Assembly: GCA_028753945.1 (NCBI GenBank)
Contig: JAPNXP010000002.1
Location: 10,230,001-10,294,000, forward strand
DNA from: Hexactinellida sp. DTS-2022
Lineage: Eukaryota > Porifera > Hexactinellida
Length of the DNA: 64,000 bases
Direction: 5' to 3'
The position numbers were made by a program, and so were the translations under genes. The notes beneath the pieces were generated by a model that did not search any database, was not told the origin of the DNA, and saw only the letters and a program-made list of their open reading frames with translations. Shown here piece by piece: positions 1-64,000 of the stretch (within the stretch, counting starts at the first letter, position 1; the number at the start of each line of letters is the position of its first letter).

Positions 1-1
1 C

Positions 2-115
2 CCACAAAGGAACAGACGACCTCCGAAGCGTTTTGAGGATTACGTTAGCTGGGACTTGAGCGCCGAATGCGCAGAGACGTTGGGCGATCCGAACGGCAGT
101 GACTCACAGCTCTAG
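2..115 (+). pseudogene. C-terminal tail of a gypsy-like pol polyprotein (partial)
   Basis: An open frame enters from the left edge of the window and ends at a TAG at 113-115, giving 37 residues that include RRPPKRFEDYVSW. Short basic, proline-containing tails of this kind end many Ty3/gypsy pol proteins. A purine tract and an LTR-like start follow directly, the order expected at the 3' end of such an element. Only this tail is visible, so no catalytic domain can be checked and the call rests on context. Confidence 0.4.
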
Positions 116-123
116 CACTCATG

Positions 124-272
124 AAAGGGAGGGGTGATGTTATGAGTATCACACTATCTACCTAGAAGCCCTCCCAGGCAGACTAGTAACAATAGGCTCT
201 TAGTTAGTATATAGATCTAGTCGTCTTAACTATAAGATAATTGACATACTGTTTCTTATTTCTTAGTCACTA
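124..272 (+). repeat. Polypurine tract and probable LTR fragment
   Basis: AAAGGGAGGGG (124-134) looks like a polypurine tract. It is followed by TGATGTTATGAGTATC, resembling the start of a gypsy LTR. The right LTR end is unclear, because hAT-like coding sequence begins around 273. No second LTR lies in the window for comparison. Confidence 0.35.
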
Positions 273-653
273 ATTAAGCAAGCACGCGTGGGTCTTGAAC
301 CCCTTTAGTGCTATTTTGTCTGAGGTGGAATATATCGATGGTGGGGAAGAAGCATTGATAGATGTACAATCTGATGACGCTGGGCGGCATTGCTTCAGAA
401 CTGAGGGAGTGAATAGGTTTTGGCTTACATATGGAAAAATGTTTCCAAAATACTTTATGACAGAGCTTTGTCAGTTATTCTGCCCTTTTGCACGACCTAT
501 TTGGCTGAAAAGACATTTAGTATAGTTTGCCTCATTAAGACGAAGTCCAGAAATCGTCTTGAAATATTCGCTGATTTACGACTAGCTGTCACTAGCATCC
601 AACCGTCCATAAACAAGCTGGTGGGAAAATACCACCTACAACCCTCACATTGA
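273..653 (+). pseudogene. 3' end of a hAT transposase, frameshifted
   Basis: This is the C-terminal part of a hAT-superfamily transposase (cut-and-paste DNA transposition). Frame one reads HAWVLNPFSAILSEVE and EALIDVQSDDAG up to about 450. A second frame (420-653) then continues with ILPFCTTYLAEKTFS, IKTKSRNRLE and LRLAVTSIQPSI before a TGA. This order (WVLNPF, leucine-rich spacer with LQSD, then the LPF-TTY-E-FS dimerisation block) is typical of vertebrate and invertebrate hAT proteins of the ZBED5/FAM200 type. One frameshift near 450 separates the two halves. The N-terminal zinc finger and catalytic core are absent, so this is a dead fragment. Confidence 0.75.
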
Positions 654-962
654 TATTTTCGATAATTTTATTAGGTTTATCTCATTTTTAAAATGTTTAT
701 TTCCTTGTGGGAATGTGGATTCGGCGCGATATACACACCAAACCCTTGGAAACTCAATATAAAACTATTCATTTTTTATTTTTTTATTATTTTATTACTG
801 AGAATAGTTATCGAGTTAGCGAACTTTATACGGCTATATAATCAGTATACTAATTAGCTTGGGCATCATCTTGATTACATTGATGTTAAAACGAGGGGGT
901 CCACAAGAGAAATATCGGCGCCATAAGGGGTCCACAGGTTGAAAAGGTTGGGAACCACCCTA
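654..962 (+). mobile_element. 3' non-coding end of the hAT relic
   Basis: AT-rich sequence after the hAT stop. It ends with GGGGTCCACAGGTTG and GGTTGGGAACCACC (942-957), which matches the common hAT terminus in reverse complement (CAGTGGTTCCCAACC) with decay in the last bases. No target duplication could be assigned because the 5' end is missing. Confidence 0.55.
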
Positions 963-1739
963 GTAAGCTAATACTTCCTAATCTATAAGGACATAGTGTA
1001 TAGGCTATTTTAAGACTGCTAGCGCTCTAATATAAGGCTTCTAAGCACTGATTTTTTTTGAAATTCTATATTTAGGCTCCCATAGAGAATAATATAGAAC
1101 TAAAGCTTAGTTCTGAAGATTTGATAAAGATTTTCAAAATTTGAATCGGTTGAATCCATTCGTCCATTTCCCCATGAGTAACTCAAGGAAGGTGCTAATA
1201 TCAATCGGAATTGCTGGATTTATGAAAAAACGAACGGTTTTCCATATATGAGCCACTTTTTTGCTCCCAAAGGGCCCAGGTTTGTAAAATAAGGACGAAT
1301 TCGGACAATCGGAACTGTAACAGGTCCAAGTTTATTTATTATAGTGCTATATTACAAATCTCAGGGTTATAACTTCAAAAAGTTCCCCAAAACTAAGCTT
1401 TAAAATTGTGGCATGCTATAATTATAATTAGATATGGTGGTATTCAGTTGGCAGAGAGGATTTTCGACACGTCTACAGGGAAGAATATTGATACGGGAAG
1501 GAATTAAAATCGGCCATCTCGCTGGAATTCAATCACTGATAGTGTCTGAAAGTTAGAACTAAGCTCTAGTTCACTTTTGAATTTGGATTGTCACTCTTTG
1601 ATGGTCACATGACACCTCCATATATGGGCATTCAAAATTTATGACAAGGAAACCATTTGGTTTTGACTGATTTTTGACTTTGCTATGATTTCGAGATGAT
1701 ATATCAATGTGATTAGTAATTTAGATCTATGCTCTAGAG
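963..1739. other. AT-rich sequence, no gene seen
   Basis: No long open frame and no recognisable element ends. It contains ATATGGGCAT-like phrases that recur near 3890 and 53930, suggesting very old interspersed repeat sequence. Confidence 0.4.
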
Positions 1740-1927
1740 CAGGGGTCGGCAACCCTAGGCGCACGCGAAGTATTTTCAATGGCGCGCCAAGTAATTTACT
1801 AAACATTTTCTGTGGTGACCATATTATGTTTTCTCTAAAAATAAATTATATTTGTCACGCAAGGTCATAAATATGTTGAAATTAAAGGTAAACTGGCACA
1901 CACCATTCAAAAGGTTGCCGGTCCCTG
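1740..1927. mobile_element. 188-bp non-autonomous hAT element
   Basis: The ends are inverted repeats CAGGGGTCGGCAACC and GGTTGCCGGTCCCTG. Both sides are flanked by the same 8 bp, CTCTAGAG (1732-1739 and 1928-1935), the duplication length of the hAT superfamily. No coding capacity. Confidence 0.88.
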
Positions 1928-2605
1928 CTCTAGAGTATCCCGTTTAGGAGATACAAATTTGCATGTGTCATCAAAATTGGTCACATTCACACTACCATAT
2001 AGGGCAATTTCGAAAACTGGGCGTCCTTGGCTCAAAAATGTATTATTTACATATGAGAAACCATGTATGCTGATCATTTTTCACTAGTGATATTTTAATT
2101 TATCTCTTTTCCTCTCTGAGTTACAAATTTGTTAAGAATGGCTATAACTTTAGCAATTTCCACTTTTATCTAAAGAAATTTGTTGTGTTGTGCAAAAATT
2201 TTGTCAGACTATGATATGTCTGAATATTGAAACGTTGTAAAACAATAAACAGTTATTTTAACGTGGGCAACACCTTTGGAGTTATTAAACCGCGTTTTCA
2301 TATTAAAAGCTGCTCTACTAAAACAGTCATAACTCTGGAAATAATCATCGGATCGATGAAAACTCAAGTCCCCTCGATAGATACCATCCTTCCGCCGTGT
2401 TTGTGAAAATATTGTAAAAATTTGAACATTTCCAACTTTTGTCGATTCAAAGGCGGAACCAGCGCTAAGGAACTACGAGAAAAAATTATAATTTGCCAAT
2501 ATACTTAGTATACATTTTCCGAATTTATAATGAGAATTAATATATATTAACCAGCAATTATATACATTTTAGGGACGAAAATGTTAAGTAGTTATTCGGA
2601 TAATA
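1928..2605. other. AT-rich sequence, no gene seen
   Basis: No supported open frame or element boundary. Phrases on the inability to see coding sequence apply only to genes longer than short exons. Confidence 0.35.
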
Positions 2606-2881
2606 CCGTATTGAGGTCTTAAGACCTTAACTCGAATAGTAGCCTAGGCGATTATTGTTTTTTACTCCATTTTTGGACCAATAATTTGGAGCAAATTTCT
2701 AGAATATCACATTTTATTACAATTTATTTATGATAATCGGTTCATGATCTTATTGTGAGTTATATTAGATATAAATGTTTACTCAGGGTAGCAGTAATAT
2801 ATTTTTATTTGCTACTTTAGGGGGGCGATTATTGGATGTAGGCGATTATTCGAATAGAGGCTACTATTCGAATAAATACGG
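2606..2881. mobile_element. 276-bp TA-flanked TIR element (CCGTATT family)
   Basis: Starts CCGTATTGAGG and ends ATAAATACGG, flanked by TA on both sides (2604-2605, 2882-2883). Subterminal CGAATAGTAGCC and GGCTACTATTCG are inverted copies. A second member with the same ends is at 21496-21757. TA duplication and size suggest a Tc1/mariner-type non-autonomous element. A 64-codon frame inside is not meaningful. Confidence 0.75.
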
Positions 2882-2883
2882 TA

Positions 2884-3308
2884 CTAGTATTTTAGCATGT
2901 GGTTGCTTTAGAATTTATAAAAAATTTATAATGTCGCCATTTTGTGATTTCGTAGCCTTTGGGGTATGAAATAAATTCCTATTCTAGTATTCGTGTTATA
3001 AAATTATTAGAAAGTAAGAAGAAAATGAAATTTATGCTATTTGAATTTTTTTTCATTATACCATAAATTGTTACCGTCATCGTTAAATGGCGCCTAAACA
3101 GCTTAACCACAAATCTCAGAATCTCAAAAGTGGTTCCATTGGACTCGCAATGGTTGATTACCCCATACACAATGTAAATTATACCAATAGGAAGCATAGT
3201 TTAGCTTAGAATTAAATTACAAAACTGGACTCTTATTTTCTACTATGATTCGGCAGCATGTATAGCCGTATTATAGTAGGTCATGAATGGAGATACAAAG
3301 ATAACTTT
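2884..3308. other. No gene seen
   Basis: AT-rich. Short frames occur on both strands but none resembles a protein. Confidence 0.35.
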
Positions 3309-3560
3309 AAAATAGCTACACTAGTAATTCGACAGGAAGGGCAAAAGTGACTATTTTCATTCAATGGGAGGCGGATAATAACGATAAAAATAGCTACACT
3401 GACGTAATTTTTAAATAAGGGCATATATGATCATTTTCATTCAAAGGGAGGCCGGAAAAAACGATAAAAATAGCTACACTATAGTAATTCGTAAATAAGG
3501 GCATAAAAGACTATTTTCTTTCATTGGAGAGTCAAAAATATCTTTCAAAATAGCTACACT
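3309..3560. repeat. 80-bp tandem repeat, about 3 copies
   Basis: The phrase TAGCTACACT recurs at 3313, 3391, 3471 and 3551, giving periods of 78, 80 and 80 bp. Each unit also holds TAATTCG-, AAGGGCA- and ATTTTC-TTCA-type phrases in the same order, with moderate divergence between copies. Confidence 0.85.
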
Positions 3561-4346
3561 GTACAGGTGCGCCGAACTTTTCAAAAAGTCCAAAACTGAG
3601 GGGGTTGCTCGAAACATTTAATTAAACTTTATAAAGGTTTTAATGACAACATTGCTTAAGGCTAATCGATATCAGAAACTAAAATAAATATTTATGAACT
3701 AAAATACAGTAATTTTACAGTTTATTGCATTAAACACTACTTATATATATGTAGTATATAGATCTACAAAAAGAACTCGAAAATCGGTCTAGAACTAAAT
3801 TTATGGTATTTTAGCTATTTCTATTAATATTAACCATAATACATTTTATGACCCTAACTCGCATAATATTTCCAAATGACCATATATGGGCACAAAATGT
3901 GACCATTTTTGATGATTTAGCATATTTTCTTCTCAATAATTATAAACTCTAGAGCTTAGCACTAAATTTCCAATCACATCCATGTAATATTACAAACCCA
4001 TTAGATTACCAATTGAGACCATTTTCGAAAAGATTGCTATCCTATATATTCACCGGAACACGCTCATAATAGTGTGGAAAGTAAATTAAAAATATATAAT
4101 TTTAAATATACATTTGGTTTAGCTTTTCTCAAATTTGGTCCAAATTGTGTGAAACCAAGTCTAAACTAATGAGGACATATGTAATTCGGGATGATTTTTC
4201 AAACTAACCTCTAGCAGACAAACTTTCCGAATTCTATATCTTTGAAGTTCGACTTGGACCGCAAGATTTTCGTAATTCGTCAAATAATGCAAAATTGGCA
4301 GTCGAAACGTGACTTCATCGGGCTATAACTCCCAAAGTTTGGATGT

Positions 4347-4508
4347 ACTAAGTGGACAGTCTCCATCTCTCACTGGCCGTAAGGTCTAGTTAAAATGTGG
4401 ATATATATTTGACAAATAAGCATAATTAGAGTCAAACCAAAGTGGAATACGACAAGCAATATACAAAGTGGACACTCTCCATCTCTCACTGGCCGTAATG
4501 CTAGTTAA
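4347..4508 (-). repeat. Two divergent satellite monomers (partial)
   Basis: Contains ACTAAGTGGACAGTCTCC, CTCACTGGCCGTAA, CAAATAAGCATAATTAGAG and CAAACCAAAGTGG. This is the same order of phrases as the monomers of the large array at 25.8-52.4 kb read on its minus strand. It shows the satellite unit exists outside the array, here inside a foldback element. Confidence 0.75.
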
Positions 4509-4826
4509 TCTAGGTAAACAAGTACTTATGTCGATTCCAAATTTAGCATTTACGATTTCTAATATGAATATTATTGATATTGTTTATGAGAGAAGTAAAC
4601 AATACGGTGCAAAAGGATAAAGTGTGCCAAGTGGCATGTTTCCAACGGGTTTAATAGTTAATCTTCTGCGGGAATGTTGGCGCAAACTCACTTTGTCCGT
4701 TTTAGCGATTTTTTGGAAAATTCGTCATTATAGAGGTTAATATCAATAGAAAAAGCTAAAATACCATAAATTTAGTTCTAGACCGATTTTCGAGTTCTTT
4801 TTGTAGATCTATATACTACATATATA

Positions 4827-5096
4827 CAGGCCCGTAGCACGCCAACATTTATTGGTGCGGCATAGTGACGTCACTAAATAATCTAATGGTTACAAATACT
4901 ATATATTCTAATGGTACCGAACAGTTTGGAGGTACCAGTAGCACCTATGCCACACCTGTATCAGTTGTGTCTACCAATACCATTATGCCGCACCTATAGT
5001 TGTCGGTGAGTTAAAATTGTCCCGAAAATTTGTCTGGTCACCAAAATTATTGGTGCGGCCATGGCCGCACCTGCCGCACCTGCTCCTACGGCCCTG
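4827..5096. mobile_element. 270-bp hAT-like element inside the foldback arm
   Basis: Ends are CAGGCCCGTAGCA and TGCTCCTACGGCCCTG, imperfect inverted repeats. It interrupts the right foldback arm: the left arm near 3740 gives the uninterrupted sequence. The target duplication lies in an AT run, so its length (5 to 7 bp) is ambiguous. It has internal GGTGCGGC and GCCGCACC repeats. Confidence 0.75.
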
Positions 5097-5856
5097 ATAT
5101 ATAAGTAGTGTTTAATGCAATGAACTGTAAAATTACTGTGTTTAGTTCATAAATATTTATTTTAGTTTCTGATATCGATTAGCCTCAAGCAATGTTGTCA
5201 TTAAGGTTCAGGTATTCTATTGAGCACTTCTACAAAAACTATTTACCTGATTCACTTCAAATTTTTTATGCGGATTTGTATCATCCTCCTATTTGCAAAA
5301 ATGCAATAAAAATTTTGATTCATGTACCAATGAAATTCTATAGATCCCAAATTTCGTATTTTTTTAGGATAGATTCATCAGCAATGATTTAATATACAAT
5401 GCTAAATACCGTGTTAATTTGTTAAACAGGTGGTTTTATACCCTGTCAATGTAGCGATTGTTGAAATATTCAATATTATATATAAAATTGTCTATTTCGT
5501 GAGGACTACTTTCCAAACGAGATTTTCCATTTTCAAATGCATACATCTAATAAACTATTTATTATTTCATAAATCGTTACATTGACAGGATGTATCAACA
5601 CGAGATCTATTCAAAACCGTTGAGTTTTTGATTCTACGAACTATATTGACAAAAAAATCATCCCTAGAATTACGAAAATGTTAGTTTTGGGATTCAGGCA
5701 TTTGAAAATTAGAATTTATATATTTATGAAAATTCCCCTTGTTGTTTTATGTATCAATTTGATGTGTAGTAAATTCATTCAGTTGATATGTACTAATGAA
5801 ATAAAGTGAGAATCTATGAATATTTCTTACCTTGAGGGGAAACTCTAGTTGCATGC

Positions 5857-5926
5857 ACCGCCTCCACCACCACCACCGCCACCGCCACCCCCGCCACCAC
5901 AACCACCCCCGCCTCACAGGTGGGGA
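5857..5926. repeat. CCACC/GGTGG-type simple repeat
   Basis: Short CCR-rich run directly after the stop codon of the small membrane-protein gene (minus strand reads GGTGGCGGTGG). Its G-rich strand could encode glycine-rich sequence or form a quadruplex. Confidence 0.8.
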
Positions 5927-5927
5927 T

Positions 5928-6234
5928 TTAACCCCTCCCGAACCTCCACCAGAGGACCCCTCCCGCCGCCCAAAGAAGTAATACCCCTATCCCGACAGCC
6001 ACCCCCCGTTTAATCGCCGCGATTTGCACGCGGCTGGAGGCGAGTCTCTCTATTTGGAGTAGAGTTCGTTCAGCTAAAATTGAAAATATGATAAAGTGTC
6101 TACAGTGAACTACGTATGCTCTATACAGTGAATTTACCTTTCTCGATTCTCCATCTCCAGTAGCCTGGCTCATCAAGGTCCACCCAAGAATTGAAGGCGG
6201 CCTCGTATTCCCGAATTTGGGCGGGATGTGTCAT
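5928..6234 (-). CDS. Small two-exon membrane-protein gene inside the Kolobok-like element
   Basis: I infer two exons on the minus strand. Exon 1 (6138-6234) starts at ATG and encodes MTHPAQIREYEAAF through GYWRWRIEK, ending at a GTAAAT donor. Exon 2 (5928-6073) follows an AATTTTAG acceptor, and the split codon joins in phase, giving 80 residues. The C-terminal half is KR followed by a strongly hydrophobic stretch (GVAVGIGVLLLWAAGGVLWW, residues 55-74) and a basic RFGRG tail, as in a tail-anchored or single-pass membrane protein. An AG just before the ATG could mean an upstream leader exon. I do not recognise the family. It lies in the same orientation as the transposase and about 590 bp downstream of it, within the element's inverted repeats, so it is likely an accessory gene. 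Its GC content is higher than its surroundings. cDNA evidence is lacking. Confidence 0.5.
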
Positions 6235-6539
6235 TGCTAATTATAGAAGTTTATATATTATATTTCATTATTGTCAAGATTAAAAAGTGACCTCCATTAT
6301 GCATAGGAAATCTCAAAAAATATAATTCAGAAAGCACCGAACTAATTTATTGAAATGTTCCTTGTTAGTAGGGCTACGTTTTTCGTTTCGTAAAACTAAA
6401 ACAGTAATTCAATGATATAGAGTTATTAATTTATCTTGTAAATATTGTTCCGAAATAGAATGATTATATGTAGATAGATATATAATATATTGAAAAATAA
6501 ACAGATCCATAACCATAGAGAACAGACAAATTATAAAAT

Positions 6540-6645
6540 AATGGTTTAGGACATACTTGTATATAAATAATGTATATAAATAATTATTTAGTGTATATAA
6601 ATAATGTATATAAATAAAGATTTAGTGTATATAAATAATATTTTC
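6540..6645. repeat. AT-rich tandem repeat
   Basis: GTATATAAATAAT units are repeated with short spacers (TTAGTGTATATAAATAA recurs twice). It sits between the two genes of the Kolobok-like element. Confidence 0.7.
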
Positions 6646-6825
6646 TTGATTATAAATATTGGTTTCTTGTATATATAATTAGGCTACAACAATGATTAGC
6701 TTTAGAACAAAAGCTTTACTTCACTACAGAAGCTTGAATTAGCTTTACAAAAAAAGATTGACCACAAATCTTGCAAGACACAAAATTTTTTAAATTTTAA
6801 CATACAAAACAAAAACATTACGTGA

Positions 6826-9558
6826 CTAGGAACAATTACATGAGGGGCATATCCACAAATCTTCTTTTTCCGCAGAAACAATTGGAACATTCACACTCCT
6901 CAAGCATTGGTTATGGTGCCAACCATCACATACATCGCAACACAACCATTCAACAGAAACATCAATATCTTTACTCAATCTATTACCCGCCTTGTTTAAA
7001 ATCCCACTTTCTTCACTCCCTCCACATATTTTACAATTCTCGTCCATATTCGTTGTCACCCTTGTTGCTTGGGAATAGGCCCCGCTCTTATAAGTCGCTC
7101 CACGCTTCCGGGAGCGCTTTGCTTGTTTTAGGGACCACCTACGCTTAGTATTTTCTACGCATTTTATACTGGTCACAATTCTCTCATTATCAAATTCTTT
7201 TACTAATTTATCTAATGAAATATAGCTCCTCAATCCTAAACTATCAATTATATTTTGAAATCCAGCTACCCCTTCGTTGAAACGAATTATTCCTAAAGTA
7301 CAACCTAACTGCATCAAACTCAAATCAATTGGCTTTGTTTTACTAATACACTCCCAAATCATCCCATGAAGGTTCTCGTTTAGATTTGAGGTGTTGCCTC
7401 CTTGAACCTTTTCCAAAAATGACACAGAAAAATATGGAGCTAGAATATCTAAAACACGATCCCTACAATCTAAACTTATGCACCTGGGATGTTTTGGCAT
7501 TGTATCACCTAATGCTACGGCTTTCTGAAAATTACAAAATGAATCTACACCCTTCTCACAATATTTATGCATATCATTACAATTATCATCATTAGCAGCT
7601 AAATGATATACAATTCCTAACAAAGCATCACGTAATTCAATTAGATCACCACCTATCCTACATTTTACAACAAAACCATATAAAGATGTGATCCTATCAA
7701 TTATGTTATCTGGCAAAAGATTTATTTCATTAGATACATCAAAAATATCGTCATCATTCCCCCAATTCTCTCTCCCTTTTTTTAAATCTCTAAGCGTAGA
7801 TGGCCTATACAACTCCCTCACTTTTTTTTTATTCGCTTCTGATTTACATTTACCCAATTCATGTTGCAACAGTGTTTTCTGAGAAGCAATGAACTCTTTT
7901 TGTTTTTCAACTAAATGAATTCTTATACGCTTTTGAACATGACTCAGACATTCCTCACGCCTTATAGAAATATTAAATTCCCCGTAAATATCTCTCTCAG
8001 CTAATATATTTATACTTTTGTCATCCCCATCCGCAATTACTGTAGAATAAATCAATTTTTGTTCAATGGACTTACGAAAAATAACCGGTGCTAATTTTGA
8101 TTCTAGCGCAACTGAACTGTATTTACCATATTCTCTCGCCTGACAACTCGATTCATGCTTGTCTTTCCAAATTTTATATTCCGCTAATTCAATTCGCTTC
8201 TCCCTCAGAGCTTGTTGCTTCTCAATACACAATTTGCAACTATTACATGCAATTTCATAGCTTAGAACTTTCCCAGATTCCACGGATATAGCACAAGCAA
8301 TGCAGTATCTAGAAAATCCCCCTCCAGATTTGCCCCCCCTTTTTTGATACGCTCCATCATATGAAACTGTTACCTCTAAAAATTCAGATTCGGGCGTATT
8401 GTGTTTTTCCCTCAGCTCTAAGGCTGCCCGGATACAGCTTGCTTGTGCTACACCCATGCAAACTTCAGATAAATGTGCCTGAGTCTTATAAAATGCCCTA
8501 TTAGCCAAAGTGCTCGGTATACCAATGAAAGTATTTATAAAATCCAGCCCAGATTTACCAATGCCAGCTAATCTACCAGCCAAAATTTGTAGAATGTTAT
8601 GGCCGAACTTTATTGTATTGTCCGTGTCGGAAGGGGTTCTATTCTGAGGGAGAGTAAAGAAAGGGGTCGCTACCAAACACTGATCACAGACAATATAATA
8701 ATGCAAGGCCAAACCATTAGTGTACGACGTTCGATAGAAAGTTAGCCGACCTTTACGACAAAACTTACATACTGAAACTTCCGCTAGTGCCCCCTCTAAA
8801 ATTCCTATATTCAAAAGTGCATTCCCTTCAACTCTACATAACTTTTGCTTTTCGCCCCTATTTTTTCCTACCACAAAAATCTCCATTTCATCAAGTTGAA
8901 GTTCTTCAACGATTCCTTTGGAGATTTTTGTTTGTGCAGTTGTAAGCTTAGGTTTACTTTCTGGCAACAGAATTTCTTGATGTTCCTGGCTATCCAAAAA
9001 TGGTATGGTCTCGTTTTCCTGGCTATCTAAAAATGGTATGGTCTCATTTTGGGTCTCCACAGAATTTCTGGGAACCTTAGAGGATAGCTCAAGAACATCA
9101 AGAGACTCCGTTACACTAGCTTGGCTGGAGGTTGTTGGAACGGGAGCGTACTCGTGAGCTAAGGCCACCTTGTCGCGCTTTATGTGTCCAGCGAATTTAC
9201 TAGGACGTTTTTTAGAGCCAACAAGAACTCTTTGTTTTTTTATTATGGGAGTGGTAGGCGCAGTAAATACAAATATACCTTGCTCTGTATCACCAAAATC
9301 GAAACTTTTCGGCACTTCAATATCATCCTCGGAACTGGAAGAGAGATCTTTCCGAGGAGGTCCCGGGTTCACCTCGACACCACCAATTATCAATTGTAAT
9401 ATAATTACTGCCGCCACTAGAAGTGTGGATATGCCCCACAAAATATCTAACAAAAAAGGAACAGTACAATTCATCTTTGGGGAGGTAACATGCGAAGACA
9501 GCTTCGCTCTCCCAGACCAAGTGCCAATTCGGCCTCTCCAGGCCTCAATAGAAATCAT
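6826..9558 (-). CDS. Kolobok/Mutator-like DDE transposase with 2A-like leader and PHD finger, 910 residues
   Basis: Catalyses cut-and-paste movement of the surrounding element. Residues 33-60 form a hydrophobic segment running into GGVEVNPGP (59-67), matching the C-terminal D/G-V-E-x-N-P-G-P core of 2A-like ribosome-skipping peptides. Skipping would release residues 1-66 from a transposase starting at Pro67. An acidic, serine-rich linker follows, with an 11-residue tandem duplication (NETIPFLDSQE, 171-192). CxxC pairs lie at 264/267 and 291/294. The catalytic core has YDGAYQKRG with Asp401, IADGDDKS (Asp510/512), ECLSHVQKR at 536-544, and NLNENLHGMIW with Glu728; these fit the Mutator-like DDE family that NCBI labels Mutator-like transposase domain. 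The C-terminus is a C4HC3 PHD-type finger: Cys842/845, Cys874/877, His882/Cys885, Cys904/907. The frame is uninterrupted, so the element may be recent. Target TTAA favours Kolobok over MULE. Confidence 0.9.
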   Translation of the reverse strand: MISIEAWRGRIGTWSGRAKLSSHVTSPKMNCTVPFLLDILWGISTLLVAAVIILQLIIGGVEVNPGPPRKDLSSSSEDDIEVPKSFDFGDTEQGIFVFTAPTTPIIKKQRVLVGSKKRPSKFAGHIKRDKVALAHEYAPVPTTSSQASVTESLDVLELSSKVPRNSVETQNETIPFLDSQENETIPFLDSQEHQEILLPESKPKLTTAQTKISKGIVEELQLDEMEIFVVGKNRGEKQKLCRVEGNALLNIGILEGALAEVSVCKFCRKGRLTFYRTSYTNGLALHYYIVCDQCLVATPFFTLPQNRTPSDTDNTIKFGHNILQILAGRLAGIGKSGLDFINTFIGIPSTLANRAFYKTQAHLSEVCMGVAQASCIRAALELREKHNTPESEFLEVTVSYDGAYQKRGGKSGGGFSRYCIACAISVESGKVLSYEIACNSCKLCIEKQQALREKRIELAEYKIWKDKHESSCQAREYGKYSSVALESKLAPVIFRKSIEQKLIYSTVIADGDDKSINILAERDIYGEFNISIRREECLSHVQKRIRIHLVEKQKEFIASQKTLLQHELGKCKSEANKKKVRELYRPSTLRDLKKGRENWGNDDDIFDVSNEINLLPDNIIDRITSLYGFVVKCRIGGDLIELRDALLGIVYHLAANDDNCNDMHKYCEKGVDSFCNFQKAVALGDTMPKHPRCISLDCRDRVLDILAPYFSVSFLEKVQGGNTSNLNENLHGMIWECISKTKPIDLSLMQLGCTLGIIRFNEGVAGFQNIIDSLGLRSYISLDKLVKEFDNERIVTSIKCVENTKRRWSLKQAKRSRKRGATYKSGAYSQATRVTTNMDENCKICGGSEESGILNKAGNRLSKDIDVSVEWLCCDVCDGWHHNQCLRSVNVPIVSAEKEDLWICPSCNCS

Positions 9559-10146
9559 AATTATTTATCTAAACAAGGAACAAATTGAATAGGAAATAAA
9601 ATAAAATAAAATAAATAAATAAATAAATACCGAGATTTGAAGTAAAGAATCGAGTTTGAAGTATTTGTAGTTGATAAGTTTTGAATGAATATAATTTAGA
9701 GACTTGAGGTATATATATGAAATAAATCAACCTGTGTGGTCTTGTTTGTTTACAAAAATAGAAGTGCCTATTGAGGCTGAATAATATATGAAGTCAAACG
9801 AAATATAATGGATTCAAATACTTGAGTATAAAATTCACTAGATGTACCCAATAATTTAGTACACAATAAATTATAAAAAAATAAACTAACAAAAAAAAAT
9901 AAAAAAAAATTATAAAAAAAAATATAAATATTTTTTTTCCAAAAAATTTCTGAAATATTTTTTTGAGACTGGATGGTACCAAACTGCGCCAAACTTGGCG
10001 AATATTTGAAATTTTTCTTAGAAATTTCTGCTGAGTACTCTAGTGTATCCATGCCATCCAAAAATGGTATAAAAGCTAAATTGACAAAGTTTCAAATTCT
10101 TTCGCAAATTTTGAATATTTAACAGGATACCTGAACCTTAACTTGA

Positions 10147-10177
10147 GGTGCATAGCACCGATCTGTCGCAACGCGAC
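10147..10177. repeat. Two short hairpins with 3-nt loops
   Basis: GGTGC-ATA-GCACC (10147-10159) and GTCGC-AAC-GCGAC (10165-10177) are adjacent 13-base inverted repeats. They are followed by an imperfect GAGCGAAGTGTTC. They resemble in design the hairpin cluster at 23.8-24.1 kb. Confidence 0.6.
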
Positions 10178-10923
10178 CGAGAGCGAAGTGTTCGTAACAT
10201 ATTAAACCTTCACATTCTATGAGTTATCAGCAAGGAGTTTACAATTGAACATACATTGATCTTCAATTGTAATCAATTTTTCATCCTCTTGTTGCACAAC
10301 CTAACAAAACCAAGTTAGCATGTCAATTATCCTCACATCATGAATTGTTTTTATACAAATTTACCTTTGAATGCTTTGAATTTTCTAATACAGGTGACTT
10401 GCTGCTTTTTCTTGAGGAAAGAGTACTAGTTATGGAAATTTAGGGTGCTATATATAAAATTCTGTATAATTATTATTTCTTACAGTTTTTGATGCGTACG
10501 AAACCGTTAAGGGTAACTGCGGAATATGTGGCTTTAGATCAAGTAGAGCACAGTTGGGAAAATACACAAATTATTGCGAAAAATTGAAACAAATAGATTT
10601 GCTCCTTAGCATTATATTTTGTAACTACACATTCTCATACCTAAAATTCAAAAATTCTGAAAGTATTAATGATTCTATCTAGAGTTTTATGTATACAAAA
10701 TTCAAAGTCACATGTATGAGCTCAAATCATGATGAATCCACTTTTCACGTTTGCTAAAAATTACCTATCTCAAAAATAACTGTATAAGTTCTATTCAATC
10801 TACTATACTATAGTATAGTTTTCTTATGCAGAAATAGTTTTAGATATTGCACTTGATTCTTGGTGGCTTTGTGTTCGAACTTCAACATAGAAATGTCATT
10901 GTGCTAATTGAAGGTTTGTTTAA
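10178..10923. other. No gene seen
   Basis: AT-rich sequence without convincing coding frames. TTAA at 10920-10923 is the target of the next element. Confidence 0.35.
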
Positions 10924-11641
10924 GGAAAAATTACGGCAGATTCACCCAAAAAAACACATGAATTTAGTTTTGAAAGTGGGAGTTTGAATTTCACATATAT
11001 GATGAAAGACATTATAGCTATATCGAAACTGAAAAAAAAATCTAATTATCTTCTATAAATTCGAAATTATTTGGCTTGCAGTATTATGCTAATACAATAG
11101 TCCCATAGGGGGATTTTTTCAGACTCCACCTGATAAGTGTGTGGTTTGCAAGATCATAATTTGCTAAAGACCTGTACTGTGTGATCTATCAGATAGATCA
11201 TCGTTATGGGCGGTTGGTGGGCGGTTTAGAATTTTGATAAGATCTAAATAAAAAATATTGCGACCTTTTGAAACCAAAAAATGAATAAAAAGGTCATCTT
11301 TGCATGCGAAATTTGATAAAATGTTGATAAAAAAAATTCCAAGTCATAATTCAAAAATGTAAACCGTCTACCAACTCCTTACGCTTATAATCTTTGAATA
11401 TTGATTCTGATAACAAACATTGATGGCCGCATTGCCAAATTACCGCATAATATCACCACCACTTTTGGAAATCGCCCTATGGGAGATTTGTATTAGCCAA
11501 ATTTTGTAACCGACAAAAAATAAAAAGTATAATAGATAGGGACATTTTCTTTTTGGTTTATTGATTTGTATCGTATAGGTATTTATTTCTCACAATTACA
11601 GATTAATACAAGAACTTTCATTCACGTGGGGTATTTTAACC
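10924..11641. mobile_element. TTAA-flanked 718-bp non-autonomous element, copy 1
   Basis: Flanked by TTAA at 10920-10923 and 11642-11645. Other copies start GGTTAAATTACGGCAG and end GGGGTAATTTAACC; this one has decayed ends (GGAAAAATTACGGCAG and GGGGTATTTTAACC). Near-identical copies lie at 52375-53094 and 60365-61083. No open frame of note. Confidence 0.85.
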
Positions 11642-11645
11642 TTAA

Positions 11646-12389
11646 AATATGTCTAGGTTCTTCAGAGTTCCGACGCGATCAATATAACGAGAAATTAGAA
11701 TTAAATATCTGTCAGTAGAACTTTCAATTTTTAAAACCTTGGAGCCGCACAAATTTGCAAACCCTATTTTTCGCAACATTATTTTGACATTCGCAAATTT
11801 CGGATAAGATCCCAATTTATATTTCTTTACAGGGATAAATATTATATATACAGTGCCGGACAAAACCATTCAACCACCCAACATTTCACTTGAAAATAGT
11901 ACTATAGTCAACGTGTTGATATTGTTCAATCTAATAAGACTTTATGACAATTGCCATTTTGAAATCATATTCATATTCTACACATCCGAAATAAAATTTG
12001 CAGTTGCTTTCAAATATCTGGTAAAATCTGTAACTTGGTATCCGCCTGGAATATCCCAGTAACTTGATTTGATATCGAGGGAGATATCTGCTCGTTAATT
12101 GGGTCTACGAATGCCGATTAGCTAGACATATGTTTTCTTATATTCTATTTACTTAACAAGGAGATTTATTTATTAACTAATAGTTTAAAATAACTAAAAG
12201 CAAAGTAGTCACTGATCAGAATCTTTATTTCGTCTAAAAATAATACTCGCAATTGAGAAACAACAACGACAAGTACAAGTACAAGAACAACAACAACAAG
12301 ATAAATACTAATATGACTAAATGAACTAGTTTGACACTCATACTAATTGAGTATAAAGTAAGATGACACTTTGAAGCTTTGTGACTAAT
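11646..12389. other. No gene; possible Tc1-like terminus at 11853
   Basis: CAGTGCCGGACAAAACC at 11852 follows TATATA and looks like a Tc1-type TIR, but I found no matching inverted end. A purine-rich AACAACAAC-type run lies near 12260-12300. The rest is plain AT-rich DNA. Confidence 0.3.
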
Positions 12390-15300
12390 ATAGATGATCT
12401 ATATTACAAATAGTTCCTTTGAATGCCTACTGTTTCCCCTGTCTGTAAAACACGTTAAACTCCTCAAAATTATAGCTGTGGCCCTCTGGATAAAATTGCT
12501 GGAGCTTATCGATCCACTTCTGAACGATAGTATCACCCTGGCAGGCCACGAAATGCTATGTGGCTGGATACACGGCCAGGATTTGCCAGTAAAAATGTTT
12601 TGTTTCAGCAGACGAGATATCCTGTTGAAGTTTTCAGATCACTCAATTTACCACCAATGTGATTAGATTTGTCAACATAGATGTGTGCCGGGTTGTTGTG
12701 GACGCGGGGCTGCTTCCAGGTCAGTGGGTAGCAAATCTTTAAATAGATGCAGGGTATGACAGGGGTAGTGAACCGTGCGGAGATAAATTCGCGATTTTTT
12801 GCGCAGAGAAGACAGTGCTGCGGAGGGGCAATCACGGTGTAGGAGGCGGAGGGATAGGCCTGGGCCGCGTGGTAGGTGGGGCACCTCAGTATACATCTCG
12901 ATAACTGGACATTAAATTGTGCCGCGGAAAATCGACGTTGCGTCACGTTTATTCTTGGGAATCCCGGGGCTGCTGTTGGTGGTGGAGGAGGAGGAGGTGC
13001 TGCTGCTGGGCCACCCCGGGCACCCCTCGGTAATGGCTTGCGTAGGCTTTGAGGGACTCAGGGGGCGGCATAACCATGACGCCTTTCAGTTTGTATTGTC
13101 TTTTTAGCCGTTCGCGATGCCTGTGTGGCCCTGATAGGGGCCCACATCCATAGGTGTTATTGGTAGCCGTCTCTTTCGGGGTTGGGGCCCTATTCGGAAT
13201 GCTGGTTGCTCTGAAGCTAAGAGGAATGTTTCGGAAGAGGTCGGTGTTAGTCTAGTAGTCGTAGAGGAGGTCGCTCCGAGTAGCGGTAATTCAGACGCGC
13301 TGGGACAGGTGGATGATGAGGGCGACTAATTAGTTCTAGTTCCGCATTGGTCGGTGTCGGTGTCGGTATCGCTATCGGGTGGGCTATCTGAGTAGTCGTT
13401 CTTGTGCTTCCCCGCGTAGCACGGTAAGTGGTCTTATGTATCGGCACGAAGACGTGCCCGCGCACACGTTCCGGTACCGGCTGAAATTCTGGTTTGGTTA
13501 TGTTGGCGAGGCTTTTATATGTAGGTCTTTGAGTGCTATATTTGTATCGTAGGATGGGGACAGGTTTCTTTATTACCCATGGTTCTTTGTGGATTGGAAA
13601 ATAACAGATTTCGACAAGTGCTGGAATGATAGTACTTGCAGATTTACCTCGATCTAGGAGGGGCGCCAAATAGTTCTTTAAAAGGTGGGTGAGGGCATCA
13701 GCAGGATAAGTTGCAATCTTGGCCACTCTATGCGCTTTACCCATGTAAGCGTTCTCAATTAGATGCCTGGAAACCTGAAAAGAGGCTGCGTCGACTGGTA
13801 GAGAAGGACGGTGGGGTTGTACACGTGGCACCCAGCCTTTCCGTGCAGGAAGATATTCTGCATCCTGGGTACGATTATCCTCCGTGATGGTTACCGCATA
13901 GAGAGAGTGTAGTTGTGTGAGGTGGTCGGGGGTGAGAGGGAAATTGGCGGCCAAATCATCGAAGTAAATGATGAATTAGCCGCGGGGCGGTGGTTGGAAG
14001 GTTCGTAGGAGGTAACAAGTAACCAAACGGGCGAGTTCTGGGGCGAGAGAGAGGCCCATGGGAATGCCAACATTTCCCAAATGATAAACTTTTTGGCCGT
14101 TCGTGGCATAATTGAATTGCAAGAGGCCGCATAATAATTGTAAAGGAACTCTCTCGTCAGTGAAATAATAGACAAACGCGTCCAGACAGCGCGATGAAGT
14201 GTGGACGGATAGAATTGTACTAAATCCGCTGTATAGATCTGATTCGGGAGGTCATGCATATCCAGCCTGTCGATGGTTTCAAATATGTTTTGTGTGAGAT
14301 AGAATGCCTCCTTGAGAAGGGGGGTAATGTATCTACGTAGATAGTTGGAGCAGATTGCTGTTATGCTGTGGCTGTGGTTTACTATGGACCTAACCAGGGA
14401 GGTGAGTATCTGTAGGATGTCGTCACCTGCTGGGTGGGTGCGTGGGAAGAATAGGGTGTCGGTGTAGTACTAGTAGCAGTAGTCTTACTAGGGTCAGTGG
14501 AAGAGGTAGGCTCATGTGTGGCCGATGGTGTAATTAGTGTCGGCTGCGGCTGCTGGTGGGGAAATGGTGTGGTCTGCGCAAGCGGTGTCGGCTGGGGTAC
14601 CCAAAAGATGAATGGGGATTCTGTGGGTAGTAACATCTATTGGAAACTGTCCTTATGGGCTTTTATATTAAAATACAATTTTGGGCATCTATCATCACAG
14701 CCTGGTGGAATGATTACGGAGGAGGACTGCCGCATGAGCGCATGTTTTAATGTACTTAGATGTCCTAAGTACTGCTTGGGAGAGGCGGGTTGAGCAGAAT
14801 TTCTATGCAGATAATGCTCGTAGATGGTGCTCAGGAGGTGCGAGGGCAGAAGACATGCGCCGGGACCGTTATCTGCGGATAAGTATATTAAGTTCCCCTA
14901 GCGCAGACGTAAACGTAGTTCTGTCAGTAGGCGAGTGTGCTCACCCTGGATGGCTGCCTCGTTTGCGGGCAGAGCTATATGTTGGGTGGGCGTAACATCT
15001 GTGTGTGGTAGGTTTAATATGTGATGCCAGTCTGTTAGAAAGGGCGTCTTGGAGGGCTGTGCGGGGTCTACTCGAAATGATTGCCCGAAAGAAATAAGTG
15101 TTTGGAGGATACGTGCAGGATCCGTGAGCCATGGAGTTGAGTTGATTATGCGACGGGGACGAGAAGAAGGAGGAGGAGGAGGAGCACCTGGTGGAAGCAT
15201 AGGTGGTGGTGGTGGTGGGCGACGATTGGGTGGTAAACAAATTAGATAGACGGGTGGTAATTCGTTATACCACGTGAAGGGTAGTGAATCAGGTGGAGTA

Positions 15301-16735
15301 ATTTTTCTGGACATCGGATCTGCTGGGGTGTGCGTGGTGGACCACTTGAGCAGATAGTCGCTGCGGTGTCTTAAATTCCAATGCATTTCGGAACGTGCAG
15401 TAGGGGTGTCCGTATGTGTGCACATGTCGCAGCGGTGTGCTTCAAAGGTGTCCTGGCAGAGGGATAGACTTAGTCCCAGAAAGTGTGAAATGGAGTTGAG
15501 CCAGGAGTATCGCAGGCTATAAAATCGACGCGATCCTTTGGAGGAGGATGGGTAGGCTGAGGCTGGGCAGGAGGGATGATTGGGATGAGTGTGGTTTCAG
15601 CCGTGTCCAGTAGGTAACTATTGTGTCGTATCAGAGGACGGGTGATGATATTGGCCCCACAAGGAGGCTTGTTTGTGGAGCGGATGATTCGGGTAGGTGG
15701 TGCCCAGACAAGGGTGCACCAGTGGCAGTGGGCAGCTCCGGGCAAAGGGAGAGCAGTACGGAGGAGGGGGAGGAGGAGGAGGAGGAATAGTAGTTGTTTT
15801 AGCAGGAGAGGCATCGTGTTTGCTTCGGCCACAACTGTAGCAAACTTCATGCCTGAAGCAGGCCTCCTCGACAGCTATTGAGAGGCTGTGTAGATGAGTC
15901 TATATAGGCACGGAAAGTGGAAGCGGCTGTCCGGGGCAGGCTGACCCAGGGCGGTGTTCATACAAGCTGCTATGGGCATTATACGAGTGGCCAACTGGCT
16001 AAATGTCTCCCGGAGAGTATGGGGTAATGCTTTTTTATACGAGAGGATCGTCTGAAAACTAAGCTTGATATTTATTGTGAGAAGATGATTACGTTCAGTG
16101 GCCGAGAGGAGGGTTAGCGTGAGAGACATTTGATACAGGCGTATGCGGCGGGCTGCGGGTGGGGCTTAAGTTGGTGATTAATGGGGTGCCATCCGGGCCT
16201 GGAAAGACTCCTGCTCCATGTACTGCTGGTGGTGGTAGTGGTGATTCAAGTGAATGTCGAGGTTTTTTGTGGGACCGAAATTTTAAAGGGGTTGAGGTGG
16301 CCATCGGAAGCATCGGTAAAAAAAGATATCGGGGTCTGAAGGTTTAAACAAGGGGGACGAGTTGCAGCTAGAATAGGCAAAGGAATAGCTCCAGGAGGCG
16401 GAGGAGTAGCAGCAGGAGGGGCAGTAGGTAGAAGAGTCAGGCTGGCACTGTCTTCCTGAGACATAAGATGAGGTGAAGAGTCTTCAAAAAGAGATTCCTG
16501 GGTAGGCATTACAGAGAGTGTGCTTGCATCACAAATCGTCAGTTTAATAATTTTTCCTCAGTAAGATCCATCAGATTGTATGTCATGTTGAGCTGGTGTG
16601 GTGCTGGCGTAAGGTTGAGGGGTTGGGATCGAGATAGGATAGGGATATCGTCGAGAAGGGCGATAGCGTCGTTGAGTCGTCGGAATTAGAAGACGAATCC
16701 GAGTCGGATGAAGGGGTGGGAAACGGTGTCTCCAT
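12390..16735 (-). pseudogene. GC-rich broken retroelement gene with reverse transcriptase
   Basis: A block visibly richer in GC than its AT-rich surroundings, with coding-like segments in shifting minus-strand frames. It begins at an ATG near 16735 with a short acidic serine-rich head (METPFPTPSSDSDSSSNSDDS-like, residues 1-21). It continues through proline-rich stretches (including a PPPPPP run near 15210-15240), a possible metal-binding stretch with CHWC and, after a frameshift near 15480, CQDTFEAHRCDMC, then the reverse-transcriptase core listed separately. Coding-like sequence such as HFVACQGD and EEFNVFYRQGKQ continues to about 12400. Several frameshifts and stops make it non-functional as read. 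No LTRs, TIRs or endonuclease domain were identified, so the element's limits and class remain open. Confidence 0.6.
13247..14910 (-). pseudogene. Reverse transcriptase core, Penelope-like in style, with one frameshift and stops
   Basis: Copies RNA into DNA in retrotransposition. Reading 5' to 3' on the minus strand: SADNGPGACLLP near 14870; CPKLYFNIKAHKD near 14680 (compare P-K-h-Y-x-x-K-x-H-K in Penelope-like RTs); VRSIVNHSHSIT near 14385; motif A YTADLVQFYPS with the catalytic Asp at 14224-14226; motif B GIPMGLSLAPELARL near 14025-14070; motif C IIYFDDLAAN with YFDD at 13955-13966. Breaks are a stop after IKAHKDSFQ, a frameshift in the stretch 14400-14640, a frameshift just after FYPS (about 14205), and a TAA at 13976-13978 directly before motif C. 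The 235-residue frame 13247-13954 continues the thumb and an unrecognised C-terminal region. Order and wording of motifs favour a Penelope-like RT, but no GIY-YIG nuclease is visible, so other RT classes are possible. Confidence 0.68.
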
Positions 16736-16957
16736 AAAATCTAAGCGTGATAATGATTAGATGAGTGTGATGCTTTGACGCAACCATGTGAAAAAATTGT
16801 ATCCAGAACAAAGGAAATGTTTGAGAATGTATGGAAAACATCGAGGCAAATAAATGTACAAATGAATCAGTAAGTTAATAAATAAATATATGACAAAGTA
16901 TTTAAATTTTGAATTTCTTAGAGACAGAAAATATGGATAATGCCATGGTAGTAGAAG

Positions 16958-17100
<143 letters not shown>

Positions 17101-17908
17101 GTTGCACAGTTGTACTAGTTAGAATAGTTGTATTACTTGTCATAAGATAATAGTAAAAGGAGAGTATAAAAGGGTGATTCAGAAAAATGTACAAATTTTT
17201 GGCATACAAATGTGTAGGTATTTTTTGTATTGAATACTGTGTCAATTTGTTGTAATTAATTGTAAGCGAAATGGAATAAAAGTTGATAGACAAGACGTAG
17301 AAAATTGAATGAGTGAATGAATGAATGAAATATACTCATTTTAGGCCATAGAAAATAAATAAATTCTTGATCCAAAAATTTCCCCCGAGTGCGGTAATTT
17401 ATAATGTTAGCTTATGAACAAAATCGTATAGATATAAACTATAAATTTGTTTAAAGTATCCATTTGTCTAATTATTGTTTAAATTAAGAGATTTATTTCA
17501 GCACTACTTATCAATTTCAAAGTAAATTATATAGTAGAAATTAATTCTTTAGCATAGGATAATGGTATTTGCATATTTCTTTTTAAATAATGATAGAAAA
17601 ATAAAAATATCATCCCGTATGCCGATGCTATCTTCTAATAAACCCGGGTGATAAAAAATTAATTTATTTACATGGCCTTAGAATGGTATTAGATGAGGAC
17701 TTTACAATTATCAAACTATTTAAGTGAATGAAAGAATGAATAGAATGAACGCTAAAGGAGAGATGGTAGGATGCAACGCAAACTTTGGAAATGATCTACA
17801 TACGTGGTAGTTCATATGAATTGGTTTTTTGGTGTTCTGCTGGATCTCCTCATCCTTTTTAACAACCCTCCTCAGCGTATACATCCTCGTTCTCGTCGTT
17901 CTTCTCGT
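17101..17908. other. No gene seen
   Basis: AT-rich DNA with GAATGAATGAATG-type runs near 17310 and 17730. The last 30 bases are TCGTTCTCGTCG-like. No coding evidence. Confidence 0.35.
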
Positions 17909-18110
17909 TTAAGGTTCAGGTATACTCTAGAAATTTCTAAAATCTAGATAAAATCCCAATTATTGTCTTTTTCTATTTTATTGCATTTTTGGATTGTATT
18001 GATACCAATGTGTACTCTCACGAGATTTCTAAGAAAAATTCCTATTAATTTACCAGTTTGACACACTTTGGTCACCTCAATCTAGGATTAAAAGATTCAA
18101 AAGATTTTTT

Positions 18111-20057
18111 AAGGATCGACCCACACCTCAATCAACAATGTTATATTACTTATTCCTAATTATATCAGTGAAAGCCTACTCTATACTGCTTACAAATCCA
18201 CCGTCTAAATTGATTTCGAATAATATTCGCTCGAGTGATTGAGTATAGTTCCATATTACGTAATATTAAATTCATATACCTGACTGAAAATATATGAGGC
18301 ACTCTCACAAAGTAACCACACTAGTTCAAGTGTTGATTAAGCTTTATTTATTCAATACATATACTAGTGTAATACCTTCACCTTTAATATTCAGCAATTT
18401 CATGCTTACGAGAAAATTTGTAGTCAGTAAAGTGAAACCAAGGCAATGATTAATGATTATTTTGCATTTTTTTGATTCGAATTCTTATAACACTTCTTTT
18501 GAAGTATTTGAAGCCTTGTTTTTAGGTGAAGGTTGAGTAACAATACTATCTAAATAATGCATTTTTCTCAGATCATCAAAAACTCATTAGAATTTTTCTG
18601 GAGACGTGTACATGTTGGAGAGTCTTTGCGACTCGAAATAATTTCTTAAATTTGTACATTTGTATTACGATTCTTTATTTCCAGTTCCATATCTCCTAAA
18701 GTATTTAATATTTCTGGATTAAATTTCCAGGGAATATACACAACATATAGACCTCTCGAAATAAGCAATAATATACACTTAAGGATGCTTGCCGCCAAAA
18801 GTGTATTAGCCCTATGGGTAGTTTTACCATTATTTTGGATATTGAGCTGAAATTCTCCATTATTGCCTGTAATAGCCCAACTAAGCATATAATCATGACT
18901 TTTGAACTTTTTATGAGCAATTTTCAGAATTCCATCATATTACGTGGCGGATGGCTTCCTATCTCCGTAATACTAAATATTGTATAGGCGTAGAATATTA
19001 TCATAAAAACTGTCAGAGCTCAAGTTCTAAAATTTGCTGAGTATATACAGCACTACTATAGGAAGAAAATTGACCATTTTCAGACTGATCCATTCGCAAA
19101 TATTTATTTTGGATATAAATACCCAAAACATGCGGACATTAGTTCGAAAAGATCGATTTTTAGCCAATTTTTCTTGGACATGTCACGCAATATAAGTTCG
19201 TTTTGTTCAATCAAGGTCAAATATATAGTAACCGTTATATACTAACATGTGCCAAATTTTTGGCGACTTTTGATATGTATTTTATAAAAAACAATTGGTC
19301 AAAGGTCAGAAATCTCTGTTTTGAGTTATTAAGGGTCAAAGTTTTTCCGAATAAAACACTCTCTAACTAAGATATTACAAGGTGTTTCATCCCTGTATGG
19401 AAGGAGTATGTAAGCTTTTATTCGTACGATAAGCTTTACATGTATTCAGTCATTGTTCGTAACTAAATGACTTGATATATATCCATTTATGCAAGTCCAC
19501 TTTATTTTGGGACACCAGCTGGAAAAGGAATTTGATGTAATTGGCTGTGAGAATCGTTCGAAATTCAACAGAAAGTTCATTCAAGCAATATTTTGAACTA
19601 CTATGTATATGCACCATGTATATGTGTGGAATCTTTCAATTGAATTGCTGTATATCCCAGAATAAATAAAATGATAGTCACCATAGAGATTCGAATCCAT
19701 AACCTCAAATATACATTCTCCATATGCTTTCCACCGTGCCGTTGATACATATTAGTAATATATGAACGATATTAGTATCAAAATGCACATAAATAACCAT
19801 CAATGGTGATAAATGTGAGGAATGTTCACATAATCACCGATGTCATCAAAAATGACGTCACTAATAATGCACTTTTGAGCAAAAATATTCTAGATTTTTG
19901 AAAATTTGCACTTCCAACAGAATTCCGGGTTATTTTTGCATGTTATTTCACAATAATCGACACTTAAATTTTTGAAGTTAAATACCGGATAATTTGGCGG
20001 CAAGCATCCTTAATCAGTTTCCCAGAAACGCCCTGTTTGAGGTGTGGGTCGAGCCTT
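18111..20057. mobile_element. TIR element AAGGCTCGACCCACACC, copy A
   Basis: Left end AAGGATCGACCCACACC and right end GGTGTGGGTCGAGCCTT are inverted. A homologous copy lies at 55912-57226 and shares internal phrases such as AATATTCGCTCGAGTGATT. Copy A is interrupted by the TTAA element 18783-20009. No transposase is visible. Confidence 0.78.
18783..20009. mobile_element. 1,227-bp TTAA-flanked TIR element
   Basis: Ends GGATGCTTGCCGCCAAA and TTTGGCGGCAAGCATCC are 17-bp perfect inverted repeats flanked by TTAA (18779-18782, 20010-20013). Copy B of the host repeat at 57165-57185 reads straight through this point (GCAATAATATACATTTAATC), an empty site that proves the insertion. No coding frame. 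Confidence 0.9.
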
Positions 20058-20559
20058 AAATATCCTCTATCTCAAAACTAACATTTTCACATTTGTGTAA
20101 ATAAGAAAAGATTTCAGTTTTGAACGTAGAATCAAAATCTCAACGGTTTCGGATAGATCTCGTCTAGATACATCCTGTATCGTTTGCGATTTATTCATTT
20201 AGAAATAGTTACAGAGCTTTGCGGATTTTGGATAGAGAAATTTCGATTAAAAACTTGACATCACGTAATAATCAAGAAAATTAAAAAAATATCAAATTTG
20301 AACAATCCCAGACGATACAGGATAAACAAGATATAGATAAACGCATTAAATCAGCATTAATTATTGTAAGGTTCATCAATACTAAAAATCTCTTACACAA
20401 ATTGGTAAAATTTGAAAACCCAAAATTTTACTGTTACTTGTCATTGAAATATTATTGCATTTTTGCAAATAGAAGGAATATTCAAATCCGCTGTAAAGAT
20501 CTCTAGTAAATGGGGTAAATTGTTTTGTAGGAGTGCTCTAGAGTATACCTGAACCTTAA

Positions 20560-20819
20560 CTAGTCGTCTAATGATTAACATTGAGGATATATAATGTGTT
20601 CGGTCTCTCATATTGTCTTTACTCCTTAATATGTTTGGATTTCGAATGGTTCCTTCGTAAATTTCTTTTCTTGGGGTGGCTGCGCCTCCCAAACCCCCCT
20701 GCTTTTTCCGTTGTCTACAGCGGTCTTGTCAGCCAGGCAGTGGCAAGTAATGCTTCTCTATATTTCTTTTCTTGGGGTGGCTGCGCCCCCCCCCAAACCC
20801 CCCTGCTTTACCGTTGGCT
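20560..20819. repeat. Left part of hairpin-rich repeat, duplicated
   Basis: Two tandem copies of TTTCTTTTCTTGGGGTGG CTGCGCC... CAAACCCCCCTGCTTT (20661-20705 and 20763-20810) form a GGGG-CTGCG-CCCC type hairpin. The same text recurs at 24135-24185. This sequence was one unit with 23805-24240 before the hAT-type element inserted. Confidence 0.7.
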
Positions 20820-21332
20820 ATAGCAGTCAGTGGCGGCGCCACGGGGTGGACTGGGATGGACTTGTCCACCCCACCTTACCAATTGGTTAGATTTTCTACA
20901 TAGCCTAAATTTGATTTACCAAAATTGTTATGCTTAGGAATTCTGTGAAAATATTGCATCTCAAGATATATTATTTGTTTTTAACTATTTACACTTTTGT
21001 ATTTATTACACTATCGTTCAATTACCCTTTGTTTTCGCTTTTCTATATTAATTCGATCTATTTCCAACATAACATAATTATTTGTTGTCCCATTATCTAT
21101 TAATTGATGTTCTGAGTTTATAGGTAAAAATCCAAATTGTTTTTGAGGAATTATCTTTTGGGGCTACTGATTAAAAATGCTGTCGACACAACTGCAATTA
21201 AGGATTTTTTCGCCATGTCACCACACGTCAGGATGTTATGATACATTTGTCAAGTGGTAACGAGCTACAAGGAACAATTGGTAATTACTAATTGGAAGTT
21301 TGTTTCCATCTTAAACCATCTTGAATTTAATG

Positions 21333-21994
21333 CAAGGTTGCAACCGAATAGTTGACCGAATAGTTGCTTTCCGATTAGCTATGAATCGGTCGATTACCGA
21401 AACCCGGTATTATTTGTCATTTTGGACCGCATATGAATCTTTGTCTACAAATACAAGTGTTTGCTTCACCTGATAATGATCTTGTGTTGAACATACCGTA
21501 TTTCCTTGAATAGTAGCCCCCCCCCTCGAATAATCGCCCCCTTGAATAATCGCCCCCCCAAATTGGCAAATAACATTTTACTACCACTGCCCGGAGTAAA
21601 TATACTTATCGAATTTTAATGGCAATACGATTACCAACCAACTAATACTAAATAATTTGTATCAACATGTGATAATCTCGAAAGGTCACAAAAATTATTG
21701 GTCAGAAAATAGCCTAAAAAACAATAATCGCCCCGACTACTATTCAAGGCAATACGGTATGTTAGTATTCGGTTGACAAATTGTACTATTAGGTCAACCG
21801 ATTAATACTATTTGGCAACCGAATACTAATATCATATCAGAAAAATATTATCATCAGGTAAGCCAAATGCTTTTATTTGATGAGCTAAATACATCAGGCA
21901 TCATAAAAAAACATTAAACCTAAATTTGGGAAAGCAACCGATTCTTAGCTAATCGGCAAGCAACTATTCGGTCAACTATTCGGTTGCAACCTTG
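21333..21994. mobile_element. hAT-type foldback CAAGGTTGCAACC, copy 1
   Basis: Ends CAAGGTTGCAACCGAATAG and CTATTCGGTTGCAACCTTG, with 8-bp duplication ATTTAATG on both sides. It includes the 262-bp insertion 21496-21757. Without that insertion and its TA duplicate the length is 398 bp, exactly the length of copy 2 at 54939-55336. Confidence 0.92.
21496..21757. mobile_element. 262-bp TA-flanked TIR element (CCGTATT family)
   Basis: Ends CCGTATTTCCTTGAATAGTAG and, inverted, CTACTATTCAAGGCAATACGG; TA at 21494-21495 and 21758-21759. Copy 2 of the host foldback (near 55095) supplies the empty site. Internal tandem CGCCCCC-type phrases. Confidence 0.9.
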
Positions 21995-22613
21995 ATTTAA
22001 TGCCATTCATTCACTATATATACTAGATATGTATTGTATATAAAAATAACCGATTGGACTAACTGATGGAAAACGAATAACTGATTGAGGTTCCAGTAAA
22101 CCTGTAAGCACTTTTTCTACAGTTTTTGCAGATTAGAAAGATCTTTTTTGTTTTAGATTCCTAGCGGCGAGATATATGCAAAAATGCAATAATATTCGAC
22201 CTAGGTAACATAGAGAAAATCTTAAATTTTCTAAAAACACATTTTGAGTAATAGGAAAAGTTTTTTTCCTGTTGATGATAAGACTTGTTTCCTATTTTAT
22301 TACTTAGAGAAGCTTCTAATCTTTCAAATGAAACTACATAGGCTTTTATTCACTTATGAGTCCAATTTTCCATCAATTTCTGTGAGAGCACTTTTTTTAT
22401 GATTAATAAATCAAATCAATTTAGAAAGAAATGTTACTAATGAAATCCATACATTCATTTGATAGAGCTCATTGAGAGCTGTCCAAAACAGTTGAGATTT
22501 TCTTTCTAGGTGGTATATGGGATATAATAAGTCTTACTCAACGACAAAAAGTCTGTTCCGAGGTAGCGGCGTTTGAAAGAATGACCCCCCCAAGGAAGTG
22601 GCTCAGGTGGAGG

Positions 22614-23060
22614 CAGAGTACCCGCGTACGTTCGTACGGTACGGTACGGAGAGTCTCCGTACCGTATTATTTCGTACGGCACGTCGTACGGTACGCAATA
22701 ATACGTATTGAAAATTAACAATATATACAAGTATTTCTATAATTCGAAAAATAATTAATAAACAAGGATCTAATTCGAAAATACAGAACCCAATAAAAAT
22801 TAAAAATACCACAAAGTTCAAACCAATACAAAGGCAAGTTGAATTTTCAACCAACCAAGAATGGATAGTTAATCTTGATAATTTTACATAACTTATTATT
22901 CGATTTAAAAAAAGAATCAAGTGCTAAAAGATAGGATTCTATACTATCATTAAATAAGTACGTACGGAGTGCGTACCGAGTGCGTAAGTACGGTACGGAA
23001 GGATAATCTGCGTACTAAGTCCGTACCGTACCGTACAGTACGCCGTACGCGGTTACTCTG
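22614..23060. mobile_element. 447-bp hAT-type element with GTACG-rich ends
   Basis: CAGAGTACCCGCGTACG and CGTACGCGGTTACTCTG, flanked by the 8-bp duplication GGTGGAGG (22606-22613, 23061-23068). Both ends carry clusters of GTACGGTACGG, giving many overlapping palindromes. Confidence 0.9.
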
Positions 23061-23804
23061 GGTGGAGGACACTAAAAGTCGGTATCAATGAAAGTTTTCA
23101 ATATTTTGCGATGAAATTTGGAATTGATATGCGGCATAGGCTGTTCTATCCAAAAATAACATAAATCCGATATGTGGCTAATTACCCGAAAGTTGAAATT
23201 TTTGTGATATACTGGAACCTTGATTTGTTGTTTGAATAGACTCTCGACCAAACAGCCTCTGTTAGAGATTATATAATGCACACTAACAATTGATAGAAAA
23301 TCCTTTTATACTAATTAGATGCAACCTGCTAATCCATACTGGGACAACCCTCAAATTTAATTAGCTATAAGCCATAATTGGATTAAATAGGTGTTAAAAT
23401 TATTTGAACAAAATCGTATCCCCAGGTGCAAATTAAACGGTCATTCCGCAACTACATGCCAAGTTTCAGCCCACAATGTATAAAGGTGTGGCCAGGGCAC
23501 CGTCAACGGAGAAATAATAATAAAGGCAGTAATTTCAATACTGGGCCACTTTACAAAAGTATGGTCGGCACAGTAACAAGATGTATTAAATAATGGTTGA
23601 ACTAATTTATTATTAATAAGCGAAATTTGATTTTATTAGGGCTTGGATATTAGTCTAAATTTACATTACAGCTAGAAAATGGACATTTTCCGCTTATCTA
23701 GAGGGGGAAAAATCTTTGCGGCCTTCCACAACCCACAAATTAGGGTAGTTCCGCTCCCGTGTCCACCCCACTTTTAGGAGGCTGGCGCCGCCACTGATAG
23801 CAGT

Positions 23805-24240
23805 GCTGTGCGCCACGAAGTGGAGATCTATCCGGCCACAAAGTGGCTAGTAACCGGTCACGGAGTGGCTACTATCCGTCCACAAAGTGGATAATCCCAG
23901 TGACACGTAGTGTCTAGTTGAGTGCCACGAAGTGTCTATCTCCCTCCGTCCACAAAGTGGATATGTCCCTCCAAGCACGAAGTGGCTATGTCTAGTGGAC
24001 ACGTATTGTCTGTTGTTCCGAGGACACGTAGTGTCTATTGGACGAAGTTTACTGGTTGAGGACACGTAGTGTTTGGTAGCTCCCTTTCGATGTCGTTTTT
24101 CCTTATTGTGTTTGGATTTCGAATGGTTCCTACCTTTTTTCTTTTCTTTGGGGGGCTGCGCCCCCAAACTCCCCTGCTTTTTTTTCGTTGGCTACAGCAG
24201 TCTTATCAGCCACGAAGTGGCAAGGAATATATACACTTGT
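23805..24240. repeat. Array of about 12 tiny hairpins with covarying stems
   Basis: From 23812 to 24075, 11-14-base inverted repeats recur about every 15-40 bases: CCACGAAGTGG, GCCACAAAGTGGC, CCACAAAGTGG, GACACGTAGTGTC and variants. Stems change in matched pairs (GCCAC/GTGGC versus GACAC/GTGTC) while the 3-base loop stays GAA, AAA or GTA. A further perfect GCCACGAAGTGGC lies at 24211-24223. The next part (24088-24200) matches the GGGGGCTGCGCCCCC text at 20.6-20.8 kb. Confidence 0.8.
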
Positions 24241-24640
24241 GTCTGGAGAATGGGCCACTACAGTGGCAACTATCAGTAGCACACTTGGTTCTGGTGTTTT
24301 CATGTATTTATTTATATTAAGAGATATAATGTAGTAGTATTACTGATGAGCCTTGCACTCTGGGCGAAATCTCTGTGTCCCGTTACCAATTACAATAAAA
24401 TACTTAACTGATTTAACAAATTGACATATTTCTGGATAAAATATGTAACTAATTTAACAAATTGACATATTTCTGGATAAAATACTTGACTTAATAAAAT
24501 ATGAACTTAGAATGGATGAAAAACAACTAAACTACTAACAAATGAACTTAAAATAGCATATTAAATTTAAAGCAATTATAAAGATCTAAGAATCCAACTT
24601 AACAATTTGCAATAATAATAAAGAACTAATTACCTTAACG
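24241..24640. other. No gene; short tandem duplication
   Basis: ATTTAACAAATTGACATATT plus TCTGGATAAAATA occurs twice in tandem (about 24412-24486). Otherwise AT-rich DNA with no coding evidence. Confidence 0.5.
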
Positions 24641-24649
24641 AAAGTGAAC

Positions 24650-25500
24650 ACTGAGAAACAGCGTCCCTACGTTGACAGTATCCTTGTGCACCTGGCGTTA
24701 AGGCAAATCGACGTGTGGGAGTATATTAGAGAAATATGTATGATTAGATTCAAACCAAAGTGGACTACGACAACAATATACTATTTCGACAATCTCTCCC
24801 TTCGCCTAGCCGATATTGCCTGTTGAAGTGTGAGGCTATATTAGAGAAATAGGCATAATTTACTAAATAAATTGGACGCTTGACAAACAGCGTACCTACG
24901 GAGACAGTATCCTTGTGCACCTGGCATTAGGTGCTGTTGAAGTGTGTGGGTATATTTTAGAAATAAGTATAATTAGTTTCAAACCAAAGTTGACGACGAC
25001 AACATTATACTAAGTGGACAGTCTCTCCCTTCCCCTGGCCGCTAGTGCCTGTTGAAGTGTGAGTCTATATTAGAGAAATGGGCATAGTTAGACTAAATGA
25101 AAGTGGACACTGACAAACAGCGTACCTACGAAGACAGTATCCTTATGCACCTGGCATTAGGTGCTGTTGAAGTGTGTAGGTATATTTTAGAAATAAGTAT
25201 AATTAGTTTCAAACCAAAGTTGACGACGACAACATTATACTAAGTGGAAAGTCTCTCCCTTCCCCTGGCCGATAGTGCCTGTTGAAGTGTGAGTCTATAT
25301 TAGAGAAATGGGCATAGTTAGACTAAATGAAAGTGGACACTGAACAGCGTACCTACGGAGACAGTATCCTTGTGCACCTGGCATTAGGTGCTGTTGAAGT
25401 GTGTAGGTATATTTTAGAAATCAGTATAATTAGTTTCAAACCAAAGTGGACTACGACAACATTATACTAAGTGGACAGTCTCTCCCTTCTCCTGGCCGAT
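24650..25500 (-). repeat. Divergent satellite monomers, dimeric organisation, inverted to the main array
   Basis: CTGGCATTAG recurs at 24921, 25151 and 25378, giving a period of 227-230 bp made of two unlike monomers of about 114 bp. Each has the AAGTGGACAGTCTC, GTTGAAGTGTG and CAAACCAAAGT phrases of the main array, but on the opposite strand and with distinct variants. Confidence 0.88.
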
Positions 25501-25502
25501 AC

Positions 25503-25627
25503 GGATACCGACAATTCGTTACACGACAATTCGTTACACGACAATTCGTTACACGACAATTCGTTACAGACAATTCGTTACAGCGACAATTCGTTACACG
25601 ACAATTCGTTACACGACAATTGGTTAC
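25503..25627. repeat. 15-bp minisatellite ACGACAATTCGTTAC
   Basis: Eight to nine copies, two of them shortened, directly joined to the last divergent satellite monomer. Confidence 0.93.
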
Positions 25628-25826
25628 TGATTTGACCACTTTGTATCCACTTAATCCACTTATATTAATATATTTTAATAGTTTGTTTATTCTATATTAA
25701 TCTCTCTTTTAACAATGTAGTTTAATTAATGATATCACCGTATTGTATTATTACTCAATGTAAAATACGTCAATCGTTGTTAAAAACAAAGGATAACTTA
25801 CATGTTAACGGCGTTATATCGATTAA
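25628..25826. other. Junction sequence left of the satellite
   Basis: AT-rich. Its last 40 bases (ACATGTTAACGGCGTTATATCGATT) match the inside of the TTAA element 28262-28946 (near 28740-28770), so a fragment of that family lies at the array border. Confidence 0.55.
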
Positions 25827-28261
25827 TCTAATATAAACCCACAATTTAATTAGCACGACGAACAGGGAGAGAGGGAGACTGTCCACTTAGTCTATTGCCT
25901 GTCCTATTCCACTTTGTTTTGAATCTTATACTGCATATTAATCTAATATAAACCCACTATTTAATTAGCACGACGAACAGGGAGAGAGGGAGACTCCACT
26001 TACTCTATTACCTGTCCTAGTCCACTTTAGTTTGACTCTAATTATGATTATTTATCTAATATATACCCACAATTTAACTAGCACGACAAACAGGGAGAGA
26101 GGGAGTTTGTCGACTTAGTCTATTGCCTGTCCTAGTCCACTTTGGTTTGACTCTAAATATGATTATTTATCTAATATATACCCACAATTTAACTAGCACG
26201 ACGAACATGGAGAGAGGGAGACTGTCCACTTAGTATCTTGCCCGTCCTAGTCCTCTTTGTTTTGAATATAATACTGCATATTTATCTAATATAAACCCAC
26301 AATTTATTTAGCACGACGAACAGGGAGAGAGGGAGACTGTCCACTTAGTATATTGCCTGTCCTAGTCCACTTTGTTTTGAATATAATACTGCATATTAAT
26401 CTAATATAAACCCACTATTTAATTAGCACGACGAACAGGGAGAGAGGGAGACTCCACTTACTCTATTACCTGTCCTAGTCCACTTTAGTTTGACTCTAAT
26501 TATGATTATTTATCTAATATATACCCACAATTTAACTAGCACGACGAACAGGGAGAGAGGGAGTTTGTCGACTTAGTCTATTGCCTGTCCTAGTCCTCTT
26601 TGTTTAGAATCTAATACTGCATATTTGTCGAATATAAACACACGATTCTCTAGCACTTACGGACAGGGATATAGGGAGACTGTCCAGTTAGCATATTGCC
26701 TGCCCTAGTCCAATTTGGTTTGAATCTAATACTGCATATTTGTCTAATACAAGCCCACAATTTAACTAGCACGACGAACAGGGATAGAGGGAGACTGTCC
26801 ACTTAGTATATTGCTTATCGTGCCCCACTTTGGTTTGAATCTAATAATGCATATTTGTCTAATATAAACCCACAATTTAACTAGCACGACGAACAGGGAG
26901 AGAGGGAGACTGTCCACTTAGTATATTGCCTGTCCTAGTCCACTTTGTTTTGAATCTAATTCTGCATATTAATCTAATATAAACCCACAATTTAATTAGC
27001 ACGACGAACAGGGAGAGAGGGAGACTGTCCACTTAGTATATTGCTTATCGTGCCCCCACTTTGGTTTGAATCTAATACTGCATATTTGTCTAATATAAAC
27101 CCACAATTTAACTAGCACGACGAACAGGGAGAGAGGGAGATTGTCCACTTTGTATATTGGCTGACCTAGTCCACTTTGTTTTGAATATAATACTGCATAT
27201 TTATCTACTATAAACGCACAAATTAATTATCATGACGAACAGGGAGAGAGCGAGACTGTCCACTTAGTCTATTGCCTGTCCTAGTCCACTTTATTTTGAA
27301 TCATATACTGCATATTAATCTAATTTAAACCCACAATTTCATTAGCACGACGAACAGGGAGAGAGGGAGATTGTCGACTTAGTCTATTGCCTGTCCTAGT
27401 CCACTTTGGTTTGACTCTAAAGATGATTATTTATCTAATATAAACCCACAATTTAACTAGCACGACGAACAGGGAGAGAGGGAGACTGTCCACTTAGTAT
27501 ATTGCTTATCGTGCCCCACTAAGGTTTGAATCTAATAATGCATATTTGTCTAATATAAACCCACAATTTAACTAGCACGACGAATAGGGAGAGAGGGAGA
27601 CTGTCCACTTAGTATATTGCCTGTCCTAGTCCACTTTGTGTTGAATCTAATACTGTATATTAATCTAATATAAACCCACAATTTAATTAGCACGACGAAC
27701 AGGGAGAGAGGGAGACTGTCCACTTAGTCTATTGCCTGTCCTAGTCCACTTTGTTTTGAATCTAATACTGCATATTAATCTAATATAAACCCACAATTTA
27801 ATTAGCACTTCGAACATGGAGAGAGGGAGACTGTCCACTTAGAATATTGCTTATCGTGCCCCACTTTGTTTTGAATCTATTACTGCATATTTGTCTAATA
27901 TAAACCCACAATTTAACTAGCACGACGAACAGGAATAGAGGGAGACTGTCCACTTAGTATATTGCTTATCGTGCCCCACTTTGGTTTGAATCTAATACTG
28001 CATATTTGTCTAATATATACCCACAATTTAACTAGCACGACGAACAGGGAGAGAGGGAGACTGTCCACTTAGTCTATTGCCTGTCCTAGTCCACTTTGTT
28101 TTGAATATATTACTGCATATTTATCTAATATAAACACACAATTTAATTAGCACGACGAACAGGGAGAGAGCGAGACTGTCCACTTAGTCTATTGCCTGTC
28201 CTATTCCACTTTGTTTTGAATCTTATACTGCATATTAATCTAATATAAACCCACTATTTAA

Positions 28262-28946
28262 CTGTAGACTGCCTAACTGATACACGTTGTGTCAGGTGGA
28301 AAACCGGTATATCAAATTATTCAAATTTCGTGAATATTCGGATTTAGACATGGGTTTGTATCCTCTATCGATTTTATTCAAAAAATCAAAAATTTCAGAA
28401 ATTGTCATGATGACGTAGCATAATTGTGTACTGCTCTACTTGCCTGCCACTAGCTTTCGTACTTTCGAAATGTTAAAACATCACCGTAGAAATACTCGTA
28501 AGAAGATATTAGACTAAATACTAACTTTTTAGGATATTTGGTAAGGCTAATATAGAGTTGTGATTGATAAAACACAAATATATGTATTTTTTCGTCATCA
28601 ATGGTTCATCATAAACAGATTAGTCGATTTCTTTAAAATGATGTAACTTTCGCTTGCTTTGGCGGATTTGTTCAAATTTTGAGATATGATAACTAACAAG
28701 ATAGTCGTGATTGTTCAAATTTAGAAACAAAGGATTAATTACATGTCAACGGCGTTATATCGATTCAAAGATAATGTATGTGTCATCACTTTTTGTCAAA
28801 ATCCTCTAGTAAATCTTTTTAAAAATTATAGTTAGTTGATATATTTTTGTGCTCTTGTTGGATTACAAATTAATAGGTTCTAAATATTAAATACAAAGAA
28901 CTACAGGGTTTTCTATTTTCCTGCAAATCTCTCCGGCAGTCTACGG
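28262..28946. mobile_element. 685-bp TTAA-flanked element in the satellite
   Basis: Starts CTGTAGACTGCC and ends GGCAGTCTACGG, flanked by TTAA (28258-28261, 28947-28950) within the monomer phrase ATTTAATTAGCACG, which resumes afterwards. No coding frame. Confidence 0.9.
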
Positions 28947-31878
28947 TTAATTAGCACGACGAACAGGGAGAGAGGGAGACTCCACTTACTCTATTACCTG
29001 TCCTAGTCCACTTTAGTTTGACTCTAATTATGATTATTTATCTAATATATACCCACAATTTAACTAGCACGACAAACAGGGAGAGAGGGAGTTTGTCGAC
29101 TTAGTCTATTGCCTGTCCTAGTCCACTTTGGTTTGACTCTAAATATGATTATTTATCTAATATATACCCACAATTTAACTAGTACGACGAACATGGAGAG
29201 AGGGAGACTGTCCACTTAGTATCTTGCCTGTCCTAGTCCTCTTTGTTTTGAATATAATACTGCATATTTATCTAATATAAACCCACAATTTAATTAGCAC
29301 GACGAACAGGGAGAGAGGGAGACTGTCCACTTAGTATATTGCTCATCGTGCCCCACTTTGGTTTGAATCTAATAATGCATATTTGCCTAATATATACCCA
29401 CAATTTAACTGCACGACGAAAAGGGAGAGAGGGAGACTGTCCACTTAGTATATTGCCTGTCCTAGTCCACTTTGTTTTGAATCTAATACTGCATATTAAT
29501 CTAATATAAACCCACAATTTATTTAGCACGACGAACAGGGAGAGAGGGAGACTGTCCACTTAGTATATTGCCTGTCCTAGTCCACTTTGTTTTGAATATA
29601 ATACTGCATATTAATCTAATATAAACCCACTATTTAATTAGCACGACGAACAGGGAGAGAGGGAGACTCCACTTACTCTATTACCTGTCCTAGTCCACTT
29701 TAATTTGACTCTAATTATGATTATTTATCTAATATAAACCCACAATTTAACTAGTACGACGAACAGGGAGTGAGGGAGACAGTCCACTTAGTCTATTGCC
29801 TGTCCTAGTCCACTTTGTTTGAATCTAATACTGCATATTTGTCGAATATAAACACAGGATTTATCTAGCACTTACGGACAGGGAGAGAGGGAGACTGTCC
29901 ACTTAGTATATTGCCTGTCCTAGTACACATTGGTTTGACTCTAATTATGATTATTTATCTAATATATACCCAAAATTTAACTAGCACGACGAACAGGGAG
30001 AGTGGGAGACTGTCCTCTTAGTATATTGCCTGTCCTAGTCCACTTTGTTTTGAATCTAATACTGCATATATGTCGAATATAAACACACGATTAAATTAGC
30101 ACGACGAACAGGGAGTGAGGGAGACAGTCCACTTAGTCTATTGCCTGTCCTAGTCCACTTTGTTTGAATCTAATACTGCATATTTGTCGAATATAAACAC
30201 AGGATTTATCTAGCACTTACGGACAGGGAGAGAGGGAGACTGTCCACTTAGTAAATTGATGTCCTAGTCCACTTTGGTTTGTCTCTAAATATGATTATTT
30301 ATCTAATATAAACCCACAATTTAACAAGCACGACGAACAGGGAGAGAGGGAGACTGTCCACCTAGTATATTGCCTGTCCTAGTCCACTTTGTTTTGGATC
30401 TAATATAAACCCACAATTTAATTAGCACTTCGAACAGGGAGAGAGGGAGACTGTCCACTTAGTATATTGCTTATCGTGCCCCACTAAGGTTTGAATCTAA
30501 TAATGCATATTTGTCTAATATAAACCCACAATTTAAATAGCACGACGAATAGGGAGAGAGGGAGACTGTCCACTTAGTATATTGCCTGTCCTAGTCCACT
30601 TTGTGTTGAATCTAATACTGTATATTAATCTAATATAAACCCACAATTTAATTAGCACGACGAACAGGGAGAGAGGTAGACTGTCCACTTAGTCTATTGC
30701 CTGTCCTAGTCCACTTTGTTTTGAATCTAATACTGCATATTAATCTAATATAAACCCACAATTAAATTAGCACTTCGAACATGGAGAGAGGGAGACTGTC
30801 CACTTAGAATATTGCTTATCGTGTTCACTTTGGTTTGAATCTAATACTGCATATTTGTCTAATATAAACCCACAATTTAACTAGCACGACGAACAGGGAG
30901 AGAGGGAGACTGTCCACTTAGTATATTGCTTATCGTGCCCCACTTTGGTTTGAATCTAATACTGCATATTTGTCTAATATATACCCACAATTTAACTAGC
31001 ACGACGAACAGGGAGAGAGGGAGACTGTCCACTTAGTCTATTGCCTGTCCTAGTCCACTTTGTTTTGAATCTTATACTGCATATTAATCTAATATAAACC
31101 CACTATTTAATTAGCACGACGAACAGGGAGAGAGGGAGACTCCACTTACTCTATTACCTGTCCTAGTCCACTTTAGTTTGACTCTAATTATGATTATTTA
31201 TCTAATATATACCCACAATTTAAATAGCACGACGAACAGGGAGAGAGGGAGTTTGTCGACTTAGTCTATTGCCTGTCCTAGTCCACTTTGGTTTGACTCT
31301 AAATATGATTATTTATCTAATGTATACCCACATTTTAACTAGCACGACAAACAGGGAGAGAGGGAGTTTGTCGACTTAGTCTATTGCCTGTCCTAGTCCA
31401 CTTTGGTTTGACTCTAATTATGATTATTTATCTAATATATACCCACAATTTAACTAGCACGACGAACATGGAGAGAGGGAGACTGTCCACTTAGTATCTT
31501 GCCTGTCCTAGTCCTCTTTGTTTTGAATATAATACTGCATATTTATCTAATATAAACCCACAATTTAATTAGCACGACGAACAGGGAGAGAGGGAGACTG
31601 TCCACTTAGTATATTGCTCTTCGTGCCCCACTTTGGTTTGAATCTAATAATGCATATTTGCCTAATATAAACCCACAATTTAACTGCACGACGAACAGGG
31701 TGAGAGGGAGACTGTCCACTTAGTATATTGCCTGTCCTAGTCCACTTTGTTTTGAATCTAATACTGCATATTAATCTAATATAAACCCACAATTTAATTA
31801 GCACGACGAACAGGGAGAGAGGGAGACTGTCCACTTAGTATATTGCCTGTCCTAGTCCACTTTGTTTTGAATATAATA

Positions 31879-32378
31879 CAGTGGAACCTCTATAAGTGGG
31901 GGAGTTGGGACGGGGAAAATTTCAATTGCCCCCCATTCCCCGGTTATAAAATTCAATTGGAAAAACATTATATATGCTATATTATACAAAATATTCATAT
32001 AACACACACATTAATGCACGTTCTAGTTCTTATTTGTATATTATGACAATTTAGTTAACTGCTGATCTACACTAGGTGATTTCTTCTAAAAACATCAGAG
32101 TAGATCAATCGAAAATATTTTTTCTGTAGAACTTTTGAGTCGATTTATTGGAAATATTGTATTATTTTATAAGAATCATGTTAGGATTTGTCCATTCCCC
32201 CCATTTATGGAGGTTGTTTTGTATGGCGATAAAAACTCCTTGAAATTTATGGTCCCCCATTCCCCACTTCCCCGCTTATAGAGGTTCATTTGTATGGATA
32301 TATACGAATATGGTAAAAAAATTCCCCACTTATGGAGGTTCCCCATTTATAGAGACCCCACTTATAGAGGTTGCACTG
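31879..32378. mobile_element. 500-bp Tigger/pogo-type element in the satellite, copy 1
   Basis: CAGTGGAACCTCTATAAGTG and CACTTATAGAGGTTGCACTG ends, with TA on both sides (31877-31878, 32379-32380). The TIR wording is typical of pogo/Tigger non-autonomous elements. A small plus-strand frame over its left end is not convincing. Confidence 0.9.
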
Positions 32379-35300
32379 TACTGCATATTAATCTAATATA
32401 AACCCACTATTTAATTAGCACGACGAACAGGGAGAGAGGGAGACTGTCCACTTAGAATATTGCTTATCGTGTTCACTTTGGTTTGAATCTAATACTGCAT
32501 ATTTGTCTAATATAAACCCACAATTTAACTAGCACGACGAACAGGGAGAGAGGGAGACTGTCCACTTAGTATATTGCTCATCGTGCCCCACTTTGGTTTG
32601 AATCTAATAATGCATATTTGCCTAATATAAACCCACAATTTAACTGCACGACGAACAGGGAGAGAGGGAGACTGTCCACTTAGTATATTGCCTGTCCTAG
32701 TCCACTTTGTTTTGAATCTAATACTGCATATTAATCTAATATAAACCCACAATTTATTTAGCACGACGAACAGGGAGAGAGGGAGCCTGTCCACTTAGTA
32801 TATTGCCTGTCCTAGTCCACTTTGTTTTGAATCTAATACTGCATATTAATCTAATATAAACCCACTATTTAATTAGCACGACGAACAGGGAGAGAGGGAG
32901 ACTGTCCACTTAGTATATTGCTTATCGTGCCCCACTTTGGTTTGAATCTAATACTGCATATATGTCTAATATAAACCCACAATTTAACTATCACGACGAA
33001 CAAGGAGAGAGGGAGACTGTCCACTTAATATATTCCCAGTCCTAGTCACTTTAGTTTGAATCTAATTATGAGTATTTATCTAATATAAACCCTCAATTTA
33101 ACTAGAACGACAAACAGGGAGAGAGGGAGACTGTCCACTTAGTAAATTGCCTGTCCTAGTCCACTTTGGTTTGTCTCTAAATATGATTATTTATCTAATA
33201 TAAACCCACAATTTAACAAGCACGACGAATAGGGAGAGAGGGAGACTGTCCACTTAGTATATTGCCTGTCCTAGTCCACTTTGTGTTGAATCTAATACTG
33301 TATATTAATCTAATATAAACCCACAATTTAATTAGCACGACGAACAGGGAGAGAGGGAGACTGTCCACTTAGTCTATTGCCTGTCCTAGTCCACTTTGTT
33401 TTGAATCTAATACTGCATATTAATCTAATATAAACCCACAATTTAATTAGAACTTCGAACATGGAGAGAGGGAGACTGTCCACTTAGAATATTGCTTATC
33501 GTGTTCACTTTGGTTTGAATCTAATACTGCATATTTGTCTAATATAAACCCACAATTTAACTAGCACGACGAACAGGGAGAGAGGGAGACTGTCCACTTA
33601 GTATATTGCTTATCGTGCCCCACTTTGGTTTGAATCTAATACTGCATATTTGTCTAATATAAACCCACAATTTAACAAGCACGACGAACAGGGAGAGAGG
33701 GAGACTGTCCACCTATTATATTGCCTGTCCTAGTCCACTTTGTTTTGGATCTAATATAAACCCACAATTTAATTAGCACTTCGAACAGGGAGAGAGGGAG
33801 ACTGTCCACTTAGTATATTGCTTATCGTGCCCCACTAAGGTTTGAATCTAATAATGCATATTTGTCTAATATATACCCACAATTTAACTAGCACGACGAA
33901 CAGGGAGAGAGGGAGACTCCACTTACTCTATTACCTGTCCTAGTCCACTTTAGTTTGACTCTAATTATGATTATTTATCTAATATATACCCACAATTTAA
34001 CTAGCACGACAAACAGGGAGAGAGGGAGTTTGTCGACTTAGTCTATTGCCTGTCCTAGTCCACTTTGTTTTGAATCTAATACTGCATATTAATCTAATAT
34101 AAACCCACAATTTAATTAGAACTTCGAACATGGAGAGAGGGAGACTGTCCACCTATTATATTGCCTGTCCTAGTCCACTTTGTTTTGGATCTAATATAAA
34201 CCCAAAATTTAACTAGCACGACGAATAGGGAGAGAGGGAGACTGTCCACTTAGTATATTGCCTGTCCTAGTCCACTTTGTGTTGAATCTAATACTGTATA
34301 TTAATCTAATATAAACCCACAATTTAATTAGCACGACGAACAGGGAGAGAGGGAGACTGTCCACTTAGTCTATTGCCTGTCCTAGTCCACTTTGTTTTGA
34401 ATCTAATACTGCATATTAATCTAATATAAACCCACAATTTAATTAGAACTTCGAACATGGAGAGAGGGAGACTGTCCACTTAGAATATTGCTTATCGTGT
34501 TCACTTTGGTTTGAATCTAATACTGCATATTTGTCTAATATAAACCCACAATTTAACTAGCACGACGAACAGGGAGAGAGGGAGACTGTCCACTTAGTAT
34601 ATTGCTTATCGTGCCCCACTTTGGTTTGAATCTAATACTGCATATTTGTCTAATATATACCCACAATTTAACTAGCACGACGAACAGGGAGGGAGGGAGA
34701 CTCCACTTACTCTATTACCTGTCCTAGTCCACTTTAGTTTGACTCTAATTATGATTATTTATCTAATATATACCCACAATTTAACTAGCACGACGAACAG
34801 GGAGAGAGGGAGTTTGTCGACTTAGTCTATTGCCTGTCCTAGTCCACTTTGGTTTGACTCTAAATATGATTATTTATCTAATATATACCCACAATTTAAC
34901 TAGCACGACAAACAGGGAGAGAGGGAGTTTGTCGACTTAGTCTATTGCCTGTCCTAGTCCACTTTGGTTTGACTCTAAATATGATTATTTATCTAATATA
35001 TACCCACAATTTAACTAGCACGACGAACATGGAGAGAGGGAGACTGTCCACTTAGTATCTTGCCTGTCCTAGTCCTCTTTGTTTTGAATCTAATACTGTA
35101 TATTAATCTAATATAAACCCACAATTTAATTAGCACGACGAACAGGGAGAGAGGGAGACTGTCCACTTAGTCTATTGCCTGTCCTAGTCCACTTTGTTTT
35201 GAATCTAATACTGCATATTAATCTAATATAAACCCACAATTTAATTAGAACTTCGAACATGGAGAGAGGGAGACTGTCCACTTAGAATATTGCTTATCGT

Positions 35301-38057
35301 GTTCACTTTGGTTTGAATCTAATACTGCATATTTGTCTAATATAAACCCACAATTTAACTAGCACGACGAACAGGGAGAGAGGGAGACTGTCCACTTAGT
35401 ATATTGCTTATCGTGCCCCACTTTGGTTTGAATCTAATACTGCATATTTGTCTAATATATACCCACAATTTAACTAGCACGACGAACAGGGAGAGAGGGA
35501 GACTCCACTTACTCTATTACCTGTCCTAGTCCACTTTAGTTTGACTCTAATTATGATTATTTATCTAATATATACCCACAATTTAACTAGCACGACGAAC
35601 AGGGAGAGAGGGAGTTTGTCGACTTAGTCTATTGCCTGTCCTAGTCCACTTTGGTTTGACTCTAAATATGATTATTTATCTAATATATACCCACAATTTA
35701 ACTAGCACGACAAACAGGGAGAGAGGGAGTTTGTCGACTTAGTCTATTGCCTGTCCTAGTCCACTTTGGTTTGACTCTAAATATGATTATTTATCTAATA
35801 TATACCCACAATTTAACTAGCACGACGAACATGGAGAGAGGGAGACTGTCCACTTAGTATCTTGCCTGTCCTAGTCCTCTTTGTTTTGAATATAATACTG
35901 CATATTTATCTAATATAAACCCACAATTTAATTAGCACGACGAACAGGGAGAGAGGGAGACTGTCCACTTAGTATATTGCTCATCGTGCCCCACTTTGGT
36001 TTGAATCTAATAATGCATATTTTCCTAATATTTACCCACAATTTAACTGCACGACGAACAGGGAGAGAGGGAGACTGTCCACTTAGTATATTGCCTGTCC
36101 TAGTCCACTTTGTTTTGAATCTTATACTGCATATTAATCTAATATAAACCCACAATTTAACTGCACGACGAACAGGGAGAGAGGGAGACTGTCCACTTAG
36201 TATATTGCCTGTCCTAGTCCACTTTGTTTTGAATCTTATACTGCATATTAATCTAATATAAACCCACAATTTAATTTGCACGACGAACAGGGAGAGAGGG
36301 AGACTGTCCACTTAGTATATTGCCTGTCCTAGTCCACTTTGTTTTGAATATAATACTGCATATTAATCTAATATAAACCCACTATTTAATTAGCACGACG
36401 AACAGGGAGAGAGGGAGACTCCACTTACTCTATTTCCTGTCCTAGTCCACTTTATTTTGACTCTAATTATGATTATTTATCTAATATAAACCCACAATTT
36501 AACTAGTACGACGAACAGGGAGTGAGGGAGACAGTCCACTTAGTCTATTGCCTGTCCTAGTCCACTTTGTTTGAATCTAATACTGCATATTTGTCGAATA
36601 TAAACACAGGATTTATCTAGCACTTACGGACAGGGAGAGAGGGAGACTGTCCACTTAGTATATTGCCTGTCCTAGTACACATTGGTTTGACTCTAATTAT
36701 GATTATTTATCTAATATATACCCAAAATTTAACTAGCACGACGAACAGGGAGAGTGGGAGACTGTCCTCTTAGTATATTGCCTGTCAAGTCCACTTTGTT
36801 TTGAATCTAATACTGCATATATGTCGAATATAAACACACGATTTAATTAGCACGACGAACAGGGAGAGAGGGAGACTGTCCACTTAGTATATTGCTTATC
36901 GTGGCCCACTTTGGTTTGAATCTAATACTGCATATATGTCTAATATAAACCCACAATTTAACTATCACGACGAACAAGGAGAGAGGGAGACTGTCCACTT
37001 AATATATTGCCAGTCCTAGTCACTTTAGTTTGAATCTAATTATGAGTATTTATCTAATATAAACCCTCAATTTAACTAGCACGACGAACAGGGAGAGAGG
37101 GAGACTGTCCACTTAGTAAATTGCCTGTCCTAGTCCACTTTGGTTTGTCTCTAAATATGATTATTTATCTAATATAAACCCACAATTTAACAAGCACGAC
37201 GAACAGGGAGAGAGGGAGACTGTCCACCTAGTTTATTGCCTGTCCTAGTCCACTTTGTTTTGGATCTAATATAAACCCACAATTTAATTAGCACTTCGAA
37301 CAGGGAGAGAGGGAGACTGTCCACTTAGTATATTGCTTATCGTGCCCCACTAAGGTTTGAATCTAATAATGCATATTTGTGTAATATAAACCCACAATTT
37401 AACTAGCACGACGAATAAGGAGAGAGGGAGACTGTCCACTTAGTATATTGCCTGTCCTAGTCCACTTTGTGTTGAATCTAATACTGTATATTAATCTAAT
37501 ATAAACCCACAATTTAATTAGCACGACGAACAGGGAGAGAGGGAGACTGTCCACTTAGTCTATTGCCTGTCCTAGTCCACTTTATTTTGAATCTAATACT
37601 GCATATTAATCTAATATAAACCCACAATTTAATTAGCACTTCGAACATGGAGAGAGGGAGACTGTCCACTTAGAATATTGCTTATCGTGCCCCACTTTGG
37701 TTTGAATCTAATACTGCATATTTGTCTAATATAAACCCACAATTTAACTAGCACGACGAACAGGGAGAGAGGGAGACTGTCCACTTAGTATATTGCTTAT
37801 CGTGCCCCACTTTGGTTTGAATCTAATAATGCATATTTGTCTAATATAAACCCACAATTTAATTAGCACGACGAACAGGGAGAGAGGGAGACTGTCCACT
37901 TAGCATATTGCTCATCGTGCCCCACTTTGGTTTGAATCTAATAATGCATATTTGCCTAATATAAACCCACAATTTAACTGCACGACGAACAGGGAGAGAG
38001 GGAGACTGTCCACTTAGTATATTGCCTGTCCTAGTCCACTTTGTTTTGAATCTAATA

Positions 38058-38557
38058 CAGTGGAACCTCTATAAGTGGGGGAGTTGGGACGGGGAAAATT
38101 TCAATTGCCCCCCATTCCCCGGTTATAAAATTCAATTGGAAAAACATTATATATGCTATATTATACAAAATATTCATATAACACACACATTAATGCACGT
38201 TCTAGTTCTTATTTGTATATTATGACAATTTAGTTAACTGCTGATCTACACTAGGTGATTTCTTCTAAAAACATCGGAGTAGATCAATCGAAAATATTTT
38301 TTCTGTAGAACTTTTGAGTCGATTTTTTGGAAATATTGTATTATTTTATAAGAATCATGTTAGGATTTGTCCATTCCACCCATTTATGGAGGTTGTTTTG
38401 TATGGAGATAAAAACTCCTTGAAATTTATGGTCCCCCATTCCCCACTTCCCCGCTTATAGAGGTTCATTTGTATGGATATATACGAATATGGTAAAAAAA
38501 TTCCCCACTTATGGAGGTTCCCCATTTATAGAGACCCCACTTATAGAGGTTGCACTG
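38058..38557. mobile_element. 500-bp Tigger/pogo-type element in the satellite, copy 2
   Basis: Same length, ends and insertion point in the monomer as copy 1, differing at only a few bases. The flanking monomers also match, so this copy arose by duplication of array DNA (offset 6,179 bp), not by a new insertion. Confidence 0.92.
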
Positions 38558-40429
38558 TACTGCATATTAATCTAATATAAACCCACTATTTAATTAGCAC
38601 GACGAACAGGGAGAGAGGGAGACTGTCCACTTAGAATATTGCTTATCGTGTTCACTTTTGTTTGAATCTAATACTGCATATTTGTCTAATATAAACCCAC
38701 AATTTAACTAGCACGACGAACAGGGAGAGAGGGAGACTGTCCACTTAGTATATTGCTCATCGTTCCCCACTTTGGTTTGAATCTAATAATGCATATTTGC
38801 CTAATATAAACCCACAATTTAACTGCACGACGAACAGGGAGAGAGGGAGACTGTCCACTTAGTATATTGCCTGTCCTAGTCCACTTTGTTTTGAATCTAA
38901 TACTGCATATTAATCTAATATAAACCCACTATTTAATTAGCACGACGAACAGGGAGAGAGGGAGACTGTCCACTTAGTGTATTGCTTATCGTGCCCCACT
39001 TTGGTTTGAATCTAATACTGCATATATGTCTAATATAAACCCACAATTTAACTATCACGACGAACAAGGAGAGAGGGAGACTGTCCACTTAATATATTGC
39101 CAGTCCTAGTCACTTTAGTTTGAATCTAATTATGAGTATTTATCTAATATAAACCCTCAATTTAACTAGCACGACGAATAGGGAGAGAGGGAGACTGTCC
39201 ACTTAGTAAATTGCTTGTCCTAGTCCACTTTGGTTTGTCTCTAAATATGATTATTTATCTAATATAAACCCACAATTTAACAAGCACGAAGAACAGGGAG
39301 AGAGGGAGACTGTCCACCTATTATATTGCCTGTCCTAGTCCACTTTGTTTTGGATCTAATATAAACCCACAATTTAATTAGCACTTCGAACAGGGAGAGA
39401 GGGAGACTGTCCACTTAGTATATTGCTTATCGTGCCCCACTAAAGGTTTGAATCTAATAATGCATATTTGTCTAATATAAACCCACAATTTAACTAGCAC
39501 GACGAATAGGGAGAGAGGGAGACTGTCCACTTAGTATATTGCCTGTCCTAGTCCACTTTGTGTTGAATCTAATACTGTATATTAATCTAATATAAACCCA
39601 CAATTTAATTAGCACGACGAACAGGGAGAGAGGGAGACTGTCCACTTAGTCTATTGCCTGTCCTAGTCCACTTTGTTTTGAATCTAATACTGCATATTAA
39701 TCTAATATAAACCCACAATTTAATTAGAACTTCGAACATGGAGAGAGGGAGACTGTCCACTTAGAATATTGCTTATCGTGTTCACTTTGGTTTGAATCTA
39801 ATACTGCATATTTGTCTAATATAAACCCACAATTTAACTAGCACGACGAACAGGGAGAGAGGGAGACTGTCCACTTAGTATATTGCTTATCGTGCCCCAC
39901 TTTGGTTTGAATCTAATCCTGCATATTTGTCTAATATATACCCACAATTTAACTAGCACGACGAACAGGGAGAGAGGGAGACTGTCCACTTAGTCTATTG
40001 CCTGTCCTAGTCCACTTTGTTTTGAATCTTATACTGCATATTAATCTAATATAAACCCACTATTTAATTAGCACGACGAACAGGGAGAGAGGGAGACTCC
40101 ACTTACTCTATTACCTGTCCTAGTCCACTTTAGTTTGACTTAAATTATGATTATTTATCTAATATATACCCACAATTTAACTAGCACGACGAACAGGGAG
40201 AGAGGGAGTTTGTCGACTTAGTCTATTGCCTGTCCTAGTCCACTTTGGTTTGACTCTAAATATGATTATTTATCTAATATATACCCACAATTTAACTAGC
40301 ACGACAAACAGGGAGAGAGGGAGTTTGTCGACTTAGTCTATTGCCTGTCCTAGTCCACTTTGGTTTGAATATAATACTGCATATTTATCTAATATAAACC
40401 CACAATTTAATTAGCACGACGAACAGGGA

Positions 40430-43400
40430 AAGAGGGAGACTGTCTACTTAGTATATTGCTCATCGTGCCCCACTTTGGTTTGAATCTAATAATGCATATT
40501 TGCCTAATATAAACCCACAATTTAACTGCACGACGAACAGGGAGAGAGGGAGACTGTCCACTTAGTATATTGCCTGTCCTAATCCACTTTGTTTTGAATC
40601 TTATACTGCATATTAATCTAATATAAACCCACAATTTAACTGCACGACGAACAGGGAGAGAGGGAGACTGTCCACTTAGTATATTGCCTGTCCTAGTCCA
40701 CTTTGTTTTGAATCTTATACTGCATATTAATCTAATATAAACCCACAATTTAATTAGCAATACGAACAGGGAGAGAGGGAGACTGTCCACTTAGTATATT
40801 TCCTGTCCTAGTCCACTTTAGTTTGAATCTAATACTGCATATTTGTCGAATATAAACACAGGATTTATCTAGCACTTACGGACAGGGAGAGAGGGAGACT
40901 GTCCACTTAGTATATTGCCTGTCCTAGTACACATTGGTTTGACTCTAATTATGATTATTTATCTAATATATACCCAAAATTTAACTAGCACGACGAACAG
41001 GGAGAGTGGGAGACTGTCCTCTTAGTATATTGCCTGTCCTAGTCCACTTTGTTTTGAATCTAATACTGCATATATGTCGAATATAAACACACGATTTAAT
41101 TAGCACGACGAACAGGGAGAGAGGGAGACTGTCCACTTAATATATTGCCAGTCCTAGTCACTTTAGTTTGAATCTAATTATGAGTATTTATCTAATATAA
41201 ACCCTCAATTTAACTAGCACGACGAACAGGGAGAGAGGGAGACTGTCCACTTAGTAAATTGCCTGTCCTAGTCCACATTGGTTTGTCTCTAAATATGATT
41301 ATTTATCTAATATAAACCCACAATTTAACAAGCACGACGAACAGGGAGAGAGGGAGACTGTCCACCTAGTATATTGCCTGTCCTAGTCCACTTTGTTTTG
41401 GATCTAATATAAACCCACAATTTAATTAGCACTTCGAACAGGGAGAGAGGGAGACTGTCCACTTAGTATATTGCTTATCGTGCCCCAATAAGGTTTGAAT
41501 CTAATAATGCATATTTGTGTAATATAAACCCACAATTTAACTAGCACGACGAATAAGGAGAGAGGGAGACTGTCCACTTAGTATATTGCCTGTCCTAGTC
41601 CACTTTGTGTTGAATCTAATACTGTATATTAATCTAATATAAACCCACAATTTAATTAGCACGACGAACAGGGAGAGAGGGAGACTGTCCACTTAGTCCA
41701 TTGCCTGTCCTAGTCCACTTTGTTTTGAATCTAATACTGCATATTAATCTAATATAAACCCACAATTTAATTAGCACTTCGAACATGGAGAGAGGGAGAC
41801 TGTCCACTTAGAATATTGCTTATCGTGCCCCACTTTGGTTTGAATCTAATACTGCATATTTGTCTAATATAAACCCACAATTTAACTAGCACGACGAACA
41901 GGGGGAGAGGGAGACTGTCCACTTAGTATATTGCTTATCGTGCCCCACTTTGGTTTGAATCTAATACTGCATATTTGTCTAATATATACCCACAATTTAA
42001 CTAGCACGACGAACAGGGAGAGAGGGAGACTGTCGACTTAGTCTATTGCCTGTCCTATTCCACTTTGGTTTGACTCTAAATATGATTATTTATCTAATAT
42101 ATACCCACAATTTAACTAGCACGACGAAAATGGAGATAGGGAGACTGTCCACTTAGTATCTTGCCTGTCCTAGTCCTCTTTGTTTTGAATCTAATACTGC
42201 ATATTTGTCTAATACAAACCCACAATTTAACTAGCACGACGAACAGGGAGAGAGGGAGACTGTCCACTTAGTATATTGCTTATCGTGCCCCACTTTGGTT
42301 TGAATCTAATAATGCATATTTGTCTAATATAAACCCACAATTTAACTAGCACGACGAACACGGAGAGAGCGAGACTGTCCACTTAGTCTATTGCCTGTCC
42401 TAGTCCACTTTGTTTTGAATCATATACTGCATATTAATCTAATTTAAACCCACAATTTAATTAGCACGACGAACAGGGAAAGAGGGAGATTGTCGACTTA
42501 GTCTATTGCCTGTCCTAGTCCACTTTGGTTTGACTCTAATTATGAGTATTTATCTAATATATACCCTCAATTTAACTAGCACGACGAACAGGGAGAGAGG
42601 GAGACTGTCCACTTAGTATATTGCTCATCGTGCCCCACTTTGGTTTGAATCTAATAATGGATATTTGCCTAATATAAACCCACAATTTAACTGCACGACG
42701 AACAGGGAGAGAGGGAGACTGTCCACTTAGTATTTTGCCTGTCCTAGTCCACTTTGTTTTGAATCTAATACTGCATATTAATCTAATATAAACCCACAAT
42801 TTATTTAGCACGACGAACAGGGAGAGAGGGAGCCTGTCCACTTAGTATATTGCCTGTCCTAGTCCACTTTGTTTTGAATCTAATACTGCATATTAATCTA
42901 ATATAAACCCACTATTTAATTAGCACGACGAACAGGGAGAGAGGGAGACTGTTCTCTTAGTATATTGCTTATCGTGCCCCACTTTGGTTTGAATCTAATA
43001 CTGCATATATGTCTAATATAAACCCACAATTTAACTATCACGACGAACAAGGAGAAAGGGAGACTGTCCACTTAATATATTGCCAGTCCTAGTCACTTTA
43101 GTTTGAATCTAATTATGAGTATTTATCTAATATAAACCCTCAATTTAACTAGCACGACGAACAGGGAGAGAGGGAGACTGTCCACTTAGTAAATTGCCTG
43201 TCCTAGTCCACTTTGGTTTGTCTCTAAATATGATTATTTATCTAATATAAACCCCCAATTTAACAAGCACGACGAACAGGGAGAGAGGGAGACTGTCCAC
43301 CTATTATATTGCCTGTCCTAGTCCACTTTGTTTTGGATCTAATATAAACCCACAATTTAATTAGCACTTCGAACAGGGAGAGACGGAGACTGTCCACTTA

Positions 43401-46400
43401 GTATATTGCTTATCGTGCCCCACTAAGGTTTGAATCTAATAATGCATATTTGTCTAATATAAACCCACAATTTAACTAGCACGACGAATAGGGAGAGAGG
43501 GAGACTGTCCACTTAGTATATTGCCTGTCCTAGTCCACTTTGTGTTGAATCTAATACTGTATATTAATCTAATATAAACCCACAATTTAATTAGCACGAC
43601 GAACAGGGAGAGAGGGAGACTGTCTACTTAGTATATTGCTCATCGTGCCCCACTTTGGTTTGAATCTAATAATGCATATTTGCCTAATATAAACCCACAA
43701 TTTAACTGCACGACGAACAGGGAGAGAGGGAGACTGTCCACTTAGTATATTGCCTGTCCTAATCCACTTTGTTTTGAATCTTATACTGCATATTAATCTA
43801 ATATAAACCCACAATTTAACTGCACGACGAACAGGGAGAGAGGGAGACTGTCCACTTAGTATATTGCCTGTCCTAGTCCACTTTGTTTTGAATCTTATAC
43901 TGCATATTAATCTAATATAAACCCACAATTTAATTAGCAATACGAACAGGGAGAGAGGGAGACTGTCCACTTAGTATATTTCCTGTCCTAGTCCACTTTA
44001 GTTTGAATCTAATACTGCATATTTGTCGAATATAAACACAGGATTTATCTAGCACTTACGGACAGGGAGAGAGGGAGACTGTCCACTTAGTATATTGCCT
44101 GTCCTAGTACACATTGGTTTGACTCTAATTATGATTATTTATCTAATATATACCCAAAATTTAACTAGCACGACGAACAGGGAGAGTGGGAGACTGTCCT
44201 CTTAGTATATTGCCTGTCCTAGTCCACTTTGTTTTGAATCTAATACTGCATATATGTCGAATATAAACACACGATTTAATTAGCACGACGAACAGGGAGA
44301 GAGGGAGACTGTCCACTTAATATATTGCCAGTCCTAGTCACTTTAGTTTGAATCTAATTATGAGTATTTATCTAATATAAACCCTCAATTTAACTAGCAC
44401 GACGAACAGGGAGAGAGGGAGACTGTCCACTTAGTAAATTGCCTGTCCTAGTCCACATTGGTTTGTCTCTAAATATGATTATTTATCTAATATAAACCCA
44501 CAATTTAACAAGCACGACGAACAGGGAGAGAGGGAGACTGTCCACCTAGTATATTGCCTGTCCTAGTCCACTTTGTTTTGGATCTAATATAAACCCACAA
44601 TTTAATTAGCACTTCGAACAGGGAGAGAGGGAGACTGTCCACTTAGTATATTGCTTATCGTGCCCCAATAAGGTTTGAATCTAATAATGCATATTTGTGT
44701 AATATAAACCCACAATTTAACTAGCACGACGAATAAGGAGAGAGGGAGACTGTCCACTTAGTATATTGCCTGTCCTAGTCCACTTTGTGTTGAATCTAAT
44801 ACTGTATATTAATCTAATATAAACCCACAATTTAATTAGCACGACGAACAGGGAGAGAGGGAGACTGTCCACTTAGTCCATTGCCTGTCCTAGTCCACTT
44901 TGTTTTGAATCTAATACTGCATATTAATCTAATATAAACCCACAATTTAATTAGCACTTCGAACATGGAGAGAGGGAGACTGTCCACTTAGAATATTGCT
45001 TATCGTGCCCCACTTTGGTTTGAATCTAATACTGCATATTTGTCTAATATAAACCCACAATTTAACTAGCACGACGAACAGGGGGAGAGGGAGACTGTCC
45101 ACTTAGTATATTGCTTATCGTGCCCCACTTTGGTTTGAATCTAATACTGCATATTTGTCTAATATATACCCACAATTTAACTAGCACGACGAACAGGGAG
45201 AGAGGGAGACTGTCGACTTAGTCTATTGCCTGTCCTATTCCACTTTGGTTTGACTCTAAATATGATTATTTATCTAATATATACCCACAATTTAACTAGC
45301 ACGACGAAAATGGAGATAGGGAGACTGTCCACTTAGTATCTTGCCTGTCCTAGTCCTCTTTGTTTTGAATCTAATACTGCATATTTGTCTAATACAAACC
45401 CACAATTTAACTAGCACGACGAACAGGGAGAGAGGGAGACTGTCCACTTAGTATATTGCTTATCGTGCCCCACTTTGGTTTGAATCTAATAATGCATATT
45501 TGTCTAATATAAACCCACAATTTAACTAGCACGACGAACACGGAGAGAGCGAGACTGTCCACTTAGTCTATTGCCTGTCCTAGTCCACTTTGTTTTGAAT
45601 CATATACTGCATATTAATCTAATTTAAACCCACAATTTAATTAGCACGACGAACAGGGAAAGAGGGAGATTGTCGACTTAGTCTATTGCCTGTCCTAGTC
45701 CACTTTGGTTTGACTCTAATTATGAGTATTTATCTAATATATACCCTCAATTTAACTAGCACGACGAACAGGGAGAGAGGGAGACTGTCCACTTAGTATA
45801 TTGCTCATCGTGCCCCACTTTGGTTTGAATCTAATAATGGATATTTGCCTAATATAAACCCACAATTTAACTGCACGACGAACAGGGAGAGAGGGAGACT
45901 GTCCACTTAGTATTTTGCCTGTCCTAGTCCACTTTGTTTTGAATCTAATACTGCATATTAATCTAATATAAACCCACAATTTATTTAGCACGACGAACAG
46001 GGAGAGAGGGAGCCTGTCCACTTAGTATATTGCCTGTCCTAGTCCACTTTGTTTTGAATCTAATACTGCATATTAATCTAATATAAACCCACTATTTAAT
46101 TAGCACGACGAACAGGGAGAGAGGGAGACTGTTCTCTTAGTATATTGCTTATCGTGCCCCACTTTGGTTTGAATCTAATACTGCATATATGTCTAATATA
46201 AACCCACAATTTAACTATCACGACGAACAAGGAGAAAGGGAGACTGTCCACCTAATATATTGCCAGTCCTAGTCACTTTAGTTTGAATCTAATTATGAGT
46301 ATTTATCTAATATAAACCCTCAATTTAACTAGCACGACGAACAGGGAGAGAGGGAGACTGTCCACTTAGTAAATTGCCTGTCCTAGTCCACTTTGGTTTG

Positions 46401-49400
46401 TCTCTAAATATGATTATTTATCTAATATAAACCCCCAATTTAACAAGCACGACGAACAGGGAGAGAGGGAGACTGTCCACCTATTATATTGCCTGTCCTA
46501 GTCCACTTTGTTTTGGATCTAATATAAACCCACAATTTAATTAGCACTTCGAACAGGGAGAGACGGAGACTGTCCACTTAGTATATTGCTTATCGTGCCC
46601 CACTAAGGTTTGAATCTAATAATGCATATTTGTCTAATATAAACCCACAATTTAACTAGCACGACGAATAGGGAGAGAGGGAGACTGTCCACTTAGTATA
46701 TTGCCTGTCCTAGTCCACTTTGTGTTGAATCTAATACTGTATATTAATCTAATATAAACCCACAATTTAATTAGCACGACGAACAGGGAGAGAGGGAGAC
46801 TGTCCACTTAGTCTATTGCCTGTCCTAGTCCACTTTGTTTTGAATCTAATACTGCATATTAATCTAATATAAACCACAATTTAATTAGAACTTCGAACAT
46901 GGAGAGAGGGAGACTGTCCACTTAGAATATTGCTTATCGTGTTCACTTTGGTTTGAATCTAATACTGCATATTTGTCTAATATAAACCCACAATTTAACT
47001 AGCACGACGAACAGGGAGAGAGGGAGACTGTCTACTTAGTATATTGCTCATCGTGCCCCACTTTGGTTTGAATCTAATAATGCATATTTGCCTAATATAA
47101 ACCCACAATTTAACTGCACGACGAACAGGGAGAGAGGGAGACTGTCCACTTAGTATATTGCCTGTCCTAATCCACTTTGTTTTGAATCTTATACTGCATA
47201 TTAATCTAATATAAACCCACAATTTAACTGCACGACGAACAGGGAGAGAGGGAGACTGTCCACTTAGTATATTGCCTGTCCTAGTCCACTTTGTTTTGAA
47301 TCTTATACTGCATATTAATCTAATATAAACCCACAATTTAATTAGCAATACGAACAGGGAGAGAGGGAGACTGTCCACTTAGTATATTTCCTGTCCTAGT
47401 CCACTTTAGTTTGAATCTAATACTGCATATTTGTCGAATATAAACACAGGATTTATCTAGCACTTACGGACAGGGAGAGAGGGAGACTGTCCACTTAGTA
47501 TATTGCCTGTCCTAGTACACATTGGTTTGACTCTAATTATGATTATTTATCTAATATATACCCAAAATTTAACTAGCACGACGAACAGGGAGAGTGGGAG
47601 ACTGTCCTCTTAGTATATTGCCTGTCCTAGTCCACTTTGTTTTGAATCTAATACTGCATATATGTCGAATATAAACACACGATTTAATTAGCACGACGAA
47701 CAGGGAGAGAGGGAGACTGTCCACTTAATATATTGCCAGTCCTAGTCACTTTAGTTTGAATCTAATTATGAGTATTTATCTAATATAAACCCTCAATTTA
47801 ACTAGCACGACGAACAGGGAGAGAGGGAGACTGTCCACTTAGTAAATTGCCTGTCCTAGTCCACATTGGTTTGTCTCTAAATATGATTATTTATCTAATA
47901 TAAACCCACAATTTAACAAGCACGACGAACAGGGAGAGAGGGAGACTGTCCACCTAGTATATTGCCTGTCCTAGTCCACTTTGTTTTGGATCTAATATAA
48001 ACCCACAATTTAATTAGCACTTCGAACAGGGAGAGAGGGAGACTGTCCACTTAGTATATTGCTTATCGTGCCCCACTAAGGTTTGAATCTAATAATGCAT
48101 ATTTGTGTAATATAAACCCACAATTTAACTAGCACGACGAATAAGGAGAGAGGGAGACTGTCCACTTAGTATATTGCCTGTCCTAGTCCACTTTGTGTTG
48201 AATCTAATACTGTATATTAATCTAATATAAACCCACAATTTAATTAGCACGACGAACAGGGAGAGAGGGAGACTGTCCACTTAGTCCATTGCCTGTCCTA
48301 GTCCACTTTGTTTTGAATCTAATACTGCATATTAATCTAATATAAACCCACAATTTAATTAGCACTTCGAACATGGAGAGAGGGAGACTGTCCACTTAGA
48401 ATATTGCTTATCGTGCCCCACTTTGGTTTGAATCTAATACTGCATATTTGTCTAATATAAACCCACAATTTAACTAGCACGACGAACAGGGGGAGAGGGA
48501 GACTGTCCACTTAGTATATTGCTTATCGTGCCCCACTTTGGTTTGAATCTAATACTGCATATTTGTCTAATATATACCCACAATTTAACTAGCACGACGA
48601 ACAGGGAGAGAGGGAGACTGTCGACTTAGTCTATTGCCTGTCCTATTCCACTTTGGTTTGACTCTAAATATGATTATTTATCTAATATATACCCACAATT
48701 TAACTAGCACGACGAAAATGGAGATAGGGAGACTGTCCACTAAGTATCTTGCCTGTCCTAGTCCTCTTTGTTTTGAATCTAATACTGCATATTTGTCGAA
48801 TATAAACACACGATTTCTCTAGCGCTTACGGACAGGGATATAGGGAGACTTTCCAGTTAGCATATTGCCTGCCGTAGTCCACTTTGGTTTGAATCTAATA
48901 CTGCATATTTGTCTAATACAAACCCACAATTTAACTAGCACGACGAACAGGGAGAGAGGGAGACTGTCCACTTAGTATATTGCTTATCGTGCCCCACTTT
49001 GGTTTGAATCTAATAATGCATATTTGTCTAATATAAACCCACAATTTAACTAGCACGACGAACAGGGGGAGAGGGAGACTGTCCACTTAGTATATTGCTT
49101 ATCGTGCCCCACTTTGGTTTGAATCTAATACTGCATATTTGTCTAATATATACCCACAATTTAACTAGCACGACGAACAGGGAGAGAGGGAGACTGTCGA
49201 CTTAGTCTATTGCCTGTCCTATTCCACTTTGGTTTGACTCTAAATATGATTATTTATCTAATATATACCCACAATTTAACTAGCACGACGAAAATGGAGA
49301 TAGGGAGACTGTCCACTTAGTATCTTGCCTGTCCTAGTCCTCTTTGTTTTGAATCTAATACTGCATATTTGTCGAATATAAACACACGATTTCTCTAGCG

Positions 49401-50620
49401 CTTACGGACAGGGATATAGGGAGACTTTCCAGTTAGCATATTGCCTGCCGTAGTCCACTTTGGTTTGAATCTAATACTGCATATTTGTCTAATACAAACC
49501 CACAATTTAACTAGCACGACGAACAGGGAGAGAGGGAGACTGTCCACTTAGTATATTGCTTATCGTGCCCCACTTTGGTTTGAATCTAATAATGCATATT
49601 TGTCTAATATAAACCCACAATTTAACTAGCACGACGAACACGGAGAGAGCGAGACTGTCCACTTAGTCTATTGCCTGTCCTAGTCCACTTTGTTTTGAAT
49701 CATATACTGCATATTAATCTAATTTAAACCCACAATTTAATTAGCACGACGAACAGGGAAAGAGGGAGATTGTCGACTTAGTCTATTGCCTGTCCTAGTC
49801 CACTTTGGTTTGACTCTAATTATGAGTATTTATCTAATATATACCCTCAATTTAACTAGCACGACGAACAGGGAGAGAGGGAGACTGTCCACTTAGTAAA
49901 TTGCCTGTCCTAGTCCACTTTGGTTTGTCTCTAAATATGATTATTTATCTAATATAAACCCCCAATTTAACAAGCACGACGAACAGGGAGAGAGGGAGAC
50001 TGTCCACCTATTATATTGCCTGTCCTAGTCCACTTTGTTTTGGATCTAATATAAACCCACAATTTAATTAGCACTTCGAACAGGGAGAGACGGAGACTGT
50101 CCACTTAGTATATTGCTTATCGTGCCCCACTAAGGTTTGAATCTAATAATGCATATTTGTCTAATATAAACCCACAATTTAACTAGCACGACGAATAGGG
50201 AGAGAGGGAGACTGTCCACTTAGTATATTGCCTGTCCTAGTCCACTTTGTGTTGAATCTAATACTGTATATTAATCTAATATAAACCCACAATTTAATTA
50301 GCACGACGAACAGGGAGAGAGGGAGACTGTCCACTTAGTCTATTGCCTGTCCTAGTCCACTTTGTTTTGAATCTAATACTGCATATTAATCTAATATAAA
50401 CCACAATTTAATTAGAACTTCGAACATGGAGAGAGGGAGACTGTCCACTTAGAATATTGCTTATCGTGTTCACTTTGGTTTGAATCTAATACTGCATATT
50501 TGTCTAATATAAACCCACAATTTAACTAGCACGACGAACAGGGAGAGAGGGAGACTGTCCACTTAGTATATTGCTTATCGTGCCCCACTTTGGTTTGAAT
50601 CTAATACTGCATATTTGTCT
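40430..50620 (+). repeat. Higher-order repeat of about 3.18 kb, three copies
   Basis: Variant landmarks repeat in order. The first copy starts near 40430 and the second near 43610: landmarks 40407/43587, 41901/45081 and 42572/45752 are all 3,180 bp apart. The third copy starts near 47020, shifted by 3,408 bp because two extra monomers precede it, and is rearranged after about 48800. Copies one and two look almost identical by eye. Confidence 0.85.
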
Positions 50621-50624
50621 AATA

Positions 50625-51170
50625 CAGTGTACTCCGCTTAATTGGGACACCGGTTAATCGGGACAGCCGCTTAATTGGGACAACGCCACCAGAACAGAAT
50701 CCTTTCACTAGAAGCCATTACAAAATTTTCGGTTAATCGGGACAAACTCCGCTTAATCGGGACAAACTAAACAATTTTGGTTCAAAATTCGTGTCGCTCA
50801 ATAGAAAATTCCTTTGATCAGAACAAATTCTAATAAACTTTGTTAATAATGATGAAGGCAATACAAAATATCCAAATATTGTCAATTTCTTATTGATTTC
50901 AGTAATATCTAAATTTGACACAAATTATGACTTTGTATTTCAGGGATATATCAAACGATCCAAAGAATATTACGGCTCATTCCATGGGTTTTTGAGAAGA
51001 ATTAAGGGTCCGCACGCATTGGAGGAATTGTTGTAACAGGTTTAAAACCAAAATTTGTGGAAATCGCAGGTAAATCACTACTTTACCAAATTTTTCGGTT
51101 AATTGGGATCTCCGCTTAATTGGGACAAGAGGCCTGGAACAAACGTGTCCCGATTAAGCGGAGTAGACTG
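50625..51170. mobile_element. 546-bp Tigger/pogo-type element in the satellite
   Basis: CAGTGTACTCCGCTTAATTG and CGATTAAGCGGAGTAGACTG ends, flanked by TA (50623-50624, 51171-51172); internal GCTTAATTGGGACA repeats. It interrupts one monomer, which resumes with TATACCCACAATTTAAC. Confidence 0.9.
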
Positions 51171-52374
51171 TATATACCCACAATTTAACTAGCACGACGA
51201 ACAGGGAGAGAGGGAGACTGTCCACTTAGTCTATTGCCTGTCCTAGTCCACTTTGTTTTGAATCTTATACTGCATATTAATCTAATATAAACCCACTATT
51301 TAATTAGCACGACGAACAGGGAGAGAGGGAGACTCCACTTACTCTATTACCTGTCCTAGTCCACTTTAGTTTGACTCTAATTATGATTATTTATCTAATA
51401 TATACCCACAATTTAACTAGCACGACGAACAGGGAGAGAGGGAGTTTGTCGACTTAGTCTATTGCCTGTCCTAGTCCACTTTGGTTTGACTCTAAATATG
51501 ATTATTTATCTAATATATACCCACAATTTAACTAGCACGACAAACAGGGAGAGAGGGAGTTTGTCGACTTAGTCTATTGCCTGTTCTAGTCCACTTTGGT
51601 TTGAAACTAAATATGATTATTTATCTAATATATACCCACAATTTAACTAGCACGACTAACATGGAGAGAGGGAGACTGTCCACTTAGTATCTTGCCTGTC
51701 CTAGTCCACTTTGTTTTGAATATAATACTGCATATTAATCTAATATAAACCCACTATTTAATTAGCACGACGAACAGGGAGAGAGGGAGACTCCACTTAC
51801 TCTATTTCCTGTCCTAGTCCACTTTAGTTTGACTCTAATTATGATTATTTATCTAATATAAACCCACAATTTAACTAGTACGACGAACAGGGAGTGAGGG
51901 AGACAGTCCACTTAGTCTATTGCCTGTCCTAGTCCACTTTGTTTGAATCTAATACTGCATATTTGTCGAATATAAACACAGGATTTATCTAGCACTTACG
52001 GACAGGGAGAGAGGGAGACTGTCCACTTAGTATATTGCCTGTCCTAGTACACATTGGTTTGACTCTAATTATGTTTATTTATCTAATATATACCCAAAAT
52101 TTAACTAGCACGACGAACAGGGAGAGTGGGAGACTGTCCTCTTAGTATATTGCCTGTCAAGTCCACTTTGTTTTGAATCTAATACTGCATATATGTCGAA
52201 TATAAACACACGATTTAATTAGCACGACGAACAGGGAGAGAGGGAGACTGTCCACTTAGTATATTGCTTATCGTGCCCCACTTTGGTTTGAATCTAATAC
52301 TGCATATATGTCTAATATAAACCCACAATTTAACTATCACGACGAACAAGGAGAGAGGGAGACTCTCCACTTAA

Positions 52375-53094
52375 GGTTAAATTACGGCAGATTCACCCAA
52401 AAAAACACATGAATTTTGTTTTGAAGGTGTGAGTTTGAATTTCACATATATGATGGAAGACATTATAGCTATATCGAAACTGAAAACAAAATCTAATTAT
52501 CTTCAATAAATTCGAAATTATTTGGCTTGCAGTATTATGCTAATACAAAAGTCCCATAGGGGGATTTTTTCAGACTCCACCTGATAAATGTGTGGTTTGC
52601 AAGATCATTATTTGCTAAAGACCTGTACTGTGTGATCTATCAGATAGATCATCGTTATGGGCGGTTGTTGGGCGGTTTAGAATTTTGATAAGATCTAAAT
52701 AAAAAATATTGCGACCTTTTGAAACCAAAAAATGAATAAAAAGGTCATCTTTTCATGCGAAATTTGATAAAATGCTTGATAAAAAAAATTCCAAGTGATA
52801 ATACAAAAATGTAAACCGTCTACCAACTCCTTACGCTTATAATCTTTGAATATTGATTCTGAAAACAAACATTGATGACCGCATTGCCAAATTACCGCAT
52901 AATATCTACCACCACTTTTGGAAATCGCCCTATGGGAGATTTGTATTAGACAAATTTTGAAACCGACAAAAAATAAAAAGTATAATAGATAGGGACATTT
53001 TCTTTTTGGTTTATTGATTTGTATCGTATAGGTATATATTTATCACAATTACAGATTAGTACAAGAACTTTCATTCACGTGGGGTAATTTAACC
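52375..53094. mobile_element. TTAA-flanked 720-bp element, copy 2, at the satellite's right edge
   Basis: Starts GGTTAAATTACGGCAG and ends GGGGTAATTTAACC with TTAA at 52371-52374 and 53095-53098. The left flank is a satellite monomer; the right flank is unrelated sequence beginning GGATGCTTCGGG. Confidence 0.92.
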
Positions 53095-53098
53095 TTAA

Positions 53099-54938
53099 GG
53101 ATGCTTCGGGTGAAATTTTTGGTATTTCAGTGACAAAATTGAAATGCGAGTTTATTGTGTGAAATGAAGCAAATATATCATTAAGGCCCGTCTTTACTCA
53201 TGATGGAAATCGACATTAGAGTGTTTTTGGATAGCATCCAGTATCGTCTAGCTGCACTGAAATTTCAGGTGAATCTGACCTCTACTTTTTCAGTATAGAC
53301 TATTTTAAAGCATAGGAATGTGTACATCATCACCCAAAGGTCACTGTTCAAATGAAATAAAAATTCCGGGAGCGCGCCCGGTCACAGTTTTGCTCCAAAT
53401 TTGTTGAAACCAAATTTAAACTAAAGAATACATATGGTCTGAGGTAAGGAACCTTGATTTAATCTTTACAATCCAAACTTTCAAAGTTATAGACCTTTGA
53501 AATTCGACTTTGACTGCCATTTAACATAAATTTGACGAATTTTGAAGAATTTATTGGCTTGGCAGTTAAAGTCTGAATTCAAAAGGCTGGGATTTTCAAA
53601 GTTTGAATTGTAGAGAATAAATCAAGGTTCCTTACCTCAGAACATATGCATTCTTCAGTTTAGACTTGGTTTTAACCAATTTGGACCAAAATTGTGACCG
53701 GGCGCGCTCCCGGAATCTTTTTTAAAATTTACTTTTTGCACTTTTTGAACATGATCAGAATGAATTTATATTGTTGCAATCATTAGGATAATGGTTCAAT
53801 TTGTTCTTCCAGTGTGTTTGCAATACTATATGGGTGATATTTGAAATTTAAAGCTAGAATCTAGAGTTTATTTATCAGGAGTTGTAAATTTGCTAAATCA
53901 TCAAAGATTGGCACATTTCTATGCCCATATATGGTCATTTTGAAAACGGAGTTAGTTAGGCTCACAAAATGTATTATGGACGGATAGGAAGTCGGGTAGT
54001 GCGAGCATTTTGGACACAAAATTGTAATTATATGTCCACGGGCTAGTGAGAAACAATAATATAAAATCACACGGACCACCCAATGAGATGAACATTTTGA
54101 AAAGTTTATTTGTTGCAAGGGTCACAGATTTGGTCAAAATTTAATGAAATCAAGTGTAAACTATTAAATACACTTCTATTCAGGGAATAATCCTAACTCT
54201 AAGCTTCACAATGCAAATTTTCAAAGTAATAGCCATTTGAAGTTAGATTTGTCAACTTGGCAGTCGAAATCTAATTTCAATTGGCTATAACTCTGAAAAT
54301 TTGAATTGGAATGGTATAAATTTTGGTATACACCCAAATTACATATGCAATTATGATAATGTATGAATAACAACGTGAATGATTGAAAATTGAGACTGTG
54401 CGAGACTACAAAACTCTAAACATTTGAAAAAACACCTTTCATGATGACCTGCACATTCCTGGCACATATAATGGTCACTACAGCAAAACAAGATATCAGA
54501 TTCACCTGAAATTTGAAATGTAGCTATACTTTATAGGGTGCAATCCAAAAACAATCAAATCTCAATTTCTCTGACGAGCTTTGTAGGGCCGGAAATTACT
54601 AACACTGAATTTGGCAAGATAACAGAGATTTTTCGCTTTCACATTGCCATAATGTGTTAAAAACTTCTCAGAATTAAAAAAAAAAATTCCAGCTGATCTT
54701 CCCGATATTATTACATATAATAATGAAATAAACTCAAAAATAGTTATTTTGAAATCTTGAGTAAATATCGGCCTTAAATTATGTGAGAAGTGAATTTTTT
54801 TGAAAAATATTCTACAAATTCTTCAAAATGTAAATTTGGTGACGTCATTATTGATGATGTAGCTTTTTTATAATCTCAATTGACATTCCTTGGTTTTATA
54901 TACCTTATCTTGCACTTATATACTTTATGTATATAAAC
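53099..54938. other. Old interspersed repeats including a foldback; no gene seen
   Basis: Begins GGATGCTTCGGG, like the end of the TTAA element at 18783, but I found no partner end. Phrases such as TTTAAACTAAAGAATACATA recur here in inverted pairs and also near 4133-4200 and 54122-54200, showing one dispersed family. Two overlapping minus-strand frames near 53861-54137 look non-coding. Confidence 0.5.
53363..53716. repeat. 354-bp foldback repeat
   Basis: ATTCCGGGAGCGCGCCCGG at 53363 is inverted at 53698-53716 (CCGGGCGCGCTCCCGGAAT). The arms extend about 125 bp each, including AAGGAACCTTGATTTAAT and its inverse. No clear target duplication. Confidence 0.85.
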
Positions 54939-55336
54939 CAAGGTTGCAACCGAATAGTTGACCGAATAGTTGCTTGCCGATTAGCTAAGAATCGGTCGCT
55001 TAACGAAACCAAGTATTATTTGTCATTTTGGACCGCATATAATCCATGTCTACATATACAAGTATTTGCTTCACCTGATAATGATATTTTGTTGAATATA
55101 TGTTAGTATTCGGATTACAAATTCTACTATTTGGTCAACCGAATAATACTATTTGGTCAACCGAATACTAATATCAGATCAGCAAAATAATATCATCAAG
55201 TGAGCCAAATGCATTTATTTGATGAGTTAAATACATCAGAGTTCATAAAAAACCAATAAACATAAATTTGAGTACCCGAACGATTCTCAGCGAATCGACA
55301 AACAACTATTCGGACAACTATTTGGTTGCAACCTTG
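54939..55336. mobile_element. hAT-type foldback CAAGGTTGCAACC, copy 2 (398 bp)
   Basis: Ends match the copy at 21333-21994; 8-bp duplication ATATAAAC on both sides (54931-54938, 55337-55344). Supplies the empty site for the insertion in copy 1. Confidence 0.92.
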
Positions 55337-55344
55337 ATATAAAC

Positions 55345-55911
55345 TAAAATTAATATGCACAAATATCTCAGTGATAAGCATATATTTCCAAATCAGTTTA
55401 TAACTGGCTAGAAATTCTGATCTGAATATTTTATTAATTTTTGTATGCATCATCAACAGAATAATTGACTATATTATATTATTCAACTCAATTGTCATAT
55501 ACCGTATATTAGTATATTCATACTGTATCCCAACTAGTATTGACATATTATACATATTAGAGCATTAATCACACGTAAGCCATGATTTAATCACTGATAA
55601 TGATGTCCCAAAAGAAAGCGGACTCCATCAATATGACAGAAACTTGCATAGAATTCGATTTAATCAAGTAGTTTGTTCACTATGATGTTTCAATGCATAT
55701 TTAGTATATAGTATGAAACTTATCTAGTATATTTAAACTAAATCCGGTTGCAACACGGACAAATTTAATAGCACATATGCATTTCACAATCAAAAAACTT
55801 CAGCCTTCAATTACTCAATTGTAGTTTTTTTGAAATATCCCGAATTTTATCTAATAAAGTTCATAAGGGATTGATATCAAAAATTCAGATATAGTTCTTA
55901 ATAGTATAAAA
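55345..55911. other. No gene seen
   Basis: AT-rich DNA with no supported frame or element end. Confidence 0.35.
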
Positions 55912-57226
55912 AAGGCTCGACCCACACCTTCACTAATATAGTCCCAATCAAATACAAACTTATATCAGTTTTCGCCTTATCTATACTGATAACAAATCCG
56001 CAATAAAATTGAATTCGAACAATATTCGCTCGAGTGATTTAGTATAATTAATAATACGTAATATTAAATCCCTATACCAGATGATTTTATGTGCGCCCAA
56101 ATTGAAAAAAAAATATTGATGATTAAGAGTTGTTTAGCCTTGGGTTATTATCTATGTATATAAACAAAGAAATGCAGCCTATTTTGATATGAATTCATAT
56201 TAACAATATTGTTCAGTAACGCTTCAAAGTGAAACTATTCAAATTTCAATTATTATTCTGCATTTTTCTGATTCAAACACTTACAACAATTATTTTCATT
56301 TCTTGTGAATATCGTAACTGCCTGCAGACCTTGATCTATATATAATCAATATGCCTGAAGTCTAAAATTACAAAATACATTTAAGAATTTTTCTCAAAAT
56401 GGGCGCAGGTATGTATAGGTTGAGTATTTGGAGAAAAATATCTGTTTATTTATATTATATTACAGTTTAACTATATATATATTAGGGCTGAAACGAATAT
56501 TCGAAATGTAACGAACGAACCTTTTTCTAAACGAACGAATATTCGAATATTCGTTCGTTTGGATGACTAAGCATTAAATCAATTTCTCGAGACAAAATAC
56601 ATTGGAAAATAGGTTTTTGATCATGTTACAATGGTATAATAATAGTTACGAAGTGTATTATACACAAGTTAACTAATAATCTGATAGTTTAAGTGGGAAT
56701 TTATAATTACGATATCTCTAAGCTATACAAAAGTCTTGTTGTTGTCCAAAATTAGTCAACGAATATCCGTTTCATTCTAATATTCGTCCAAACGAATATT
56801 CGTTTCGTAACGAATATTCGTTTGCAAACGAACGAATATTCGTTCAATCATTTCGAACGAATATTCGAATATTCGGTATATTCGTTTCAGCCCTAATATA
56901 TATACACTCCATTCAGTAGGAATCTTATATAGTGGTTATATAACAATGTTAACTATGTATTATGCAATGGTTTAATCTTAAGTTATGTAGTATTAAGGAA
57001 TAAAAATAAGATAATTCCGCTATCAATTGTGACGAAATCCCCACGAAATTTTGTATTACGTCAGTGGCGCAAAGTGGCGCAAGGTGGTATATTTCCTAAA
57101 GTATTTGGAATTTCGGATGAAAATTTCTGTGAATAAACCCCATCTATAGAGAGCATGCGGAATATGCAATAATATACATTTAATCAATTTTCTGGGCCTC
57201 CGCCCTGAAGGTGTGGGTCGAGCCTT
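55912..57226. mobile_element. TIR element AAGGCTCGACCCACACC, copy B
   Basis: Ends AAGGCTCGACCCACACCTT and AAGGTGTGGGTCGAGCCTT. A 12-bp direct repeat TTAATAGTATAA lies 1-2 bases outside each end (55898-55909 and 57228-57239), longer than hAT or Tc1 duplications and compatible with a MULE-like element. Split by the hAT-type element 56483-56895. Confidence 0.8.
56483..56895. mobile_element. 413-bp hAT-type foldback TAGGGCTGAAACG
   Basis: TAGGGCTGAAACGAATATTCG and its inverse CGAATATNNNN-TTCGTTTCAGCCCTA close the element; the interior is rich in CGAATATTCG palindromes. The duplication falls in an AT run (ATATATAT) and cannot be sized. Confidence 0.82.
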
Positions 57227-57239
57227 ATTAATAGTATAA

Positions 57240-58270
57240 TGATCCTTTTGCAAGCTCATTGAAGCAAACTAACGATTTGTGTCTGAGTAGAGACCAAGCA
57301 AGGAGCAAAAATACCACTTTCTGGCCTATTTTTTTACGAATTTAGGATTCGTAAGCTAAGAATTGGTTACACTTGGGATAGGCGTCTGGTGAGCTAAGCA
57401 AATGTAGTGCTAATTGTACTGATCAATCATTCAAATTTTTGGAGCTATATCGAATATACTTTATAAGAATTAATTCAGTGAAAACTAATAAAACAGTATT
57501 ACCCCTATGGGGAGGCATTTCCCAAAGAATTTAAGTCTAATGGAGTATGATTTAAAATCCAAAATTGAAGCCTGTGCCGACGCATGTTCCTTGGTGGTAC
57601 ATTATTTTGATGGTGGTTTATTGATAGTGCCTCCAAAAGGAAATCCTGTCGTACAAGCTGCAATTTGGATTTTTTTGCAATGTCATCATCACCAGGAAGG
57701 TGTTAAATTATTTCAGAAAGGTGTTTCAGAAGGCATCCACCCTTAGAGTGGTGGAAGCTTCCATTTAGCTCAACTTAATTTTAGAGATATTCAAGTTTCA
57801 GTAGAATATAATAAGTGATGAGTCAGCATTTTTATGTGCGTTTTGGGTGATCACCCAACAACAACCAACCCATCGAAATATATTATTCACAAGATTGTAA
57901 AAACACATTTTTTTGACGATTTCATCATCACCTCAAGGTGTCAAGACCCATTTGTAGAGGTGTTACATGGCATAAGGATTATTTAATGAATTGAAAGTTT
58001 GTTTCTATCTTCCATAATCTCTGAGATTTATGATATTTAATTAATTAGTAGTATAAATAATTATCTATATTTTTTGTACTATAACACCAATTTCAAAATC
58101 AACTTACAATTATTAAGTTAAATTATTTCGTCATAAATTATTAATTAATTAATTTGGCTGTCAAATTTCAATTCCGCACACTCGATAACCCTTAATAAAC
58201 AAATTGGAAGCATATAGATTCTAGTATATAATTCATATACTGACTGAATTAATTATAATTAATTATGTCA
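57240..58270. other. Unassigned stretch with one doubtful 79-codon frame
   Basis: A plus-strand frame at 57507-57746 (MGRHFPKNLSLMEY to GVSEGIHP) has no recognisable motif. CATCATCACC-AGGTGT text repeats at 57683 and 57925, and similar wording (GAAAGTTTGTTTC-ATCTT) recurs near 21296, so the area is probably old repeat. It also has AATTAATTAATT runs near 58140. Confidence 0.35.
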
Positions 58271-58274
58271 GTAT

Positions 58275-58615
58275 ATTAGTTGAATACGACAAAAAATATA
58301 TTGAGTGGACAATATCTCACTCTCCCTGGCCGGTAGGGCCTGTTGAAGTGCGGGTCTATATTCGAAAATTAAGCATAACTTTAGTCTAACTTTAGTTGAA
58401 TACGACAAACAATATACTGAGTGGACAGTTTGCCCCTCCCCCTGGCCGTTAGGATCTTTTGAAGTGCGGGTCTATATTCGATAAATAAACATAATTTTAT
58501 TCAAAGCAAAGTGGATTTCGACAATCACTATACTAAGTGGACAGTCTCCCGCTCCCCCTGTCCGGTAGGGCATTTTGAAGAGCAGTGCTATATTCGGCCG
58601 TTCGTTGGTTTTCGC
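58275..58615 (-). repeat. Three divergent satellite monomers, inverted to the main array
   Basis: GAGTGGACA-TCTC, CTCCCTGGCCG-TAGG, TTTTGAAGTGCGGGTCTATA and GTTGAATACGACAA occur three times at about 113-bp spacing. The variants differ from both the main array and the 24.7-kb group. Confidence 0.85.
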
Positions 58616-58787
58616 ATTAACGCTGTTCCACTGTATTTGCATTTTCAGCTAGTTCCTAACTGTTAGATGTGATCCCTAATAATTAATTTGGTTCCTTGAT
58701 TGTTTAGTTTTACTCATTTTTGTTGCCTTTTCTATCGGTACCCATAAATTATTACTACATAGTATATAATTTAATCTAAACATTAAA

Positions 58788-58970
58788 TTATGTCAACGAA
58801 ATATCATTGTACAATTCCTCTATTTTACTAAATAGGAGGTCATATCTATATTCTGAGAGATAATACTGCTCTTCCAGTGATTTAATTTCCTTCTTGAGCA
58901 GCTCAACGGTTTCTCTTAAGGCGTGAGTGTACCAGCGCTTCGCGGTGGTACTTCCACTGAAACGATTCAC
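58788..58970 (-). CDS. Candidate terminal exon, unknown charged helical protein
   Basis: The frame reads (V)NRFSGSTTAKRWYTHALRE, then ETVELLKKEIKSLEEQYYLS and YDLLFSKIEELYND, ending at TAA. The heptad-like spacing of Leu and Ile with Lys/Glu suggests an amphipathic helix or coiled coil. A TTTCAG acceptor at 58957-58963 could start the exon inside this frame (first base 58956). I do not recognise the protein. Its phase does not join directly to the upstream exon candidate at 59662-59756, so an exon in between would be needed if they are one gene. Composition looks more like coding DNA than its surroundings. Confidence 0.38.
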   Translation of the reverse strand: MNRFSGSTTAKRWYTHALRETVELLKKEIKSLEEQYYLSEYRYDLLFSKIEELYNDISLT

Positions 58971-59661
58971 TTGAAATTTTCACTGTTAATTAGTTCCACG
59001 GGCTGACCGGCAAAACTGCAATTAAATAAATAAAAACAACTAAGGAAAATATTTCTAAAATTGTATATTGAGTTTCCGCCAAGATATTTATTTCTGTCAA
59101 AACTATTTAACGAAGTTGTTTGATACATTTGATGGAACACAATTTTGATATCAATCAGCAACAAATATTTCCTACACATTTGTTCCATTGCAGAATTTAA
59201 TACCACTAATTTGGAATGGTGAATCTAATGATTTTGTAATCATTTGTATTTCGAGAAACCTTCTCCATCAAATCTTAGCATCGTTTTCTAAGGAGTCCAA
59301 AACCGTTGAGATATTCTATTTACGTATTATACAGATAAAATTACAGCTTTAGGCGAATCCTGAAATACAGTTTCGAGATATGGTCTCCCAAAGAGAATTT
59401 TAACAAATATTGTATTATTTAAAAAATTTAATAGGCCAATTTCTGAAAAAATAATTAGTAATCTGAAGATGGGAATTTATCGGAAGGTAGATGCAAAAAA
59501 GTCTAAAATTTTGAATGTTGTATTAGTTTGTTGGTAAAGAAACTTTCACATAATCATGTAGACAGGTGGTTGATGCCGAAAAAGCATTTAAAGCATTTTC
59601 AGTAGTCGAGCCAGATATTCGATATTTTTAGGATTTTTCTGGTATACTCACCCCTTAACTC

Positions 59662-59756
59662 TTTAATCTTTAGATCCATTTCCTCGTCGCTCTTAGGCAT
59701 TTTGCTCTCGATATAAGAGTCGAGATCTTCAATGCCCTCCGCCCGGATACGCTTTG
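59662..59756 (-). CDS. Candidate internal exon, 95 bp
   Basis: Bounded by an acceptor (ATTATATCTACAG) and a strong donor (AAGGG then GTGAGTAT). Only one frame is open: KRIRAEGIEDLDSYIESK then MPKSDEEMDLKIKELR, leaving one base for the next codon. Strongly charged and helical in character, no family recognised. It probably belongs to a minus-strand host gene together with the neighbouring candidates. Confidence 0.45.
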
Positions 59757-59862
59757 CTGTAGATATAATTGCGAGAGAAAAAATATTAATTATAAAAAAA
59801 TAAAAATTTGATAAATACTAATAATCAAAAAAGATAATAATCCATTTTGTTAATTAGAATTT

Positions 59863-59960
59863 ATGTTGCAGTGTATTAGAGAACTTAGTGAGCACGCATA
59901 CACATCAAACTTACATGGTGTGTACGCGTACTCACTAAGTTTTCCAATACACTGCAACAT
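59863..59960. repeat. 98-bp near-perfect hairpin
   Basis: Arms of about 44 bases starting ATGTTGCAGTGTATTAGAG and ending CCAATACACTGCAACAT, with about five mismatches and a loop of about 10 bases (near 59907-59916). Could be a tiny foldback element or a transcribed hairpin. Confidence 0.88.
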
Positions 59961-60116
59961 GTACACAAAACAATTATTTGGTGACCTTTTAGTGAACCTT
60001 TTGTAAAAAGGTTATAGTAAGGTCCTAATGTAGTTTATACTGTACTCTTACTCCTACAGTAGTTTTATACTCGTTCTGTAGGACTCCCGTCCTTCCGGGC
60101 GCACGCGCTCCCCTGA

Positions 60117-60287
60117 CTAGACCATTCGTGATAGAGATTTTAAATTTGATAGGAGATACAAAATGTCCTGGAGATGATCATCTCGATTCCCGGGTTGTAA
60201 ATTTCGTTTTCGTTCCTCAGTTATATCGAAATCTATGTGTTCCAGTGACTCTTTTATAATTCGATTTACGAATTGAAAATCTAGAGA
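60117..60287 (-). CDS. Candidate last exon, 56 residues
   Basis: Open from an ACAG acceptor to a TAG at 60117-60119, reading SLDFQFVNRIIKESLEHIDF, then DITEERKRNLQPGNRDDHLQ and DILYLLSNLKSLSRMV. Amphipathic, protein-like composition in an AT-rich setting. The acceptor has a poor pyrimidine tract. No family recognised. Any upstream exons would lie beyond the two transposons that fill 60365-63632 or outside the window. Confidence 0.33.
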   Translation of the reverse strand, partial: SLDFQFVNRIIKESLEHIDFDITEERKRNLQPGNRDDHLQDILYLLSNLKSLSRMV

Positions 60288-60364
60288 CTGTATTCACCTA
60301 AGAATGTTCTTTCTATTTATCAATTAAAATAAATAGGTTGCTAACCAATTCGAGGTTTTATTAA

Positions 60365-61083
60365 GATTAAATTTCGGCAGATTCATGCAAAAAAACACCT
60401 AAATTTCGTTTTGAAGTTAGGTGTGTGATTTTCACATATATGATAGAAGACACTATAGCTAAATCGAAACTGAAAACTAAATCTGATTATCTTTTATAAA
60501 TTTTATTTTATGGGGCATGCAGTTTTATTGTAATACAAAAGTCCCATAGGGGGATTTCTTCAGACTCAACCAGATAAGTGTGTGGTTTGCAAGATCATTA
60601 TTATTCAAAGACATATTTTGTGTTATCTAACAGAGAGATCATCGTTATGGGCGGTTGGTGGGCGGTTTAGAATTTTGATAAAATGTACATTAAAAATATT
60701 GCGACCTTTTGGAACCAAAAATGGATAAAAAGGTCATCTTTTTATGAGAAATTTGAGAAAATGATTGAAAAAAATAATTCCAAGTCATAATTCAAAAATG
60801 TAAACCGTCTACCAACTCCGTACGCTTATAAGCTTTAAATATTGATTCTGATAACAAACATCGATGGCCGCATTCCCAAATTACCGCATAATATCGACCA
60901 ACACTTTTGGAAATCGCCCTATGGGAGATTTGTATTAGCAAAATTTTGAAACCGACAAAAAATAAAAAGTATAATAGATAGGGACATTTTCTTTTTGGTT
61001 TATTGCTTTGTATCGTATAGGTATCTATTTCTCTCAATTACAGATTAATACAAGAATTTTCATTCACGTGGGGTAATTTAACC
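60365..61083. mobile_element. TTAA-flanked 719-bp element, copy 3
   Basis: TTAA at 60361-60364 and 61084-61087; right end GGGGTAATTTAACC intact, left end decayed to GATTAAATTTCGGCAG. Homologous along its full length to 10924-11641 and 52375-53094, more diverged than those two are from each other. Confidence 0.9.
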
Positions 61084-61676
61084 TTAACTCTTTACTATTA
61101 GTTACATCAGATCCGCCACGTTTATTTGTCGAAATCAATTTACCGTAAATCCCTGAATAAGCGTCCCGGCGCTTATTGTTTTCGTGCATGAGAAATCCCC
61201 GGCGTTTATTCAAACCGGCGCTTATCCAAGCCCCGGCGCTTATTGTTATGGTGCATGAGAAAACCCCGGCAATTATTCATGCCCGGTGCTTATTTTTACC
61301 CTAAATCTGAGAATACACTGCAGGCTTTCATCCAGGAAAATTACCCTGCTCCTAGATTTTGTTAGAACTCGTTCAGATTTCATTTTGTACGCCTAGATTA
61401 GTCATCTTGTATTAAGTCTATCGGAGCATCTCTCGATATTGTAGCCCTAGACTCGATATTTGTACGCCTAGATAAAAATCCTGCCAAATTACGCTCCTTT
61501 AGACGCGCCCAGCACGCCTGGATAATTATTAACACCCCGACACACTGTATACAGTATACAAAGTTATTAGAAATTGTAGTATTGTTACAAAAGTAATAAA
61601 TAATGTTGAAATATTCCCGCCCTAATCTAGAACTAAACGTGGCTCGGCGGCACTGTGGGAACAATTTAGGTAATGA

Positions 61677-63042
61677 TTAACAATCGTCATCAATGACAAT
61701 TTGATTTACTTTATCTTGTTCAGGGTCTGGTTGGTGGGAGTTTACAAGATTGGTTAGAACATCATTGTCAATACTACTCACTTCTTCAAGTTTTTGTAAG
61801 AGTTCGTCACGCAAAGGGAAAAGGACTTCATCTTTATGAATTACCTTGATCCTATCATTTTCTAAATTGTCAATTGCATTTGAAGTTGCACAGAATTTAA
61901 ATGATTCTGTAATGAGATTAGTAGGTATAAGTTCCCAAACTTTTTTTACCCACAAGGCCAATAAATGTTTAGTAGGAGCCTTCATGTTACCACCTCGTGT
62001 GTACTCTTTTTCACCTTCCCTCATCCACTGTTCATATTGCTCGCGATAAGCAGCTTTAAATGGCTTATTCCATGATACATCTGGTGCTTGAATAAGGCCT
62101 GTGCAGCCTCCAGGGATAACTGCCATGTCAGTTTGCTTCAGGGCTAACTCTTTTTTTGTACAATCCTGGATGTGGCACCTATAACTGTCCCATACATGTA
62201 TTTTTCGCCCAAATGATAATCCTCCCCATACAGTTTGTAACCATTCATGAGTCAACTTTTCATTCATCCATCCATTTTGACTCATTACGCACACAATACC
62301 GCCCAATCCATCAAGCACACGATCACGACGTTTGCCCTTGGAAACAAGAAACGGTGGTAATTTGATGCCATTAGCTTTAGCAGCAAGACACACTGTGAAG
62401 CGGGACTTCTCGTGTCCGGTTGTCTTGATTGGGATAGATTTCATTCCCACGAAATCGACTGTGGTTTCGGCAGGATTGTCAAGCCAAACAGGAGTCTCAT
62501 CCATGGCGCCGATTTGCGATAGTTCGTATCGTTGACGCAGAATAAGCGAGCGCACAAATATGATGAAATTCATCAACTATGGGATGACTGTTTCGGGAAC
62601 CTTCTGTCCAACTGTAGTGCGACGTCTAAGGGTGATTTTGTGTCTAACGAAAAAGTTTCGCAACCAACCACCACTAGCAATGAATGAATCTTCGTCTCCA
62701 GTGAAAAATTATTTAGCCTTTAACTGTACCATTTTGGCGTAACTCTTGGTCTCTGGCTTCTCAAATCCTCCATCCACGAATACAGACTTTCTTCTACCGT
62801 CTCTAATAGGGGCGGACGACCACCACCATCTAGCTTGCAACGCTTTGCATTTTGGGCACCACAAACGTCTTTCAGCTTGTCCTGTTGCTTACACCACTCT
62901 CGAATCCGTTTGCTGACAACACCATAAAATCGAGCTGTTTCTTCCTTACTGTTTCCAGCTTTAACAAAACGAACAGCTTTAATCTTGAATTCCAGTGAGT
63001 ACTATGAAGCTTTCGTTTACCAGTTGTCGGTTCTTGTGCCAT
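61677..63042 (-). pseudogene. Tigger/pogo transposase, broken in the DNA-binding half
   Basis: Begins MAQEPTTGKRKLHS at 63042. The helix-turn-helix region (EFKIKAVRFVKAGN, TARFYGVVSKRIREWCKQQ, then CKLDGGGRPPL) and a CENP-B-like second HTH (SGGWLRNFFVRHKITLRRR, then TTVGQKVPETVIP) are recognisable. They are split by single-base losses near 63000 and 62735 and by stops at 62709-62711 and 62577-62579. The following 299-codon frame (61677-62576) is open and holds the DDE domain: MDETPVWLD (Asp26), KTTGHEKSRFTVCLAA, VWDSYRCH (Asp130) and LIQAPDVSWNKPFK (Asp166), the D-D-D pattern of pogo. An acidic tail ends in DDDC. Function as a transposase is unlikely without the N-terminal half. Confidence 0.88.
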
Positions 63043-63140
63043 ATAAATCTTGCTTAGATTGGAGAATAATATTGTAAACAAAATAACTAATTGGATCAAT
63101 AAATTCTATAAATTATAATACAGCTGTATAGTATCTAGTA

Positions 63141-63240
63141 CAGGTAAACCTCCCAAAGCGGCACCCATCGGGAGAATGATTTTGCGCCGATTTTCGGAGG
63201 TAGCCGCTACTCGGAGGTGCCGCTTTGGGAGGTATACCTG
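63141..63240. repeat. 100-bp hairpin CAGGTAAACCTCCCAAAGCGG
   Basis: CAGGTAAACCTCCCAAAGC at the left and GCTTTGGGAGGTATACCTG at the right are inverted, with one mismatch. TA precedes the left end; the right flank is TT. Probably a minimal TIR element inside the Tigger transposon. Confidence 0.82.
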
Positions 63241-63634
63241 TTGTAGTATTTGTTATTTCTACATTTAATTAATTCTCAGAATGTGGGTGTTTTAAAACTG
63301 TCAGTATGTAGAATATTTGATTGAGAAGTGTTCCGAGGAATGCGATATTTGTATCTAGTAATAGTAGTTCCCATTTGTAGCTCATAAAATAATATCTGTG
63401 GTTTTAATTGGAATCAAATGACTAAATAAATATCCAGTCAATATCAGTTATTAGAACTTATTTCTACGTTCCTATTGCCGAACTTGTAGCCAGCATCTAT
63501 ATTCTCATTCCTCGTTTGTTTATCCTATATGATATCAAAATTCTAAATCAATGTTGAATCCTGACTGAATCAGTTTCGGACTTTTTTTGATATCATATAT
63601 AACATCCCCGGCGCTTATTCAGGGATTTACGGTA

Positions 63635-64000
63635 ATTATTCTTTTCTATAGATTTTCAAATAATTGCTCAAATTTTATCAATATTTGGCTCAGATTAATT
63701 ATTAACTCTATAACTTTGTATTACAGTTGAAAATCGTCAAGGCAGATCTGGTAGCTCTACTGATAAGGATCGTTTTTGAGGGATAGTTTTTTTAAATCTC
63801 CGACTTATACTTTTTGAGATGACCCCTACATAAACAAGGTCACTCCCCGGAAAATTCTTACGGAATGTATTTGAACAAAATGACGGTATTTAAACCTTTA
63901 GTGACGTCAAAAAGGTCTAATTAAAAGCCTCATAAAGGGGCTAAATTTGACACATTTCACACCTGTTGATATTAAAGAAACGCTTTGAGTTAAAATGATT
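63635..64000. other. No gene seen
   Basis: AT-rich sequence to the window edge. No element end or open frame that I can support. Confidence 0.35.

Follow-up and report, generated by a model that had tools for sequence, protein, structure and literature searches.

The transposase of a Kolobok-type DNA transposon in Hexactinellida sp. DTS-2022 carries an N-terminal leader that, judged from its sequence, is most likely a working StopGo/2A peptide, which would free a transposase that starts at Pro67. The transposon lies in a window of 64,000 nucleotides (the whole stretch of DNA that was analysed; contig JAPNXP010000002.1, positions 10,230,001 to 10,294,000). We think it reasonably probable that the leader serves two functions at once, as a hydrophobic membrane signal and as a StopGo (2A) peptide, where skipping would yield a nuclear Pro67 transposase and failure to skip a membrane fusion. 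We infer skipping and targeting from the features of the DNA, and favour this reading because: i) the core of the motif fits the consensus exactly; ii) it ends the most hydrophobic stretch of the protein; iii) its chance expectation within the open reading frame (ORF) is 6e-6; iv) the frame of the leader looks coding; and v) a long intact transposase sits in an element bounded by TTAA and terminal inverted repeats (TIRs).

The transposase ORF comprises 910 codons on the minus strand (6826-9558) and was identified from the ORF list and by Pfam, with residues 267-581 (7816-8760) matching PF20700 (Mutator-like transposase; E 1.5e-36). The sequence GGVEVNPGP, which the initial annotation had reported at residues 59-67, was found there in the ORF translation; its place in the ORF stands, and the start that had been given for the site, 9357, is one base off, the NPGP codons being 9358-9369. 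The StopGo/2A core, GVEVNPGP, comprises residues 60-67 (9358-9381, minus strand) with a predicted break between Gly66 and Pro67, and agrees at every position with (D/G/C/N)(V/I)ExNPGP, a consensus that comes from a viral survey, not from animal genes (PMC12846837). Under an independence model based on residue frequencies, the expected number of such cores is 6e-6 for the ORF and 3e-4 for the six frames of the window. The six frames of the window contained seven NPG matches and NPGP only once, in the transposase leader.

The first position of the core (p12) is Gly, for which reason its activity had been called uncertain. This reason for doubt is largely removed by the viral survey and by duck hepatitis A virus 1, which has an active '-GxExNPGP-' skipping site (PMC6249498). 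The survey (Li and others, 2026; PMC12846837) covered nearly 10,000 viral sites and widened the core to the form given above; it reports 2,465 viral octapeptides that equal the Asp consensus or are one position off, 908 of them exact and 1,207 with Gly at p12. We therefore rejected the proposition that activity is improbable with Gly at p12, Gly being about as common as Asp in the viral sites. The upstream motifs described in the same survey include L-rich ones and one, motif 5, that has (A/G/S)G as its end at p12. The transposase has LQLIIG and then G at p12, which may fit motif 5 as worded. At p15 the transposase has Val, whereas the viral Gly-type/motif 5 sites prefer Pro. Representatives of four motifs were assayed in the survey, motif 5 not among them and one (motif 6) L-rich, and skipped at about 92.7% to almost 100%; upstream mutants of these four were mostly inactive, and chimeras were often inactive (PMC12846837). 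Against a skipping leader count, among other points, the Val at p15, a fitting motif class outside the four assayed, a consensus from a viral survey only and the single known copy.

It is quite unlikely, in our assessment, that the motif is inactive, i.e. a chance or decayed NPGP in the hydrophobic N-terminal segment of a one-chain protein. Such a reading would be helped by the single copy from which the motif is known here, by the flanking context, which decides 2A activity (PMC12846837), and by the fact that GVEVNPGP is also found in unrelated proteins: a scan of 2.9 million viral contigs gave 5 coding stretches, of which 3 belong to ORFs that closely resemble one another, and by eye a hydrophobic leader before GVEVNPGP is absent in all 5. 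It is opposed by the low expectation in the ORF, by the location of the core at the very end of the leader and by the retention of all consensus positions in an otherwise intact ORF; a permanent signal anchor on a nuclear enzyme would also be hard to explain.

The hydropathy profile agrees in substance with the initial annotation, according to which hydrophobic residues 33-60 lead into the motif. The best 19-residue Kyte-Doolittle window of the transposase is 43-61 (mean 2.53), versus 1.34 for the best window that starts at residue 72 or later. By itself the hydrophobic stretch is only mildly unusual, because 2.53 was reached somewhere in 323 of 20,000 shuffles of the protein; the notable point is its position directly before the core, as 2A-like signal sequences require. 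The only Met codons ahead of the core are 1 and 29, the next being Met225, and a stop codon in the same frame precedes Met1 by 9 nt. The leader is therefore 66 residues long from Met1 (at 9558), or 38 residues (Met29-Gly66; 9361-9474, minus strand) if translation starts at Met29, and the sequence is compatible with either. The codon use of residues 1-67 is coding-like (score 0.081, versus 0.060 for residues 68-150 and 0.044 for 150-229), and the five other frames of this segment have negative scores; residues 29-67 alone score 0.092 in frame, with one other frame slightly positive (0.038).

Splice-acceptor-like sites were found by a simple score at -327, -10 and +112 relative to Met1. Together with the match of the transposase domain, which begins only at residue 267, these would accommodate a main product that lacks the leader, either by a start at Met225 or by an upstream exon joined beyond the core. 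We consider this very improbable: the same simple score gave no acceptor-like site from nt 113, within the leader, up to nt 820, beyond Met225, codon use is coding-like over residues 1-229, and nothing would keep the frame open over residues 67-225. If the acceptor-like site at nt 112 (codon 38) were used, residues 1-38 could be replaced and 21 residues would be left before the core, which counts against the skipping leader as proposed. The putative nuclear localization signal (NLS) of the protein is a pattern match only (the basic cluster KKRPSK at residues 116-121).

An N-terminal leader of this kind has a known counterpart in the sea-urchin NLR proteins, and the comparison with these, made in the initial annotation, is apt, the anatomy being the same in kind: in both cases the leader is N-terminal, short and hydrophobic and ends in a 2A core, an arrangement in which skipping and membrane targeting would compete (PMC4981915). 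For one such sea-urchin leader, skipping in vitro was about 80%, and a reporter that carries this leader goes mainly to the Golgi once skipping is blocked (Roulston 2016; PMC4981915). The systems differ in that the defining core starts with Asp in the sea urchin and with Gly here, and in that the leader belongs to an immune receptor there and to a DNA transposase here; activity was demonstrated for the sea-urchin leaders, whereas the sponge leader is known from its sequence alone.

The remainder of the transposase has the organisation of a DDE enzyme. By pattern, the triad consists of D401, DGD at 510-512 and E728, the probable catalytic Glu in NLNENLHGMIW (residues 725-735; 7354-7386), with the CxxH signature CLSH (537-540; 7939-7950) between the second D and the E. 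A CCHC zinc-finger pattern (441-472; 8143-8238) follows the first catalytic Asp, and a C/H cluster (660-675; 7534-7581) separates CxxH from the last Glu. The AlphaFold model made from the single sequence of residues 240-780 has a mean pLDDT of 34.1 and does not confirm the DDE pattern. The C terminus contains a PHD finger (842-907; 6838-7035), identified by Pfam (E 9.9e-5; 22.7 bits, just below the curated cut-off of 24), by the cysteine/histidine pattern and by a PDB search, in which 23 distinct sequences matched at E <= 1, all inside residues 831-909 and several named PHD finger. In a charged region of the protein the sequence NETIPFLDSQ is tandemly duplicated (residues 171-180 and 182-191; 8986-9048, minus strand).

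The ends of the element were sought among the 950 TTAA pairs around the ORF. The best pair was a TTAA-flanked inverted repeat at 5201-5221/10121-10141 with 16 matches in 20 positions (next best 12), which delimits an element of 5201-10141, TTAA at each end included, in minus orientation. The left TIR is GGTTCAGGTATTCTATT (5205-5221, plus strand) and the right one GGTTCAGGTATCCTGTT on the minus strand (10121-10137). In their account of the superfamily, Kojima and Bao list as Kolobok marks TTAA duplications, 5'-RR/YY-3' ends, C/DxxH and zinc fingers, the latter located between CxxH and E and, as CCHC, after the first D in some lineages (PMC9587614). All of these marks are present by pattern: TTAA and TIRs, termini 5'-GG...CC-3', which follow the 5'-RR/YY-3' rule, DDE, CLSH and both zinc-finger patterns. 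The identification of the element as Kolobok-type, already proposed in the initial annotation, is supported by these ends and signature patterns and by a second element with the same ends, described below. A piggyBac identity was considered and rejected in view of the PF20700 domain and of the GG at the ends, which is a Kolobok trait (PMC9587614).

With the Kolobok superfamily as described (PMC9587614, PMC6004289) the element shares the TTAA target, the 5'-RR..YY-3' ends and the DDE core with CxxH and zinc-finger patterns. It differs from it by the C-terminal PHD finger, the hydrophobic 2A-like leader, a second candidate gene without Pfam match, and the apparent lack of a THAP domain, for which Pfam gave no match in the transposase at E <= 1; this domain is usual, not obligatory, in Kolobok transposases (PMC6004289). 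The terms NPGP, PHD, THAP and skipping do not occur in the main text of PMC9587614.

The candidate second gene lies inside the transposon, downstream of the transposase ORF and on the same strand (5928-6234, minus strand). It would encode 80 residues in two exons (6138-6234 and 5928-6073) separated by a 64-nt GT-AG intron; the encoded C terminus is hydrophobic, the best 19-residue window having a mean of 2.0. The predicted protein had no Pfam match at E <= 1, and in the viral contigs 14 stretches matched a pattern, none of which was confirmed as a relative. Its product, predicted from one copy, may be an accessory protein. The hydrophobic C terminus suggests that membrane peptides may matter to the element, which would agree with near-complete skipping, in which the leader would be thrown away or act by itself as a small membrane peptide and the unskipped form would have no role. 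The four assayed viral motifs, with their skipping of about 92.7% to almost 100% and the L-rich motif 6 among them, point the same way (PMC12846837). On the other hand, the second gene lacks a Pfam match and a viral-contig relative, and we regard this alternative to a leader with both functions as unlikely. To our knowledge, no use has been described for a small membrane peptide in a DNA transposon.

A second element, likewise flanked by TTAA and carrying the same TIR (17909-20559; 2,651 bp), is located about 8 kb from the first and has a perfect inverted repeat of 23 bp, including TTAA. The 15-mer end of the first element, together with its TTAA, recurs exactly and inverted at 17909-17923 and 20545-20559; when up to 3 mismatches are allowed the 15-mer has seven matches in the window versus 3.7 expected, so that information comes only from the four exact matches. 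Over 442 and 164 bp, the ends of the second element share 69-70% identity with those of the first. Searches for a transposase in it were negative: tblastn at E <= 1 finds only the 910-aa ORF itself in the window, and the longest stop-to-stop frame listed for the second element has 97 codons. It is probably a nonautonomous relative of the transposase-bearing element.

Other features of the window include: a large satellite array (25822-50624 and 51171-52373) built of units of about 115 bp, with higher-order repeats of about 230 and 345 bp, a GTA microsatellite of about 51 units (16948-17098), an ORF for a DDE_1 transposase (61677-62576, minus strand; PF03184, E 3.6e-18), which we take to be pogo/Tigger-like, and a G+C-rich, strongly skewed block (12605-15874) whose minus strand has five stop-to-stop ORFs of 134-242 codons, of which the single one examined (13247-13954) had no Pfam match.

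Relatives of the transposase were searched for in collections of prokaryotes and viruses, which say nothing on animal relatives. The whole transposase matched 7 stretches of the viral contigs by pattern and the core query 4, none of them confirmed; residues 240-910 similarly matched 7 stretches of the genome contigs, none confirmed, and tblastn gave no match in phages or plasmids. The pattern D-G-x-W-Q-K-R-G was found at 2 viral and 33 genome loci. None of the 40 loci, i.e. these 35 and the 5 with GVEVNPGP, matched the transposase in tblastn at E <= 1; a looser tblastn (E <= 10) on two loci gave three short matches of 12-25 residues, which were taken as noise.

For the skipping leader the following course of events can be envisaged. 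The nascent chain ending in ...LQLIIGGVEVNPG would, within the exit tunnel, prevent formation of the bond between Gly66 and Pro67; the leader (66 or 38 residues) would be released, and the ribosome would continue to make the transposase from Pro67. With its NLS-like cluster KKRPSK, its DDE core and its PHD finger, this product would be bound for the nucleus. Without skipping, the leader would send the fusion to the ER membrane, away from the DNA. The balance between the skipped and unskipped forms could set the dose of nuclear transposase, which is the least certain step. Skipping might, as a tentative and rather doubtful extension of the scheme, divide the transposase between membrane and nucleus with its efficiency acting as a throttle on transposition, and the second protein with its hydrophobic tail may act at the same membrane.

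2A sequences are said to have been described in APE-type non-LTR retrotransposons by Odon in 2013, and in some of these elements a PHD-like finger reportedly adjoins the 2A. Like the sponge transposon, these are animal mobile elements with a 2A-like site; unlike it they are class I elements with a reverse transcriptase, whereas the sponge element is a cut-and-paste DDE transposon and has its PHD finger at the opposite end of the protein from the 2A-like core. The non-viral 2A-like sites that a 2024 review names are those of non-LTR retrotransposons and of NLR proteins only (PMC11512398). The combination of Kolobok, 2A-like and transposase gave no literature match, and a 2A-like site on a natural DNA transposase was found in none of the literature matches listed, PMC5009743 and PMC12282059 among them, a coverage that excludes Odon 2013 and Rao 2025.

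The transposase presents a candidate Gly-type 2A at the end of a hydrophobic leader, from a class outside those assayed in the viral survey (PMC12846837). If the 2A acts as proposed, it would point to a simple means by which a transposon limits its own enzyme in the nucleus, and the natural use of StopGo would extend to the other class of mobile element.
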